From positions 248,001 through 312,000 of the forward strand of contig NZ_AUEC01000005.1 of the NCBI RefSeq assembly GCF_000425785.1: a stretch of DNA of 64,000 bases, written 5' to 3'. Shown here in pieces: positions 1-64,000 of the stretch. Position 1 is the stretch's first letter. Each line of letters starts with the position of its first letter. The position numbers were made by a program, and so were the translations under genes. A model generated the notes under the pieces. The model worked only from the letters and a program-made list of their open reading frames with translations. It ran no database searches and was not told the DNA's origin. Source of the DNA: Pseudomonas taiwanensis DSM 21245. GTDB lineage: Bacteria; Pseudomonadota; Gammaproteobacteria; Pseudomonadales; Pseudomonadaceae.

Positions 1-82
1 TGATGGTGGTCTTACCGGCGTCGGGGTGGGAAATGATTGCGAAAGTGCGGCGCTTCGCGACTTCGGCGGCCTGGTTGGTCAT
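1..82 (-). CDS. prfC: Peptide chain release factor 3, N-terminal fragment
   Basis: Only the first 27 codons lie in the window; the gene runs off the left edge. The visible start reads [20 protein letters not shown] followed by DAGKTTI, the RF3 N-terminus with its P-loop (HPDAGKTT). RF3 is a translational GTPase that recycles release factors RF1 and RF2 from the ribosome. A TATAAT box lies about 40 bases upstream on the same strand. The identification rests on a short but very characteristic segment. Confidence 0.9.
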
Positions 83-119
83 GGGAAATCGCCTGACTGG
101 AGATCAAAAAAGGGCCGAG

Positions 120-148
120 ATTATACCCGAATCCATAGCCATACCCAA
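120..148 (-). promoter_or_regulatory. Putative sigma-70 promoter of prfC
   Basis: On the minus strand a perfect TATAAT (120-125) is preceded at 17 bases by TTGGGT (143-148), which matches only the first half of the -35 consensus. It lies just upstream of the prfC start at 82 and inside the 3' end of the neighbouring gap. The call rests on hexamers and spacing alone. Confidence 0.45.
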
Positions 149-170
149 ACAGTGGCCGCCGAAACCGACC

Positions 171-749
171 TCAATGGTCGTCGAGCAGTTCTTCGCCGAT
201 GTGCGTGATCTGAAGCTGCAGGTCAAGCGCGTGGCCGTCGCCCGCCCGGGCATAAGCGAACCAATGCCCGCCAACGTCCTCCCGACCTGTGGCACCCAAC
301 TCGAGGTTGGTGGTTCGTGTCCAGATCCGCACGGGTAGCGACTCACCCGCTCGCGGCGCCTGATCCAAGCTGCTGAAGCCCCCGTCTTGGTTCTGCGCCA
401 TCAGTTTCCAAAGGCGGTCGTCGCTGACCGGGGTGTCGTACAGGCAGCCGTAGCCGTTGCCATTACGGTCCAGGTGGCGGGTCCTTGCGTTGAAATCACG
501 CCCCGTGCGACGGCTCCAGGATTGAATGTCGTAGTAACGACGCCCCCTGGCTTCATCCACCATGCAGCGGAACCAGAAGTAATGAGGCTCACCGACCGTC
601 AGCGAGGTCAGGATCAGCCAATCGTCTGCGACGCGGGCTACCTGCACGCCCTTCTCCACCAGTTTTGCGCAATCCAGATAGCCCTCCAAGCCCGCAGTGG
701 TGGAGGTGACATGGGCGATAAAGGAGCGATCGTAGTCATGTTCAAGCAT
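171..749 (-). CDS. Hypothetical protein, paralogue of the product at 10382-10912
   Basis: A 192-residue soluble protein that I do not recognise as a named family. It has no signal peptide or membrane segment. The N-terminus (DRSFIAHVTSTTAGLEGYLD) aligns with that of the 176-residue protein at 10382-10912, sharing the pattern DRSFIAxxTSxTxGxEGxLD, and both continue with an xFWF segment. The middle and C-terminus are rich in aromatic and beta-prone residues (YYDIQSWSRR, LPVRIWTRTTNLEL). The ATG is preceded by GAGGT at 8 bases. It is monocistronic between prfC and the betaine transporter leader. Function unknown. Confidence 0.75.
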   Translation of the reverse strand: MLEHDYDRSFIAHVTSTTAGLEGYLDCAKLVEKGVQVARVADDWLILTSLTVGEPHYFWFRCMVDEARGRRYYDIQSWSRRTGRDFNARTRHLDRNGNGYGCLYDTPVSDDRLWKLMAQNQDGGFSSLDQAPRAGESLPVRIWTRTTNLELGATGREDVGGHWFAYARAGDGHALDLQLQITHIGEELLDDH

Positions 750-1127
750 ATGAAACTACCTCAAGTGTTTTTTTCCAGGGTCGCAAGGAGGGCGCTTCCA
801 ACCTCCTGCGAGCCCCGTATTCAGCGGCCTTGGCGTTTCGATAGGCAGGAGGAAACAATCAACCTGAAAAAATCCGCGCTGGCCAAATGCCGGCTCAGAT
901 GGGAACCTTTGGCCCCCTGGAGACGTCCACAATCCTGTTACCCCCTCGGCAACGTCCATTGGGTCAGGGCTGGTTTCACCGGCATTTCGAGCCTGACGGG
1001 GCTTGGCTAAATGGCGTGTCGCGTCCGCGTCGAGACCGCACGCTGCTACTCGCGACCACACTGCCTGCCGCCAGGAATGGCCGGCCGCCACGGGAGTGTG
1101 TTCGCCGACTACACAAGGAGTCCGCCT
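750..1127 (+). other. Long untranslated leader before the betaine/choline-type ABC operon
   Basis: This 378-base gap holds no supported gene. A frame is open upstream of the first permease but has no credible translation start before 1128. Two stem candidates are visible: TCGCAAGGAGG/CCTCCTGCGA at about 781-811 and GTCAGGGCT/AGCCTGAC at about 964-1000. I do not recognise a known riboswitch. It may simply hold the promoter and a structured 5' leader. Confidence 0.4.
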
Positions 1128-1841
1128 GTGGCTGCACGCTACGGAAAAGGGCTGTTGGGATGGGCCACCGTGCTCGTCATCCTGGCCCTGCTGGTCCATT
1201 GGATCGGCATCGACACGATCGCGCGTTATCGCGACGATCTTGGGTTCTACCTGCAAGCGCACCTGGTATTGGTGCTGGCTTCGATGGCGGCGGCGCTGGC
1301 CGTGGGCATCCCTGCCGGCATTGCCTTGAGTCGACCGCACCGGGTCGACAAAGCCGAGCGCTTCATGCAGTTCTTCAATGTTGGCAACACCATTCCCCCC
1401 CTGGCCGTCCTGGCCATCGCGCTCAGTGTCCTGGGCATCGGCGCAGGTCCTGCGATCTTCGCGCTGTTCCTCGCCTCTCTCCTGCCCATCGTGCGCAATA
1501 CCTACGAGGGTCTGAAGAACGTCCCCGCCTCGCTCAAGGAAGCTGCCACCGGCATTGGCATGACCCCGCGCCAGCAACTGTGGCAGGTGGAACTGCCCAA
1601 TGCCGTGCCGATCATCGTCGGCGGTGTGCGCGTAGCCCTGGCCCTGAACGTTGGAACGGCGCCGCTGGCGTTCCTGATCGGTGCCAACAGTCTGGGCAGC
1701 CTGATCTTCCCAGGCATCGCCTTGAACAACCAGCCACAACTGCTATTGGGCGCTGCCTGCACGGCACTGCTGGCATTGGCGTTGGACGCGGCGGTGAGTT
1801 TCGCCAGCAGACGCTGGCTGGAACCTGGCCTGGCCCGATAA
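1128..1841 (+). CDS. Glycine betaine/choline-type ABC transporter, permease
   Basis: Inner-membrane permease of the OpuB/YehW (binding-protein-dependent BPD_transp_1) family, 237 residues, with about six hydrophobic helices. The EAA coupling motif is visible in LKEAATGIGMTPRQQLWQVELP. GTG 1128 is chosen as start because AAGGAG sits 7 bases upstream; the frame is open further upstream but lacks a ribosome site and reads as arginine/proline-rich noise. It is the first of four tightly packed genes (permease, binding protein, permease, ATPase). The likely substrate is a quaternary amine such as glycine betaine, choline or carnitine, inferred from family and operon layout. Confidence 0.85.
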   Translation: MAARYGKGLLGWATVLVILALLVHWIGIDTIARYRDDLGFYLQAHLVLVLASMAAALAVGIPAGIALSRPHRVDKAERFMQFFNVGNTIPPLAVLAIALSVLGIGAGPAIFALFLASLLPIVRNTYEGLKNVPASLKEAATGIGMTPRQQLWQVELPNAVPIIVGGVRVALALNVGTAPLAFLIGANSLGSLIFPGIALNNQPQLLLGAACTALLALALDAAVSFASRRWLEPGLAR

Positions 1842-1854
1842 CGAGAGGGAACCC

Positions 1855-2766
1855 ATGAAAAAGACAATCGCCTTGTTGCTGGGCGCGGCCCTGCTGTTCG
1901 CAGGATTTGCCCAGGCAGCGGACAAACCGCTGATTCGTATCGGTGCTCGCGTATTCACCGAACAGACCGTGCTGGCCGAGATCACCGCCCAGTATCTGCG
2001 CGCCCATGGCTATCAGGTGCGTGTCACCGGCGGGCTGGGCAGCAGCCTGGCACGCCAGGCCCAGGAAACCGGCCAACTCGACCTGATGTGGGAATACACC
2101 GGTGTCTCGCTGGTGTCGTACAACCACATCGACGAGCGCATGCCCAGTGCCGAAGCCACCTACGCCAAGGTCAAGGAACTGGATGCCGGGAAGGGCCTGA
2201 TCTGGTTGACACCCTCCAAGTTCAGCAACACCTACGCCCTGGCCTTGCCACGCAAGGTTGCCGAAGCGTACCCGCAAGTGACCAGCATCTCGGCACTCAA
2301 CGATGTGCTGCGCGCGCAGCCCGATGGCAACCTTCTGGTGGCCCTGGATACCGAGTTCGCCAACCGCCCGGATGGCCTGGTCGGCCTCAAGGAAATGTAC
2401 GACCTGCAAGTGGGCAGGGCGAACATTCGGCAAATGGACGCGGGCCTGGTCTACACCGCCCTGCGCAACAACCAAGTATTCGCCGGCTTGGTCTACACCA
2501 CCGATGGCCGCCTGAGCGCATTCGACCTGAAGCTTCTCGAAGACGACAAGCATTACTTCCCCGACTACACAGCCGCACCGGTGGTTCGCAAAGCGGTGCT
2601 CGACGCCAACCCGGAACTGGCCAGCCTGCTCAAGCCACTGGCCGAACAGCTTGACGACGAAACCATGCGCCAGCTCAACGCCAAGGTAGATGTCGAGCAC
2701 CAGAACCCGAGTGCCGTCGCCGCAGCCTTCCTGCAGGCGCATCCACTTAAGGAGGTGCAGCCATGA
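1855..2766 (+). CDS. Glycine betaine/choline-type ABC transporter, substrate-binding protein
   Basis: A 303-residue periplasmic protein of the OpuAC/OsmF (YehZ) type. It starts with a clear signal peptide (MKKTIALLLGAALLFAGFAQA, cleavage after AQA). The mature part begins KPLIRIGARVFTEQTVLAEI, and WEYTGVSL is typical of this family's ligand cleft. A GAGAGGGA ribosome site precedes the ATG, 13 bases after the first permease stop. Its 3' end overlaps the second permease by 4 bases. It should deliver a quaternary ammonium osmolyte or carbon source to the two permeases; the exact ligand cannot be read from sequence. Confidence 0.87.
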   Translation: MKKTIALLLGAALLFAGFAQAADKPLIRIGARVFTEQTVLAEITAQYLRAHGYQVRVTGGLGSSLARQAQETGQLDLMWEYTGVSLVSYNHIDERMPSAEATYAKVKELDAGKGLIWLTPSKFSNTYALALPRKVAEAYPQVTSISALNDVLRAQPDGNLLVALDTEFANRPDGLVGLKEMYDLQVGRANIRQMDAGLVYTALRNNQVFAGLVYTTDGRLSAFDLKLLEDDKHYFPDYTAAPVVRKAVLDANPELASLLKPLAEQLDDETMRQLNAKVDVEHQNPSAVAAAFLQAHPLKEVQP

Positions 2767-3416
2767 GCCTGCTCGATACGTTCGCCCACCTCGACTGGGC
2801 CCTGGTCCTGCAACTGACCTGGCAGCACATCATGCTGGTCAGTGTCGCCGTGGGCCTTGCGATCATCGTCGGCGTGCCGCTGGGCGTCCTGATGACCCGC
2901 TTCCCGGCTGTTGCCGGCCCGCTGCAGGCAAGCGCTACGGTCATGCTGACAATCCCTTCGATCGCCCTGTTCGGCTTGTTGCTGCCGTTCTACTCCAAAT
3001 TCGGCCAAGGGCTTGGGCCGATGCCTGCGATCACCGCGGTGTTCCTCTATTCACTGCTGCCGATCCTGCGCAACACCTACCTGGCACTGACCAACGTCGA
3101 ACCTGGTATCCGCGAGGCCGCGCGTGGCATCGGCATGACCTTCGGCCAGCGCCTGCGCATGGTCGAGCTGCCCATTGCAGTGCCGGTGATCCTCGCCGGT
3201 GTACGCACCGCCGTGGTCATGAACATCGGTGTCATGACCATTGCCGCCACCATCGGTGCCGGCGGCCTTGGGGTGTTGATCCTCACCTCCATCAGTCGTA
3301 GCGACATGTCGATGCTGCTGGTCGGCGCCGTGCTGGTCAGCCTGCTGGCGATCATCGCTGACCTGCTCCTGCAAACCCTGCAACGTGCCCTGACTCCAGA
3401 AGGACTGCGCTCATGA
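2763..3416 (+). CDS. Glycine betaine/choline-type ABC transporter, second permease
   Basis: A 217-residue inner-membrane permease of the same family as 1128-1841, with the EAA-type loop IREAARGIGMTFGQRLRMVELP. The start ATG overlaps the stop of the binding-protein gene (ATGA), with AAGGAGGT just upstream. The 3' end overlaps the ATPase gene by 4 bases, so the three are probably translationally coupled. Having two different permease genes fits the heterodimeric OpuB/Yeh layout rather than the homodimeric ProW layout. Confidence 0.87.
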   Translation: MSLLDTFAHLDWALVLQLTWQHIMLVSVAVGLAIIVGVPLGVLMTRFPAVAGPLQASATVMLTIPSIALFGLLLPFYSKFGQGLGPMPAITAVFLYSLLPILRNTYLALTNVEPGIREAARGIGMTFGQRLRMVELPIAVPVILAGVRTAVVMNIGVMTIAATIGAGGLGVLILTSISRSDMSMLLVGAVLVSLLAIIADLLLQTLQRALTPEGLRS

Positions 3417-4570
3417 TCGAACTCAAGAACCTCAGCAAGACCTTCAACGTGAACGGCAAGGACGTCAAAGCCGTCGACTCGGTCAGCCTCACCGTCAACG
3501 AAGGCGAGATCTGCGTGTTTCTTGGCCCTTCCGGCTGCGGCAAGAGCACCACGCTGAAGATGATCAACCGCCTGATCACCCCGACCTCCGGCCAGGTGTT
3601 CATCAATGGCGAAGACACCAGCGGGCTGGACGAAGTGACCTTGCGTCGGCGTATCGGCTATGTGATCCAGCAGATTGGCCTGTTCCCCAACATGACCATC
3701 GAGGAAAACATCACCGTGGTCCCGCGCCTGCTCGGCTGGGACAAGCAAAAGTGCCACGAGCGCGCCCGCGAGCTGATGCACATGATCAAGCTCGAACCCA
3801 AGCAGTACCTGCAGCGCTACCCACGTGAGCTTTCCGGTGGCCAGCAGCAGCGTATCGGCGTGATCCGCGCCCTGGCCGCCGAGGCGCCCGTGCTGTTGAT
3901 GGATGAGCCGTTCGGCGCGGTCGACCCAATCAACCGCGAAATGATCCAGAACGAGTTCTTCGAGATGCAGCGAGCACTGAACAAGACCGTGATCATGGTC
4001 AGTCACGACATCGACGAAGCCATCAAGCTGGGCGACAAGATCGCCATCTTCCGTGCCGGCAAGCTGTTGCAGCTGGATCACCCGGATACCTTGCTGGCCC
4101 ATCCGGTGGATGATTTCGTCAGCAATTTCGTCGGCCAGGACAGCACCTTGAAACGCCTGTTGCTGGTGCGCGCCGAAGATGCGGCGGACAACGCGCCGTC
4201 GGTGAGTCCGCAGACATCGGTGAGCGATGCGCTGGAGCTGCTCGACGAGCATGACCGTCGCTATGTGGTGGTCACCGATGCAGCGAACAAGGCGCTGGGG
4301 TACGTACGTCGGCGCGACATGCACCGCCAGCAAGGAACCTGTGCGGACTTCTTGCGCCCGTTCAACGCCACGGCGTCGCATGATGAGAACCTGCGCATCC
4401 TGTTGTCACGGATGTACGAGTTCAATCGGGCGTGGTTACCGGTGCTGGATGCCGAGCAGGTGTTCCTCGGCGAGGTGACGCAGGAGTCGATTGCGGCCTA
4501 TTTGAGTTCGGGCAGGTCGCGCGGGGCGAAGACCAGCATCGTATCGCCTGCCGAGGCCGTGGCATCCTGA
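3413..4570 (+). CDS. Glycine betaine/choline-type ABC transporter, ATP-binding protein with CBS domains
   Basis: A 385-residue ABC ATPase. Walker A is GPSGCGKST (about residues 38-46), the signature is ELSGGQQQR and Walker B is VLLMDEPFGAVD, followed by the switch His in MVSHDID. After about residue 260 comes a C-terminal tandem CBS region (VSDALELLDEHDRRYVVVTD, then SHDENLRILLSRM), as in OpuA/ProV ATPases, where it senses ionic strength. It overlaps the upstream permease by 4 bases and ends the operon. Osmotic gating through the CBS domains is inferred from relatives. Confidence 0.9.
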   Translation: MIELKNLSKTFNVNGKDVKAVDSVSLTVNEGEICVFLGPSGCGKSTTLKMINRLITPTSGQVFINGEDTSGLDEVTLRRRIGYVIQQIGLFPNMTIEENITVVPRLLGWDKQKCHERARELMHMIKLEPKQYLQRYPRELSGGQQQRIGVIRALAAEAPVLLMDEPFGAVDPINREMIQNEFFEMQRALNKTVIMVSHDIDEAIKLGDKIAIFRAGKLLQLDHPDTLLAHPVDDFVSNFVGQDSTLKRLLLVRAEDAADNAPSVSPQTSVSDALELLDEHDRRYVVVTDAANKALGYVRRRDMHRQQGTCADFLRPFNATASHDENLRILLSRMYEFNRAWLPVLDAEQVFLGEVTQESIAAYLSSGRSRGAKTSIVSPAEAVAS

Positions 4571-4585
4571 TCTGAATTGCTGTGC

Positions 4586-4630
4586 GAACCCGCCCCACAG
4601 GGACAGCACCGTCACTGTGGGCGCGGGTTC
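4586..4630. repeat. REP-like hairpin between convergent genes
   Basis: GAACCCGCCCCACAG (4586-4600) pairs with CTGTGGGCGCGGGTTC (4615-4630) with one bulged base. The sequence resembles the P. putida REP core (CTGTGGGAGCGGGTTCAC). It sits between the 3' ends of the ABC operon (+) and the TonB receptor (-), where it could terminate both. Confidence 0.65.
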
Positions 4631-4654
4631 ACCGGCAAAGCAGCCGACGCGGTA

Positions 4655-7084
4655 TCAGAACCCTACACTGGCCTGCACATAGAAGGTACGCGGCTCACCC
4701 ACATAAATGCCGGCGTTGTTATCGCTGGAGCGGGTGTAGTACTGCTTGTCGAAGAGGTTCTTCACCCCTGCCGCCAGCTTCAGGTTGGCCATTTGCGGCC
4801 CGAAGTCATATCCACCACGGGCATGCCAGGTCACGTAACCGGGAATGTCACCGTACTGCCCGTCAGCACTTGGCTCGGTGATGTAGTCGCCGTTGAAGCT
4901 ACCATCGGCGTTGATCCCGGTACCCGGCGCGCGCTGCTTGGACTGGGCATAGGCATCCAGATTCCAGGTCCAACGATCGACCTCGTAGCGCAGGCCGGCA
5001 GTGGCCACCTGGCGCGAATAGAATGGCAGGTCGCGGCCCTTGAAGCCGGGAATCTCCCCCTCGTAGGTCGCGCGGGTGTAGGTGAAGCCCGCATTGGCCG
5101 ACAGCCCTTGCAGGCGCGGGTCCAGACCGGCCAGGTCATAGCGAACCGACGCTTCGATACCTTGGTGCTTGGTGGCGCCGAGGTTGGTCCACCCCACATC
5201 GTTGCTGATGTACTGCAGCTCATCGTCGAAGTCGATGTAGAACGCGGTCAGCTCCCCGGCGAAAGCACCATTGTCATAGCGCGTACCGATCTCGTAGGTC
5301 TTGGCCTTCTCCGGCTCCAGGCCGTTGGCGGTGCTATTGCCCGTGCCGCCCTGACCCAGCTGGAAGTACTGCAGGCTGCCGAACGACGTCTCGTAGTTGG
5401 CGAACAGTTTCCAGGCATCGGAAAGGTGGTACATCACGCTCAGCGCTGGCAGTGGCTCATTGCTGGTAATGCTGCGGTTCTTCTCCGGCACCGGCTTGCC
5501 ATTGGCACCAAGCACCGGGCGATCACGCCAGTCGGTGTTGATGTGTTCGAAACGGATACCCGGCGTGATGGTCCAGTTGCCGACGTCGATCTTGTCGTCG
5601 ATGTAGTAGGCGCTGGCCTCGGTGCCACCGCTACGGTCCTGGAACACATGGCCATCGGAGCCTGGGATCGGCGTAGGCACATTGTCGACCAGCCCCAGAC
5701 GCGTGGACTGCTCGCGCATGGCCTCTTTCAGGTAGCGGTAGCCCACGCTGACTTCCTGGGTGGTGGGCCCGGCGAAGAAGATCCGGGACACACGCGGTTC
5801 GATGGCGAAGGTGTGATAATTGCGCGGGTAGGAAGACAAGGTCTTCATGTCGCGCGAGGCAATCGAGCTGCCACGGAAACTGTCGGTGTAGTACGTCAAC
5901 ACCTCGAATTGAGTGGCATCGTCGAGCTGGCGCAGCCATTTGAACGAAACGTCCTTGCGACGGCCGGCGAAGTAGTCGTAGTCGCGCACCGACTGGAACG
6001 GGTTCTGATCGTACTGGGCCTGGGTCAGGCCTCCGGGCATGTCGGCACGGCCATCGTAGTAGTGAAAGTTCAGCCAGAACTCATCGCTGTCGGTTGGCGC
6101 CCAGTGGGTCTTGAGAATGACGTCGTCGATGTCGTTGCCGTTGTTGCTTTCCCGATAGCCGTTGCCGTTGACACCGGTGTACAGCAGCGCGACGCCCATG
6201 CCGTTGTCCGCAGTGCCGCCAACGAACGCCGACTCGGTGTGTTTCCAGCCGCCATGCTGCGAGGTCTCAAGCGTGGTGGACAACTGCGCCGAAGCCTTCT
6301 CGGGGATCGCCCGGGTCACGAAGTTGATCACCCCACCGACGTTCTGCGGACCATAACGCACAGAGCCTGCGCCACGGACCACGTCGATGCTGTCGAGGTT
6401 GCCCGAGGAGATAGGCGCCATGGACAGCTGTGGCTGGCCGTAGGGCGCGAAGGCCGCTGGAATGCCGTCGATGAGCACGGTCGAACGCGGCGACAGGCGC
6501 GAGGTCAGGCCACGCACGCCAACGTTGAGCGAAAGGTCGCTGCCGCCGGTGCCGTTGGAGTCCTGCACCTGAACCCCCGGAATGCCCCGCAGCACGTCAC
6601 GCACGTTCATCGCGCCTTTCTCCACCATCGCCTCGCGGCGCACCACCGTCCGTGCGCCGGGGTGGTTCTGCACCACAGCCTGCTCGGCATCGCCCAACCA
6701 GTCACCCACCACCTTCACATCGGTCGGTGCCAGCTCCAGGCTGCCGGAGGTCAAGCTGCCAGCGGCCTGGGCCGGTTTCACCACCACAGTGCCCTGGGAC
6801 ATCTCATAGGTCAGGCCGCTGCCTTGCAGCAGTTGCTGCAGCGCCTGTTCCGGCACCAGTTGGCCCGATACCGCCGGGGCCTGCTTGCCGGCTACCAGCT
6901 CAGGGCTGAAGAACAGCTGCAGGTTGGTTTGCTGGCCCAGTTGGCTCAAGGCAGACGCTAACGGTTGGGCCTGGATCTGAATTGCGGCAGCGGCCTGCTC
7001 GGCATGGCTGTCGAAGGCCACGGCACTGACCGCAAGGGCCAGCGCCAGCGCGCGGAAACGAGGGAATGGCTTGTTGTTGTTCAC
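4655..7084 (-). CDS. FecA-type TonB-dependent siderophore receptor with N-terminal signalling domain
   Basis: An 809-residue outer-membrane receptor. Residues about 1-28 form a signal peptide. Next comes a secretin/TonB short N-terminal (STN) signalling domain (IQAQPLASALSQLGQQTNLQ, then PEQALQQLLQGSGLTYEM), a plug domain (RDVLRGIPGVQVQ, GAGSVRYGPQNVGGVINFV) and a beta-barrel ending in aromatic FYVQASVGF. The STN domain is the hallmark of receptors that signal to a FecR-type regulator, and fecR- and fecI-like genes lie directly upstream on the same strand. The plug and barrel resemble FecA/ferric-siderophore receptors. The ligand is not determinable here. Confidence 0.9.
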   Translation of the reverse strand: MNNNKPFPRFRALALALAVSAVAFDSHAEQAAAAIQIQAQPLASALSQLGQQTNLQLFFSPELVAGKQAPAVSGQLVPEQALQQLLQGSGLTYEMSQGTVVVKPAQAAGSLTSGSLELAPTDVKVVGDWLGDAEQAVVQNHPGARTVVRREAMVEKGAMNVRDVLRGIPGVQVQDSNGTGGSDLSLNVGVRGLTSRLSPRSTVLIDGIPAAFAPYGQPQLSMAPISSGNLDSIDVVRGAGSVRYGPQNVGGVINFVTRAIPEKASAQLSTTLETSQHGGWKHTESAFVGGTADNGMGVALLYTGVNGNGYRESNNGNDIDDVILKTHWAPTDSDEFWLNFHYYDGRADMPGGLTQAQYDQNPFQSVRDYDYFAGRRKDVSFKWLRQLDDATQFEVLTYYTDSFRGSSIASRDMKTLSSYPRNYHTFAIEPRVSRIFFAGPTTQEVSVGYRYLKEAMREQSTRLGLVDNVPTPIPGSDGHVFQDRSGGTEASAYYIDDKIDVGNWTITPGIRFEHINTDWRDRPVLGANGKPVPEKNRSITSNEPLPALSVMYHLSDAWKLFANYETSFGSLQYFQLGQGGTGNSTANGLEPEKAKTYEIGTRYDNGAFAGELTAFYIDFDDELQYISNDVGWTNLGATKHQGIEASVRYDLAGLDPRLQGLSANAGFTYTRATYEGEIPGFKGRDLPFYSRQVATAGLRYEVDRWTWNLDAYAQSKQRAPGTGINADGSFNGDYITEPSADGQYGDIPGYVTWHARGGYDFGPQMANLKLAAGVKNLFDKQYYTRSSDNNAGIYVGEPRTFYVQASVGF

Positions 7085-7192
7085 GTCTTCGAAGCATCCT
7101 GAAAGTCGGGATAAACGCCAACCGCATGCAAATGTAAATGCTTGGCAGTTGCAGCTGGCGGGGAAGACGAACGACGGGGAAAAAACCTGAAT

Positions 7193-8176
7193 TTATTTTG
7201 CGACTATTTCGCGTGAACCGTCTTGGTGGGTCCTGATGGCCACCGGCAGGATACTTGGCAAAGCGCGCAACAGTGCGTCGGTATCGTCGGTGCTGAAAGT
7301 GCTGGACAAGCGCAGCCCGGCGACCTTGCCAGGTGCGACTCGCAGCGGTTGAGCCCGGTAACGCTTCACTTCCGCCACCACTTCCTCCAGGGTGGCGTTC
7401 TCGAACACCAGTTTGCCCTGGCGCCAGGCGGTCAACGCAGCCGCATTGATCGCGTAGGGCTCGGCCACCTTGCCCTGCGCATCGATGGAAGCGCCCTGCC
7501 CGGCGCTCAACTGCGCCAGCGATGCATCGCGGCCCTGCACACGCACCGAGCCCTGCTCGACCGCCACACGGGTCAGCGACGGGTCCAGGCGTACATCAAA
7601 ACGGGTACCGGTCACGGTAACGCTGCCCTGGGCGGTGTCGACGACGAATGGCCGGCTGCTGTCGTGGGCAACCGTGAACATTGCCTCGCCGGCTTCGAGC
7701 ACGATGTGCCTGCGACCCGTGCTGTATGCCACTTGCAGCCGCGTCGCGCTGTTGAGCGCAAGTAGCGAACCATCTGGCAGTTCGACCTGACGGCGCTCAC
7801 CGAAGGCTGTCTGCAAGGTGTCCTGATGGTTCAGCCGCTGGTACTGCCAACCGCTCCAGCCCAGGCCCAGCGCGGCGACGGCAACACCGGCAGCCAGCGC
7901 CTGGCGCAGCACGCCCCGCCGCGGCAAATGGCGCACCGGCTCCGGTTCACATAATGCCTGCAGTCGCTGTGGGGGGATGCGCTCGGCTGCGCACCAAAGC
8001 AGCGCCAACGCGTCATATTCTGCACGGTGGCTGGGATGTGCTTCGAGCCAATCGTGCAACCGAGCCTGCAACGCACTGTCGCGCGGCGCATCGTGGACGC
8101 GAGCGAACCATTCGGCTGCCTGCTCGCGGACGGTACCGGCACCGTGCTGTTTCATCGCAAAGGTCTCCTGACTCAT
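7193..8176 (-). CDS. FecR-family anti-sigma/signal transducer
   Basis: A 327-residue inner-membrane regulator. It has an N-terminal cytoplasmic domain (EQAAEWFARVHD, the FecR N-terminal/DUF4880 type), one membrane segment around residues 90-110 (ALAAGVAVAALGLGWSGW), and then the periplasmic FecR domain (GERRQVELPDGSLLALNSAT, GSVTVTGTRFDVR) with a C-terminal STN-like part. It relays the signal from the receptor at 4655-7084 to the sigma factor at 8173-8661. Its ATG overlaps the sigma-factor stop by 4 bases, and a second ATG lies 7 codons in. Confidence 0.9.
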   Translation of the reverse strand: MSQETFAMKQHGAGTVREQAAEWFARVHDAPRDSALQARLHDWLEAHPSHRAEYDALALLWCAAERIPPQRLQALCEPEPVRHLPRRGVLRQALAAGVAVAALGLGWSGWQYQRLNHQDTLQTAFGERRQVELPDGSLLALNSATRLQVAYSTGRRHIVLEAGEAMFTVAHDSSRPFVVDTAQGSVTVTGTRFDVRLDPSLTRVAVEQGSVRVQGRDASLAQLSAGQGASIDAQGKVAEPYAINAAALTAWRQGKLVFENATLEEVVAEVKRYRAQPLRVAPGKVAGLRLSSTFSTDDTDALLRALPSILPVAIRTHQDGSREIVAK

Positions 8177-8661
8177 CGGGTGGACACATCCAGGTGCTCA
8201 CGCAGATGCCGGAGCGTGCGGATCATATACTTTTCGACCATGTTCTTGGTCAAACCCATGCGCTCGGCGATTTCCGCCTGGGTCAGGCCTTCGAGCTTCT
8301 GCCAGATGAATACCCGCCGACAGTTCAGGGGCAATTCGGCCAGGGCGCGCTCGACGCTGTCGGCCAGTTCCAGGGCATGTACATAGGCTTCAGGGTCGTC
8401 GCTGGCGGTGGCACCTTCCTCGAAGGTTTCCTGCTCCAGTTGCTGACGCCGGTCTTCGCGGCGAAAACCGTCCACGGCAATGTTGCGGGCAGTTTGATGA
8501 AGATAAGCGCGAGGCTGATCGACCTGCTCACGCGTGTTCTCAAGAACCCGCACAAAGGCATCGTGGGTGAGATCCTCGGCCTGCTGACGACTGCGCAACT
8601 TGCGCGTCCAGGTGCCGATCAGCTCGTGGTAGTGGTCGAGGAAGCCTTTGTGTCCGGACAC
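8173..8661 (-). CDS. FecI-type ECF sigma factor
   Basis: A 162-residue ECF sigma-70 factor. Region 2 is seen in AEDLTHDAFVRVLENTREQV...YLHQTARNIAVDGFRR, and region 4 in ALAELPLNCRRVFIWQKLEG followed by the helix-turn-helix LTQAEIAERMGLTKNMVEKY. It should direct transcription of the downstream receptor gene once the receptor-FecR pathway is triggered. The start is a GTG with no strong ribosome site, so the exact N-terminus is uncertain. A Fur-like sequence lies 35-53 bases upstream (8696-8714), as expected for an iron-starvation sigma factor. Confidence 0.9.
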   Translation of the reverse strand: MSGHKGFLDHYHELIGTWTRKLRSRQQAEDLTHDAFVRVLENTREQVDQPRAYLHQTARNIAVDGFRREDRRQQLEQETFEEGATASDDPEAYVHALELADSVERALAELPLNCRRVFIWQKLEGLTQAEIAERMGLTKNMVEKYMIRTLRHLREHLDVSTR

Positions 8662-8695
8662 GGTCTGGGTCGTCAGGGAGGCGGATAAGGGTGCG

Positions 8696-8714
8696 AATAG
8701 TAATTTTTCTCATC
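8696..8714. promoter_or_regulatory. Possible Fur box upstream of the ECF sigma gene
   Basis: AATAGTAATTTTTCTCATC matches the 19-base Fur consensus GATAATGATAATCATTATC at about 11 positions. The site lies just upstream of the fecI-like gene in a locally AT-rich stretch. Placement is as expected for iron control of an iron-starvation sigma factor; the match itself is only moderate. Confidence 0.35.
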
Positions 8715-8809
8715 AGACTCAGCAAATCCGCCAGTCGGTAACAAAAAATTTATGGGTGATGTCATGTACGGGAGTGCTTGAGAATGTGGCCATAAATATG
8801 AACACCTCT

Positions 8810-8885
8810 GGCCCCTTCGCGGGTAAACCCGCGCCGACCTAAATTGTGAAAACCCTGTAGGAGCGGGCTTACCCGCGAAGGGGCC
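8810..8885. repeat. Pair of oppositely oriented P. putida REP elements
   Basis: GGCCCCTTCGCGGGTAAACC at 8810-8829 (continuing CGCGCC) and its inverted partner CCCTGTAGGAGCGGGCTTAC at 8853-8872 (continuing CCGCGAAGGGGCC to 8885) are two REP units facing each other, 20-25 bases apart. The REP is the well-known 35-base intergenic palindrome of P. putida. The pair lies in the roughly 500-base gap between the sigma gene and speC. Confidence 0.85.
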
Positions 8886-9166
8886 TACACGCTCCATTCC
8901 ACAATTTTTTACGCTTGAAACAGTGCCGGGAACATCAGGCGGTCATGCGAGTCGGTTATTCAACGGGTAGGGCGTCGATCCACGACGATCGCACCCGGAT
9001 TGCCTGTTGATTCTGCATTCTTCACGCCCTAAAGTGCGCGCCGAACGTCCATGCTGGAAACGATCCATCCGGCTCAAGTACTGAGTAGGCGAACCAAAGT
9101 GGGGATACGGAGGACGTTCAGTTTGCAGCCACTTAATCTTTCAGTTTGCCCATGGAGTCCCTGAGC

Positions 9167-10330
9167 ATGTCGATCCAGGTCGAAGACTATTTCGCGCGTG
9201 AAACCTTCCAGAAGATGAAGGCGTTCGCCGACAAGCAGGAAACCCCGTTCGTACTCATCGACACCCAGATGATCAGCCAGGCCTACGACGACCTGCGCGC
9301 CGGTTTCGAATTCGCCAAGGTCTACTACGCGGTCAAGGCCAACCCGGCGGTCGAGATCATCGATCTTTTGAAAGAGAAAGGTTCGAGCTTCGACATCGCC
9401 TCGATCTACGAACTGGACAAAGTGATGGGCCGCGGTGTCAGCGCCGACCGCATCAGCTACGGCAATACCATCAAGAAGTCCAAGGACATCCGCTACTTCT
9501 ACGAGAAGGGTGTGCGCCTGTACGCCACCGACTCGGAAGCCGACCTGCGCAACATCGCAAAGGCCGCACCGGGTTCGAAGGTCTACGTGCGGATCCTCAC
9601 CGAAGGCTCCACCACTGCCGACTGGCCGCTGTCCCGTAAGTTCGGCTGCCAGACCGACATGGCCATGGACCTGCTGATCCTCGCCCGCGACCTGGGCCTG
9701 GTGCCCTACGGTATCTCCTTCCACGTTGGTTCGCAGCAGCGCGACATCAGCGTCTGGGACGCTGCTATCGCCAAGGTCAAAGTGATCTTCGAGCGCCTGA
9801 AGGAAGAAGACGGCATCGAACTGAAACTGATCAACATGGGTGGCGGCTTCCCGGCCAATTACATCACCCGTACCAACAGTCTCGAAACCTACGCCGAAGA
9901 AATCATTCGCTTCCTGAAGGAAGACTTCGGTGATGACCTGCCGGAAATCATCCTCGAGCCGGGCCGTTCGCTGATCGCCAACGCCGGTATCCTGGTCAGT
10001 GAAGTGGTCCTGGTTGCGCGCAAGTCGCGCACCGCCGTCGAGCGCTGGATCTACACCGATGTGGGCAAGTTCTCCGGCCTGATCGAAACCATGGACGAGT
10101 CCATCAAGTTCCCAATCTGGACCGAGAAGAAGGGCGAAACCGAAGAAGTCGTGATCGCAGGCCCGACCTGCGACAGCGCCGACATCATGTACGAGCACTA
10201 CAAGTACGGCCTGCCGCTGAACCTGGCGATCGGCGACCGTCTGTACTGGCTGTCGACCGGGGCCTACACCACCAGCTACAGCGCAGTGGAATTCAACGGC
10301 TTCCCACCGCTGAAGGCTTACTACCTGTAA
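9167..10330 (+). CDS. speC: Ornithine/lysine decarboxylase, type III PLP fold
   Basis: A 387-residue PLP-dependent decarboxylase of the alanine-racemase-fold (eukaryotic ornithine decarboxylase-like) group. It makes putrescine or cadaverine from ornithine or lysine. The PLP lysine is K57 in YYAVKANP; the glycine-rich phosphate loop is INMGGGFPANY, EPGRSLIANAG follows, and the GPTCDSAD segment carries the catalytic Cys and Asp. ATG 9167 is chosen because GGAG lies 9 bases upstream; an ATG at 9152 and a TTG at 9146 are in frame but lack ribosome sites. A strong terminator follows at 10337, so it is monocistronic. Confidence 0.92.
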   Translation: MSIQVEDYFARETFQKMKAFADKQETPFVLIDTQMISQAYDDLRAGFEFAKVYYAVKANPAVEIIDLLKEKGSSFDIASIYELDKVMGRGVSADRISYGNTIKKSKDIRYFYEKGVRLYATDSEADLRNIAKAAPGSKVYVRILTEGSTTADWPLSRKFGCQTDMAMDLLILARDLGLVPYGISFHVGSQQRDISVWDAAIAKVKVIFERLKEEDGIELKLINMGGGFPANYITRTNSLETYAEEIIRFLKEDFGDDLPEIILEPGRSLIANAGILVSEVVLVARKSRTAVERWIYTDVGKFSGLIETMDESIKFPIWTEKKGETEEVVIAGPTCDSADIMYEHYKYGLPLNLAIGDRLYWLSTGAYTTSYSAVEFNGFPPLKAYYL

Positions 10331-10336
10331 ACCAGA

Positions 10337-10359
10337 ACGGGGCCGCAAGGCCCCGTTTT
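10337..10359 (+). terminator. Rho-independent terminator of speC
   Basis: ACGGGGCC-GCAA-GGCCCCGT forms a perfect 8-base-pair stem with a 4-base loop, followed by TTTT, starting 7 bases after the speC stop codon. Confidence 0.93.
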
Positions 10360-10381
10360 CGCAGGCGCACCACGTGGTGGT

Positions 10382-10912
10382 TCATCGACGCCTATACAGT
10401 GAAACATTGCTGAAATTGGGGACATTGACGTCCTGTACAGCCATCTCGAACGTCAGCACGTTAGGTTTGCCAACCCCCACGTAGTGGTCATCCCAAGGCT
10501 TTCGATTGGCCACGCTGACCATTGCCAAGCCTGGCGCAGCCAACGTCACGCCTTGATAGACCTGGATCTGCGGCTGTTCGATCTTCGTGCCGTCGACCCG
10601 CACCCGCCAACTCACCGGCTCATCGCTTTTGGCGTAGTAACCAATGTAGCTTTGCCCACTCAGGTCCCAGATGTCGTAATGCGCATAGCCTTCGCCCGAT
10701 TCGACGGCGCGTACCTGATAGCCGTGTCGATCTCCTTCGAAATACCCGAACCAAAAGCGTTGCGGGCTTTTGACCTCGCTACTGGAACTGACGGTCAACC
10801 ACTGGCAGCGCCGCTCCCGAGGCGTCCCCTCCATCGAGTCCAGCCACCCTTCGTAGCCTGGGGTGACTGAGGTGAAGGTGGCAATAAACGAACGGTCCTG
10901 AACGTACTTCAT
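10382..10912 (-). CDS. Hypothetical protein, paralogue of the product at 171-749
   Basis: A 176-residue soluble protein of unknown function. Its start, DRSFIATFTSVTPGYEGWLD, matches that of the 192-residue protein at 171-749, and both have an FWF motif near residues 55-60. The C-terminus ends in a basic SLYRRR. No signal peptide or membrane helix is visible. The ATG is preceded by GAGG at 6 bases. It lies between speC (opposite strand) and the Sel1-repeat gene and is probably transcribed alone or with the Sel1/piuC genes 65 bases upstream. Confidence 0.75.
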   Translation of the reverse strand: MKYVQDRSFIATFTSVTPGYEGWLDSMEGTPRERRCQWLTVSSSSEVKSPQRFWFGYFEGDRHGYQVRAVESGEGYAHYDIWDLSGQSYIGYYAKSDEPVSWRVRVDGTKIEQPQIQVYQGVTLAAPGLAMVSVANRKPWDDHYVGVGKPNVLTFEMAVQDVNVPNFSNVSLYRRR

Positions 10913-10977
10913 GCTTAACCTCGCGATTGAGTCGAGAGCCGCGACTTTCAGCCTGCTCGCTCAATCAACGAAGTCGG

Positions 10978-11730
10978 TCAGACTTCCTCGCGCAGCTGTA
11001 TTTCCTGGGCATAGCCGTCTGCTACAGCCGCCATTGAAGGGCCTGCCGAGCGCAAGGTGTTCAGGCTGCTACGCAAGAACGGCACGTTACCTTGGGCGCG
11101 GGCAAGTTCGATCCATCTCAGTGCTTCCTGGTTTTCACCTCGTTCGAACAGCACCAATGCCAAGCTGAACATGCCCCGGAAATCCCCCGCCTCGGCTGAA
11201 CGCCGATACCAGCGCACCGCCCGAACAGGGCTGGGCGCAGTGGCAATACCGTGTTCCAGATAACGGCCAAGCAGGTTCATCGACTTGGCATGGCCAAGGT
11301 GCGCGGCCTTCTCGTAACAGGCCAGAGCCTGGGCCTGGTTGACCGCTACTCCGCGCCCGGTGGCCAGCAGGTTACCCAGGTTGTAAAGCCCCCAGTCGAG
11401 CCCGGCATCGGCAGCGTGCGCATAATGGATGGCAGCCTTGACAAGGTTCACCTCGCCGCCCCAGCCATGTTCCAGGCAGCGTCCAAGCATGTTGTGCGCC
11501 ATGGCATTGCCCGCCTGCGCAGCGATGCCGAACCAACGTCGAGCCAACAGGGCATCCTGTTCGATGCCTCGCCCGTCGAGCAGTATCTGCCCCAGTAACA
11601 ACTGGGCCTGGACCACGCCCTGCCCCGCTGCCGCGAGAATCGCCTGGGCGGCCTTGCCAGGGCTGTCTTCGAGCATGGCCTGCAAGCCCGCGACATCCAC
11701 CACGTCCTCACGACGCAATTGGTAGGACAC
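10978..11730 (-). CDS. Sel1-like repeat (SLR/TPR) protein of the piu locus
   Basis: A 250-residue protein built of Sel1-like repeats of about 36 residues. Repeated phrases include AQLLLGQILLDGRGIEQDAL, AMAHNMLGRCLEHGWGGEVN, WGLYNLGNLLATGRGVAVNQ and SMNLLGRYLEHGIATAPSPV, each ending in an alanine-rich helix. No signal peptide is seen, so it is probably cytoplasmic. The GTG start lies 3 bases after the piuC stop with GAGG in the piuC 3' end, so the two are coupled. P. aeruginosa also carries a Sel1-type gene (PA4516) beside piuC. It is likely a protein-protein adaptor; its role in iron uptake is unknown. Confidence 0.85.
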   Translation of the reverse strand: MSYQLRREDVVDVAGLQAMLEDSPGKAAQAILAAAGQGVVQAQLLLGQILLDGRGIEQDALLARRWFGIAAQAGNAMAHNMLGRCLEHGWGGEVNLVKAAIHYAHAADAGLDWGLYNLGNLLATGRGVAVNQAQALACYEKAAHLGHAKSMNLLGRYLEHGIATAPSPVRAVRWYRRSAEAGDFRGMFSLALVLFERGENQEALRWIELARAQGNVPFLRSSLNTLRSAGPSMAAVADGYAQEIQLREEV

Positions 11731-11733
11731 GGT

Positions 11734-12414
11734 TCAGACCTCGGCCCAGCGGCGCAACAAGTTGTGGTAGGTGCCGGTCAGTTGCAGCAAGGCAGGATGC
11801 TCCGGCACATCGGTGGTCAATTGCTGGATGGCATTGTCCATCTCGTACAGCAATGTACGTTGCCCGTCGTCGCGCACCAGACTCTGGGTCCAGAAAAATG
11901 CCGCATAGCGTGCGCCACGGGTCACCGGGTTGACCTTGTGCAAGCTGGTGCCGGGGTACAGCACCAGGTCACCGGCCGCCAGCTTGACCTGCTGCACGCC
12001 GTAGGTGTCCTGGATGACCAACTCACCGCCGTCGTAGCTGTCGGGGTCGCTGAGGAACAGGGTCGATGACAGATCGGTACGCACTCGCTCGGGGCTGTCC
12101 TTGGGCTGGCGCAGTGCATTGTCGATATGGAAACCGAAGTTGCCCCCTTCGCGGTAACAGTTGATCAGGGGCGGGAAGACCTTGTGCGGCAACGCCGCCG
12201 ACATGAAACGCGGGTTCTTCCACAAGCGGTCGATCAATGCGCAACCCAATTCCTTGGCCAGTGGGTGCCCTTCGGGCAACTGCAGGTTGTGCTTGGCCTT
12301 GGCCGACTGATACCCCGCCGTGATCTTGCCATCAGCCCAGTCGGCCTGCTCAAGGGCCTCGCGGATGCGAGTGAGCTCGTCGGCGTCGAACAGGCCGGGA
12401 ATGTGAAGCAGCAT
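11734..12414 (-). CDS. piuC: Fe(II)/2-oxoglutarate-dependent dioxygenase PiuC
   Basis: A 226-residue PKHD-type hydroxylase. The iron ligands appear as H96-x-D98 (FGFHIDNA) and H159 (SLHKV), and R169 ([10 protein letters not shown]) is placed to bind 2-oxoglutarate. Length and motifs match PiuC/YbiX. The protein belongs to iron-regulated siderophore-receptor loci; its substrate is not established. It is divergent from piuA across a 220-base gap containing a Fur-like site 29 bases upstream of its ATG, and is followed 3 bases later by the Sel1-repeat gene. Confidence 0.92.
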
Positions 12415-12442
12415 GGCAACGCACCATCAGGAAGTGTAAAGG

Positions 12443-12461
12443 CTCAATGATATTGATTACC
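12443..12461. promoter_or_regulatory. Probable Fur box upstream of piuC
   Basis: CTCAATGATATTGATTACC matches the 19-base Fur consensus GATAATGATAATCATTATC at about 13 positions, including the unbroken AATGATA core. It is centred about 38 bases upstream of the piuC ATG on the divergent piuC/piuA intergenic region. Confidence 0.6.
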
Positions 12462-12567
12462 TTTTACGCTGTACAAGCCCCGTCCGCCGCTTAAGACGTT
12501 TCAGCGCGTGCAAACCGTAAAGACAAATTGTAAAGAATGTAAATTCATAGCGAATGGTAACGACTCT

Positions 12568-12586
12568 CAATTGTGAGTCACAATTG
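12568..12586. promoter_or_regulatory. 19-bp palindrome in the piuA promoter region
   Basis: CAATTGTGAGTCACAATTG is a perfect 9-1-9 inverted repeat ending 48 bases upstream of the piuA ATG. A second, overlapping imperfect repeat GACTC-N8-GAGTC occupies 12562-12579. It has the length and position of an operator but does not match the Fur consensus well. The cognate regulator is unknown. Confidence 0.55.
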
Positions 12587-12634
12587 CTTACATTAAGATC
12601 CGCAGCCTTAACACCTTGGGGAAGGTTCTTTGCA

Positions 12635-14938
12635 ATGCGTCACTACGTGCCATCTACCGTAAGTTCACCGCGCCTTATCGTTTCGGCCATCGGCGTCGCC
12701 CTCAGCGCGTCCTCTGCCTATGCCGCCGAGCCCTCCGCCAGTAACGCCATCACCCTCGATGCCACCAGCATCGAGGGCAAGGTTGAACAGGCCAGCACCG
12801 ATTACAAAGTCGAAAAGGCCTCCTCGCAGAAGTACACCGCTCCCCTGGTGGACACGCCCCGTTCAGTCACCGTGATTCCACAGCAAGTGATCAAGGACAC
12901 CAATGCCCTGAACCTGCAGGATGCTCTGCGGACCGTGCCAGGCATTACCTTCGGTGCCGGCGAGGGCGGCAATCCCCAGGGCGATCGCCCGTTCATTCGC
13001 GGTTTCGATGCCCAAGGCGACACCTACCTCGACGGCGTACGAGACACCGGCGCACAAACCCGCGAGATCTTCGCCGTGGAGTCGGTGGAAGTTGCCAAAG
13101 GCCCGAACTCGGCGATCGGTGGCCGCGGAGCTGCCGGCGGCACCATCAACCTGGTAAGCAAGCGGGCGCACTTGGGCAACTCGCTCGACGCCGCGTGGAC
13201 CTGGGGCAGCGACCAGACCCAGCGCTACACCCTCGATGGCAACTACCAGTTCAGCGATACCGTTGCCGGCCGCCTGAACCTGATGACTCACGAAAGCAAC
13301 GTAGCCGGGCGCGACAAGGTCAACTACGACCGCTGGGGTATCGCACCGTCCTTGGCCTTTGGCCTGGGCACGCCGACCCGCGTCAACCTTGACTACTACC
13401 ACCTGGAAAGCGACGACCTGCCAGACTCGGGTATCCCGTACACGATCCCGACCGGCGGTAGCGGCGACCGCACCTCGGCCCACCCAAGCAAGCCGAATGA
13501 CGGTGGCGACAGCGACAACTTCTACGGCTTGACCAATCGCGATTTCCGCAAAAGCCGTGTCGACATTGCCACCTTCGCCATCGAGCACGACCTGACAGAC
13601 GCGCTGACCATCAAGAACACCCTGCGTCATGGCAACAGCATGCAGGACTACATCCTGACTCAGCCCGACGATAGCCAGGGCAACGTCAATAACGGCGAAG
13701 TCTGGCGTCGGGCCAATACCCGCGTCGGCAATACCACGACCACCACCAACCAGACGGACCTGTTCGGCGAGTTCTATGTGGCGGGCTTCAAGAACAACTT
13801 CTCGACGGGTATCGAACTCAGCCGCGAAGAATCGAAACGGTCTTCCTACAATGTCGCCACACTGGATGGCACCACCAAGGTCAACAACAAGAACGTGTGC
13901 AATGGCATCGGTGCCCCGTACAACTGCACCTCGCTGGGCAACCCGACGCCGGACGATCCGTGGAATGGAGCGATCTCACGCAACTACGCGGGTACCGACA
14001 CCAAGAGCGACACCCGCGCCATCTACGTGTTCGACACACTTGAGCTGACACCTCAGTGGCTGCTGAACATGGGCCTGCGCTACGACCACTTCGACACCCA
14101 GTACCGTGGCTACGACGCCTCGGGTGCGACCGTGGTGAACAAGAATGGCATCGCATCCAAGGGCAGTGACACCAGTGAGTTCTTCACAGGCCAACTGGGC
14201 CTGGTCTGGAAGCCAGCCGACAACGGCAGCATCTATGTCTCCTACGCCACTTCCGCGACGCCGCCAGGTGCCTTGCTTGGCGAAGGTATGGAAGGCAACC
14301 CGCTGGGCAATACCACCGACCGCTCCGGCAACCTGCTGAGCAGCGACATGGAGCCGGAAGAGACCACCAACTACGAAATCGGCACCAAGTGGGACCTGCT
14401 GAACGAGCGCCTGTCGCTCACCGCCGCCCTGTTCCGCACCGAGAAGGAAAATGCTCGCGTTCAGGTGGACACCACCTCGTACGAGAACGTTGGCGAAACT
14501 CGCGTACAGGGCATCGAGCTGTCGGCCAGCGGCAAGATCACCGAGAAATGGCAGGTGTTCGCCGGCTACACCTACATGCAGGCCCGGCAGATCGACGGCG
14601 GCCCCCTGGGCAAGGCCAATGATGGCAACCAGCTCCCTAACACACCTAACAACAGTGCCAGCCTGTGGACCACCTACGCGATCACGCCGAAGCTGACGGT
14701 CGGTGGCGGTGCCTTCTACGTCGACGACGTCTACGGCAGCGTGGCGAACACCACCATGGTCGACAGCTATGTCCGCTACGACGCCATGGCCGCCTACAAG
14801 CTGACCAAGAACGTGGACCTGCAGTTGAACGTGCAAAACCTGACCAACGAGGTGTACTACGACAAGGCGTTCTCCACCCATTTCGCCAACCAGGCCGCAG
14901 GCCGCACCGCATTGCTGACCACCAGCGTTCATTTCTGA
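12635..14938 (+). CDS. piuA: TonB-dependent catecholate-type siderophore receptor PiuA
   Basis: A 767-residue outer-membrane receptor without an STN signalling domain. It has a signal peptide ending around AYAAEP, a plug domain (PRSVTVIPQQVIKDTNALNL, FIRGFDAQGDTYLDGVRD, VEVAKGPNSAIGGRGAAGGT) and a beta-barrel ending in the aromatic TSVHF. ATG 12635 is chosen because GGGGAAGG precedes it at about 9 bases and the signal peptide follows; a longer frame from 12554 would begin inside the promoter palindrome. It sits between piuC and piuB as in P. aeruginosa, where PiuA/PiuD imports catechol-type siderophores and siderophore-conjugated beta-lactams. Confidence 0.9.
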   Translation: MRHYVPSTVSSPRLIVSAIGVALSASSAYAAEPSASNAITLDATSIEGKVEQASTDYKVEKASSQKYTAPLVDTPRSVTVIPQQVIKDTNALNLQDALRTVPGITFGAGEGGNPQGDRPFIRGFDAQGDTYLDGVRDTGAQTREIFAVESVEVAKGPNSAIGGRGAAGGTINLVSKRAHLGNSLDAAWTWGSDQTQRYTLDGNYQFSDTVAGRLNLMTHESNVAGRDKVNYDRWGIAPSLAFGLGTPTRVNLDYYHLESDDLPDSGIPYTIPTGGSGDRTSAHPSKPNDGGDSDNFYGLTNRDFRKSRVDIATFAIEHDLTDALTIKNTLRHGNSMQDYILTQPDDSQGNVNNGEVWRRANTRVGNTTTTTNQTDLFGEFYVAGFKNNFSTGIELSREESKRSSYNVATLDGTTKVNNKNVCNGIGAPYNCTSLGNPTPDDPWNGAISRNYAGTDTKSDTRAIYVFDTLELTPQWLLNMGLRYDHFDTQYRGYDASGATVVNKNGIASKGSDTSEFFTGQLGLVWKPADNGSIYVSYATSATPPGALLGEGMEGNPLGNTTDRSGNLLSSDMEPEETTNYEIGTKWDLLNERLSLTAALFRTEKENARVQVDTTSYENVGETRVQGIELSASGKITEKWQVFAGYTYMQARQIDGGPLGKANDGNQLPNTPNNSASLWTTYAITPKLTVGGGAFYVDDVYGSVANTTMVDSYVRYDAMAAYKLTKNVDLQLNVQNLTNEVYYDKAFSTHFANQAAGRTALLTTSVHF

Positions 14939-14955
14939 TGACGGGATTGGGGTAA

Positions 14956-14998
14956 AGCCGGCCCCTGCAGTAGCCGGCTTGCCGGCGATAGGGCCCAC
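14956..14998. repeat. REP element downstream of piuA
   Basis: AGCCGGCCCCTGCAGTAGCC followed by GGCTTGCCGGCGATAGGGCC is a P. putida-type REP unit containing the core GCCGGCTTGCCGGCGATAGGGCC. It lies 18 bases after the piuA stop and before the terminator at 15026. Confidence 0.75.
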
Positions 14999-15025
14999 AC
15001 TGGCACTAAACAATCCCCGACCCGG

Positions 15026-15054
15026 CCCCGTTCATTTCAGTGAGCGGGGTTTTT
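15026..15054 (+). terminator. Rho-independent terminator downstream of piuA
   Basis: CCCCGTTCA pairs with TGAGCGGGG (one G-T pair) around a 6-base loop, followed by TTTTT. It separates piuA from the PiuB-like gene starting at about 15101. Confidence 0.88.
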
Positions 15055-15100
15055 GCGTATCAAGGCATAATCCACGCCGCCCGGCCCCGCGCGGCCCCAA

Positions 15101-17659
15101 ATGGTGATCGATGTGTTGAAGAAGTCGCTGTTCCAATTGCACTGGTTCTTTGGCATCACCGCTGGCCTGGTGCTGGCCCTGATGGGCATCACCGGCGCGG
15201 TGTATTCGTTCCAGGAAGAACTGCTGCGGCTGTTCAATGCCGATGTCCTGCGGGTCGAGGTGCGCCAGGAAGGCGTGCTGCCGCCAGCAGAGCTGGTCCG
15301 ACGGGCCGAGGCTGCACAAGGCGACAAGGTCTCGATGCTGTGGGTCGATACCCGCGAAGGCAATGCCGCGCGCCTCTTCTTCACCCCTGCCCCCGGCGAG
15401 CGCCGTGGCGAACTGCGCTATGCCGACCCCTACACGGGAGAGCTCAAGGGTGAAGTCGCCGGGCAAGGCTTCTTCAACCTGATGCTGCAGTTGCACCGTT
15501 TCCTGGCCATGGGCGAGACCGGCAGGCAAATCACCGGCGCCTGCACCCTCATGCTGGTGTTCTTCTGTTTGTCCGGGCTGTACTTGCGCTGGCCGCGCAA
15601 GGCGCTGAACTGGCGGGTCTGGCTTACGTTCGACTGGGCCAAGAAGGGCCGCGCGTTCAACTGGGACCTGCACGCGGTGGCTGGGACCTGGTGCTTGCTG
15701 TTCTACCTTCTTTTCGCCCTCACCGGCTTGTTCTGGTCCTACGACTGGTACCGCGAGGGGCTGAACAAGTGGCTGGCCGACACGCCGGCCGGTGGTGAGC
15801 AGCACAAACGTGGTGCACGCCATGGCCTGCAGAAAGCCGACAAGGATACACCGCCGCTGGTGGTTGACTACGACGCGATCTGGAGCAACCTCAAGGCATC
15901 CGCAGGCCCAGGCCTTGCCACCTACAACCTGCGCTTGCCGCCGGCTGGCGACCGGCCAGCCACACTCTTCTACCTGCTGGACAACGCCCCTCACGAGCGC
16001 GCCTTCAACACCGTCACCCTGGACCCGGCCAGCGGCCAGTTCAAGCGCGTGGAGCGCTACGATGACAAGTCGTTCAAGGCCCAGCTGCTGCAGAGCGTCT
16101 ACGCGCTGCACGTGGGCAGTTATTTCGGCCTGACCGGGCGAATCATCGTCACGATCGCGAGCCTGACCATGCCACTGTTCTTCGTCACCGGCTGGCTGCT
16201 GTACCTCGATCGTCGCCGCAAGAAACGTCAGGTTCGTGCCGCACGGGGCACCGTCGCCACTACCGCGGACAAAGCCGATAACTGGTTGATCGGCTTCGCC
16301 AGCCAAAGCGGCTTTGCCGAACAGCTGGCCTGGCAAAGTGCTGGGCAGTTGCAGGCTGCCGGATTGCCCGTTCAGGTCCGCCCACTGGCCGACCTGCAAG
16401 AGAACGACCTGCGCCAGGCGCGTCGCGCGCTGTTCGTGGTCAGTACCTTCGGCGATGGCGAAGCGCCTGACAGTGCGCGCGCGTTCGAACGCAAAGTGCT
16501 CGGCCAGCCATGGGCATTGAACAACCTCACCTATGCCCTGCTGGCCTTGGGTGACCGACAGTACCCACACTTCTGTGGTTTTGCCCGGCGCCTGCAGGCC
16601 TGGCTCGGCGAGCGCGGTGCCAGCAGCGCCTTCAGCCCGGTGGAGGTGGACAACGCCGACCAGGCGGCACTGCAACAATGGCAGCACGCGCTTGCCAGGC
16701 TGACCGGCGCCAAGCCAGTCGCTGCCTGGCAAGCGCCAGACTTCGAAAACTGGAGCCTGACCCGCCGCGAGCTACTCAACCCCGGCAGCCTGGGACAACC
16801 GGTCTTCCTGCTGGGGCTGCGCCCTGAACACCCGGCGAATTGGCAAGCCGGCGACCTGGTCGAGGTGCTTCCACTCAATGGCCAACGTCGGATCGGTGAA
16901 TTCCTCGATGGGCTGGGCCTGGACCCCAATACCCGCGTGCAATTGGACGGTCTGAGCGAGACCCTGGGCCAAGCCCTGGCCAGTCGCCAATTGCCCACCC
17001 ACCGCAGCCACCTGCTCGGCCTGCATGCCCAAGCCTTGGTCGATGCGCTGGTACCGATCGGTAGCCGCGAATACTCCATCGCCTCGATTGCCAGCGACGG
17101 CGAGCTCGAGCTGATCGTACGCCAGGAACGTCATGGCGACGGCACCCTCGGCCTGGGTTCGGGCTGGCTGACCGAGTACCTGCCGGTCAATGGCACCGTC
17201 AGCTTGCGCCTGCGCCGCAACAGTGGGTTCCACCTGCCAGAAGCGCCGGCCCCCATGATTCTGATCGGCAACGGCACCGGCCTGGCGGGCCTGCGCAGCT
17301 TGCTCAAGGCACGCATCAACGCGGGCGAGCAGCGCAACTGGCTGCTGTTCGGCGAGCGCAACCGTGCCCACGACCTGCTTTGTGGTGTCGAGCTACAGCA
17401 GTGGCTCGACGTGGGCGATCTGAAACGACTGGACGTGGCCTTCTCGCGGGATCAGGCCGAGAAGGTCTATGTACAGGATGTCCTGCTGCAACAGGCCGAT
17501 GAGTTCAGACGCTGGATCGACGACGGCGCCTGTGTATATGTCTGCGGCAGCCTGCGAGGAATGGCCACCGGGGTCGATACCGCGCTCAACGCCATCCTCG
17601 GCGAAGCGACTGTGCAGCAATTGATCGAGGATGGGCGGTATCGGCGGGATGTGTACTGA
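15101..17659 (+). CDS. piuB: PiuB-like PepSY-TM/flavodoxin/ferredoxin-reductase fusion (sulfite reductase flavoprotein-like)
   Basis: An 852-residue fusion of three modules. Residues 1-380 are a PepSY_TM membrane domain with four helices (around 12-34, 146-166, 193-213 and 345-368) and paired His that probably bind heme. Residues about 390-540 are a flavodoxin domain ([32 protein letters not shown]). Residues about 555-852 are a CysJ-like FAD/NAD(P)H reductase ([37 protein letters not shown]). The protein could carry electrons from NAD(P)H across the inner membrane to reduce ferric siderophores in the periplasm; this is inferred from domains and from the piuA neighbour. The start is uncertain: GTG 15113 is an in-frame alternative and neither has a clear ribosome site. 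Confidence 0.85.
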
Positions 17660-17681
17660 GCGGAAATCGATGTAACCGGCA

Positions 17682-17717
17682 CCGGCCTCTTCGCGGGTTT
17701 AGCCGCGAGAAGGCCGG
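17682..17717. repeat. REP-like hairpin between convergent genes
   Basis: CCGGCCTCTTCGCGG followed by GTTTA and GCCGCGAGAAGGCCGG forms an imperfect palindrome with the REP core. It lies between the 3' ends of piuB (+) and the omega-amidase gene (-). Confidence 0.75.
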
Positions 17718-17725
17718 CCCAACTG

Positions 17726-18517
17726 TCAATGCAACTCGAAGGTATCGGCATCCAGGTTCGCCGGGAACTTGGCCCGGTAGGCCGCCAGCTCCGCTGCACT
17801 CAACACCGCAGTAAACACCCCATCCGCCTCCCCGGCGCTCAGCAGACTCTCGCCCTGGAAGTCCAGCACCTGGCTGTCACCCGAATAGGCGAAGCCCTTG
17901 CCGTCGGTACCTACCCGGTTCACTGCGGCCACATAGCACAGGTTCTCGATACCACGCGCCGGCAACAGGCGGTTCCAATGCAGGCGACGGGCCGCCGGCC
18001 AGTTAGCGGTATACAGCAACAGGTCGGTGTCCTGGGCGTCACGGCTCCACACCGGGAAACGCAGGTCGTAGCAAATCAGGGGTCGCACCCGCCAGCCCTT
18101 GAGCTCGAACTGCACCTGGCGCTCACCCGGGGTGAAGTGCTTGTGCTCGCCGGCCATGCGGAACAGGTGGCGCTTGTCGTAATGCAGGATTTCACCATCC
18201 GGGCGCGCCCACAGCAGGCGATTGCGGTGGCTGCCGTCCGCGGCCTGGATGATCAGGCTGCCGGTGATGACTGCGTCGTGTTTCTTCGCCTGGGCCTTGA
18301 GCCATTTGTAGGTGGGGCCGTTCTCAGGCTCGGCCAGGGTTTCCGAGGCCATGGAAAACCCGGTGGTGAACATCTCGGGCAGGATCACCAGATCCACATC
18401 GCCCACCTGCGCCAGCAGCTCATCGAAGTGCGCGTAGTTGGCTTCGCGGTCGTGCCAGGCGAGGGTGGTCTGCACCAGGGCGACTTTCAGGTTAGGCAGT
18501 GCACTCAGATCGCGCAT
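17726..18517 (-). CDS. Omega-amidase (YafV/Nit2-type carbon-nitrogen hydrolase)
   Basis: A 263-residue nitrilase-superfamily amidase. The catalytic triad is E48 (VILPEMF), K115 (HYDKRHLF) and C149 (LICYDLRFP). YafV/Nit2 enzymes hydrolyse 2-oxoglutaramate and 2-oxosuccinamate, the keto products of glutamine or asparagine transamination. The start is the ATG at 18517, where MRDLSALPNLKVALVQTTL begins; the frame extends upstream only as out-of-frame overlap with the aminotransferase. It overlaps that aminotransferase gene by 13 bases, and the pairing is functional, since the transaminase makes the keto-amide this enzyme removes. Confidence 0.88.
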   Translation of the reverse strand: MRDLSALPNLKVALVQTTLAWHDREANYAHFDELLAQVGDVDLVILPEMFTTGFSMASETLAEPENGPTYKWLKAQAKKHDAVITGSLIIQAADGSHRNRLLWARPDGEILHYDKRHLFRMAGEHKHFTPGERQVQFELKGWRVRPLICYDLRFPVWSRDAQDTDLLLYTANWPAARRLHWNRLLPARGIENLCYVAAVNRVGTDGKGFAYSGDSQVLDFQGESLLSAGEADGVFTAVLSAAELAAYRAKFPANLDADTFELH

Positions 18518-19653
18518 AGTTTTTCCGCTGCCTGACGCAGCGTCTCCTCTCGTTTGGCAAAGCACAGGCGAACCAGGCGTTGCTCGGGGATGGGTTGCTG
18601 GTAGAACACCGACACCGGAATGGTCGCCACGCCATGTTCGCGGGTCAGCCACAAGGCCATGTCGACGTCGTTCAGGTCCGGGCGGATCTGCGAGTAGTCC
18701 ACCAGTTGGAAATAAGTGCCCGCCGTGCGGACAAAGGTGAAACGCGAGTCTTGCAGCAAGTCGCAGAACAGGTCGCGCTTGGCCTGGTAGAAGCCAGGCA
18801 ACGCGTCGACATGCCCGGGGTCTTCGGCCATGAAATCGGCCAGGGCACATTGCAACGGCGTCACACCACAGAAGTTGACGTACTGATGCACCTTGCGCAG
18901 CTCTGCGCTCAGGGCTGGCGGGGCAACGACATAACCGGTCTTCCAGCCAGTGACGTGGTAAGTCTTGCCGAACGAGCTGACCACGAACGCGCGGCTGTAG
19001 AGTTCGGCATGGGCCAGCACGCTGGCGTGGCGCACACCGTCATACACCAGGTGTTCGTAGACCTCATCGCTGACCAGGTAGATATCGCGCCCGGCGATCA
19101 AACTGGCCAGCTGGTCGAGATCTTCACGGGTAATCAGCGCGCCGCTGGGGTTGTGCGGAGCATTGAGAATGACCATGCGCGTACGCGGGCTCAGGGCGTC
19201 GCTGAACCTCTGCCAGTCGATGCGAAAATCGCCATCGCTCAACTGAACATGCACGCACCGGCCACCGGCCAGGGCCACCGAAGGCGCGTAGCTGTCGTAG
19301 CACGGATCGAAGACGATGACCTCGTCGCCCGCTTGGATAACGGCCTGGATGGCACAGAAGATCGCCTCGGTGGCACCTGGGGTGATGGTCACTTCATGGT
19401 CGACATCGACTTTTGCACCGTACAGGCGCTCAATCTTGGCGGCGACCTCCTGGCGCAGGGCTGGCAGACCGGTCATCGGCGCATACTGGTTGTGCCCTAA
19501 AGCCACATGGCGGCCAACCGCGTCCAGCAGCGCCTGGGGGCCGTTGAAGTCGGGGAAACCCTGCGAAAGGTTCAACGCGCCGGTCTGTACGGCCAGCTGG
19601 GACATGGTGGTAAAGATGGTCGTGCCAACATTCGGCAGTTTGCTGCGGATCAT
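18505..19653 (-). CDS. Methionine (glutamine-dependent) aminotransferase, YbdL/KAT type
   Basis: A 382-residue class I PLP aminotransferase. The PLP lysine is about K230 in SSFGKTYHVTGWKTGY. NAPHNPSGA and LSQGFPDFNGP are typical of the kynurenine/methionine/glutamine aminotransferase subgroup (YbdL). It would transaminate 4-methylthio-2-oxobutyrate to methionine with glutamine as donor, as in methionine salvage. The start is ATG 19653, with AGAGGGC upstream; a frame 10 codons longer lacks a ribosome site. It overlaps the downstream omega-amidase. Confidence 0.87.
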   Translation of the reverse strand: MIRSKLPNVGTTIFTTMSQLAVQTGALNLSQGFPDFNGPQALLDAVGRHVALGHNQYAPMTGLPALRQEVAAKIERLYGAKVDVDHEVTITPGATEAIFCAIQAVIQAGDEVIVFDPCYDSYAPSVALAGGRCVHVQLSDGDFRIDWQRFSDALSPRTRMVILNAPHNPSGALITREDLDQLASLIAGRDIYLVSDEVYEHLVYDGVRHASVLAHAELYSRAFVVSSFGKTYHVTGWKTGYVVAPPALSAELRKVHQYVNFCGVTPLQCALADFMAEDPGHVDALPGFYQAKRDLFCDLLQDSRFTFVRTAGTYFQLVDYSQIRPDLNDVDMALWLTREHGVATIPVSVFYQQPIPEQRLVRLCFAKREETLRQAAEKLCAI

Positions 19654-19760
19654 GAAGCCCTCTTTCCTGGGGGTATCCGGCACGGGGTTGGAGTCCGAGC
19701 ATAGCGGATCGAGCGGTCAGGAAAAAGGATGAAACAATGAGGGTATTGCGCTGGGTCAAA

Positions 19761-19835
19761 GGGCCAAATCGCCGGCAAGCCGGCTCCTGACCTTGGCGGT
19801 AGGAGCCTGCTTGCGGGCGACCACGCCCGCGGGAA
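19761..19835. repeat. REP pair downstream of der
   Basis: One REP core (ATCGCCGGCAAGCCGGCTCC, 19768-19787) faces a second (GGTAGGAGCCTGCTTGCGGG, 19798-19817) across about 10 bases. A short CGGGCG/CGCCCG-type hairpin follows, ending 1-2 bases before the der stop codon. The pair lies at the 3' end of the long iscR-der gene run. Confidence 0.75.
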
Positions 19836-19836
19836 A

Positions 19837-21303
19837 TCAGCGCTTCTTGTCGCGGCGCTTCTTCTCGGCCTTCTTGTGGTGCGACATCAGGCGGCGCTTC
19901 TTGTTGACCTGGCGGTCGGTGAGGGTGTTCTTCTTGCCCTCGAACGGGTTCTCACTCCCTTTGTACTCGATGCGAATCGGCGTACCGACCAGCTTGAGCA
20001 CACGGCGGTAAGTGTTTTCCAGGTAACGCGAGTACGACTTCGGAATCTTGTCGGTCTGGTTGCCGTGGATCACGATCAACGGCGGGTTGGCACCACCGAG
20101 GTGGGCATAGCGCAGCTTGATGCGGCGGCCATTGACCAGCGGCGGCTGGTGCTCGCTGACCGCATCCTCGAGGATCTGGGTCAGGCGGCTGGTCGGCCAG
20201 CGGGTAACCGCCGACTTGAACGCAGCCTGAACCGACTTGTACAAGTGGCCCACACCGGTGCCGTGCAGCGCCGAAATGAAGTGGATGTCGGCGAAGTCGA
20301 CGAAGAACAGCCGGCGCTCCAGCTCGGTCTTCACATAATCGCGTTCACCCGGCTCCATGCCATCCCACTTGTTCAGGGCGATGACGATGGCGCGGCCGGC
20401 TTCCAGGGCGAAGCCCAGCAGGTTCAGGTCGTGGTCCACCACGCCTTCGCGGGCGTCCATGACGAAGATCACCACGTTGGCGTCCTTGATCGCCTGCAGC
20501 GTCTTGACCACCGAGAACTTCTCGACTTCCTCGTGGATCTTGCCGCGCTTGCGCACCCCGGCGGTGTCGATGAAGGTGTACTTCTCGTCATCACGCTCGA
20601 ACGGGATGTAGATACTGTCGCGGGTGGTGCCCGGCTGGTCGTACACCACCACGCGCTCTTCACCGAGCATGCGGTTGACCAGCGTCGATTTACCGACGTT
20701 GGGGCGACCGATGATGGCGATCTTGATGCCATCTTTCTCGCTCGGCCCCGGAATACGCACAGCTTCCTCGCCTTCGGCGACGTCGGCATCCAGCGCTTCC
20801 TCGACCTGGTCGCGTGGGAGATGGCCGAGGACGGCCTCCATCAGCGCATTGATACCACGGCCCTGCGAGCCGGCCACTGGAATGGCGTTGCCCATGCCCA
20901 ACGGCGAGAACTCGGCGCGAGCGACATCGGCGTCGATGTTGTCGATCTTGTTGGCGACCAGGATCGCTTCCTTGTTCCGCTTGCGCAGGTGCTCGGCGAT
21001 CATCTGGTCGGCGGCGGTCATGCCGGCGCGGGCATCGACCAGGAACAGCACGTAGTCGGCTTCCTCGATGGCCATCAGCGACTGCTCGGCCATCTTCTCG
21101 TCCATGCCGACTTCGTCGCCGGTGATACCGCCGGTGTCGATCAGGATGTACGAACGACCCTGCCAGGTGGCATCGCCATACTGGCGGTCACGGGTCAGGC
21201 CCGACAGGTCACCGACGATGGCATCGCGGGTTTTGGTCAGGCGGTTGAACATGGTGGACTTGCCGACGTTCGGCCGTCCCACCAGGGCGATTACGGGAAC
21301 CAT
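19837..21303 (-). CDS. der: Ribosome-assembly GTPase Der (EngA)
   Basis: A 488-residue double GTPase needed for late 50S ribosome assembly. Two G domains are visible, each with GRPNVGKST (about residues 8-16 and 200-208) and matching DTxG and NKxD motifs (DTGGITG with [13 protein letters not shown] with NKWD). A C-terminal KH-like domain and a lysine/arginine-rich tail ([20 protein letters not shown]) complete it. ATG 21303 is chosen because [11 protein letters not shown] is the family start and GGAGAG lies upstream. It is the last gene of the long same-strand run, 117 bases after bamB. Confidence 0.97.
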
Positions 21304-21340
21304 GCGGCTCTCCACTCTTGAATTCTTGAAAATGCAAAGG

Positions 21341-21413
21341 CCGCTGCAAGGCAGCGGCCGGAGTTCGGGCGGCGTTTCCTACGCCGCAACTCAAGACCTG
21401 TAGCGGTCTTGAG
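21341..21413. other. Two hairpins in the bamB-der gap
   Basis: GGCCGCTGC-AAG-GCAGCGGCC (21341-21361) and CTCAAGACC-TGTAGC-GGTCTTGAG (21390-21413) are perfect 9-base-pair stems. Neither is followed by a clear T-run on the minus strand, so they may be attenuating or RNA-stabilising structures between bamB and der. Confidence 0.5.
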
Positions 21414-21420
21414 CATAGCT

Positions 21421-22563
21421 TCAGCGGATGGTCAGTGCCTCGAGCTTGCCGCTGTTGCCAAAGACGTAGATGGTGTCGCCGACCACCAGGGGTCGGGCGC
21501 GCAGGCCATCGCTGTCGATTCGCTCGCGACCGACGAAACGGCCGTCGACCTGGCTGAGCAGGTGCAGGTAACCCTCGAAATCACCTACCGCCACGTAGCT
21601 GGAGAACACTTCCGGCGCCGACAACTGGCGGCGGGCCATGGAGTCATTGGTCCACAGCGCGCTGGAAGAACGCTCGTCGACACTCTCGACGGTGCCCGAC
21701 GCTTCGCTGACGTAGACGTTGCCAAAGCCTTGGGCGACACCTACGTAGCTGGACGCATCGCGCTGCCACAGCACGCGACCGCTTTCCAGGTCCAGGCCCG
21801 CGACACGGCCCTGGTAGGTGCTGACGTACAGGGTACCACCGGACAGCAGCAAGCCGCCGTCGATGTCTACCACGCGGTCCAGCTCCGAACGGCCCTGTGG
21901 AATGGCCACGCGGCTTTCCCAGACAGGCACGCCGTTGCTGATGTCCACCGCAATGACTTTGCCAGTGGACAGGCCAGCAACGGCCAGACGGTTGGTCACG
22001 ATCGGCGCGCCGGTGCCACGCAGGGTCAGCACCGCCGGAGTGCTTTCATAGATCCAGCGACGGTCGCCGGTCGCGGCATCGAGGCCGATCAGACGGTCGT
22101 CCTGGGTCTGGACCACCACCACGTCACCATTGTTCGCTGGCGGTGCCAGCACTTCACTGGTAACGCGCGAGCGCCAGCGCTCCTCACCGGTGCTGGAATC
22201 CAGCGCGATGACTTCGCCCTTGAGCGTGCCGAGCATGACCAGGCCGTAGCCTACGCCTACAGCGCCGGAAACCGGCAACTCCAGATCCTTCTTCCACACC
22301 ACGTCACCGGTGATGCGGTCGAGGGCGAAGACTTCGCCATTGACATCGGATGCGTAGATGCGGTCATTCTCGATGGCCGGCACCAGGGTGTTGTACGTCT
22401 CGCCCTGGCCGTCACCGATCGAACGGCTCCACTGCTTCTTCAGCACCACTTCCTCGGTGAACTTGGTCAGCTCGGCCGGAGGCAGTTCCTTCTTGCTGTT
22501 GCTGCTGCAACCTGCGGCCAATACGGCCAGGGTCAGCACTGCTGCTTGTTTCCAACCGATCAC
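21421..22563 (-). CDS. bamB: Outer-membrane assembly lipoprotein BamB
   Basis: A 380-residue lipoprotein of the BAM complex, which inserts beta-barrel proteins into the outer membrane. It has a signal peptide with lipobox LAAGCSS, then PQQ-type beta-propeller repeats (IYASDVNGEVFALDRITGDV, GLVMLGTLKGEVIALDSSTG, VVVQTQDDRLIGLDAATGD). The start is GTG 22563 (product begins MIGWKQAAV), with GGGGAC upstream; it follows the yfgM stop by 1 base. It is co-transcribed with yfgM, a periplasmic chaperone partner. Confidence 0.94.
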   Translation of the reverse strand: MIGWKQAAVLTLAVLAAGCSSNSKKELPPAELTKFTEEVVLKKQWSRSIGDGQGETYNTLVPAIENDRIYASDVNGEVFALDRITGDVVWKKDLELPVSGAVGVGYGLVMLGTLKGEVIALDSSTGEERWRSRVTSEVLAPPANNGDVVVVQTQDDRLIGLDAATGDRRWIYESTPAVLTLRGTGAPIVTNRLAVAGLSTGKVIAVDISNGVPVWESRVAIPQGRSELDRVVDIDGGLLLSGGTLYVSTYQGRVAGLDLESGRVLWQRDASSYVGVAQGFGNVYVSEASGTVESVDERSSSALWTNDSMARRQLSAPEVFSSYVAVGDFEGYLHLLSQVDGRFVGRERIDSDGLRARPLVVGDTIYVFGNSGKLEALTIR

Positions 22564-22564
22564 G

Positions 22565-23206
22565 TCAGGCGTCCCCTTTGGCCAGGTCATCCAGCTTCAA
22601 TTGCAGGCCACCGACCGCGGCGTCATCGGACAGCGCGGCCTTGGCTTTTTCGTAGGCGCCGTGAGCATCGTCGGCACGACCCAGCTGCACCAGCAGGTCG
22701 CCCTTCAACTCTTCGCGGCTGGCCAGGAACGCCTTGTCGGCGTCGCCATCGAGCAGCTTGAGCGCCTCCTCGGCCTTGTCCTGGGCAGCGAGCACACGCG
22801 CCAGACGCTGGCGAGCGATTTCACCCAGGGTAGCGTCGGCAGGTTTGTCCATCACGCTCTTGAGCTCGGCGGCGGCGTCGTCGAGCTTACCGCTCTCGAC
22901 CGCCACCTTGGCCACGAACAGGCTGCCGTATTGGGCGTAGGCGGTACCACCGAACTCGCTCTTGAGCTTGCCAGACAATTCCGCCACCTTGGTGGCGTCA
23001 GGCTGGCCACTCGGCGTCAGACTGGTTTCCAGCAGGGCCTGGTACAGCGCCGAGGCACCTTGCGACTGATTGTTCTGGTACTTGTGCCAGGTATTCCAGC
23101 CCAACACCACCACACCGGCCAGCAGGGCACCGGTCAGCAGCGGCTTGCCGTTGCGGTTCCACCAGTCCTTGGCTGCGGCCAGGCCTTCATCATCGGTACT
23201 CGACAC
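22565..23206 (-). CDS. yfgM: YfgM/YbgF-type TPR membrane protein (ancillary SecYEG translocon subunit)
   Basis: A 213-residue inner-membrane protein. It has a short cytoplasmic N-terminus (SSTDDEGLAAAKDWWNRNGK), one membrane helix (PLLTGALLAGVVVLGWNTW) and a periplasmic TPR_21 domain (alanine-rich repeats such as AQYGSLFVAKVAVESGKLDD). In E. coli YfgM binds SecYEG with PpiD. The start is GTG 23206, with AAGGAGT at 8 bases upstream; the longer frame from 23227 translates the ribosome site itself. It is directly upstream of bamB. Confidence 0.9.
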   Translation of the reverse strand: MSSTDDEGLAAAKDWWNRNGKPLLTGALLAGVVVLGWNTWHKYQNNQSQGASALYQALLETSLTPSGQPDATKVAELSGKLKSEFGGTAYAQYGSLFVAKVAVESGKLDDAAAELKSVMDKPADATLGEIARQRLARVLAAQDKAEEALKLLDGDADKAFLASREELKGDLLVQLGRADDAHGAYEKAKAALSDDAAVGGLQLKLDDLAKGDA

Positions 23207-23245
23207 CCCAATACTCCTTTTCAGCAATTCGGCTGTTTGACTGCT

Positions 23246-24535
23246 TCACGCTTGCGCGATGGCAGCTTCCAGGTGCTCGGCCAGAGCATCCCAGGCAATG
23301 TTCTGTTGTTCACCCTGGCCACGCAGGGGCTTGAAACCAATGGTGCGCTGCGCGAGCTCGTCGTCGCCAAGAATCAGCGCAAACAGCGCACCGCTCTTGT
23401 CGGCTTTCTTGAACTGGCTCTTGAAACTGCCCCCCCCGGCGTTGACCGCCAGGCGCAGGCCCGGGAGACGGTCACGCAGGCCTTCGGATAGCTTCAGCCC
23501 GGCCAGTTCGGCCTGGTCGCCGAAAGCGCACAGGTAGACGTCGATCTGGCGGCTGATGGACTCTGGCACCTTGCCCAGGGTCTCCAGCAGCAGGATCAGA
23601 CGCTCGATACCCATGGCGAAACCAACGCCCGGGGTCGGCTTGCCGCCCATCTGTTCGACCAGGCCGTCGTAGCGGCCACCGGCGCACACAGTGCCCTGGG
23701 CGCCGAGCTTGTCGGTGACCCACTCGAACACGGTCTTGCTGTAGTAGTCCAGGCCACGCACCAGCTTGGTGTTGATTACGAACGGAATGCCAGCGGCATC
23801 CAGACGGGCCTTGAGGCCCTCGAAGTGCACACGGGACTCCTCGTCCAGGTACGCTTCCAGTTTTGGCGCATCGACCAGCACCGCTTGGGTGTTCTGGTCC
23901 TTGCTGTCGAGAATGCGCAGCGGGTTGCTCTTCAGGCGGCGCTGGCTGTCTTCGTCCAGCTGGTCCAGACGCGCGGACAGGAACTCGACCAGGGCATCGC
24001 GGTAACGTGCGCGCGCTTCGCTGGTGCCCAGGCTGTTGAGCTCCAGCTTGACGGCATCCTGAATGCCCAGCAGGCCCCAAAGACGCCAGGTGAGCATGAT
24101 CAGCTCGGCGTCGATGTCCGGACCGTCCAGGTTGAACACTTCCACGCCAATCTGGTGGAACTGGCGGTAGCGGCCTTTCTGCGGGCGCTCGTGACGGAAC
24201 ATCTGGCCGATGTACCACAGCTTCTGGACCTGGCCGTTGCCGGTGATGCCATGTTCCAGTACGGCTCGCACGCAAGCGGCTGTGCCTTCGGGGCGCAGGG
24301 TGAGCGAATCGCCGTTGCGGTCCTCGAAGGTGTACATCTCTTTTTCGACGATGTCGGTGACTTCACCGATGGAGCGCTTGAACAGCTCGGTGAACTCGAC
24401 GATCGGCGTACGGATCTGGCTGTACCCGTAGGTGTCCAGCAGACCAGCCACGGTACCCTCGAAGTAACGCCACAGTGGCGACTGCTCGGGCAGGATGTCG
24501 TTCATGCCACGAATGGCTTGCAGCGATTTGCTCAC
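23246..24535 (-). CDS. hisS: Histidine-tRNA ligase
   Basis: A 429-residue class II synthetase that charges tRNA-His. It starts [20 protein letters not shown], and HisS-specific loops are visible ([47 protein letters not shown] with GFAMGIERL). The C-terminal anticodon-binding domain follows. It sits 24 bases after ispG in the long operon. Confidence 0.97.
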
Positions 24536-24559
24536 GGGGAATCCTTACGAATCTGTGTA

Positions 24560-25669
24560 TCAGCCGCGGGCGATCAGCGCCGCGTCGGCCTCGACCTTCT
24601 CGGCCGCTTTCTGGCGGATGAGTTTTTCCAGCTCATCGACCAGGTTGTCATTGGTCAGTTTCTGCGCGGGCTTGCCGTCGATGTAGACCAGGTTCGGAGT
24701 ACCACCGGTCAACCCCACATGGGACTCCTTGGCCTCACCTGGGCCGTTGACCACGCAGCCGATCACCGCGACGTCCAGCGGTACCAGCAGGTCTTCCAGG
24801 CGCCCTTCCAGCTCGTTCATGGTCTTGACCACATCGAAGTTTTGCCGCGAACAGCTCGGACACGCGATGAAGTTGATGCCACGGGAACGCAGGTGCAGCG
24901 ACTTGAGGATGTCGTAACCGACCTTCACTTCCTCGACCGGATCGGCGGCCAGGGAGATACGGATGGTATCGCCGATACCTTCGGCCAGCAGCATACCGAT
25001 GCCGACGGCGGATTTCACCGTTCCCGAACGCAGGCCACCGGCTTCGGTGATACCCAGGTGCAGCGGCTGGATGATCTGCTTGGCCAGCAGGCGGTAGGCT
25101 TCGACGGCCATGAACACGTCGGAGGCCTTGACGCTGACCTTGAAGTCCTGGAAGTCCAAGCGGTCGAGATGCTCGACATGGCGCAGGGCCGACTCGACCA
25201 GTGCAGCTGGGGTCGGTTCGCCGTATTTCTTCTGCAGGTCCTTTTCCAGCGAGCCGGCGTTGACGCCGATACGGATCGGGATGCCACGGTCGCGAGCGGC
25301 ATCCACCACCGCGCGCACTCGGTCTTCACGACCGATGTTGCCCGGGTTGATGCGCAGACAGTCGACACCCAGCTCGGCCACGCGCAGGGCGATCTTGTAG
25401 TCGAAGTGGATATCGGCGACCAGCGGCACGCTGACCTGCTGCTTGATGCGACCGAACGCCTCGGCGGCGTCCATGTCAGGGACCGAGACGCGCACGATGT
25501 CGACGCCAGCATCGACCAGACGCTGGATCTGCGCCACGGTGGCAGCGACATCATTGGTGTCGGTGTTGGTCATGCTCTGTACCGCGATGGGGGCATCCCC
25601 CCCTACTGGCACATTGCCGACCCAGATTTTGCGGGATTCGCGACGTTTGATCGGAGATTCGCCGTGCAT
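24560..25669 (-). CDS. ispG: 4-hydroxy-3-methylbut-2-en-1-yl diphosphate synthase (flavodoxin)
   Basis: A 369-residue enzyme of the MEP isoprenoid pathway that turns MEcPP into HMBPP using a [4Fe-4S] cluster. The cluster Cys are in [11 protein letters not shown] and [14 protein letters not shown]. The N-terminal barrel has [20 protein letters not shown]-like phrases. It lies 3 bases after rodZ. Being an iron-sulfur enzyme, its place downstream of the isc genes is functionally fitting. Confidence 0.97.
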
Positions 25670-25672
25670 GAC

Positions 25673-26722
25673 TTACTGTCCCAACTTCAGGCGAGCGGTC
25701 TCGCCACTGGTGAACGGGGCAACATCGACGGCCTGACCGTTGTAGCTGACCTGAGCGCCACGGGCAAAGCCCAGGCGTACCGCGAACGGCGGCTTACCGG
25801 TCAGTTCCAGGCTGTCACCCTTGCGCTTGATGGCGCTGAACAGCACCTTGCCGTTGCCATCTGTAACTTGCGTCCAGCAATCGGCGGTGAATTGGATCGC
25901 TACCTTGGCACTCCCGGCCGCTACTTCGGCTGGGGTGGCCACGGGGGTTGCCGGCGCACTGGCGACAGGTGCCGCTGGCGTGGCAGGTACGACTGGAGCG
26001 ACCGGTGCAGGCACTACGGCCGTGGCCGGCGCGTGCTGGACCGGGGCTGCTGCGGGTGCGGGCGCGACAACCGGCGCCTGGGCGGACGGCGCAGTCGCAG
26101 CGACAGCAGGGTTGGCTGGCTCGCTGGCGGCCTGCGCAGGCTCCTCGGCGGCGGGCTGCTCCAGTGGCAGTGGCGCACTCTCAGCTTGCTCGCCAGCGGT
26201 AACCGCCTGGTCTTCAGGTTCGTCCAGCGGGTGGATCTGTGTGGTGCCGTCGGCGCTCTCGACCTCGACGTGCTCCAGGGCGATCTTGGCCAGGTCCTTG
26301 CCACGCAGGCTGCCCTGGTCCTGCCACCACAGGAAGCTGCCGCCGACGACGGCCAGCAACAACAGCAGGCTGACCCCGCGCAGGATGTTATGCGACAGGC
26401 GCACCGGTTCTTCGATGCGCCCCAACGAGTGCACTTCACTGCCCTTGGCGTGGGTACCAGTGAACTGATCGAAGGCTTCGACCAGCGGGGCCTGATCCAT
26501 GTCCATCAGCTTGGCGTAGGCACGGATGTAGCCACGGGCGAAGGTATGCCCCGGCAGCTTGTCGAAGGCACCGGTTTCCAAATGGTTCAGCGACGTGACC
26601 GTGAGGTTGAGCTTGCGGGCGACCTCGGCTTGCGACCATTCCCGGTTCTCGCGGGCCTGGCGCAAGAGTTCACCGGGGTTTTGGCGAGACGCTGCTGCTA
26701 CTTCGGGATGCGCGGCTTTCAT
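25673..26722 (-). CDS. rodZ: Cell-shape regulator RodZ
   Basis: A 349-residue bitopic membrane protein. It has an N-terminal Cro-type helix-turn-helix (LLRQARENREWSQAEVARKL, then LNHLETGAFDKLPGHTFARG), a membrane helix around residues 113-133 (GVSLLLLLAVVGGSFLWW) and a long alanine/proline-rich periplasmic linker. The C-terminal domain is DUF4115 (VAIQFTADCWTQVTDGNGKV). RodZ links MreB to the cell-wall elongation complex. It overlaps pilW by 4 bases. Confidence 0.94.
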   Translation of the reverse strand: MKAAHPEVAAASRQNPGELLRQARENREWSQAEVARKLNLTVTSLNHLETGAFDKLPGHTFARGYIRAYAKLMDMDQAPLVEAFDQFTGTHAKGSEVHSLGRIEEPVRLSHNILRGVSLLLLLAVVGGSFLWWQDQGSLRGKDLAKIALEHVEVESADGTTQIHPLDEPEDQAVTAGEQAESAPLPLEQPAAEEPAQAASEPANPAVAATAPSAQAPVVAPAPAAAPVQHAPATAVVPAPVAPVVPATPAAPVASAPATPVATPAEVAAGSAKVAIQFTADCWTQVTDGNGKVLFSAIKRKGDSLELTGKPPFAVRLGFARGAQVSYNGQAVDVAPFTSGETARLKLGQ

Positions 26723-27480
26723 CGTTGCTCCGACAGGTATTGCTGATATTCCGGCGTACCGGGATAAAGTCGTTGTAATTGCTCGCCCAGCTCAGCCAGT
26801 GCGTTGCGTTCGTCGAACGCGCGGGCAAGGCGACTGCCCAGCAGCAGGCTGCGGGCGTCGTGGCCACTCAACTGGCTGAAACGATCGTAGTAGTCCCGGG
26901 CCGGCACATAATGCCTGTTTTCGTAAGACAACTCAGCCATTTCCAACAACGCCCTGGGTTGTCGCGGGTTGAGTTGCAGGGCCTTGCCCAAATACGCATG
27001 GGCCTGGTCGCGACGGTCGAGCCTGAGGGCTGTGAGGCCGAGGTTTTCGTACACGCGCGAACGCTCAGGATACAGGCTATCGGCACTGGCCAGGCGAAAC
27101 ATCTGCTCGGCCTCGTCGAACCGCTGCTGAGCATATAGGAAACTGCCGTAATTGTTGCGAATTCGCGTGTCGCCGTCACGCGCATTCAAGGCCTTGCGAA
27201 AATGCGCTTCGGCCAGGGCGGGCTCGCCCTGCGCTTGGAACACCAGTGCCAGCGCGGCGTGGGCGTCGGCATCGTTGGCATTCAGGGCCAAGGCCTTGCT
27301 CAACGGCACCTTGGCCTGTTCGGCAAAGCCTTGTTGCAAATATCCGAGTCCGAGCTGCACGTAAGCCTTGCCAGCCTCGGCACGCCCTTGGCGATTGGCC
27401 AAGAGGTCGCTCGCGCCGCCCGACACACAGCCGGCCAGCAGCACAAGTGTCAGCATCGATAGCGCGGCGCGCAGGTTCAT
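26719..27480 (-). CDS. pilW: Type IV pilus biogenesis/stability lipoprotein PilW (PilF)
   Basis: A 253-residue outer-membrane lipoprotein with a lipobox (LTLVLLAGCVSG) and six or so TPR repeats (AYVQLGLGYLQQGFAEQAKV, ADAHAALALVFQAQGEPALA, TRIRNNYGSFLYAQQRFDEA). PilF/PilW is the pilotin that helps the PilQ secretin assemble. The gene is conserved between rlmN and rodZ even where pili are absent, as in other pseudomonads. Confidence 0.93.
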   Translation of the reverse strand: MNLRAALSMLTLVLLAGCVSGGASDLLANRQGRAEAGKAYVQLGLGYLQQGFAEQAKVPLSKALALNANDADAHAALALVFQAQGEPALAEAHFRKALNARDGDTRIRNNYGSFLYAQQRFDEAEQMFRLASADSLYPERSRVYENLGLTALRLDRRDQAHAYLGKALQLNPRQPRALLEMAELSYENRHYVPARDYYDRFSQLSGHDARSLLLGSRLARAFDERNALAELGEQLQRLYPGTPEYQQYLSEQR

Positions 27481-27494
27481 GGCCGGGCCCGCAA

Positions 27495-28640
27495 TCAGTG
27501 GCGCACGGCGCTGTCTTGCAACTCGTTGTCGGCAGACAACTGGCGGACGGCGATGTAGCGCTCGCTACGACGGGTGCGGTCATTGACCTGCCCGACCAAC
27601 TGACCGCAAGCCGCGTCGATGTCGTCGCCCCGGGTAGTGCGGGTGGTGACGTTGAAGCCTCCGTGGTGCAACAGGTCCTGGAAGCGACGGATGGCGTTAT
27701 TGCTGGGTCGCTCGTAACCCGAGTGCGGGAACGGGTTGAAAGGAATCAGGTTGATCTTGCACGGCACGTCACGCAGCAGCTCGATCATCTGCGCGGCATG
27801 CTCAGGTTGGTCGTTGACGTCCTTGAGCAAGGTGTACTCGACGGTCAGCACGCGCTTGCCACCCAGGGTGGCCATATAGCCCATGCACGACTCCAGCAGC
27901 ACCTTGAGCGGGTACTTCTTGTTGATCGGCACCAGCTGATTGCGCAGCTCGTCATTTGGCGCGTGCAGCGACAGCGCCAGCGACACGTCGATGTGCTTGG
28001 CCAGCTCGTCGATCATCGGCACCACGCCCGAGGTGGACAAGGTGACACGACGCTTGGAAATGCCATAGCCCAGATCATCCATCATGATCTTCATGGCGGC
28101 GATGACATTGTCGAAATTGAGCAGAGGCTCGCCCATGCCCATCATGACCACGTTGGTGATGGCGCGGTCGATCTTGGCAGGAACGGTCCCGAAGGATTTG
28201 TTGGCAAGCCACACTTGGCCGATGACTTCGGCGGCGGTGAGGTTGCTGTTGAAGCCTTGCTTGCCGGTGGAGCAGAAACTGCAGTCCAGGGCACAGCCGG
28301 CTTGCGACGACACGCAGAGCGTACCGCGATCGTCGGTAGGGATGTAGACGGTCTCGACGCAGCTGCCGGAGGCAACGCGGACCACCCACTTGCGGGTACC
28401 GTCGGCGGAAATGTCTTCACTGACCACTTCCGGCGCCCGAATCTCAGCAACGGCCTCGAGCTTTTCGCGCAAGGCCTTGCCGACATTGGTCATGGCGGCG
28501 AAATCGTCGACGCCAAAGTGGTGAATCCATTTCATGACCTGACCGGCACGAAAACGCTTCTCCCCGATCGACTCGAAGAATTTTTCCATTTCCTGGAGGG
28601 TCAGGCCCAACAGGTTGATCTTGCCAGTCATGTCACTCAT
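27495..28640 (-). CDS. rlmN: Dual-specificity 23S rRNA (A2503)/tRNA (A37) C2-methyltransferase RlmN
   Basis: A 381-residue radical SAM enzyme. The cluster motif [15 protein letters not shown] gives CX3CX2C, and [12 protein letters not shown] is the SAM-binding GGE-like segment. The conserved second catalytic Cys is in DIDAACGQL near the C-terminus. It methylates C2 of adenine in 23S rRNA and some tRNAs. The start is ATG 28640; a frame four codons longer exists but the ribosome site TGGGTGA favours 28640. It lies 24 bases after ndk. Confidence 0.95.
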
Positions 28641-28664
28641 GGAATCACCCAAGACCTGCTTCGC

Positions 28665-29096
28665 TTAGCGAATGCGGTCGCACAGCTCGGTAGCGGAGAA
28701 GAAGTAAGCGATTTCGCGGGCAGCCGAAGCTTCCGAGTCGGAACCGTGAACGGCGTTCTCGTCGATGGAAACGGCGAAGTCAGCGCGGATGGTGCCGGCA
28801 GCAGCTTCTTTCGGGTTGGTAGCGCCCATCAGCTCACGGTTGGCCAGAACGGCGTTTTCGCCTTCCAGAACCTGAACGATGACCGGGCCCGAAGTCATGA
28901 AGGCAACCAGATCAGCGAAGAAGCCGCGCTCTTTGTGCTCGGCGTAGAAGCCTTCGGCTTCGGCTTTGGACAGTTGCTTCATTTTCGAAGCGACGACGCG
29001 CAGGCCGGCTTTCTCGAAACGAGTGGTGATCTCGCCGATGACGTTCTTGGCGACGGCGTCAGGCTTGATGATGGAGAAAGTACGTTGAACAGCCAT
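28665..29096 (-). CDS. ndk: Nucleoside diphosphate kinase
   Basis: A 143-residue enzyme exchanging the gamma-phosphate between NTPs and NDPs. It shows [14 protein letters not shown] at the start and the active-site His at 117 in NAVHGSDS. The length is normal for the family. It has its own probable promoter (29142-29170) whose -10 box lies in the loop of a hairpin after iscX. Confidence 0.98.
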
Positions 29097-29132
29097 GGAA
29101 AACTCCAGAAAAATGAGTGTTGCGAAAAATTA

Positions 29133-29155
29133 AACCCGCGAATTATACGCGGGTT
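29133..29155 (-). terminator. Hairpin terminator after iscX overlapping the ndk promoter
   Basis: On the minus strand AACCCGCG-TATAATT-CGCGGGTT is a perfect 8-base-pair stem followed by TAATTTTTC. It lies 30 bases after the iscX stop. The 7-base loop contains TATAAT, so terminator and downstream promoter share the same bases. Confidence 0.75.
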
Positions 29156-29170
29156 CCAGGGGATTGCCTA
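29142..29170 (-). promoter_or_regulatory. Putative sigma-70 promoter of ndk
   Basis: A perfect TATAAT (29142-29147, minus strand) is preceded at exactly 17 bases by TAGGCA (29165-29170), which has four of six matches to TTGACA. The ATG of ndk follows about 45 bases later. Confidence 0.6.
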
Positions 29171-29185
29171 ACCTGCAGCACACGC

Positions 29186-29386
29186 TCAGTCGGCTTCTTC
29201 GATCCAGGCCGCCTGGATGGCCTCGAGCACTTTCTCACCGCCGCGTGACGGATCGTCGCTGAACTCTGGCAATGCCAGCACCCAACGGTGCAGATCGACG
29301 AAATTCACATAACGAGGATCGACGTCCGGCTTGCTTTCCGCAAGCTGGATGGCGATCTCAAGTACATCAATCCATTTCAGACTCAT
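29186..29386 (-). CDS. iscX: Fe-S assembly protein IscX
   Basis: A 66-residue acidic protein beginning MSLKWIDVLEIAIQLAESKP with the IscX family signature DPRYVNFVDLHRWVLALPEF. It binds IscS and iron and tunes sulfur transfer. The start is ATG 29386, 10 bases after the fdx stop; a longer open frame overlaps fdx and is not supported. It is the last isc gene before a terminator. Confidence 0.95.
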   Translation of the reverse strand: MSLKWIDVLEIAIQLAESKPDVDPRYVNFVDLHRWVLALPEFSDDPSRGGEKVLEAIQAAWIEEAD

Positions 29387-29396
29387 GCGCAAAACC

Positions 29397-29738
29397 TCAG
29401 TGCGGTGCTTCGGCGGCGTGGTTGAGCGAGTATTTTGGAATCTCGATGGTGAGGTCTTCCTCACCGACGATCACCTGGCAGGCCAGGCGCGACTGCGCCT
29501 CCAGACCCCAGGCCTTGTCCAGCATATCCTCTTCCAGCTCGTCGGCCTCTTCAAGCGAGTCGAAGCCTTCACGCACGATGCAATGACAGGTGGTGCAGGC
29601 ACACACGCCGCCGCACGCACTTTCCATCTCGATGTGGTGCTCGTGGGCCAGTTCCAGGATATTTGTCCCGGGCTCCACCTCCACTACCAGCCCCTCCGGG
29701 CAGAACTTCTCGTGCGGCAGGAAAATCACCTGTGGCAT
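29397..29738 (-). CDS. fdx: [2Fe-2S] ferredoxin of the Isc system
   Basis: A 113-residue adrenodoxin-type ferredoxin. Cluster ligands C42, C48, C51 (CGGVCACTTCHC) and C87 (SRLACQVIV) are at the positions known from E. coli Fdx. It supplies electrons to IscS/IscU during cluster assembly. It lies 3 bases after hscA. Confidence 0.97.
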   Translation of the reverse strand: MPQVIFLPHEKFCPEGLVVEVEPGTNILELAHEHHIEMESACGGVCACTTCHCIVREGFDSLEEADELEEDMLDKAWGLEAQSRLACQVIVGEEDLTIEIPKYSLNHAAEAPH

Positions 29739-29741
29739 CGG

Positions 29742-31604
29742 TTACTCCTCGATCTCATTCAGGTTGCGCCCGGCCAGTGCGGCTTTGACCGTCGAATCAA
29801 GGCGACGGGCGGCAAAAGCATCGGTCACCTGCGACAGACGCTTGGTCTGCTGCTCGATGGCCGCGCCATCGGTGCCGCTAAGCAAATCACGCAATTCTTG
29901 CATCTGATGCTCGATAGCCACGCGCTCATCACTGCTGAGCAAACGATCGCCATCGGCGTCGAGGGCGCCCTGCACCGCTTCAAGCAGGCGCTCGCCGTCG
30001 ACCTGGTGCTCGCGCAACTGTCGGGCCTGCTTGTCGGAACCGGCGTGCTCGAAGGAATCCTTGAGCATGCGTGCGATCTCGCCATCGGTCAGGCCGTAGG
30101 ACGGTTTGACCTGGATGCTGGCTTCGACGCCCGAGCCGAGTTCGCGGGCGGCGACGCTCAGCAGGCCATCGGCGTCGACCTGGAAGGTGACGCGGATCTT
30201 CGCCGCACCGGCGACCATGGCCGGGATTCCACGCAGCTCGAAGCGCGCCAGGGAGCGACAGTCGCTGATCAACTCGCGCTCGCCCTGCAGGACGTGGATC
30301 ATCATCGCCGACTGGCCATCTTTGTAGGTGGTGAATTCCTGGGCGCGAGCCACCGGGATGGTGGTATTGCGCGGAATCACCTTTTCCATCAGCCCGCCCA
30401 TGGTCTCAAGCCCAAGGGACAGCGGGATGACGTCCAGCAACAGCAGTTCGCCACCCTCGCGACGATTACCGGCCAGGGTATCGGCCTGGATGGCAGCACC
30501 GATGGCTACCACCTGGTCAGGGTCGATAGAGGTCAGCGGCGTACGGCCGAACAGTGCACCGACGGCGTCGCGCACGCGCGGAACGCGGGTGGAACCGCCT
30601 ACCATGACCACGGCACCGACCTCGTCGAGCTCAACGCCACTATCACGCACGGCGCGGCGGCAAGCCTTGAGACTGCGGGCGACCAGTGGCTCGATCATGG
30701 CTTCGAAGGCAGCGCGGCTCAGCTCGCCTTGCCAGGCGCCGTGGCTGACACTGACCACGTCGGCATCGGTCAGGGCCTCCTTGGCAGCGCAGGCGCTTTG
30801 CAGCAGCTGACGCTGGGTGGCCGGGTCGAGGTCGGCGGACAGGCCGGCCTGCTCGATGATCCAGCCTGCAATGGCATGGTCGAAGTCATCGCCGCCCAGG
30901 GCGGTATCGCCACCGGTCGCCAGCACCTCGAAAACACCTGCGGTCAGGCGAAGTATGGAGATATCGAAGGTACCGCCACCCAAGTCATAGATGGCCACCA
31001 GGCCTTCGGCTTTCTGGTCCAGGCCGTAGGCCACCGCCGCGGCAGTGGGCTCGTTGAGCAGGCGCAGCACGTTCAGGCCGGCCAGCTTGGCGGCGTCCTT
31101 GGTGGCTTGGCGCTGGGCATCGTCGAAGTAGGCCGGCACGGTGATCACCGCCCCTACCAGCTCGCCACCCAGGGTGGCTTCCGCTCGCTCGCGCAGCACC
31201 TTGAGGATGTCGGCGGAGACTTCCACCGGGCTCTTCGGCCCCTGGACCGTGTCGATGAACGGCATGTGCGACTCGCCGCCGACGAAGCGGTACGGCAGCT
31301 GCTCGCCCAGTTGCTTGACGTCGGCCAGGCCGCGCCCCATCAGGCGCTTGACCGACAGCACGGTGTTCAGTGGATCGCTGGAGGCCGCCTCGCGCGCTGC
31401 CAGGCCGACTTCGCTACGGCCATCGAGGTAGCGCACGGCGGAAGGCAGGATGACATTACCCTGCGCATCGGGCAGAGGCTCGCTGCGACCGCTGCGCACG
31501 GCAGCGACCAGAGAATTGGTGGTACCCAGGTCGATACCCACCGCCAGGCGACGCTGGTGAGGTTGCGGGCTTTGACCGGGTTCGGCGATCTGCAGTAGGG
31601 CCAT
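29742..31604 (-). CDS. hscA: Fe-S assembly chaperone HscA (Hsp70 family)
   Basis: A 620-residue DnaK-like ATPase that helps IscU hand over clusters. The Hsp70 phosphate loop is [15 protein letters not shown], followed by [14 protein letters not shown] and [13 protein letters not shown]; the substrate-binding domain follows after about residue 390. It works with HscB and recognises the LPPVK motif of IscU, which is present here. It lies 42 bases after hscB. Confidence 0.97.
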
Positions 31605-31646
31605 GCTTATCTGAATACCTTAGGCGTCATCACGGGAGACACCGGG

Positions 31647-32168
31647 TTAATCGTCGAGGCGCTCTTCCAGTTGGCGCACTTCTTGGGCGAGCTTGTCGAG
31701 GAACTGCATGCGGCGCATCAGGCGTTCAGCCTTGTCGCGCTCGGCAGGCACATCCCAGCAGGCGGCGAAATCCTCGTTCAGCGTGTCCTGGGCAGCCTTG
31801 AGGCGCCTCTTGAACACGGCGACACCGTCGAGGTCGGCTTCGTCCTGCAGCTCTTCGAGTTCTTCGCGCCACTGCATCTGCTGCAACAGGAAGTCGGGGT
31901 CATGGACCGTGACCTCCTGGGGCACTTCGTGACCACTGATGGCCAGCAGGTAGCGGGCTCGACGTGGCGCACTGCGCAGGGTCTGGTAGGCGTCGTTGAG
32001 GGTTGCGGACTTCTCCAGCGCCACCCGCTGCTCCCGCTCGGAAGCGTCGGCGAAGCGGTCCGGATGCACCTCACGGGCCAGCTCGCGGTAGCGAGTGGCC
32101 AACTTGTCGAGGTCCAGGCGGAAGCAGGGCTGGAGGTCAAACAGCGCGAAATGACAAGGAGTACCCAC
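31647..32168 (-). CDS. hscB: Fe-S assembly co-chaperone HscB
   Basis: A 173-residue J-domain protein. The HPD motif is in [14 protein letters not shown], and the C-terminal helical bundle binds IscU. The start is GTG 32168 (product [14 protein letters not shown]), matching the family N-terminus; a longer frame to 32207 overlaps iscA and reads as arginine-rich noise. It stimulates HscA ATPase. Confidence 0.95.
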
Positions 32169-32176
32169 GGCCAGCC

Positions 32177-32500
32177 TCAGACGTTGAAGCTTTCGCCGCA
32201 GCCACACTCACCGCGCACGTTGGGGTTGTTGAACTTGAAGCCTTCGTTCAACCCTTCCTTGACGAAGTCCAGCTCGGTGCCGTCGAGGTAGACCAGGCTC
32301 TTGGGATCGATGATCACCTTGACGCCGTGGTTCTCGAACACCTGGTCTTCGTCAGCCAACTCGTCGACGAACTCCAGCACATAGGCCAGACCCGAGCAGC
32401 CGGTGGTGCGCACGCCCAGGCGGATGCCCTCGCCCTTGCCGCGCCCTTCGAGGGAACGCCGCACGTGGTTGGCGGCGGCTTCTGTCATGCTGATAGCCAT
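32177..32500 (-). CDS. iscA: Iron-sulfur assembly protein IscA
   Basis: A 107-residue A-type carrier of the HesB family with its three ligand Cys: C35 (TTGCSGLAY), and C99 and C101 (ECGCGESF). It starts [20 protein letters not shown]. It transfers clusters to target enzymes. It is 32 bases after iscU and 8 bases before hscB. Confidence 0.97.
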
Positions 32501-32532
32501 CGGAACTCCTTACTAACCGTGCAACAGGCGGC

Positions 32533-32919
32533 TTAGATCAAGCCTTTCTTCTGCTTGTAATCGCGAACGGCGGCCTTGATGGCATCTTCGGCGAGTACCG
32601 AGCAGTGGATCTTGACCGGCGGCAACGCCAGTTCTTCTGCCAGCTGGGTGTTCTTGATGGTTTCGGCTTCGTCCAGGGTCTTGCCCTTCATCCACTCGGT
32701 GGCCAGGGAGCTGGAAGCGATGGCCGAACCGCAGCCGTAAGTCTTGAACTTGGCATCTTCGATGATGCCTTGCTCGTTGACCTTGATCTGCAGACGCATC
32801 ACGTCACCGCACGCGGGAGCGCCGACCATGCCAGTCCCGACATCCGGGTCCTCGGCGTTCATCTTGCCGACGTTGCGTGGGTTTTCGTAGTGGTCGATGA
32901 CCTTTTCACTGTATGCCAT
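32533..32919 (-). CDS. iscU: Fe-S cluster scaffold IscU
   Basis: A 128-residue scaffold. Cluster ligands are C37, D39 (GAPACGDV), C63 (YGCGSAIA) and H105-C106 (KIHCSVLAED); the HscA-binding LPPVK motif is at about 99-103. It lies 46 bases after iscS, the sulfur donor. Confidence 0.98.
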   Translation of the reverse strand: MAYSEKVIDHYENPRNVGKMNAEDPDVGTGMVGAPACGDVMRLQIKVNEQGIIEDAKFKTYGCGSAIASSSLATEWMKGKTLDEAETIKNTQLAEELALPPVKIHCSVLAEDAIKAAVRDYKQKKGLI

Positions 32920-32965
32920 GGTGCAATTCCTTCCTCATCAGGGAGCCGCTCTTGCCGGCGACTGC

Positions 32966-34180
32966 TTAGTGGGCGGCCCACTCGATCTTGGAGATGTCAA
33001 CGCCGTCTTTGTACATGTCCCACAGCGGCGACAGCTCACGCAGTTTGTTTACCGCTTCGCAGACTTTCTGCGCGGCGTAGTCGACTTCTTCTTCAGTGGT
33101 GAAACGACCGAAGGAGAAGCGGATCGAGCTGTGCGCCAGCTCGTCGTTGCGGCCCAGGGCGCGCAGGACGTAGGACGGTTCGAGCGAAGCGGAGGTGCAG
33201 GCCGAACCGGACGAAACGGCGATGTCCTTCAGCGACATCAGCAGCGACTCGCCTTCGACGTAGTTGAAGCTCAGGTTCAGGTTGTGCGGCACGCGAGCGG
33301 TGCGGCTGCCGTTGACGTACAGCTCTTCGAGGTCGGAGACCTGGCTGAAGAAGCGGTCGCTCAGGGCCTTGATGCGCGCATTCTCGGTGGCCATTTCCTG
33401 CTTGGCGATGGCGAAGGCTTCGCCCATGCCGACGATCTGGTGGGTCGGCAGGGTACCCGAACGCATGCCGCGCTCATGACCACCGCCGTGAATGATGGCT
33501 TCCAGGCGCACGCGCGGCTTGCGGCTGACGTACAGCGCGCCAATACCCTTGGGCCCATAGACCTTGTGGGCCGAGAAGGACATCAGGTCGACCTTCAGCT
33601 TCTGCAGGTCGATTTCGACCTTGCCTGCCGACTGGGCAGCATCGACGTGGAACAGCACGCCGCGAGAGCGGGTCAGTTCGCCGATCGCGGCGATGTCGTT
33701 GATCGAACCAACTTCGTTGTTGACGTGCATCAGCGAGACCAGAATGGTGTCGTCGCGCAGGGCCGCCTCGACCATGGCCGGGGTGACGATACCGTCTTCG
33801 CCCGGCTCCAGGTAGGTGACCTCGAAGCCTTCACGCTCGAGCTGGCGAGCGGTATCCAGGACCGCCTTGTGCTCGATCTTGGAGGTGATGATGTGCTTGC
33901 CCTTGGTCTGATAGAAGTGCGCAACGCCCTTCAACGCCAGGTTGTCGGACTCGGTGGCACCACTGGTCCAGACGATCTCGCGCGGGTCGGCGTTGATCAG
34001 CTCGGCAACCTGGCGACGGCCGTTCTCAACCGCTTCCTCGGCTTTCCAGCCAAAGACGTGGGAGCGCGACGCCGGGTTACCGAAGTTCCCGTCGACCAGC
34101 AGGCACTCGGCCATTTTCTGGGCAACGCGTGGGTCGACCGGCGTGGTCGCGGAGTAATCGAGGTAGATCGGCAACTTCAT
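32966..34180 (-). CDS. iscS: Cysteine desulfurase IscS
   Basis: A 404-residue PLP enzyme that releases sulfur from cysteine for Fe-S clusters and tRNA thiolation. The PLP lysine lies in [14 protein letters not shown] and the persulfide Cys in [20 protein letters not shown]. The start is ATG 34180 ([20 protein letters not shown]), with GGAGAT upstream; the 16 extra codons open upstream look non-coding. It follows iscR by 53 bases. Confidence 0.98.
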
Positions 34181-34233
34181 TGGGTATCTCCTATCAGGCG
34201 GTTGGCGTCGCTCGTCGCTGTCGGTCAATCAGG

Positions 34234-34725
34234 TCAGTCGACGGCGGACGTCTCAATCTTGTCCAGCTGGGCGGAACGGCCTACGACACGGCGCAGGTCC
34301 TGGCGCTGGGCGACTTCCTGCACCTCTCGGCGCATGACGAGGTCGGCCAGGCTGATGCCACTGAGGAATTCGTGGATCTGCTGGCTGAGGTCACACCACA
34401 AGTGGTGGGTCAGGCAGGTGTCGCCGGCATGGCAATCCCCCAGGCCCTGGCAACGGGTGGCATCGACCGATTCGTTGACCGCGTCGATGACCTGGGCCAC
34501 CTGGATGGTTTCCATGCCCCGCGACAGCTGGTAGCCGCCGCCTGGGCCGCGCACGCTGGAAACCAGACTGCTGCGGCGCAGCTTGGCGAACAGCTGTTCC
34601 AGATAAGAGAGGGAAATGCCCTGGCGCTCGGAAATGTCGGCCAAAGACACCGGCCCATGCTGCGCGTGCAACGCCAGGTCAAGCATGGCGGTCACGGCGT
34701 ATCGGCCTTTGGTAGTCAGTCGCAT
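34234..34725 (-). CDS. iscR: Fe-S-sensing regulator IscR (Rrf2 family)
   Basis: A 163-residue Rrf2-type regulator. An N-terminal winged helix-turn-helix ([20 protein letters not shown]) is followed by the [2Fe-2S] ligands C92, C98, C104 and H107 ([20 protein letters not shown]). Holo-IscR represses the isc operon at type 1 sites in E. coli; two similar boxes overlap the promoter here (34771-34820). First gene of the isc cluster. Confidence 0.97.
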
Positions 34726-34762
34726 GGCTAATGGGTACCACGGGAGTTACAGGATGTGAGCG

Positions 34763-34820
34763 AGTATGCGATTCCCGAGCATTTAAGTCAACTATTAGAC
34801 CTACTGCTTTAGTCGGGTTT
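34763..34820 (-). promoter_or_regulatory. iscR promoter with two IscR type 1-like operator boxes
   Basis: On the minus strand TTGACT (34786-34791) and CATACT (34763-34768) are 17 bases apart. Box B (34771-34795) reads ATAgTTGACTtAAATgcTCG with a GGGAAT end, and box A (34796-34820) contains CCCGACTAAA and GTAGGT. Both match the E. coli type 1 pattern ATAC-YYGACTAAA-NNTCRGGTAT well. Box B covers the -35, so binding should block transcription. Confidence 0.75.
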
Positions 34821-34852
34821 GCATGCGGGAGGCGGGCGCGATTGTAGCAGCA

Positions 34853-34876
34853 ATGGGGCGTGAGCACACGCCCCAT
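34853..34876. terminator. Perfect hairpin between cysE and the iscR promoter
   Basis: ATGGGGCGTG-AGCA-CACGCCCCAT is a perfect 10-base-pair stem with a 4-base loop, 29 bases after the cysE stop on the minus strand. No long T-run follows on either strand, so it may be a weak or factor-dependent terminator, or an RNA-protecting hairpin. Confidence 0.6.
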
Positions 34877-34904
34877 GTATCAGTATGCCTTCAGCCTGGC
34901 GCGA

Positions 34905-35690
34905 TCAATGCGGCTGAGTGTCGCGCTGGGCCGGCTGCACGATCTCGGCGAAGTCGTCATCGGGCAGGGCCGGCAACTTCGTGGCACAGTAGTCGCTGCC
35001 CATCTTGGTCAAGGCACCGCACATGCCTTCCAGGCGGTCGTCGACCGCCTGCAGGTGGTCGAGCATCTGACCGATGGCGCGGGCCACCGGGTCCGGCATG
35101 TCGCCACTGACGCCATAGGCATCGAAGCCGATCTTTTCGGCCATGGCCTTGCGCTTGGCCTCGACTTCGTTGTCGTCGGACTTGACGATGATACGCCCCG
35201 GAATACCCACGGCGGTCGCACCGGCCGGCACCGCCTTGGTCACCACCGCATTGGAGCCGATCTTGGCCCCTGCCCCGACAGTGAACGGTCCCAACACCTT
35301 GGCGCCAGCCCCCACCACGACACCGTTCTCCAGCGTCGGGTGGCGCTTGCCTTTGTTCCAGCTGGTGCCACCCAGCGTCACGCCCTGGTACAGCGTCACA
35401 TCATCCCCGATCTCGGCGGTTTCGCCGATCACGATACCCATGCCATGGTCGATGAAAAAGCGCCGACCGATGGTCGCCCCCGGGTGGATCTCGATCCCGG
35501 TCATCCAGCGGCCGAAATTCGAAACCAGGCGAGCCAGCCACTTGAAATCGCGCTTCCAAAGGGCATGCCCGAGCCGATGCAGCCAGATGGCGTGCATGCC
35601 CGGGTAGCAGGTGAGCACCTCGAAGGCATTGCGCGCCGCAGGGTCACGGTGGAAAACGCTTTGGATATCTTCACGCAGACGCTCGAACAT
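34905..35690 (-). CDS. cysE: Serine O-acetyltransferase
   Basis: A 261-residue enzyme making O-acetylserine for cysteine synthesis. It shows the left-handed beta-helix hexapeptide region ([56 protein letters not shown]-like phrases). It is 3 bases downstream of trmJ and directly upstream of the isc cluster, a conserved pairing in gammaproteobacteria that links sulfur supply to IscS. Confidence 0.96.
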
Positions 35691-35693
35691 CTG

Positions 35694-36464
35694 TCAGTCC
35701 TTCCGCTTATGCGGCTCGCCCCGTGCGACCTTCTGGGTCTCGGTGAGGATGCCGCGCAAAATGCTCATTTCCGAACGATTGACCGCGCTGCGCCCATACA
35801 GCCGACGCAAGCGTGGCATCAGGTGCTTGGGCTTCTCAGGGTCAAGGAAGCCGATGTCCACCAGGGTTTTCTCCAGGTGTTCATAGAACAGCTCCATCTC
35901 GTCCATGGTCGCCAGCTCGTTGCTGCGCAGCGAGTTGGCTTCGAACTTCTCGACTTTCGAGGGCGCACCCTCTGCCGCCAGCCAGGCCATGCGCACTTCA
36001 TAGGAGAGCACCTGGACGGCGGCAGCAAGGTTCAGCGAGCTGAAGTCGGGGTTCGACGGAATGTGCACGTGGAAGTGACATCGCTGCAGTTCTTCGTTGG
36101 TCAGGCCGGCGTGCTCGCGCCCGAACACCAGGGCGATCTCTTCGCCACCGCGGGCATGCTCCACCGCCTTGGCCCCGCACTCGCGGGGATCGATCAACGG
36201 CCACGGGATGCTGCGCTCACGGGCACTGGTGCCCATGACCAGGCTGCAGCCGACCAACGCCTGCTCGAGGCTGTCGACCACCTGGGCATTGTCCAGCACA
36301 TCGTCGGCGCCGGAGGCGCGGGCGGTGGCATCGACCGCCGGGAACTCTTTTGGCTGCACCAGCACCAGACGCGACAAGCCCATGTTTTTCATGGCACGCG
36401 CAGCGCCGCCGATGTTGCCGGGGTGGCTGGTATTGACCAGAACAACACGAATATTTTGCAGCAA
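35694..36464 (-). CDS. trmJ: tRNA (cytidine/uridine-32-2'-O)-methyltransferase TrmJ
   Basis: A 256-residue SPOUT-class methyltransferase. It opens IRVVLVNTSHPGNIGGAARA, a typical TrmJ start, and has the SAM-knot segment IALVFGREHAGLTNEELQRC. It 2'-O-methylates position 32 of several tRNAs. It is coupled to cysE and divergent from suhB. Confidence 0.95.
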   Translation of the reverse strand: MLQNIRVVLVNTSHPGNIGGAARAMKNMGLSRLVLVQPKEFPAVDATARASGADDVLDNAQVVDSLEQALVGCSLVMGTSARERSIPWPLIDPRECGAKAVEHARGGEEIALVFGREHAGLTNEELQRCHFHVHIPSNPDFSSLNLAAAVQVLSYEVRMAWLAAEGAPSKVEKFEANSLRSNELATMDEMELFYEHLEKTLVDIGFLDPEKPKHLMPRLRRLYGRSAVNRSEMSILRGILTETQKVARGEPHKRKD

Positions 36465-36615
36465 GGTGTTGTGCTCTCAGATGCAGGTTTGGGGGGTAAC
36501 GATCTTACAGAACCGACCAGCGTAACGCCATGAAAGCAAATGTGACACTTCTGCCGCCAAAGTTTTCTGCTAGAATGATCGGCTTTCTTCTTTAACATCT
36601 CCAGGTGACCCTCCC

Positions 36616-37434
36616 ATGCAGCCTATGCTGAATATCGCCCTGCGCGCCGCTCGCAGCGCCAGTGAACTGATTTTCCGCTCCATCGAACGCCTGGACAGCA
36701 TCAAAGTCGATGAGAAAGAGGCCAAGGACTACGTCTCCGAGGTCGATCGCGCCGCCGAGCAAACCATCGTCAATGCCCTGCGCAAGGCCTACCCGAACCA
36801 CTCCATCCAGGGTGAAGAGACCGGCTTGCACGCGGGTACCGGCGAAGAAGGCAAGGACTACCTGTGGATCATCGATCCACTGGACGGCACCACCAACTTC
36901 CTGCGCGGCATCCCTCACTTCGCCGTGAGCATTGCCTGCAAATACCGTGGTCGCCTGGAGCATGCCGTAATCGTCGACCCTGTGCGCCAGGAAGAATTCA
37001 CCGCCAGCCGTGGCCGTGGCGCCCAACTCAATGGCCGCCGCCTGCGCGTCAGCTCGCGCACCAGCCTGGAAGGCGCCCTGCTGGGTACCGGCTTCCCGTT
37101 CCGTGACAACCAGATGGCCGACATGGACAACTACCTGGGGATGTTCCGCGCGCTGACCGGCCAGACCGCCGGCATCCGCCGCGCTGGCTCCGCCAGCCTG
37201 GACCTCGCCTATGTAGCCGCCGGCCGCTTCGACGCCTTCTGGGAGTCGGGCCTGTCCGAGTGGGACATGGCAGCAGGCGTACTGCTGATCCAGGAAGCAG
37301 GCGGCCTGGTAAGCGACTTCAACGGTGGCCACGACTTCCTCGACAAAGGCCACATCGTTGCCGGCAACATCAAGTGCTTCAAGGCGGTACTGACAGCCAT
37401 CCAGCCGCACCTGCCAGAGCACATGAAGCGTTAA
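36616..37434 (+). CDS. suhB: Inositol-1-monophosphatase family protein SuhB
   Basis: A 272-residue Mg-dependent phosphatase. The metal motifs are EGEETG, IIDPLDGTTNFLRG and SEWDMAAGVLLIQEAG. In E. coli SuhB also acts in rRNA antitermination. It starts MQPMLNIALRAARSASELIF; a -10-like TAGAAT lies at 36571-36576 and a terminator follows at 37453. It is divergent from trmJ. Confidence 0.95.
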   Translation: MQPMLNIALRAARSASELIFRSIERLDSIKVDEKEAKDYVSEVDRAAEQTIVNALRKAYPNHSIQGEETGLHAGTGEEGKDYLWIIDPLDGTTNFLRGIPHFAVSIACKYRGRLEHAVIVDPVRQEEFTASRGRGAQLNGRRLRVSSRTSLEGALLGTGFPFRDNQMADMDNYLGMFRALTGQTAGIRRAGSASLDLAYVAAGRFDAFWESGLSEWDMAAGVLLIQEAGGLVSDFNGGHDFLDKGHIVAGNIKCFKAVLTAIQPHLPEHMKR

Positions 37435-37452
37435 GCGCGCATTGCACGCACG

Positions 37453-37480
37453 AAAAAGCACCCCGAGGGGTGCTTTTTTT
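37453..37480. terminator. Bidirectional terminator after suhB
   Basis: AAAAAGCACCCC-GAGG-GGTGCTTTTTTT (28 bases) is a strong stem with an A-run on one side and a T-run on the other. It can stop suhB (+) and the convergent glycine-zipper gene (-). Confidence 0.93.
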
Positions 37481-37532
37481 GTGCCTGTAGCAGCGGCGCT
37501 GACTAGGTGAACCGCGCCGACCTGAGCCCCTC

Positions 37533-38075
37533 TTACTGCTGGGCGTCGCTCAGGATCAGCTGGCCATTCTTGTCCACCGGAATGGTCGAGCCAGGTTCGT
37601 GATCCATTTTCACCCGACCCACTTTGTCACCGATGGAATAGGTCACGTTGTACCCGACCACCTTCTCACTGACGTCATGCACCGTGCTGCAGCGCGTCTG
37701 GGTGGTGGTGTAGGTGTCGCGCTCCTGCATACCTTCTTGCACCTTGTTACCGGCATAGCCACCACCGACCGCACCGGCCACGGTGGCGATCTTCTTGCCG
37801 GTACCACCCCCGATCTGGTTACCCAGCAGGCCACCGGCAATGGCACCGACTACGGTACCGGCGATCTGATGCTGGTCCTTGACCGGAGCCTGACGGGTTA
37901 CCGCCACGTCCTTGCAGACCTCTCGCGGCGTTTTCACCTGCTGCTTGATCGGCTGAACGTCGGTGACTTGAGCATACTCGGGGCCTTTGTTCACCAAGCT
38001 GTAGGTCGCCACAGCACCTCCGGCGGTAACACCGACAGCACCCAGAACCGCACCCACCAGCATTGATTTGTTCAC
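37533..38075 (-). CDS. Glycine-zipper 2TM-domain (17-kDa surface antigen-like) envelope protein
   Basis: A 180-residue envelope protein. An N-terminal hydrophobic helix (MLVGAVLGAVGVTAGGAVAT) serves as signal or anchor. A glycine zipper occupies about residues 75-110 (GTVVGAIAGGLLGNQIGGGT, TVAGAVGGGYAGNKVQEGM). The C-terminus is polar (VGYNVTYSIGDKVGRVKMDH). The family includes SlyB/Rickettsia 17-kDa proteins of the outer membrane; the specific role is unknown. It stands alone. Confidence 0.8.
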   Translation of the reverse strand: MNKSMLVGAVLGAVGVTAGGAVATYSLVNKGPEYAQVTDVQPIKQQVKTPREVCKDVAVTRQAPVKDQHQIAGTVVGAIAGGLLGNQIGGGTGKKIATVAGAVGGGYAGNKVQEGMQERDTYTTTQTRCSTVHDVSEKVVGYNVTYSIGDKVGRVKMDHEPGSTIPVDKNGQLILSDAQQ

Positions 38076-38131
38076 GTGAACCTCCTGATCGTACCCGCGG
38101 GACTCACCCGCCTTCTCCCTGCCTTGGAACG

Positions 38132-38166
38132 AAAAAAAAGGCGCGAGTTCAACACTCGCGCCTTTT
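38132..38166 (-). terminator. Terminator of the secD-secF run
   Basis: On the minus strand AAAAGGCGCGAGTGTTGAAC followed by TCGCGCCTTTTTTTT folds into a GGCGCGAGT/ACTCGCGCC-type stem with a long T-run, 29 bases after the secF stop. Confidence 0.92.
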
Positions 38167-38194
38167 GAGGTGCCGGATGGCGAAGGATCGATCG

Positions 38195-39103
38195 TTAAGG
38201 ACGGTCGTCCACACCCTCGGTCTTGGCAGGCGGAATCAGGTCTTCACTGCTCAGATTCAGCCAGATCAGCACCACGTTGGCGATGTAGATCGACGAATAG
38301 GTACCGGCCATGACACCGATGAACAACGCCAGCGAGAAGCCAAAGAGGTTGTCGCCACCGAAGAACAGCAGGGCCGCGATCGCCAGCAAGGTCGATACCG
38401 ACGTGGCGATGGTGCGCAACAGGGTCTGGGTGGTCGAGACGTTGATGTTCTCGATCAGCGAGGCCTTGCGCATCACCCGGAAGTTCTCACGCACCCGGTC
38501 GAACACGACGATGGTGTCGTTCAGCGAGTAACCAATGATCGCCAGCACGGCCGCCAGCACCGTCAGGTCGAAGGTGATCTGGAAGAACGACAGGATGCCC
38601 AGGGTCACCACGACGTCGTGGATAAGCGAAACGATGGCACCGACCGCGAACTTCCATTGGAAGCGGAAGGCCAGGTAGATCAGGATGCCGCCCAAGGCCA
38701 GCAGCATGCCCAGGCCGCCCTGGTCGCGCAGCTCTTCACCCACCTGCGGGCCGACGAACTCGACGCGCTTGACGGTCGCCGGGTTGTCGCCGCCAGCCTT
38801 CTGCAAGGCGGCAGCCACCTTGTTGCCCAGCTGCGGGTCATCGCCCGGCATACGCACCAAAAGATCGGTGGTGGCGCCGAAGCTCTGCACCACGGCTTCG
38901 TGGAAGCCCGAATCGACAAGCTCTGCCCGGACGGCCTTGAGGTCGGCGGGGCGCTCGTAGGTCAGCTCGATCAGCGTACCGCCAGTGAAGTCCAGGCCGA
39001 AGTTGAGACCCTTCTGCCACCAGCTGAACAGTGCCAGTACGGTGAGGAGCACAGTGATGGCGAACGCGACATTGCGCACGCCCATGAAGTTGATGGTTTT
39101 CAT
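38195..39103 (-). CDS. secF: Protein translocase subunit SecF
   Basis: A 302-residue inner-membrane protein with six helices. It starts MKTINFMGVRNVAFAITVLL and has the conserved GLDFTGGTLIEL and, later, GYSLNDTIVVFDRVRENFR segments of SecF. With SecD it uses the proton gradient to help pull proteins through SecYEG. The start is ATG 39103; 12 further codons are open upstream but overlap secD. Confidence 0.96.
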   Translation of the reverse strand: MKTINFMGVRNVAFAITVLLTVLALFSWWQKGLNFGLDFTGGTLIELTYERPADLKAVRAELVDSGFHEAVVQSFGATTDLLVRMPGDDPQLGNKVAAALQKAGGDNPATVKRVEFVGPQVGEELRDQGGLGMLLALGGILIYLAFRFQWKFAVGAIVSLIHDVVVTLGILSFFQITFDLTVLAAVLAIIGYSLNDTIVVFDRVRENFRVMRKASLIENINVSTTQTLLRTIATSVSTLLAIAALLFFGGDNLFGFSLALFIGVMAGTYSSIYIANVVLIWLNLSSEDLIPPAKTEGVDDRP

Positions 39104-39113
39104 CGCAGCTCCC

Positions 39114-40976
39114 TCAAACCCACAGCTTCTTGATGTCACGCCCGCCGCAGGTCAGGTTGACCATGGCGCGGGTCACCATGACGGCGGTGAACATCGAGGT
39201 GAAAATCCCGAGGGACATGGTGACCGCGAAGCCCTTGACCGGGCCAGTGCCCATGGCGAACAGGATGCCACCCACCAGCAGGCTGGTCAGGTTGGCGTCG
39301 ATGATCGCGGTATAGGCGCGGTTGAAACCTTCGTGAATGGCACGCTGCACCGACATGCCGGCATTCAGCTCCTCACGAATACGCGAGAAGATCAGCACGT
39401 TGGCGTCCACCGCCATACCCATGGTCAACACGATACCGGCGATACCAGGCAGGGTCAGGGTCGCGCCCAGCAGCGACATCAGGGCCAACAGCAGCACCAT
39501 GTTGCCCGCCAGGGCGATGGTGGCGATCACACCGAAAGCGCGATAGATGGCGATGATGAACAGCGAGACGAACAGCATGCCCCACAGGGACGCATCGATA
39601 CCCTTGGTGATGTTGTCGGCACCCAGGCTCGGGCCAATGGTACGTTCTTCAGCGAAGTACATCGGCGCGGCCAGACCACCGGCACGCAGCAGCAGCGCCA
39701 GCTCGGAAGATTCGCCCTGGCCATTGAGGCCGGTGATGCGGAACTGGCTGCCCAGAGGCGACTGGATGGTCGCCAGGCTGATGATCTTCTTCTCTTCCTT
39801 GAAGGTCTGGACCGCGACGTCCTTCTCAACGCCGTCGACCATCTGCTTCTCGTAGCGAGTGACCGGCTTCTGCTCGATGAAGATCACCGCCATGCTGCGC
39901 CCGACATTGGAGCGCGTGGCACGGCTCATCAGTTCACCACCATGGCCATCAAGGCGAATGTTCACCTGTGGACGGCCATGCTCGTCGAAGCTGGCCTGGG
40001 CATCGGTCACCTGGTCACCGGTGATGATCAGACCCCGCTCGACTGCAGCGGAACGACCGCCTTCGCGGAACTCGAAGACCTCGGTAGTGGCCTTGGAGGC
40101 ACCGGGTTCGGCACCGAAGCGGAACTCGAGGTTGGCGGTTTTACCCAGGATACGCTTGGCCTCGGCAGTGTCCTGCACGCCTGGCAGCTCGACCACGATA
40201 CGGTTGGCGCCCTGACGCTGTACCAGCGGCTCGGCCACGCCCAGCTCGTTGACGCGGTTGCGCACGGTGGTGAGGTTCTGCTTGATCGAGTATTCGCGGA
40301 TCTCAGCGACTTTCGCCTGGGTCAGCGCCAGACGCAGCACCGCGACATCGTTGCGCTCGGTGGTGGTCAGGTCGAAATCATTGAAATTCTTGCGGATCAG
40401 GACACGTGCCTGCTCGCGGGTAGCATCGTCAGCGAAGCCCAGCATGATCCCGCCATCCTGCTGCGGCAGGCTGCGGTAGCGGATGCGCTCTTTGCGCAGC
40501 AAGGTCTTCACCTCGCCTTCGTAGACCTTCATGCGGGCCGTCATGGCCTTGTCCATGTCCACTTCCAGCAGGAAGTGCACACCACCGGACAGGTCCAGGC
40601 CGAGCTTCATGGGGCTTGCACCCAGGTTGCGCAGCCACTGCGGGGTGGTTTGCGCCAGGTTCAGGGCCACGACGTACTCATCGCCCAGTACCTTGCGTAC
40701 CACATCCTTGGCTGGAAGCTGGTCTTCCTGGTTGGTCAGACGCACCAGACCACTGCCCTTTTCGCCCAGGCTCGCGCCCTTGACGGCGATGCCGGCATCG
40801 ACCAGCGCCTTGGTAGCGCGGTCCAGGTCGGCCTGGCTCACGTGCAGCGCGGAACTGGCGCCGCTGATCTGCACCGCCGGATCATCCGGGTAGAGGTTGG
40901 GAGCGGAATAAATAAAGCCGATCGCCAGTACCAGCACGATCAGTGCGTATTTCCACAGAGGGTATTTGTTCAGCAT
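39114..40976 (-). CDS. secD: Protein translocase subunit SecD
   Basis: A 620-residue inner-membrane protein. It has an N-terminal helix (YALIVLVLAIGFIYSAPNLY), the large periplasmic P1 region with GLDLSGGVHFLLEVD, and five C-terminal helices with the conserved MGMAVDANVLIFSRIREEL. The start is ATG 40976, immediately after an in-frame GTG. It partners SecF, 10 bases downstream. Confidence 0.96.
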   Translation of the reverse strand: MLNKYPLWKYALIVLVLAIGFIYSAPNLYPDDPAVQISGASSALHVSQADLDRATKALVDAGIAVKGASLGEKGSGLVRLTNQEDQLPAKDVVRKVLGDEYVVALNLAQTTPQWLRNLGASPMKLGLDLSGGVHFLLEVDMDKAMTARMKVYEGEVKTLLRKERIRYRSLPQQDGGIMLGFADDATREQARVLIRKNFNDFDLTTTERNDVAVLRLALTQAKVAEIREYSIKQNLTTVRNRVNELGVAEPLVQRQGANRIVVELPGVQDTAEAKRILGKTANLEFRFGAEPGASKATTEVFEFREGGRSAAVERGLIITGDQVTDAQASFDEHGRPQVNIRLDGHGGELMSRATRSNVGRSMAVIFIEQKPVTRYEKQMVDGVEKDVAVQTFKEEKKIISLATIQSPLGSQFRITGLNGQGESSELALLLRAGGLAAPMYFAEERTIGPSLGADNITKGIDASLWGMLFVSLFIIAIYRAFGVIATIALAGNMVLLLALMSLLGATLTLPGIAGIVLTMGMAVDANVLIFSRIREELNAGMSVQRAIHEGFNRAYTAIIDANLTSLLVGGILFAMGTGPVKGFAVTMSLGIFTSMFTAVMVTRAMVNLTCGGRDIKKLWV

Positions 40977-41039
40977 CACGCCGCCCGTTCAAGACGCGGG
41001 GCGCGTTGCGCGCCCCGACTGGTAAGAAAAAACGGTAAC

Positions 41040-41375
41040 TCAGATAGCCTTGAGCGTACCTTTTGGCAGGGTCGCAGCCACGGCGCCCTTCTGGAACTTC
41101 AGCTCGACGTTGTCGGAAACTTCCAGAACCACGAAATCATCGGAAACCTTGACGATCTTGCCAGCGATACCGCCGTTGGTGACAACTTCGTCACCTTTCT
41201 GCAAGTTGCTCAGCAGGTTCTTCTGCTCCTTGGCACGCTTGGCCTGAGGACGCCAGATCATCAGGTAGAAGATGACCAGGAAGCCAACCAGGAAAATCCA
41301 CTCGAAGCCAGTACCGGCGGGGCCGGCGGCAGGTGCAGCAGCATCCGCGTAAGCGGCGGGAATCAAGAAGCTCAT
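41040..41375 (-). CDS. yajC: Sec translocon accessory protein YajC
   Basis: A 111-residue protein with one membrane helix (FEWIFLVGFLVIFYLMIW) followed by the YajC signature RPQAKRAKEQKNLLSNLQKG. It associates with SecDF and SecYEG. It lies between tgt and secD in the usual queA-tgt-yajC-secD-secF order. Confidence 0.96.
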   Translation of the reverse strand: MSFLIPAAYADAAAPAAGPAGTGFEWIFLVGFLVIFYLMIWRPQAKRAKEQKNLLSNLQKGDEVVTNGGIAGKIVKVSDDFVVLEVSDNVELKFQKGAVAATLPKGTLKAI

Positions 41376-41417
41376 TGGGCACTCCAGTTGCTAAGTTTTA
41401 ATAATAAGAGCGAACAG

Positions 41418-43597
<2,180 letters not shown>

Positions 43598-43664
43598 GAT
43601 GGTGTTCGGTTCGACAGGGCCGCAAAGTTTAGCCCAATGTGTGAAAATTGACTATGAAACACGA

Positions 43665-43693
43665 TTGACCGACCCAAGACACCTCTCTATACT
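43665..43693 (+). promoter_or_regulatory. Sigma-70 promoter of tRNA-Leu
   Basis: TTGACC (43665-43670) and TATACT (43688-43693) are exactly 17 bases apart. A GC-rich discriminator (GCGCGCC) follows, as is common for stringently controlled stable-RNA promoters. The tRNA begins at 43705. Confidence 0.85.
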
Positions 43694-43704
43694 GCGCGCC
43701 ACAC

Positions 43705-43789
43705 GCCCTGATGGCGGAATTGGTAGACGCGGCGGATTCAAAATCCGTTTTCGAAAGGAGTGGGAGTTCGAGTCTCCCTCGGGGCACCA
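43705..43789 (+). tRNA. tRNA-Leu (anticodon CAA)
   Basis: An 85-base class II tRNA. The acceptor GCCCTGA pairs with TCGGGGC (one G-T pair), followed by ACCA encoded in the DNA. The anticodon stem GCGGA/TCCGT encloses loop TTCAAAA, giving anticodon CAA (reads UUG). The long variable arm typical of leucine tRNAs and the GAGTTCGAGTCTC T-arm are visible. A promoter precedes it and a terminator follows. Confidence 0.97.
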
Positions 43790-43798
43790 AATCCGAAG

Positions 43799-43827
43799 AA
43801 AACCGACCTTATGGTCGGTTTTTTTGT
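43799..43827 (+). terminator. Terminator of tRNA-Leu
   Basis: AAAACCGACC-TTAT-GGTCGGTTTT is an inverted repeat followed by further Ts, 10 bases after the tRNA 3' end. The 235 bases from here to the lipoprotein gene at 44063 show no gene. Confidence 0.92.
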
Positions 43828-44062
43828 GCCTGTAACCAGGCTCCTGCCCTGTACCCTTGCTACCGCACCGAACCTGCCAATGACACGCCATTAATTGGCG
43901 CCACGCCAACGACTGTGCCGCCTGCAGCCATGCCTGGATTCTATTGGCCAGCAGCCAAGCCTCTACTTAGGATGTTATTCGTCGGATATACGCAGAAAGC
44001 ATTGATCGAATGATGTCATCTGGCCATAGTTGCGCTCCCGTTTTTCCACCTCTGTGTGTGCC

Positions 44063-44749
44063 ATGAAAAAAACCGCGCCCTGCCTGGCTGCAATGATGCT
44101 GCTCAGTGGGTGCAATGGAATGCCAACCTCCTACGTCTCAGATCCCGTCTACGACCAGGCTTTCGTGGTCACCTCAGGTGCTCCGCTGCCGATGCTGCTG
44201 ATGGCCTCGGCCATTCAGTGGAATGAAGACTATGCGGTAACCGCCAAACACACGCCCTTCCTGCGCAACGTGGTCCACGAAGGCCTCGGCGACGTGGTGT
44301 TCTTCAAGCACAAGGCGGCGCAGGTTCCCACCTGGCGCCAGTATGTGCCGGGCGAGTCGGTCACGGCGGTAGGTTTCAACAGCTTCATGGTCCCCGTTCA
44401 GGGCACCGGTCATGCCCTGCCATCGCTGGTACGCCTGGAAGGTACGCCAGGCAGTGTGTTTTATTCGGTACACGACGGGCCGATGGTCAAGGGCATGTCT
44501 GGCGGCCCGGTGTTTGCTGGAGACGGCAAGGTGGTGGGTATCAGCGTCGCGTTCATCCCCACGAAGCAGATCGACGCGCAGAGCCGGCCGGACCTGGCCG
44601 GGCGTGAGCGCGTCAGTGTGTTCATGTCCTACAGCGAAATTGCCAAGGAATGGCGACGTTTCCAGTACCTGCAGGCGCGCAAGGCCAATCCTCGCGCGAC
44701 GCCGCCAGCCATCAAGGGCTATGTGGCAACCGCCAACCCAGGAGGCTAA
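44063..44749 (+). CDS. Predicted lipoprotein with trypsin-like peptidase fold
   Basis: A 228-residue protein with a lipoprotein signal (MKKTAPCLAAMMLLSGCNGM; lipobox LSGC). The body has features of serine proteases: a His in YAVTAKHTPF and a Ser in VKGMSGGPVFAGDGKVVGIS. The Asp of the triad cannot be assigned with confidence. It is likely membrane-anchored facing the periplasm. The start is ATG 44063; 11 codons open upstream have no ribosome site. Role unknown. Confidence 0.75.
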   Translation: MKKTAPCLAAMMLLSGCNGMPTSYVSDPVYDQAFVVTSGAPLPMLLMASAIQWNEDYAVTAKHTPFLRNVVHEGLGDVVFFKHKAAQVPTWRQYVPGESVTAVGFNSFMVPVQGTGHALPSLVRLEGTPGSVFYSVHDGPMVKGMSGGPVFAGDGKVVGISVAFIPTKQIDAQSRPDLAGRERVSVFMSYSEIAKEWRRFQYLQARKANPRATPPAIKGYVATANPGG

Positions 44750-44833
44750 AGCGTTCAGGGGCAGCTTGTCCGATCGGCGCCACCGATGGAAGATGACGGA
44801 CCATGAGCAATCATCAGTAAGGAACGCTGCCCC

Positions 44834-45313
44834 ATGCTCCTGACACATCGCCCCGCGCAAACCGCCGATATACCCGTCATCTGCTGTTTCCCCCAAGGTC
44901 CGGACGAACTGTTCTACATGTTCCCCAAGGCCAGCTACCCGCTGACACCTGCTCAGTTGAGCGACGCCATCGCCCAGCGCAGTGGCTCGACGGTGGTCGA
45001 GGGCGAGGGCGTGGTTCTGGGCTTCGCCAACTTCTACAAGGCAGAAAGGGGCGGGGTTTGCGCATTGGGCAATGTCGTCGTGGCGCCGGCGGCGCGTGGC
45101 CGAGGGGTGGCGCGCTATCTGGTGCAACGCATGGTCGATCTGGCCCGCGAACAATTCGCGGCGCGGGAGGTGTGGGTGTCGTGCTTCAACCACAACACCG
45201 CGGGCCTGCTGCTTTATCCATCGCTTGGTTTCGCGCCCTTCGCAATCGAAGAACGGCACACCCCGGATGGCAAGCGGGTGGCGCTGGTGCAAATGAAGCA
45301 AGTGATAGGTTGA
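44834..45313 (+). CDS. GNAT-family N-acetyltransferase
   Basis: A 159-residue acetyltransferase. The acetyl-CoA-binding region is NVVVAPAARGRGVARYLVQR (motif A), followed by NHNTAGLLLYPSLGFAPF (motif B). AAGGA lies about 10 bases upstream of the ATG. It is 84 bases after the lipoprotein gene and may be co-transcribed with it. The substrate is unknown. Confidence 0.85.
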   Translation: MLLTHRPAQTADIPVICCFPQGPDELFYMFPKASYPLTPAQLSDAIAQRSGSTVVEGEGVVLGFANFYKAERGGVCALGNVVVAPAARGRGVARYLVQRMVDLAREQFAAREVWVSCFNHNTAGLLLYPSLGFAPFAIEERHTPDGKRVALVQMKQVIG

Positions 45314-45328
45314 CCCTTCACCTTTGCC

Positions 45329-45414
45329 AGGCTCTGCGTGAAAAGTCTTGAGACGAAGGTCAGGCTGTTTTCAACGCAGCCTCACCGAGTAGCAAGACTT
45401 TTCATACAGCGCCT
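45329..45414. repeat. MITE-like palindromic element
   Basis: The ends are imperfect inverted repeats of 22 bases: AGGCTCTGCGTGAAAAGTCT-TG (45329-45350) and CAAGACTTTTCATACAGCGC-CT (45393-45414), 19 of 22 matching, with 12 contiguous. A nested stem AGGCTG/CAGCCT (45362-45367, 45377-45382) shares the same centre, so the whole element can fold as one hairpin. It has no coding capacity. The ends look like those of a transposable element, but no target duplication is clear. Confidence 0.55.
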
Positions 45415-45496
45415 AAAACCCTTGGTCCCGTTACAGCGAACCTTCCCTTCTCCTCGACGTCCGAACCTGCATCGCCCACGTTTCGAGGTAGCGCGT

Positions 45497-46384
45497 GTGA
45501 AGAACCTCATCGCCCGCCAGTACCGCCTGGTGGTGAAGACTTTCGGTTACATCGGTTGGTCGCTGTTCTGGCTGCTGATCTGGGATGTGCTGGTCACCAT
45601 CGACTTCATGCTGTTCTTCAACAGCAAGTTCACCCTGCCACTGATCCCGCTGACCCTGCTGGGTTCGGCGCTGGTGGTGCTGGTGAGTTTTCGCAACAGC
45701 AGTGCCTATAACCGCTGGTGGGAGGCCAGGACACTCTGGGGCGCGTTGGTGAACAGCTCTCGCAGCTTTGCCCGGCAGACGCTGACTTTGATCGACGACC
45801 CCACGGAGGGCCTGAACCCGGCCAAGGCAACCCTGCTGCGCAGGCACATCGCCTACGTCAACTGCCTGGCGGCACACTTGAAGGGCGCGGCCTGCCCGGA
45901 TGAACTGATGGCGTTCATCCCCTTGGACGAGTTCGAGCGGCGCAACCGTTCCAACAATTTCGCCAACGATATTCTCAGCGGTTCGGCAACCCTGTTGGCC
46001 AGGGAATACCAGGCTGGCCGCCTGGACAGCATCCGTCTGGCGCGGCTGGAGTCCACCCTGGTGGACCTCTCCAATGCCCAGGGCGGCATGGAACGAATCG
46101 CCAACACGCCCCTGCCCTACCCCTATGTGTATTTCCCACGGCTGTTCATCACCTTGTTCTGCCTGATCGTGCCAATCGGGCTGGTGGAATCGCTGGGGTG
46201 GTTCACGCCCCTGGCGTCGACGGTAGTGGGGTTCATGTTGCTGGCCATCGAGCGTATCGGCACCGACTTGCAGAGCCCGTTCAAGTTCAGCGAGCACCAA
46301 ATCCAGATGGACACCATCTGCGAAACGATCGAGCGGAACCTGGAATCGATGCAGCGCGAGGCGCAGCGCGGGGAACGGGTGTAG
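45497..46384 (+). CDS. Bestrophin-family (UPF0187) chloride-channel-like membrane protein
   Basis: A 295-residue membrane protein of the prokaryotic bestrophin family. Helices are seen near the start (FGYIGWSLFWLLIWDVLVTI, PLIPLTLLGSALVVLVSF) and around 210-255 (LFITLFCLIVPIGLVESLGW, TVVGFMLLAIERIGTDLQ-P). The family signature RNSSAYNRWWEARTLWG and the GTDLQSPF motif are present. Bacterial homologues are pentameric ion channels. The start is GTG 45497, with GAGGT 7 bases upstream; the open frame further upstream runs through the palindromic element and is not used. Confidence 0.87.
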   Translation: MKNLIARQYRLVVKTFGYIGWSLFWLLIWDVLVTIDFMLFFNSKFTLPLIPLTLLGSALVVLVSFRNSSAYNRWWEARTLWGALVNSSRSFARQTLTLIDDPTEGLNPAKATLLRRHIAYVNCLAAHLKGAACPDELMAFIPLDEFERRNRSNNFANDILSGSATLLAREYQAGRLDSIRLARLESTLVDLSNAQGGMERIANTPLPYPYVYFPRLFITLFCLIVPIGLVESLGWFTPLASTVVGFMLLAIERIGTDLQSPFKFSEHQIQMDTICETIERNLESMQREAQRGERV

Positions 46385-46401
46385 GCGCCGGCTTGCCAGC
46401 G

Positions 46402-46424
46402 GGGGGGCCGCAAAGCGGCCGGTC
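46402..46424. terminator. GC-rich hairpin between convergent genes
   Basis: GGGCCG-CAAAG-CGGCC stem within 46402-46424 lies between the ends of the bestrophin gene (+) and the transporter operon (-). A partial REP core (GCGCCGGCTTGCCAGCGGG) precedes it at 46384-46403. No T-run; could act as a weak bidirectional terminator. Confidence 0.45.
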
Positions 46425-46430
46425 CCTCTA

Positions 46431-47198
46431 TCAGGCGCGCACGAACCGCTGGCGCAACAGATCACTCAACGCATCGACCAGCAGCACCAGCACCAGCATG
46501 GCAATGATCACCGTACTGGCCTGCGCTTCCTGGAACAGGCTCAAGGTGGTGTAAAGCATCTGCCCCAATCCCCCCGCGCCGACGAAACCCAGCACGCTGG
46601 CCATGCGGATGTTGTTTTCCCAGCGGTACAAACTGTAGGCCAGCAGCTGAGGCCAGAGGTTGGGCAACGTCCCGAAACAGAACGCAGCCAGCTGGCTACC
46701 ACCTTGCAAACGAATGGCCGCCGCCGGTTCCGGTGACGCATTCTCCAACGCTTCGGCGAACAGACGCCCCAATACCCCGGCGGTATGCAGTGCCAGCGCC
46801 AGGGTACCGGCATTCGGCCCAAGCCCGGCAGCCAGCACCGTCAACGCAGCCCATACCAGTTCAGGTATGGCCCGCAGGGCGTTCAGCAGCAGGCGCGCGG
46901 CAGCCTGTAGCAGCCAGCCGAAACGCCCTGCCGCAGGCAATGCCAGCAGCATCCCCAAGCCCATTGCAAGCAGGGTGCCCATCCCGGACATGGCCAGGGT
47001 TTCCAGGGCACCACGCCCCACTGCGCGCAGGTGCTCGCCAGTCAGGTCAGGCCGCAGGAACCGCCCGGCATACTCACCCATCTGCCCCAGGCCACCGTTG
47101 CCGACCACCGCATGAAGATCCAGCTCAAGGTATGCGAAAGACGCCACCACCGCCGCGATGATGACAGCGACCACCAGCAGGTTGATCACCCGGTTCAT
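46431..47198 (-). CDS. PhnE-like ABC transporter permease 2 (putative selenium oxyanion importer)
   Basis: A 255-residue inner-membrane permease of the PhnE family, with six or so helices and the coupling loop EPAAAIRLQGGSQLAAFCFG. The end of the protein has the typical VGAGGLGQMLYTTLSLFQ. It is the last of four overlapping genes (binding protein, ATPase, permease, permease; 4-7 base overlaps). Substrate assignment follows from the binding protein and from selD next door. Confidence 0.85.
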   Translation of the reverse strand: MNRVINLLVVAVIIAAVVASFAYLELDLHAVVGNGGLGQMGEYAGRFLRPDLTGEHLRAVGRGALETLAMSGMGTLLAMGLGMLLALPAAGRFGWLLQAAARLLLNALRAIPELVWAALTVLAAGLGPNAGTLALALHTAGVLGRLFAEALENASPEPAAAIRLQGGSQLAAFCFGTLPNLWPQLLAYSLYRWENNIRMASVLGFVGAGGLGQMLYTTLSLFQEAQASTVIIAMLVLVLLVDALSDLLRQRFVRA

Positions 47199-48022
47199 GC
47201 CAACCTCCCCCGCAGGAAGCGGCTGAGTTGGTCGGCCAGAAATACCAGCACCAGAAACGCCAGCAGCATGCTTGCCACTTCAGCACCGGCGAACATGCGC
47301 ATCGAGAGGTCTATCTGCTGGCCAAGCCCACCGGCGCCGACGAAGCCCATCACCACCGAAGCGCGCACCGCGCACTCCCAGCGGTATACGGTGTAGGACA
47401 CGACCTCGGCTCCAGCCGTGGGCAGAATGCCGTAGAAGAATGCGGTCAGTCGGCCACTGCCGGCCTGCAGCAACGCATGGGCCGGGCGCTGGTCGACCGA
47501 CTCGAAGATCTCTGCGTAGACCTTGCCGAGCATACCGCTGTAGGTAATGGCGATGGCCAGTACCCCGGCTGTCGGCCCCAGCCCCACGGCGCGCACGAAC
47601 AGCAGCGCCCAGACGATCTCCGGCACACTGCGCAGGAAGATCAGCAGGCCGCGCACGGGCATGCGCAACAACCGCGACCACAGCCCTGCCCTACCGCCCC
47701 TGGAGGCTGCGCGCAACGACAGGGCGCGGCTGGCCATCAGGCTGGCCGGCACCGCCAGCAGCAGCGCCAGGGCCATACCGGCAGTGGCCACGGCCAGGGT
47801 CTGCAACGTCGACTGATACAACAGCGCCAGGAACTCGTGGTCATGGGCTGGCGGCCAGAACGCGCGGGTGAAACTGGCGATCTGCTGCCGGTTCTCTGCC
47901 TGCAGCAACACACCAGGATCGAGCTCGCTCAACTGCAAACCGGGCCACAACAGGGCCACGGCAATCAGGCTCAGCAATAAGCGCGGCAGCAGCGCCGGGT
48001 CGCGGACATCGGATTTCAGCAT
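47195..48022 (-). CDS. PhnE-like ABC transporter permease 1 (putative selenium oxyanion importer)
   Basis: A 275-residue permease, again of the PhnE family, with the C-terminal FVGAGGLGQQIDLSMRMFAG and coupling loop SVDQRPAHALLQAGSGRLTA. The start is ATG 48022 (MLKSDVRDPALLPRL), overlapping the ATPase gene by 7 bases; the 36 codons open upstream are antisense-like noise in the ATPase 3' end. It overlaps permease 2 by 4 bases. Confidence 0.85.
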   Translation of the reverse strand: MLKSDVRDPALLPRLLLSLIAVALLWPGLQLSELDPGVLLQAENRQQIASFTRAFWPPAHDHEFLALLYQSTLQTLAVATAGMALALLLAVPASLMASRALSLRAASRGGRAGLWSRLLRMPVRGLLIFLRSVPEIVWALLFVRAVGLGPTAGVLAIAITYSGMLGKVYAEIFESVDQRPAHALLQAGSGRLTAFFYGILPTAGAEVVSYTVYRWECAVRASVVMGFVGAGGLGQQIDLSMRMFAGAEVASMLLAFLVLVFLADQLSRFLRGRLA

Positions 48023-48810
48023 CGTGGAATCTGTACCGTCAACGTCGGGCTGGTCGTGGGGGGCGACGCCAGTTGCTCGTTGGCATACAGCGCATCCAGG
48101 CGTGCTTCGCTGACCGCCGCCGCGGGGCAATCGAACGCCACCTGGCCATCACGGATGCCTACCACCCGAGGGAAATGCGCCAGAGCCAGGTCCACGGCAT
48201 GCAGGCTCGCCACCAGGGTCACGCCATTGGTCATGGCGTGGCGGTTGAGCAAGGCCAGGCTGTGATCGGCCAACACGGGGTCCATGGCCGACACCGGCTC
48301 GTCGGTCAGCAACAGTTCAGGCTGCTGGTAAAGCGCCCGGGCGATGCCGACCCGCTGCAACTGGCCGCCAGACAACTGCCCGCACTGCACGAACAGTTTA
48401 TCGGCCAGCCCCAGCTCGGCCAGCGCCTGACGCGCCCCCGGCACGTCGCTTGGGTAAAGCAGGTTGAGCAAGCCACGCAGGGTGCCCCACCGTCCGAGTC
48501 GGCCGGCCAGCACCGCCGTTACCACTCGCTGGCGCGGCGGCAAGGGCGGTGCCTGATGCACCAGCCCCACCCTCGTGCGCAAACGCTGACGAGCCCCTGC
48601 GGACAGGCTCCAGGGTTGTTCGCCAAACACCTCCAGGCGGCCGGCACTGGGCTCGATGGCCGTCGCCATCAGGTGCAACAGGCTGGATTTGCCAGCCCCT
48701 GAAGGACCGATGATCGCAACCCGTTCACCCTGCTCGATCCGCAGGTTGACGGCATTCAAGGCACGAACCTGGCCGTGCCGCAGGTCGACGTTGTGAAGAT
48801 GGATAGTCAC
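48016..48810 (-). CDS. PhnC-like ABC transporter ATPase (putative selenium oxyanion importer)
   Basis: A 264-residue ABC ATPase. Walker A is GPSGAGKSS (about residues 35-43), the signature QLSGGQLQRVGIARALYQQP and Walker B LLLTDEPVSAMDP, with the switch His in VASLHAVDLA. The closest well-known relatives are PhnC phosphonate ATPases. It overlaps the binding-protein gene by 4 bases. Confidence 0.87.
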   Translation of the reverse strand: MTIHLHNVDLRHGQVRALNAVNLRIEQGERVAIIGPSGAGKSSLLHLMATAIEPSAGRLEVFGEQPWSLSAGARQRLRTRVGLVHQAPPLPPRQRVVTAVLAGRLGRWGTLRGLLNLLYPSDVPGARQALAELGLADKLFVQCGQLSGGQLQRVGIARALYQQPELLLTDEPVSAMDPVLADHSLALLNRHAMTNGVTLVASLHAVDLALAHFPRVVGIRDGQVAFDCPAAAVSEARLDALYANEQLASPPTTSPTLTVQIPRC

Positions 48811-49661
48811 TTGAGCAGGCCGGCCTCACGTGCCGCTTGCTCGGTGCCTGCATAGTTCTCAGGCTGGGTCTCGATGAAGCGGCTGGCGGCCTGCAGGTCG
48901 AGGATCGCCTTGTGCTCCGGGTTGGCCGGGTCGAGGTCGAGGAAGGCCTTCTTGATCTTTTCCTTCAGCTGCGGATCCATGTTGCCGCGCACGGTCCAGT
49001 TGTAGTCGTAATAGGCCGGGGTAGTGGCAAACACCTTGACCTTGCTGGTGTCGACCTTGCCGGCATCGACCAGCTTCTGCCATACGCTGGCATTGAGCAC
49101 GCCACCATCGACCTTGCCGGCCTGAACCCAGGCAACCGTCGCGTCGTGCGCACCGGAGTAGGCCACGCGGCTGAAGTAGCTCTCCGGCTTGATGTTGTCT
49201 TCCTTGAGCATGAAGTAACGCGGCATCAAGCTACCGGAAGTGGACGAGATCGAACCGAAGGCGAAGGACTTGCCCTTCAGGTCGGCCAGGCTCTTGACGT
49301 CCGGATTGGCAGTGATGAACTTGGAGGTGAATTGCGCGTCCTGTTCACGTTGTACCAATGGCGTAGCTTTGGGGTCCTTCAGGTGCACCTGGACGAAGGT
49401 GAAGCCTCCCAGCCAGGCCAGGTCCAAGCGGTCGGACGCCAGCGATTCGACCACTGCCGGGTAATCGGCCACCGGCACGAACTTCACGTCCATGCCCAGC
49501 TGCTTGGACAGATATTCTCCCAGCGGCTTGAACTTGCGCAGCAGTTCGGTTGGCGCTTCGTCTGGGATGGCACTGACTCGCAGGGTATCGGCAGCCTGGG
49601 CGATGACGGCGCAGCAAGACAGCGCAAGTCCGGCTGCAATGGCCAGAGGGCGTTTGAGCAT
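48807..49661 (-). CDS. Putative selenate/phosphonate-type ABC transporter substrate-binding protein
   Basis: A 284-residue periplasmic protein of the PhnD family with a signal peptide ending at VIAQAADTL. The mature part starts LRVSAIPDEAPTELLRKFKP; family phrases DLAWLGGFTFVQV and SISSTSGSLMPRYFM are visible. A PhnD-like subgroup has been named putative selenate binding protein (as I recall, TIGR04553) because it sits beside selenium genes; here selD-mnmH is divergent, 128 bases away. The start is ATG 49661 with GGAGAA upstream. The ligand is inferred, not shown. Confidence 0.8.
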   Translation of the reverse strand: MLKRPLAIAAGLALSCCAVIAQAADTLRVSAIPDEAPTELLRKFKPLGEYLSKQLGMDVKFVPVADYPAVVESLASDRLDLAWLGGFTFVQVHLKDPKATPLVQREQDAQFTSKFITANPDVKSLADLKGKSFAFGSISSTSGSLMPRYFMLKEDNIKPESYFSRVAYSGAHDATVAWVQAGKVDGGVLNASVWQKLVDAGKVDTSKVKVFATTPAYYDYNWTVRGNMDPQLKEKIKKAFLDLDPANPEHKAILDLQAASRFIETQPENYAGTEQAAREAGLLK

Positions 49662-49789
49662 TGGGGTTCTCCGGTTCAATAGCGGGGAAAGGGCCGGCAT
49701 CCGCGCCGACCGTGGCAAGTATAAGAGTCCATGGCGCAAAGACCAGCTTTGCTACAATCGCGCAACATCATTGAGCGCACGAGGTGCAT

Positions 49790-50824
49790 ATGAGCGAGCC
49801 GATTCGCCTGACCCAATACAGCCACGGTGCCGGCTGTGGCTGCAAGATCTCTCCCAAGGTGCTGGACGTGATCCTCGCCGAAAGCGGTGCACAGGCCCTC
49901 GACCCGAAGCTCTGGGTGGGCAATGCCTCCCGCGACGATGCCGCCGTCTACGCACTGGACGATGAACGTGGCGTGGTCTCGACCACCGACTTCTTCATGC
50001 CCATCGTCGATGACCCGTACGATTTCGGCCGCATCGCCGCCACCAATGCGATCAGCGACATCTACGCCATGGGCGGCGACCCCTTGATGGCCATCGCCAT
50101 TCTTGGCTGGCCGGTCAACGTACTGCCACCGGAAGTGGCTCGCGAGGTGATCCGTGGCGGGCGCGCCGTGTGCGCCGAAGCAGGCATTCCATTGGCAGGT
50201 GGCCACTCCATCGACGCCCCGGAACCGATCTTCGGCCTGGCCGTCACCGGCGTGGTCAGCAAGCATCACCTCAAGCGCAACGACACCGCTACCGTGGGCT
50301 GCCGTCTGTACCTGACCAAACCCTTGGGCATCGGCATCCTCACCACCGCCGAGAAGAAAGCCAAGCTGCGCGAACAGGACCACGGCCTGGCCCGTGACTG
50401 GATGTGCACCCTCAACACCCCCGGCAGCCGCTTTGGCAAGCTTGACGGCGTCAAGGCCATGACCGACGTGACCGGTTTCGGCCTGCTCGGCCATTTGGTG
50501 GAACTGGCCGAAGGCAGTGGCCTGACCGCGCACCTGAACTACACAGCCGTACCGCGTCTACCCAGTGTCGACCACTACCTGGCCGAGGGCTGCATCCCAG
50601 GAGGCACCCTGCGTAACTTCGACAGCTATGGCCACAAGATCGGCGCCTTGAGCGACGAGCAGAAGCACCTGCTGTGCGACCCGCAGACCAGCGGCGGCCT
50701 GTTGGTAGCCGTTACTCCAGAGGGTGAAGCGGAGTTTCTCGACGTAGCTGCAGCGCTTGGCCTGAAGCTCGCGCCGATCGGCGCGCTGGTCGAGCGACAG
50801 AGCCACGCGGTCGAGGTGATCTGA
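49790..50824 (+). CDS. selD: Selenide, water dikinase (selenophosphate synthetase)
   Basis: A 344-residue enzyme that makes selenophosphate from selenide and ATP. The active site is GAGCGCKI, with C16 and C18 followed by K19, so the catalytic residue is Cys, not selenocysteine. Family phrases [35 protein letters not shown] and [10 protein letters not shown] are seen. The start is ATG 49790 with GAGG at 5 bases. It shares TGATG with mnmH, so both should be made together for 2-selenouridine in tRNA. Confidence 0.96.
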
Positions 50825-51921
50825 TGCGCCCCGACTGCACCGATTTTCGCCAGCTGTTCCTCGACGACGCGCCCATGATGGACATGCGCGCGCCCATCGA
50901 GTTTGCCAAGGGGGCCTTCCCGGGCTCCGTCAACCTGCCGCTGATGACCGATCAGGAACGGCAGAAGGTTGGCACCTGCTACAAGCAACAAGGCCAGGCC
51001 GCCGCCATCACCCTGGGCCACCAACTGGTCAGCGGCACTACCAAGCGCGAGCGCCTGCATGCCTGGGCCAGCTTTGCCAAGGCCCACCCCGACGGATACC
51101 TGTACTGCGCCCGCGGCGGCCTACGCTCGCTGATCGTCCAGCAGTGGCTGCGTGACGAGGCCGGCATTGACTACCCACGCATCAAGGGTGGCTACAAAGC
51201 CATGCGCACGTTCCTGCTGGAAACCACCCTGCAGGCGGTGGCGCAATGCGATTTCGTGCTGGTGGGCGGCCTGACCGGCACCGGCAAGACCGATGTCTTG
51301 CACCAGCTGAGCAACGTGCTCGACCTGGAAGGCCATGCCAACCATCGCGGATCCAGTTTCGGCAAGCGTGCCACCGCACAGCCTTCGCAGATCGACTTCG
51401 AGAACCGCCTGGCCATCGACGTACTGAAGAAGCGCGCTCGCGGCATCGACCAGTTCGTGCTCGAGGATGAAGGCCGTATTGTCGGCAGTTGCTCGGTGCC
51501 GCTGGAGTTGTACCAGGGCATGCAGCAATATCCGATGGTGTGGTTGGAGGACAGCTTCGAGAACCGCGTGGAGCGCATCTTGCGCGATTACGTGGTCAAC
51601 CTGAGCGCCGAATTCATCGCACTGCACGGCGAGGATCTTGGTCAACGACTGTTCGCCGAGCGCATGCTGCAAAGCATGAGCAATATCCACAAACGCCTGG
51701 GCGGCGAGCGTTTCCAGCGCTTGTCCGAGATCATGCGCCAGGCGCTGGACGAACAGCAGCGCTGCGGCGCGGTGGACCTGCACCGGGGTTGGATCGAGGG
51801 CTTGCTCAACGAGTACTACGACCCGATGTACGCCTACCAGCGCGAGGCCAAGGCCGAACGCATCGAGTTTGCCGGCGATGCACGCGAGGTGCGTGAGTAC
51901 CTGAAGGCGCGGAAGCGATAA
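50824..51921 (+). CDS. mnmH: tRNA 2-selenouridine synthase MnmH (SelU)
   Basis: A 365-residue enzyme replacing the sulfur of 2-thiouridine-34 in tRNA by selenium, using selenophosphate from SelD. The N-terminal rhodanese domain has the catalytic C95 ([10 protein letters not shown]); a P-loop GGLTGTGKT lies at about 148-156. Its ATG overlaps the selD stop by one base. No selA, selB or selenocysteine tRNA is present in the window, so the visible use of selenophosphate is tRNA modification. Confidence 0.95.
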
Positions 51922-51953
51922 AGGATGGCTGCGCGACTTGCGCACTGACACCA

Positions 51954-52007
51954 TCGCCGGCAAGCCGGCTCCGGCGAGGACTGCGCCAGGAATCGGCTTG
52001 CCGGCGA
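51954..52007. repeat. Inverted pair of REP cores
   Basis: TCGCCGGCAAGCCG (51954-51967) and CGGCTTGCCGGCGA (51994-52007) are perfect 14-base inverted copies of the REP core, 26 bases apart. They lie between the convergent mnmH and LprI-like genes. Confidence 0.82.
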
Positions 52008-52026
52008 GCGTGACGGAGCCCCCACA

Positions 52027-52413
52027 TCACTGCCCAGGGCTGAGCACCCGATCCAGCTCCCCCGCCCGCTCCCGAGTCATGTCCAGCATGCACATTCCAC
52101 CTTCAAGCAGAGCCATGGTCCCGCCACTGGCCTGCACATGGAACTGGCAGTTGCCGTCGCGATAAGCGATCCACTGGCGCTGCACCTCCCGCAGACGCTT
52201 CTGCTGACCGGCATCGAGCTTGGCCATCAGCCGCTTGTAGACCCGGTTCAACCGCTGGTCCTGCAGCGCGGTCTCCTGTTGAATGCATGCACTCATTGCC
52301 GCCGTACTGGCCGCCTTGTCCATGCACTGGCCATAGCCCTGCGAGTTTTCCTCGGCCCATGCCTGCGGCAGCAAACCGGCCACTGCAAGGCCTATCAAAA
52401 AATGTCTGATCAT
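52027..52413 (-). CDS. LprI-like (DUF1311) secreted protein
   Basis: A 128-residue protein with a signal peptide (IRHFLIGLAVAGLLPQAWAEE). The mature part has four Cys and the DUF1311/LprI pattern: GQCMDKAASTAAMSACIQQE, then LNRVYKRLMAKL and LREVQRQWIAYRDGNC. LprI-family proteins in mycobacteria inhibit lysozyme; whether this one does is unknown. Two adjacent ATG codons (52416, 52413) follow AGGAGG; the second has the better spacing (7). Confidence 0.82.
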   Translation of the reverse strand: MIRHFLIGLAVAGLLPQAWAEENSQGYGQCMDKAASTAAMSACIQQETALQDQRLNRVYKRLMAKLDAGQQKRLREVQRQWIAYRDGNCQFHVQASGGTMALLEGGMCMLDMTRERAGELDRVLSPGQ

Positions 52414-52434
52414 CATCGTCCCTCCTGGCGAGCA

Positions 52435-52974
52435 TCAGAATGCCCGCGGCTGCTCCGGCGGCATCAGCACCTTGCCAGGCTCGAAGCGCAACGATGGCAT
52501 CTGCGTGGCGGCATAAAAGGTCACCCCAAGCGCCGCAATCAATGCCACATCCAGCCAGTTCCAACCTGGCACATCGTCACGGCTGCGGGCCTTCCAACAC
52601 TGCCAGGCCTGGCCGGCACAGAACACGACGATTGCCGCCAGCCACAGGTAGAAGCCCGCACCAAAGCCGGTTCGCTCATGGAACTCATAGCTGATGTTAT
52701 CGGGCAGGCGTTCAATGCCGAAGCTGCTGGCGGCGAGGTACAGCGCCCCCAAACCCAGCCCCAGGGCCAGCCGTCGGAAGCGCCGATGGCTCAGGAATGC
52801 CAATGCCAGCAGCGGATTGGCGAACCACTGGAACAACCCGAAGGGCACGCCCCAGGGCCCGTAAAGCAGCATCTGCAGTGCTGGCATGTGCCGATCAGCG
52901 CCCATCAGGGCGCCATCGAACGCCAGGCAGAGCAGGTACAAGGCGAGACTCAAGGTGAGGTAGAAAGCTGGCAA
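52435..52974 (-). CDS. Hypothetical integral membrane protein
   Basis: A 179-residue protein with about four hydrophobic helices (FYLTLSLALYLLCLAFDGAL, FANPLLALAFLSHRRF, GLGLGALYLAASSFGI, LWLAAIVVFCAGQAW, LDVALIAALGVTFYAA). I do not recognise a family with confidence. The start is TTG 52974, supported by GGAG 7 bases upstream and because the first helix would otherwise be cut. It is 21 bases upstream of the LprI-like gene on the same strand and may be co-transcribed. Confidence 0.75.
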   Translation of the reverse strand: MPAFYLTLSLALYLLCLAFDGALMGADRHMPALQMLLYGPWGVPFGLFQWFANPLLALAFLSHRRFRRLALGLGLGALYLAASSFGIERLPDNISYEFHERTGFGAGFYLWLAAIVVFCAGQAWQCWKARSRDDVPGWNWLDVALIAALGVTFYAATQMPSLRFEPGKVLMPPEQPRAF

Positions 52975-53027
52975 ACGGCGGCTCCGTGCTCAATCGTCGA
53001 GATTGCCGACCATACAGCACCGGGCGG

Positions 53028-53591
53028 TCAGACGACAGGCGGCTCAAGTAACAGACCGTATATCCCCGAGTCGGACAGCTCGCCCGCCACGCACCAGCGT
53101 GCTCGCAGCGTGCCTTCCAATACGAATCCCTGGCGTTCCAGGGTACGGGCCGAACCGCTGTTGCGCGGGTCGATTTCCGCTTCAAGGCGGCGCATGTGCA
53201 AGGTGTGGGCGAGGTAATCGATGAAGCAGGTCAGCGCTTCATCCATGTAGCCCCTGCCCTGCACGGCGCTGGCCAGGCAATAGCCGATTTCGCCACGACG
53301 GGAGACGTCATCGATATTGAACAGCTGCACCATGCCGATCAGTGCGCCGTTGTCACGGCGATACATGCCCAGCTTGAGCTGGTCGCCATTGGCGTACGCT
53401 TCGCGGTCGGCGGCCAGTGCGCTCTGGGCTTCGGCAAGGTCTTGCCAGGGTGCGTGGTGCCAGTAACGCATGACCTCGGGGTCGGCCATGATCTTCAGCC
53501 ATTGTGCAGCGTCGGCGTGGCGCATCGGGCGCAACTGCAGGCGCGGGCTGTCGAGGCAGAGGTCACTGGGGAAACTGCGGGGTGGGGTCAC
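53028..53591 (-). CDS. GNAT-family N-acetyltransferase (RimJ/RimL type)
   Basis: A 187-residue acetyltransferase. It opens LDSPRLQLRPMRHADAAQWL, typical of the RimJ/RimL subgroup, and has EIGYCLASAVQGRGYMDEAL and the C-terminal DPRNSGSARTLERQGFVLEG. The start is GTG 53591 with AGGAG 7 bases upstream; an ATG six codons earlier lacks a ribosome site. The substrate is unknown. Confidence 0.85.
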   Translation of the reverse strand: MTPPRSFPSDLCLDSPRLQLRPMRHADAAQWLKIMADPEVMRYWHHAPWQDLAEAQSALAADREAYANGDQLKLGMYRRDNGALIGMVQLFNIDDVSRRGEIGYCLASAVQGRGYMDEALTCFIDYLAHTLHMRRLEAEIDPRNSGSARTLERQGFVLEGTLRARWCVAGELSDSGIYGLLLEPPVV

Positions 53592-53714
53592 GCCGGATCT
53601 CCTGTCCATGGCTGGGGAGATGACAGTTTAACGTCATGTGGGGTGGGTGGGGGTATGGCTTGGGTTTGGAGTGGGCGGCGGGTGCATGTCTGGCGTTTGC
53701 GGTGGTGCTGAAAC

Positions 53715-53931
53715 CGAGCGCCGCCCGCGCGGCGCATCGCGAGCAAGGCTCGCTCCTACGTCTGTTTCGGGCCAGTAACGCCAGTGACAGGCGCGCGCGA
53801 CCGCCTTGTTTGTACGGCACGGTATCGCGCTATGCAGCCAGGCGTTCGCGTGCAAATCCCGCAGGACTCATTGGCCCGAAACAGACGTAGGAGCGAGCCT
53901 TGCTCGCGATGCGCCGCGCGGGCGGCGCTCG
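53715..53931. repeat. Perfect 60-bp inverted repeat with 97-bp spacer
   Basis: Left arm 53715-53774 and right arm 53872-53931 are exact reverse complements over 60 bases. The arms contain the Pseudomonas REP core (GCGAGCAAGGCTCGCTCCTA). The spacer (53775-53871) shows no strong internal symmetry. Open frames here, including the same peptide LARNRRRSEPCSRCAARAAL from both strands, are by-products of the repeat. It lies in a 500-base gap between the GNAT gene and the YkgJ-type gene. Confidence 0.9.
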
Positions 53932-54134
53932 ATCTCAAGAACGCTGCAGCTCTATCGGCGAACACGCCTCAAGCCCAGCACCACCGGCAGCTCATCGAAG
54001 GCGTGGTCGAGCCGGATGCCGGGCTGGATGACGTACAGGTCGCGACACGGCCAGACCGAAGTCTGCACGCGCACCGCCCCCTGCCCTACTGAAGCATTCG
54101 GTTTCAGATTCAGAACCTTCTTACAGCTGACGCT
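53932..54134. other. Gap without a supported gene
   Basis: These 203 bases separate the inverted repeat from the YkgJ-type gene. On the minus strand, codons stay open after the YkgJ-type stop for about 60 codons (SCKKVLNLKPNASVGQGAVR... to GLRRVRR), but no start codon with a good ribosome site is visible. It could be a decayed gene tail or chance. Confidence 0.4.
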
Positions 54135-54518
54135 TCAGGCCACCTCGGCCCCATCATCCGGCCAATGCGGCTCGTTGGCCTCTGGTGGCGTCAACGGAGG
54201 CAGGCCATAGAACGCCCGCGCATCGTCGCAACTTGGATTATGCACCCCACCCTCCCAAGACGCCTCGAACTCGCGGCATGGGCTGGAACGGTTGGCGTAG
54301 ATGGTGCACGCGACTTCCTTGCCAATCTCGCCCTGCAGGCTCACGCAGCGGCAAGGCTTGGCGTCGGTGCCGATCATGGCAACACGCGTCGGGTTGATTT
54401 GCACCACCAGGTCATCCGGCACAAGGCCGCCGGCAGACTGGCATTCGCCCCAGAAAAAGGACACACGGAAATACCCGCAGCAGGCGCCGCAGTCAAGGCA
54501 AGGGTTGTATTCGGACAT
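54135..54518 (-). CDS. YkgJ-family cysteine-cluster protein
   Basis: A 127-residue protein of the YkgJ/UPF0153 zinc- or iron-chelating family. Conserved Cys groups are CLDCGACCGYF at the start, KPCRCVSLQ, ACTIYANRSSPCREF and NPSCDDARAFYGLPPL. The family signature YxxRxxxCxxF is matched. Function is unknown; the Cys groups suggest metal binding. It stands alone. Confidence 0.88.
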   Translation of the reverse strand: MSEYNPCLDCGACCGYFRVSFFWGECQSAGGLVPDDLVVQINPTRVAMIGTDAKPCRCVSLQGEIGKEVACTIYANRSSPCREFEASWEGGVHNPSCDDARAFYGLPPLTPPEANEPHWPDDGAEVA

Positions 54519-54668
54519 GATGGCACGGAGGGAAGGTTGTTGTTATCGGGGTTGGCCCGCGCGCCATTTGTAATCGAAGCCAGGTCGGCTGAGAAGAGGG
54601 GTAATGCAAAAATAGTTTGCCGTTGATCCGGCAATGGCAGGGGCCGCTTCACAGCCCCTGCCCGTGTG

Positions 54669-55877
54669 CTATTTACGGGCCAGGCCGTCAGCTCGGAACA
54701 TCTGGCGAATGCCGCGAATCGCCTGGCGAATCCGGTCCTGGTTCTCGATCAGGGCAAAGCGCACATGGTCATCGCCATAGTCCCCGAAGCCAATCCCCGG
54801 CGACACACAAACCTTGGCCTCGGCCAGCAGCTTCTTGGAAAACTCCAGCGAACCCAGGTGTGCGTACTGCTCCGGGATCTTCGCCCAGACATACATCGAC
54901 GCCTTGGGGTTCTCGACCATCCAGCCCAGCTCGTGCAGCCCCTTGACCAGCAGGTTGCGCCGCTGGCGGTACTGCTCGGCGATATCACGCACGCATTGCT
55001 GGTCGCCCTCAAGTGCAGCAATCGCGGCCACCTGCAGCGGGGTGAAGGTACCGTAGTCGTGGTAGCTCTTGATCCGCGCCAGGGCGCTGACCAGCTCCGG
55101 GTTGCCGACCATGAAACCGATACGCCAGCCGGCCATGTTGTAGCTCTTGGACAGGGTGAAGAACTCCACCGCAATGTCCTTGGCCCCCGGAACCTGCATG
55201 ATCGACGGCGCTTTCCAGCCATCGTAGACGATGTCGGCGTAGGCCAGATCGTGCACTACCAGCACGTCGTACTGCTTGGCCAACGCCACCACGCGTTCGA
55301 AGAAGTCCAGCTCCACGCATTGCGCGGTAGGGTTGGAGGGAAACCCAAGGATCATCATCTTCGGTTTGGGAATCGACTCGCGAATCGCTCGCTCGAGCTC
55401 GTTGAAAAAGTCCACACCCGGCACCAGCGGCACAGAACGCACCTGCGCGCCGGCGATGACCGCGCCATAGATGTGAATCGGGTAGCTCGGGTTGGGCACC
55501 AGCACCGTGTCGCCATGGTCGAGGGTGCCAAGCATCAGGTGCGCCAGGCCTTCTTTCGAACCGATGGTGACGATGGCTTCGCTTTCCGGGTCGATGTCGA
55601 CCTCGTAGCGATCCTTGTACCAGTTGGAGATCGCACGACGCAGGCGCGGAATACCGCGCGAGGTGGAATAGCCATGGGTGTCTTCTCGCTGTGCGACCTG
55701 AACCAGCTTCTCGACGATGTGCGGCGGCGTGGCCCCGTCGGGGTTGCCCATGCTCAGGTCGATGATGTCCTCGCCACGGCGACGGGCCGCCATCTTGAGC
55801 TCGGCAGTGATGTTGAAGACGTAAGGGGGGAGACGATCGATGCGCGCGAAGCGGCGCGGCGAACCTGGATTGGCCAT
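54669..55877 (-). CDS. alaC: Alanine-glutamate (glutamate-pyruvate) aminotransferase AlaC
   Basis: A 402-residue class I PLP aminotransferase. The PLP lysine is K244 in [47 protein letters not shown] and [16 protein letters not shown] are AlaC traits. It converts pyruvate and glutamate to alanine and 2-oxoglutarate. Its promoter region (55878-56040) is AT-rich. It is monocistronic, opposite in context to the cyo cluster terminator. Confidence 0.9.
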
Positions 55878-56143
55878 GGTTTCCTCTGAGAACGTAAGCG
55901 CCCGGAACCGTCCGAGCGACGCTGGCCGCTGCGGCGGCCTGAATCAGAAGATAATGCCGATACAGGTTATCTGTAAATGATAATTTCCTGTTTTGTTAGA
56001 CCTTTTCAGACGATTTTATTGAATATTTCAAGTTCATGGTTTGACGAGCAGCCCTTTCGCCGACCAACCCGCTCCTACAGGATCAACCACATGCCTCGGA
56101 ACGAGCTCACCGGCGAACGGGGCTGCACAGGAAGACGCCCATG
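55878..56143. other. Intergenic region between alaC and the cyo terminator
   Basis: It has no gene. An AT-rich tract (about 55948-56038) upstream of alaC probably holds its promoter; AATGATAAT at 55976-55984 resembles half of a Fur box but the other half is poor. A partial REP (CCGACCAACCCGCTCCTACAG, 56062-56081) lies nearer cyo. Confidence 0.5.
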
Positions 56144-56170
56144 AAAAACCCCGGCACATGGCCGGGGTCT
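56144..56170 (-). terminator. Terminator of the cyo operon
   Basis: On the minus strand ACCCCGGC-CATGT-GCCGGGGT is a strong stem followed by TTTTT, about 20 bases after the cyoE stop. Confidence 0.93.
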
Positions 56171-56190
56171 TCGTGAAACAGGCGTCTGAA

Positions 56191-57078
56191 TCAGCGTGCG
56201 TAGGTCATCAGTACGTCCGCAGCGGTCTGGCTGTCCACCGACATCATCACGCTAAGCGCAGTGACGGTGAGGATGGAGAAACCGAATACCTTGCGAGCCC
56301 ACTTGTTGTCGTCCTCGGCCTTGTAGCCACCCCATGCCATATAGAGCCAGTACAGGCCCATGGCTGCTGCCACGGCCAGGTAGCCGAGGCCGGCGTAACC
56401 GCCGAGGGTAAGCATCAGGGTTGCGAGCACGAAGGCCAGCACGTACAGCACGATCTGCTTCTTCGCCGCCAGGATACCGCGAGCCACCGGCAAGACCGGA
56501 ATGTTGGCAGCGCTGTAGTCCTTGAAGCGGAAGATGGCGATCGCGAAGCTGTGTGGCATCTGCCACAGGCTGAACATCACCAGCAGGGTCACTGCAGCCA
56601 GGTCGAAGTTGTTGCTCACGGCGCAGTAGCCGATCACCGGAGGCATGGCACCCGAAAGGCTGCCGACCAAGGTGCCGTGCACCGATTTGCGCTTCAGCCA
56701 CAGGCTGTAGAAACCGACGTAGACGATGAAACCGATCAGCGCACAGAACGCCGACAGCGGGTTGGCCTGTACATACAGCAAGCTGAAGCCAGCCACCCCA
56801 AGCAGGGTGGCATAGGCCAGCGCGAGGGGCAGCGGCATGCCGCCCTGAACCATGACACGGTTCTTGGTGCGTTCCATCTTCTGGTCGATGTCGCGGTCGA
56901 TGCAGTTGTTGAACACGCAACCGGACGCCACCACCAGAGAAGTCCCTACCACCACCGCCAGGAACAGGGCGAAATCCACATGGCCCTTCGCGGCAAGGAA
57001 GAAACCGCCTGCCACGGAAAGCACGTTACCGAAAATGATCCCCGGTTTGGTGATTTGGATAAAGTGCTTCACGGACAT
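56191..57078 (-). CDS. cyoE: Heme O synthase (protoheme IX farnesyltransferase)
   Basis: A 295-residue polytopic prenyltransferase that makes heme O for the bo3 oxidase. The two Asp-rich prenyl-binding motifs are visible: [20 protein letters not shown] (DxxxD) and, later, [16 protein letters not shown]-type loops with [14 protein letters not shown]. Eight or nine helices. It is the last gene of cyoABCDE, 11 bases after cyoD. Confidence 0.95.
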
Positions 57079-57089
57079 GCAGTCTTACC

Positions 57090-57422
57090 TCACTTGGCCA
57101 TCATTTCGATGTGGATGTTGAACATGATCCACAGCGACAGGCCGACCAGCAGTGCAATAACCAGAGTGGTGAACAGGAACGTCGACACGTTGGAACGCTG
57201 CTCTTTCGAGCGGTCCATGTGCAGGAAGTACACGAGGTGCACTACTACCTGGATGACGGCCATGGCCACAACAACCAGAACGGTCAGGTTCTTCGGCAGG
57301 CTTGGGAACATCACCAGGCCGAACGGAATCGCAGTCAGGATGATCGACAGCACGAAGCCGATCATGTAGGACTTGACGCTACCGTGGTTACCTTCGTGAT
57401 GAGTGTCGTGTGCGTTAGCCAT
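57090..57422 (-). CDS. cyoD: Cytochrome bo3 ubiquinol oxidase subunit IV
   Basis: A 110-residue protein with three membrane helices (SYMIGFVLSIILTAIPFGLV, LTVLVVVAMAVIQVVVHLVY, LFTTLVIALLVGLSLWIM). It has the HTHHEGNHGSVK-like His-rich start and FLHMDRSKEQR loop typical of CyoD. Small structural subunit helping assembly of the oxidase. Confidence 0.95.
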   Translation of the reverse strand: MANAHDTHHEGNHGSVKSYMIGFVLSIILTAIPFGLVMFPSLPKNLTVLVVVAMAVIQVVVHLVYFLHMDRSKEQRSNVSTFLFTTLVIALLVGLSLWIMFNIHIEMMAK

Positions 57423-58045
57423 TACAGAACCCCCAGCAGGTAGACGACGGTGAATACGCAGATCCAGACCACGTCCAGGAAGTGCCAGAACAGGCTCAGG
57501 CAGCTCATGCGGGTCTTGGCGGTCGGCGTGATGCCCTTGGTGCTGATCTGATACATCAGAACAGCCATCCAGATCAGGCCGGCGGTTACGTGCAGACCGT
57601 GGGTACCTACCAGCGCGAAGAACGCCGACAGGAAACCGCTGCGGTTCGGGCCGTAGCCTTCGTTGATCAGGTGATGGAACTCATAGATTTCCATCGCGAT
57701 GAAGCCAGCACCGAACAGGAAGGTGATGGCCAACCAGCCCAGCACGCCGCCCTTGTTGCCTTTGAACATCTGCAGCATGGCGAAGCCGAAGGTGATCGAC
57801 GACAGCAGCAGGAAGGCGGTTTCAACAGCTACGAAATCGAGCTGGAAGATGTCATGACCCGACGGGCCGCCGGCAAAACTGCCGGACAGCACCGCGTAGG
57901 TGGCGAAGAGCGACGCAAACAGGATGCAGTCGGTCATCAGGTACAGCCAGAAACCGAGGACGGTCATCTGGCCCGAGTCGTGGTGGTGGTCGTCATGCCC
58001 ATGGTCGTGACCATGAGCAGCACCGTGCATTACTTGACTGGACAT
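57422..58045 (-). CDS. cyoC: Cytochrome bo3 ubiquinol oxidase subunit III
   Basis: A 207-residue COX3-type subunit with five helices. The N-terminus is His-rich ([16 protein letters not shown]). Helix phrases [39 protein letters not shown] and [19 protein letters not shown] match the family. It shares one base with the cyoD start. Confidence 0.96.
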
Positions 58046-58048
58046 TGA

Positions 58049-60067
58049 TTACACCCGCTCAAACGATTCGACACGTGCGCCGGCAGGCAGAGCACCTGCT
58101 TTGGCCAGCGCTTTCATGCGCTCGCCTTCGATGCGCGCCACTTCTTCGGCCGGAACCATGTAGCCCTGGTCGTCACGCGCAGCGTGGCGAACGAAGACAG
58201 CGATGGTTGCAACCAGGCTCGCGCCAACCAGCCACCAGATGTGCCAGATGAAGGCGAAGCCGAAGACGGTCAGGAACAGGCCCATGAACAAACCGGTAGA
58301 GGTGTTGCTCGGCATGTGGATCGCTTCGTACTTGGCCGGAGCCTTGTAGGCGACACCGGCTTCCTTGGCTTCGTGCCAGGCATCCAGGCCAACCTTCTCA
58401 GGCATGTGGGCGAAGTTGTAGAACGGAGGTGGCGACGAAGTCGACCATTCCAGGGTACGACCGCCCCACGGGTCGCCGGTCACGTCCAGGTTCTGGTTGC
58501 GGTCGCGGACCGAAACGTAGAGTTGGATCAGCTGGCAAGCGATACCGAACAGGATCAGCACGGCGCCGACGACGGCAACGTACAGGTAGGGTTCCCACAG
58601 TGGGTTGTCGGAGTGGTTCAGACGACGGGTCATACCCATGAAGCCCAAGGCATACAGAGGCATGAACGCTACGTAGAAGCCCGAGATCCAGAACCAGAAG
58701 GCAGCTTTGCCCCACTTCTCGTTCAGGGTGAAACCGAAGGCTTTCGGGAACCAGTAGGCGAAGCCGGCGATATAGCCGAATACCGCACCACCGATGATCA
58801 CGTTGTGGAAGTGAGCGATTACGAACAGGCTGTTGTGCAGCACGAAGTCAGCACCCGGAACAGCCAGCAGAACGCCAGTCATGCCACCGATGGAGAAGGT
58901 GATCATGAAGCCCAGGGTCCACATGATCGGCGCGGTGAAGCGCAGACGGCCCTGGTAGATGGTGAACAGCCAGTTGAACAGTTTCACACCGGTCGGAATG
59001 GAGATCAGCATCGTCGCCAGACCGAAGAAGGTGTTGACGCTGGCGCCTGCACCCATGGTGAAGAAGTGGTGCAGCCATACAGCGAAGCCCAGAACGGCGA
59101 TTGCGCCCGATGCGTAGATCATCGAGTGGTGGCCGAACAGACGCTTGCCAGCGAAGGTCGAGGTCACTTCCGAGAACACACCGAAGGCCGGCAGGATCAG
59201 GATGTAAACCTCAGGGTGACCCCACGCCCAGAACAGGTTGACGTACATCATCGGGTTCCCACCAAGCTCGTTGGTGAAGATGTGGAAGTCCAGATAACGG
59301 TCAACAGTCAGCAGCGCGAGTGCAGCGGTCAGGATCGGGAACGAAGCCACGATCAGCACGTTGGCCCAGGTGCAGGTCCAGGTGAAGATCGGCATGTCCA
59401 TCAGCTTCATGCCAGGGGCGCGCATCTTCATCACGGTGACGAGGAAGTTCACGCCTGTCAGTGTCGTACCCAAGCCTGAGAGCTGTAGCGCCCAGATGTA
59501 GTAGTCGACACCCACCCCAGGGCTGTACTGAATGCCCGCGAGCGGCGGATAGGCAACCCAGCCGGTCTTGGCGAATTCACCAACGCCCAGCGAAATGTTG
59601 ACCAACAGCACGCCTGCCAGCAGCAGGTAGAAGCTCAGGGAGTTCAGGAACGGGAAGGCAACGTCACGTGCACCGATTTGCAGAGGAACGGCAAGGTTCA
59701 TCAGGCCGGTGAAGAACGGCATCGCCATGAAGATGATCATGATCACACCGTGAGCGGTGAAGATCTGGTCATAGTGTTCAGGCGGCAGGTAGCCTTCGGA
59801 GCCACCGGTGGCGGCGGCCAGCTGGGTACGCATCATGATGGCGTCGGCGAAGCCGCGCAGCAGCATGACCATCGCGACGATGATGTACATCACCCCGATT
59901 TTCTTGTGGTCGACCGTGGTCAGCCACTCAGTCCACAAGTAGGTCCACTTGCGGAAGTAGGTGATAGCACCGACCAAAGCGATACCACCGAGCGCGATAA
60001 TGGCGAGTGTCACCATGACTATCGGCTCGTGATAGGGTATCGCCTCCAGGCTTAATTTACCGAACAT
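58049..60067 (-). CDS. cyoB: Cytochrome bo3 ubiquinol oxidase subunit I
   Basis: A 672-residue heme-copper oxidase core with about 15 helices. Ligands to heme b/o3 and CuB appear in [33 protein letters not shown] (the Cu-ligand His and cross-linked Tyr), [10 protein letters not shown] and [13 protein letters not shown]. The K- and D-channel region suits a proton-pumping A-type oxidase. It reduces oxygen with ubiquinol. 3 bases before cyoC. Confidence 0.97.
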
Positions 60068-60070
60068 CTC

Positions 60071-61015
60071 TTACTCCTCTGCACCGGCAGCTGGTTGCAT
60101 ACTCGATTCCACACCCTTGGTAGTGGCCAGATCTTTGCTGCCTGCTTCTTCGTGGCTCGGACGACCGCGGTTCATGCCTTCGTACTTGTCGACGATGATC
60201 TGGAACTGGTCAGGCGAGGCCTCGCTGTACAGCGCGACTGGGTTGTTTTCGCTTGGTTTGGCCAAGGCTTCGTATTCGGCCTTGTCCAGCTTCTTCGGCG
60301 ACTGCTTGACCTCGGCGACCCACTTGTCGAAGTCTTCCTGGGAGGTTGCAGTGGCCTTGAATTTCATGCCGGTGAAGCCAGCGCCGCTGTAGTTGGCGCT
60401 GATACCGTCGAACTCGCCGTTTTCGTTGGCGATCAGGTGCAGCTTGGTGGTCATGCCGGCCATGGCGTAGATCTGGCCGCCCAGGCCCGGGATGAAGAAC
60501 GAGTTCATCACGGCGTCGGAGGTGACGCGGAAGTTGACCGGGGTGTTAGCCGGGAAGACGATCTTGTTGACCGTGGCGATACCTTGCTCCGGGTAGATGA
60601 ACAGCCATTTCCAGTCCAGCGCGACCACGTCGATCTGCACCGGCTTCACATCGGAATCCAGTGGACGGTACGGGTCCAGCTTGTGGGTGGAGTGGTAGGT
60701 GAACCAGCCCAGGGCGATGATGATCAGGATCGGGATGATCCACACCGCGGCCTCGATCTTGGTCGAGTGCGACCAGTCAGGGGTGTAGGTGGCGGCCTTG
60801 TTGGAAGCGCGGTACTTCCAGGCGAAAACCACGGTCATGATGATGACCGGAATCACCACCAGCAGCATCAGGCCGGTAGCGATAAGGATGAGGTTCTTTT
60901 GCTCAATGCCGACCTGACCTTTCGGGTCGAGCAGGGTCCAGTTGCACCCACTGAGTAAAAGCATGCCTAAAAAGGGCAATATGCCAAACAGTCTGGGGTA
61001 ACGCTTTTTACTCAT
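60071..61015 (-). CDS. cyoA: Cytochrome bo3 ubiquinol oxidase subunit II
   Basis: A 314-residue lipoprotein subunit with lipobox [15 protein letters not shown], two membrane helices ([39 protein letters not shown]) and a periplasmic cupredoxin domain that lacks the CuA ligands, as in quinol oxidases. Ends in a polar tail. First gene of cyoABCDE. It has a leader of more than 300 bases upstream. Confidence 0.96.
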
Positions 61016-61344
61016 CTCACGACCTCTAGATCAGCTTGCTTCAATGCAATTTGTGTTTTGGTAGCCAACACTTCGTCCTGCCAAGTGCGGCATTTCGCGC
61101 CCGTACTCGCTCCTGCCCGGGGTCCGACTGCAGGAACCTTGGCGTCAAGCGGGTTAGCGGTGCTTATGGTTTCGTAGGCAACAGGCCTGTACTTCAGACC
61201 AAGTCCGTTTGGTGCGGGAAAACGCGGAGGGGGGTCCGCCCGGTATCGCCGTTGGGCGAAACTTGACGAAGTCAGCAAAAAGGAGCGCTGCGGCTTCCTT
61301 CAATCCTGCGACTCGCAAGCAGTGCCGAACGGAAATTGGGGGCG

Positions 61345-61373
61345 ATTGTAGATAGGTCGCTTACCCTTGACTA
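61345..61373 (-). promoter_or_regulatory. Putative promoter of cyoABCDE
   Basis: On the minus strand TAGTCA (61368-61373, four of six to TTGACA) and TACAAT (61345-61350) are 17 bases apart, giving a leader of about 320 bases before cyoA. Hexamer match is fair only. Confidence 0.45.
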
Positions 61374-61496
61374 TGACTTATTGAGCAACAGTCTTTTACA
61401 GAATCCGCAACAATGACCCTGAAAAAATCAACTTCGCGACAGTTTGTCGCACCCCGCTTGATAGCCCTGGAAGCCGCATTCTGCAAGGCTTTGAGA

Positions 61497-61510
61497 TTGA
61501 CCTGGATCAA
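61497..61510. promoter_or_regulatory. Anr/FNR-like box upstream of cyo
   Basis: TTGAC-CTGG-ATCAA matches the Anr/FNR consensus TTGAT-N4-ATCAA at nine of ten positions. It lies about 125-150 bases upstream of the putative cyo promoter and just beyond the dsbB stop. It fits oxygen-dependent control of terminal oxidases, but its distance makes the target uncertain. Confidence 0.5.
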
Positions 61511-61575
61511 GCGGGAGGTGACTTTTCGCTCTTCTCACGCGGCGTAAAAGACCACGTGGAAATCGGGACTTTTGT

Positions 61576-62082
61576 CTAAGCCCCACGTCGGTTGCGGTAG
61601 ATCCCCAGCGGTACCAGAACGGTGGTAAGGACGAATGCAACCAGCGCCCATTGCGCCAGCGACAAACCGAGGATCGGCGGGTACGGCGTGCTACAGAAGC
61701 CGTCGACCTGAAACGCCAGCGGCCACAGCTTGGCCAACGGCAGGTCATCGACGATCGGCTGCAGGGTATCGATGCCGCAACTGACCATCGGGTTGGCGAG
61801 TATATACACATGGTTGCCCGCCGCAACGATTCCGCCAATCGCGCTGAGCACCACCAATGCCTCGAAGAAGGTCAGGCTGCGACGTCCCGGCATGGCTGCG
61901 GCGATGAACGCGAACACGGCAATCAACAGCAATGCGTAGCGCTGCAGGATGCACAACGGGCAAGGCGCCTCACCGAGCACCACTTGCATGTAGAGCGCGC
62001 CGCCAATCAGGGAGAGGCAGATCACCCCCAGCAGCACCAGAAAGCGCCGTTCCCGATTAAGGCGCGATGTTTGTTCGTTCAT
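61576..62082 (-). CDS. dsbB: Disulfide bond formation protein DsbB
   Basis: A 168-residue inner-membrane protein with four helices that re-oxidises DsbA and passes electrons to ubiquinone. Active-site Cys pairs: C41-x-x-C44 (APCPLCILQRY) and the second pair in MVSCGIDTL and DGFCSTPYPP. The start is ATG 62082 (MNEQTSRLNRERRF); the 37 codons open upstream lack a ribosome site. It is monocistronic. Confidence 0.95.
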   Translation of the reverse strand: MNEQTSRLNRERRFLVLLGVICLSLIGGALYMQVVLGEAPCPLCILQRYALLLIAVFAFIAAAMPGRRSLTFFEALVVLSAIGGIVAAGNHVYILANPMVSCGIDTLQPIVDDLPLAKLWPLAFQVDGFCSTPYPPILGLSLAQWALVAFVLTTVLVPLGIYRNRRGA

Positions 62083-62384
62083 TGCCGATTCCTTCGATGG
62101 AGAGTGGCAGCGTGTGATTCGCCTGCCTTGCGCAAGTCTACACGCCGGTTTGACCTTTGAGCATGTCGAGGACGAGGCATGGCAGCGCTGCACTATCCAG
62201 AGATGGCTGAGACCTGTTGCTGCGGCGTCGGTTCAACGTCGGCCAGCAAAAAAGCTACCCAGGTGCCGCGCAGGGACAAGCCCCTCGACACCCGGGAGTG
62301 AAGGATACAGTGATTAAAGGAGGATTAAAGGTGAAAGATGGTCAATGCTGATTCATCATTCCTTCTATATAGGCAACCACCTGA
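62083..62384. other. Intergenic region between dsbB and hmp
   Basis: 302 bases without a supported gene. A strong Shine-Dalgarno-like AAAGGAGG (62316-62323) precedes GTG 62331, but that frame stops after six codons. Promoter of dsbB presumably lies at the left side. Confidence 0.5.
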
Positions 62385-62415
62385 GGGAGCGACTCTGCGT
62401 CGCGAGGCCGCTCCC
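62385..62415. repeat. REP-type hairpin downstream of hmp
   Basis: GGGAGCGACTC...GGCCGCTCCC forms an imperfect palindrome around TGCGTCGCGA, the form of a different Pseudomonas REP class. It lies 48 bases after the hmp stop and could act as its terminator. Confidence 0.6.
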
Positions 62416-62463
62416 ACCGGGTCACCGTGGTACCTCTGTGATCAGGCCTGCAGGGTCAGCACA

Positions 62464-63642
62464 TCACTGCAGCGCGGCCGCCGGCCCGAAGAACTCGTAG
62501 CGGCTCTGCTGCTCCGGAACGCCCAGCCCCTTCAGGTAGCCTTTGACCGCCGCCATGAAGCCCTTGGGCCCGAGGAAGTAGGCATCCACGTCACGCTCGA
62601 CCGGCATCCATTCGGCCAGCAGATCCTCGCTCAGCAGGCCAACCGCATGGGCGTCGTTGCTGCCATCCGCTTCGGCATAGCAATAGAAGTGCTGCAACTG
62701 AGGGTGACGTTCGGCCAACGCGCTGATCCAGTCGCGGAAGGCATGCACAGCGCCATTGCGCGCACAGTGAATGAAATGCACTGGACGCTTGGTCTCAAGC
62801 GCCGCCTCCAGCATCGCCAGGGTCGGGGTGATACCCACACCTCCACTGATCAATACCAAGGGCTTGTCGCTGGCGGTCAGCGTGAAGTCGCCCGATGGTG
62901 GGAACAGCTGCAGGGTATCGCCGACGACAAGCTGGTCGTGAAGGTAGTTGGATACCTTGCCACCGGCCTCGCGCTTGACGCTGATCCGGTACTCCTTGCC
63001 GTCGCACAGCGCCGACAGCGAATAGTTGCGGCGCTGCTCGACCCCGTCGATGAACAGCTGCAGGCCAATGTATTGGCCCGGCTCGGCCTTGAGCACCGGC
63101 TTGCCATCCAGCGGAGCAAAGTAGAACGAAACGATTTCGCTGCTCTCTTGCGCGCGGCGGACCAGGCGGAACTCACGGGCGCCACGCCATCCACCGGCGG
63201 CCTCTTCCTTCTGTTTGTACAAGTGCTCTTCCGCGCCGATCAGGATATCGGCCAGCTGGCCGTAGGCAGCGCCCCAGGCCGCGATCACTTCGGGGGTGGC
63301 GATTTCCTTGCCCAACACTTCCTCGATGGCCCGCAGCAGGCAGCTGCCGACGATCGGGTAATGCTCCGGGAGAATCTGCAGGGCGACGTGCTTGTTGATG
63401 ATCTGGCCAACCAGGCCGCCCAGCTGTTCAAGCTGGTCGATATGGCGGGCATACATCAGCACACCGTTGGCCAGCGCGCGAGGCTGGTCACCGCTGGCCT
63501 GGTGAGCCTGGTTGAACAGGGGACGCACTTCGGGGTATTCGCTGAGCATCATCTTGTAGAAATGAGTGGTCAGCGCTTCACCACCGCTTTCGAGCAGCGG
63601 GACAGTGGCCTTGATGATTGCACGTTGTTCAGCATTGAGCAT
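62464..63642 (-). CDS. hmp: Flavohemoprotein (nitric oxide dioxygenase)
   Basis: A 392-residue fusion of a globin domain (residues about 1-140; LNAEQRAIIKATVPLLESGG, proximal His in NKHVALQILPEHYPIVG) and a ferredoxin reductase-like FAD/NAD domain (RNYSLSAL, EYRISVKREAGG, LISGGVGITPTLAML, ending EFFGPAAALQ). It oxidises NO to nitrate using NAD(P)H and oxygen. The start is ATG 63642; 13 codons open upstream are in the promoter. It is divergent from norR. Confidence 0.96.
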   Translation of the reverse strand: MLNAEQRAIIKATVPLLESGGEALTTHFYKMMLSEYPEVRPLFNQAHQASGDQPRALANGVLMYARHIDQLEQLGGLVGQIINKHVALQILPEHYPIVGSCLLRAIEEVLGKEIATPEVIAAWGAAYGQLADILIGAEEHLYKQKEEAAGGWRGAREFRLVRRAQESSEIVSFYFAPLDGKPVLKAEPGQYIGLQLFIDGVEQRRNYSLSALCDGKEYRISVKREAGGKVSNYLHDQLVVGDTLQLFPPSGDFTLTASDKPLVLISGGVGITPTLAMLEAALETKRPVHFIHCARNGAVHAFRDWISALAERHPQLQHFYCYAEADGSNDAHAVGLLSEDLLAEWMPVERDVDAYFLGPKGFMAAVKGYLKGLGVPEQQSRYEFFGPAAALQ

Positions 63643-63688
63643 TGCGACGACTCCTAAGCCTGTGGCTTCGAATGGTTGCACTGGCTAT

Positions 63689-63705
63689 TTCAGCATTCGT
63701 GCCAA
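63689..63705 (-). promoter_or_regulatory. Weak sigma-54-like promoter of hmp
   Basis: On the minus strand TTGGCACGAATGCTGAA has the -24 TGGCAC element, but the -12 part reads GA where GC is expected. It lies about 48 bases upstream of the hmp ATG. NorR/FhpR-type activators work on sigma-54 promoters, which is why the site is noted. Confidence 0.35.
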
Positions 63706-63731
63706 CTCGAAAGGCCCATGAAATCAATGCC

Positions 63732-63750
63732 TTGACACCGATCATGTCAA
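63732..63750. promoter_or_regulatory. Inverted repeat between hmp and norR, probable NorR/FhpR site
   Basis: TTGACA-N7-TGTCAA is a perfect 6-base-pair inverted repeat 19 bases long in the hmp-norR gap. NorR-type enhancers contain paired GT/AC half-sites with similar spacing. It also overlaps a weak norR promoter (TATAGT at 63768-63773, 17 bases downstream), so it may mediate autoregulation. Confidence 0.55.
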
Positions 63751-63796
63751 AACGACCCACCCCAGCGTATAGTCATTACGACCAATAGGAGTCAAT

Positions 63797-64000
63797 ATGA
63801 CTGCAAAGCCTCTGCTCACCGCCCTCCTCCCGCTGGTCAGCGACCTGTCCCGCGACCTGCCCGACCAGGAGCGTTACCGCCGCCTGTTACAGGCCATGCG
63901 CGGCCTGCTGCCGTGTGACGCCGCCGCCCTGCTCCGCCTGGATGGAGAATGGCTGGTGCCACTGGCAGTGGACGGACTGTCGCCAGATACCCTTGGCCGG
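63797..64000 (+). CDS. norR: NO-responsive sigma-54-dependent regulator NorR, N-terminal fragment
   Basis: The first 68 codons are in the window; the gene runs off the right edge. The visible part (MTAKPLLTALLPLVSDLSRD, RLLQAMRGLLPCDAAALLRL) matches the N-terminal GAF domain of NorR/FhpR, which binds NO through a non-heme iron. AGGAG lies 5 bases upstream of the ATG. The divergent hmp gene is the expected target. Confidence 0.85.
   Translation, partial: MTAKPLLTALLPLVSDLSRDLPDQERYRRLLQAMRGLLPCDAAALLRLDGEWLVPLAVDGLSPDTLGR

Follow-up and report, generated by a model that had tools for sequence, protein, structure and literature searches.

A PhnCDE-like operon facing selD-mnmH in Pseudomonas taiwanensis is a candidate selenite importer related to PhnD1 of marine picocyanobacteria

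According to passages of two reviews, from 2022 (PMC9312934) and 2026 (PMC13188914), a specific selenium transporter of high affinity has yet to be identified in prokaryotes. In a methanogen, five putative transporters were deleted, and excerpts of that report describe none of them as clearly required (PMC11097638). YedE (TIGR04112), an earlier proposed selenium transporter, was likewise predicted from co-occurrence with selD (excerpt of PMC5322559), but it is a ten-helix membrane protein resembling sulfur transporters, whereas the system described here is an ABC importer. Selenate was among the ligands screened in the study of AioX; an extract of that study reports that AioX and ArxX bound arsenite only. 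Our literature search found no paper testing a member of the NCBIfam family TIGR04553 for selenium, and turned up no data on selenium binding, selenium uptake or mutants for this family.

The solved structures nearest to the substrate-binding protein (SBP) of this locus, by both sequence and fold, are those of PhnD1 (7S6G from Synechococcus MITS9220; 5LQ5/5LQ8 from Prochlorococcus MIT9301). PhnD1 was published as a phosphite-binding and probably phosphate-importing protein. In the available part of PMC10284923, PhnD1 shows higher affinity for phosphite than for phosphate or methylphosphonate, and none measurable for hypophosphite; three Synechococcus rows of its Table 1 give 0.67-2.8 µM for phosphite and 7.4-88 µM for phosphate. 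The protein was crystallised with phosphate (7S6G). PtxB (5O2J, 5JVB) shares the fold, the STS-H motif and the tyrosine cap with the SBP. The E. coli PhnD/PhnCDE system shares the superfamily and the type of ATPase and permease; the pocket of E. coli PhnD is described as much larger in the portion of PMC5700983 seen.

The operon is located in the window, which is the whole 64,000-nucleotide stretch of P. taiwanensis DSM 21245 DNA analysed. Four genes lie on the minus strand: the periplasmic SBP gene (48807..49661; 284 aa, signal peptide judged by eye), a PhnC-like ABC ATPase gene with a GTG start (48016..48810; PF00005; TIGR02315 200.2 bits, under the cut-off of 266.1), PhnE-like permease A (47195..48022; 275 aa with the start set at ATG 48022; PF00528; 202.2 bits on TIGR01097 as a 278-aa start variant, under the cut-off of 216.7) and PhnE-like permease B (46431..47198; TIGR01097 246.4 bits, above the same cut-off). 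Successive genes overlap by 4, 7 and 4 nt. On the plus strand are selD for selenophosphate synthase (49790..50824; NF002098 588.6 bits, TIGR00476 447.2 bits; GCGCK motif retained) and mnmH for tRNA 2-selenouridine synthase (50824..51921; NF008751 578.6 bits, TIGR03167 364.9 bits). They overlap by 1 nt, and both products satisfy equivalog models. The two units are separated by 128 bp (49662..49789, no strand). This arrangement agrees with the preliminary description, as does its statement that phosphonate-degrading genes are missing nearby: nine chosen flanking ORFs (42.5-55.9 kb) matched no NCBIfam phosphonate family. An Rfam scan of 44-54 kb of the window gave zero matches. The 128-bp region contains the -10-like words TATACT (49718-49723, minus) and TACAAT (49753-49758, plus), and comparable words are seen across an alignment of 11 divergent regions. 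They may be the promoters of the two divergent units. A consensus promoter scan of the region returned no sigma-70 site.

The SBP matches TIGR04553 (putative selenate SBP) over the entire model (1-266 of 266) with 363.2 bits against a cut-off of 250. On the phosphonate PhnD model TIGR03431 it scores 179.2 bits, under the cut-off of 261.1, which separates it from E. coli PhnD. The operon is thus a member of an already named family, as the preliminary description had suggested, and the phosphonate model does not outscore TIGR04553. The AlphaFold2 model of the SBP has a mean pLDDT of 91.6, and its top structural matches are 7S6G and 5LQ8 (each Z 34.3). Both PhnD1 sequences (7S6G and 5LQ5) pass TIGR04553. 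PhnD1 and the SBP are about 36-44% identical. The PhnD1 ligand residues Y44, S124-T125-S126, H156, D203 and Y204 (7S6G numbering) are all identical in the SBP. Next to the pocket tryptophan, one column has F in PhnD1 and L in the SBP. The permeases also differ: in Synechococcus WH7803, one 509-aa protein carries two PhnE stretches, whereas the window has two genes.

The phylogenetic tree groups PhnD1 with the SBP and separates both from PtxB and from other PBPs, on a 55-row side of a branch supported at 100/99; this side also contains sub-cut-off rows (L060/L172 and L173), and the tree is midpoint-rooted with a long-branch warning. Placement is uncertain for the long rows 5LQ5, L059, L060, L173 and L180 and for joins flagged for long branches. 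PtxB, on its separate branch, has the pocket letters Y, STSS, S and Q, all absent from the SBP, which has W, STSG, N and D in those columns. In addition, L and F111 of the SBP correspond to F and Y in PtxB.

The association of the transporter with selenium was upheld in three genome samples, with carriers counted by scores over the TIGR04553 cut-off. In the same genus, TIGR04553 was found in 58 of 86 selD-positive genomes and in none of 13 selD-negative genomes (Fisher 2.8e-6; this and the other survey P values take no account of shared ancestry). As a control, sub-cut-off homologues were present in 43/86 and 6/13 of the same genomes, respectively (p = 1), which rules out the idea that any PhnD-like protein tracks selD. 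The Gammaproteobacteria sample of 274 genomes includes 13 carriers from 11 families; all 13 have selD, compared with 62/274 overall (p = 1.4e-9, or 6e-9 minus the own genome). One gammaproteobacterial protein was excluded: G282 scores 239.7 bits, under the cut-off, has a different letter in the pocket and comes without a selD match. Among Cyanobacteriia, mnmH was detected in 88/88 carriers and selD in 84/88, with four carriers lacking a detected selD; TIGR04553 was found in 0/92 genomes lacking both genes. A protein matching only positions 82-265 of the model (G428, 237 bits) was excluded here. Over-cut-off TIGR04553 was thus confined to genomes with selenium-use genes in every sample, and the SBP shares the selD co-occurrence of its family. 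The TIGR04553 name was presumably derived from the same sort of association, so these surveys are partly dependent on it. Many selenium users lack TIGR04553 (28/86 in the genus, 49/62 in the gammaproteobacterial sample and 33/117 in the cyanobacterial sample); therefore, it would be at most one selenium route.

The selD gene was checked for 48 of 80 cyanobacterial loci, in PhnD1-bearing genomes. It was detected in 37/48, with no match in 11/48. Nine of these 11 are metagenome assemblies or "AG-" records, the latter of which we take to be single-cell genomes; two (CS-1328 and GFB01) are apparently isolates. In cyanobacterial loci, mnmH lies 2.3-4.5 kb from the SBP gene in 6/80. The SelD fusion of WH7803 passes TIGR00476 (185.4 bits, cut-off 125), but also TIGR04369 (1024.7 bits, cut-off 700), which is named "SelD-related" with the short name "not SelD"; the fusion of locus L161 scores 500, under that cut-off. 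Ten aligned SelD fusions retain the Cys and Lys of GCxxK. The selenium argument for picocyanobacteria leans mainly on mnmH.

The linkage to selD is only partly conserved. All 58 carriers in the genus have selD somewhere, but the operon is within 10 kb of it in only 24. Of the 34 operons in the genus that lie away from selD, 20 were read: their contexts varied, and no common neighbour gene was seen. Each of the 20 had a recognisable ATPase and/or permease ORF resembling those of the window, with some genes missed by the choice of ORFs. In two loci (L161, L162), the operon adjoins mnmH and a SelD fusion. In three gammaproteobacterial loci (L167, L168, L169), it adjoins a SelD fusion and senB, and senA is also adjacent in L167 and L169. 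For these neighbourhoods, chosen ORFs of the three loci and one of L171 were family-scanned, L166 and L170 were compared with the window proteins only, and G307 was left out of the reading. The scanned ORF of L171 is egtD-like. In L140, mnmH was detected by tblastn.

A strict tie of the operon to mnmH was ruled out by 5 of the 13 gammaproteobacterial carriers, which have selD without a detected mnmH, and a tie to selenocysteine by 20 of the 58 genus carriers, which lack selA. Within selD-positive genomes of the genus, the operon is commoner with selA (38/45 versus 20/41, p = 5e-4). Next to the operon, MnmH stands alone as a selenophosphate user, as had been proposed, but not in the genome: P. 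taiwanensis has a complete selenocysteine trait with selA, selB, tRNA-Sec and a formate dehydrogenase gene containing UGA. The proposed link of uptake to tRNA 2-selenouridine is therefore retained as a selenium link and widened, in view of this trait, the mnmH-less carriers and the selenoneine genes. Because of the own-genome selenocysteine trait and the selenoneine-gene neighbours elsewhere, it is likely that the operon serves selenium supply in general, and it need not serve tRNA selenouridine alone.

From these comparisons, we infer that the four genes specify an ABC importer that very probably takes up selenium, with high affinity and as an oxyanion. Hydrogen selenite (HSeO3-) is the likeliest ligand, and the reading as a whole has a probability of roughly 0.7. 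The SBP would grip three oxygens through Tyr67, Ser140-Thr141-Ser142, His172 and the Asp219 carboxylate, which would require a protonated ligand oxygen, and the Tyr220 cap would shut over the ligand. The two permeases and the ATPase would carry it inward. In the cytoplasm, selenite would be reduced to selenide, from which SelD would make selenophosphate for MnmH and the SelA/SelB formate dehydrogenase in P. taiwanensis, and for selenoneine in other genomes.

Selenate (SeO4 2-) is the cargo in the curated TIGR04553 name, and a four-oxygen anion would fit, since PhnD1 holds phosphate in 7S6G. It is nevertheless an unlikely cargo, because the pocket and the binding data of the homologue favour selenite. 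The column of Asp219 is D throughout the family alignment, except for N in three rows (L058, L136, L138). With a pKa of about 1.8, selenate is fully deprotonated at neutral pH, like sulfate, whereas hydrogen selenite (pKa 8.3) is not. The Asp-ligand contact described for the Prochlorococcus phosphite complex suggests a singly protonated ligand (part of PMC5700983). The preference of the PhnD1-type pocket for phosphite over phosphate suggests that ligands with a fourth oxygen are disfavoured, and thus speaks for hydrogen selenite over selenate (binding data from part of PMC10284923).

It is also improbable, slightly more so than selenate, that the operon imports phosphite or phosphate and stands with selenium genes for historical reasons, in line with the account of PhnD1 as a phosphate transporter of medium affinity that is constitutive. 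PhnD1, which the present tests place in the family, does bind both anions. The exoproteome of P. putida BIRD-1 contains a protein with the similar annotation phosphonate/selenate SBP, whose share rose from 0.309% with phosphate to 0.959% under phosphate depletion (excerpt of PMC9426549, Table 1, values seen without a statistic); this rise would fit a phosphorus role. On the other hand, the available part of PMC10284923 reports several PhnD1 strains without growth on phosphite or methylphosphonate, and no upregulation of the PhnD1 system under phosphate depletion. The 92 cyanobacteria without selD and mnmH all need phosphate, and none carries TIGR04553. PtxB deviates from the SBP at 5 of 13 columns read, and from PhnD1 at 4 of 13. 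Least probable as cargo are small organic selenium compounds (e.g., methylseleninate) and other chalcogen oxyanions, sulfite among them. No test made separates the pyramidal XO3 anions sulfite and selenite, but in PtxB and PhnD, bulkier R groups are said to be sterically hindered by the tyrosine cap (part of PMC5700983), and the neighbours identified, among the part scanned, are selenium genes.

The same reading may extend to PhnD1C1E1 of Prochlorococcus and marine Synechococcus. This system has been reported for each of the 97 sequenced picocyanobacteria in one database, and it was interpreted as importing phosphate constitutively. On balance, PhnD1C1E1 would be a selenite importer, and its phosphite affinity would be ligand mimicry (HPO3 for SeO3). 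Because purified PhnD1 proteins and structures were made, this link makes the selenium question testable at once. If true, the TIGR04553 systems, from the genus of P. taiwanensis to cyanobacteria, would represent a prokaryotic selenium importer that is dedicated and of high affinity, a type that reviews call unidentified, and it would feed selenouridine, selenocysteine and selenoneine alike. In very abundant ocean phototrophs, a phosphonate-type system that has lacked an explanation would then be recognised as a selenium importer.

The four transporter genes at 46431-49661 of the window, on the reverse strand, overlap by 4, 7 and 4 nt (binding protein, ATPase and two permease genes), and thus very probably constitute one operon. 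On the forward strand, selD and mnmH share 1 nt, and the gap between the two divergent units is 128 bp. These six genes lie where the preliminary description placed them. The binding protein passes TIGR04553, the NCBIfam model for a putative selenate-binding protein named in that description (363.2 bits, cut-off 250), and scores 243.8 bits on TIGR01098, the general model for phosphate/phosphite/phosphonate-binding proteins (cut-off 112.05). It fails the phosphonate-specific PhnD model TIGR03431 (179.2 bits, cut-off 261.1), and the selenium reading stands on this point. None of nine chosen ORFs flanking the operon matched a phosphonate family. The operon is a member of an already known family. 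About 3 kb past it is queA, another tRNA wobble-base gene, which is probably unrelated (42548-43597), and a GNAT acetyltransferase gene at 44834-45313 shows a weak match to ArsN1, arsinothricin acetyltransferase (35.5 bits, cut-off 170).

In the same genus (99 genomes, source genome included), the TIGR04553 cut-off was exceeded in 58 genomes, and no score fell between 170 and 356 bits. selD was over its cut-off in 86 genomes, mnmH in the identical 86, and selA in 45. The TIGR04553 carriers are 58 of the 86 genomes with selD and none of the 13 without it (Fisher, 2.8e-6), whereas control homologues below the TIGR04553 cut-off are found in both groups alike (43/86 and 6/13). This indicates that the link to selD is specific to the TIGR04553 family and not general to PhnD-like proteins. 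In 24 of the 58 carriers, selD and the operon are no more than 10 kb apart; loci away from selD show varied contexts (20 of 34 such loci were read). Conservation of the neighbourhood is therefore partial, and co-occurrence with selD is complete in this sample. In one genome that retains the transporter, the selD match is in two adjacent pieces, by sequencing error or decay (G034:C1:4803552-4804467).

Among 274 gammaproteobacterial genomes, source genome included, the TIGR04553 cut-off was exceeded in 13, representing 11 families. selD is present in 62 of the 274, including all 13 carriers (p = 1.4e-9; the co-occurrence tests ignore shared ancestry, which affects this 11-family sample least). 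mnmH is found in 45 genomes, 8 of them among the 13 carriers. Because five carriers have no detected mnmH (G224, G252, G307, G345 and G364), the system is not bound to tRNA selenouridine. In Cyanobacteriia (214 genomes), the TIGR04553 cut-off was exceeded in 88 genomes, and selD is found in 117 and mnmH in 120 (119 over cut-off). mnmH accompanies all 88 carriers and selD 84 of them; the four others (G488, G511, G577 and G620) each have an mnmH match. No carrier is observed among the 92 cyanobacterial genomes having neither selD nor mnmH.

Gammaproteobacterial neighbourhoods were fetched for four of the five mnmH-less carriers and for G316 and G205, and chosen ORFs were family-scanned in four of the six. 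Selenoneine genes are found in three: L167 5064-13456 (G224), L168 14479-19778 and 966-2303 (G316), and L169 4876-14724 (G252). In each, senB (TIGR04348, 413-427 bits, cut-off 300) is close to the TIGR04553 operon and to a gene for an oxidoreductase-SelD fusion. senA (NF041186, 511 and 504 bits, cut-off 420) adjoins these genes in L167 and L169. The SenA-like ORF of L168 is just below the cut-off (411 bits) and ~16 kb off, beside a second, free-standing selD. In L169, egtD is also present, adjoining senA. It is possible that these loci are selenoneine clusters equipped with their own importer.

MnmH had been described as the only visible user of selenophosphate. On contig C24 of the source genome, selA, selB and tRNA-Sec (anticodon tca) are grouped with a gene for formate dehydrogenase alpha, which scores 1456.8 bits when read through a UGA. 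MnmH is thus not the sole selenophosphate user of the organism. The three genome samples support a selenium role for the family, as do its links with three distinct uses of selenium.

Some observations weigh against this role. The system is missing from 28 of 86 selenium users in the genus, 49 of 62 in Gammaproteobacteria and 33 of 117 in Cyanobacteriia, indicating that other uptake routes exist. ADR58557 of P. putida BIRD-1, annotated as a phosphonate/selenate-binding protein and likened to the window protein by annotation, not sequence, accounts for 0.309% of the exoproteome when phosphate is supplied, 0.959% when it is absent and 0.270% in rhizosphere soil, as listed in Table 1 of PMC9426549. 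No selD match was found in 11 of the 48 genomes searched (48 of 80 loci) that bear PhnD1, the picocyanobacterial binding protein. The picocyanobacterial SelD fusion passes both the 'fusion_not_SelD' model and the selD model, and keeps the motif Cys and Lys.

Among solved structures, both the window protein and the family profile come closest to PhnD1, in the entries 7S6G (Synechococcus) and 5LQ5 (Prochlorococcus). The profile scores these two at 319.5 and 290.2 bits; PtxB, the phosphite-binding protein, scores 166 and E. coli PhnD 86. The AlphaFold2 model of the window protein (pLDDT 91.6) also matches PhnD1 best (Z of 34.3 and 34.1; PtxB gives 31.8 and E. coli PhnD 29.0). With 338.3 and 302.7 bits, both PhnD1 entries exceed the TIGR04553 cut-off, and at 123 bits both fall short on the PhnD model. 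A 66-row tree, midpoint-rooted and with long-branch warnings, places them within the family and separates it from PtxB and most homologues below the cut-off (support 100/99); three sub-cut-off rows from two genomes stand on the family's side.

The window protein shares the ligand-binding residues of PhnD1: Y67, S140-T141-S142, H172, D219 and the cap Y220. Its F111 aligns with phenylalanine in PhnD1 but with a tyrosine in PtxB, which binds the ligand there (PMC5700983). The column beside the pocket tryptophan has L in the window protein and F in PhnD1. In the boundary homologue L172 (G282:C2:2375-3142, 239.7 bits), whose genome has no selD match, arginine replaces this tryptophan, and its cargo may be different. 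L175, from the same genus (G032), is nearly identical to a P. stutzeri PtxB fragment (5O2J) and, judged by branch and pocket, is probably a phosphite binder.

Selenite (SeO3) is a phosphite-like three-oxygen pyramid, with a lone pair in place of the hydrogen. Hydrogen selenite is its main species below about pH 8.3, and at neutral pH selenate and sulfate are unprotonated. Of the ligands reported for PhnD1, phosphite is bound best. The PtxB/PhnD1 pocket is described as holding three oxygens, with a tyrosine pressed on the fourth position, and an aspartate contact in the Prochlorococcus protein suggests a singly protonated ligand (PMC5700983), so that a singly protonated XO3 should be favoured. 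Since the pocket should favour such a ligand, which selenate is not at neutral pH, hydrogen selenite is, with moderate confidence, the putative cargo in preference to selenate. The pocket aspartate is replaced by asparagine in L058, L136 and L138.

In PMC10284923, the presence of PhnD1 is termed paradoxical: it is found in 97 of 97 picocyanobacteria of one database, and phosphite and phosphonate pathways are absent from most of these strains. The explanation proposed there is constitutive phosphate import. As reported there, phosphate depletion does not upregulate PhnD1 in cells, phosphite is bound at least ten times more tightly than phosphate and hypophosphite not measurably, and sulfate was excluded for the crystal. 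The main text of that paper contains neither the string 'seleni' nor 'selena'. A SelD-like fusion and ybbB (mnmH) were noted in Prochlorococcus and Synechococcus in 2005 (PMC1273633). Our search of open-access titles and abstract openings, with subscription journals mostly outside, found no paper joining PhnD1 with these genes, and the literature search found no selenium measurement and no test of the TIGR04553 family.

In the cyanobacterial L161 and L162, mnmH and the SelD fusion adjoin the operon. Among the 80 loci of the PhnD1 scan, many of which are cut by contig ends, mnmH starts 2.3-4.5 kb past the binding-protein gene in six, on the strand opposite to phnD1C1E1 and a short way downstream of it (L128, L129, L130, L136, L138 and L140, from records mostly titled Cyanobium). 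In L136 mnmH comes immediately after the permease gene, and the proteins encoded in L136 and L138 are recognised by the MnmH models. In a bolder reading, PhnD1 itself is a putative selenite importer.
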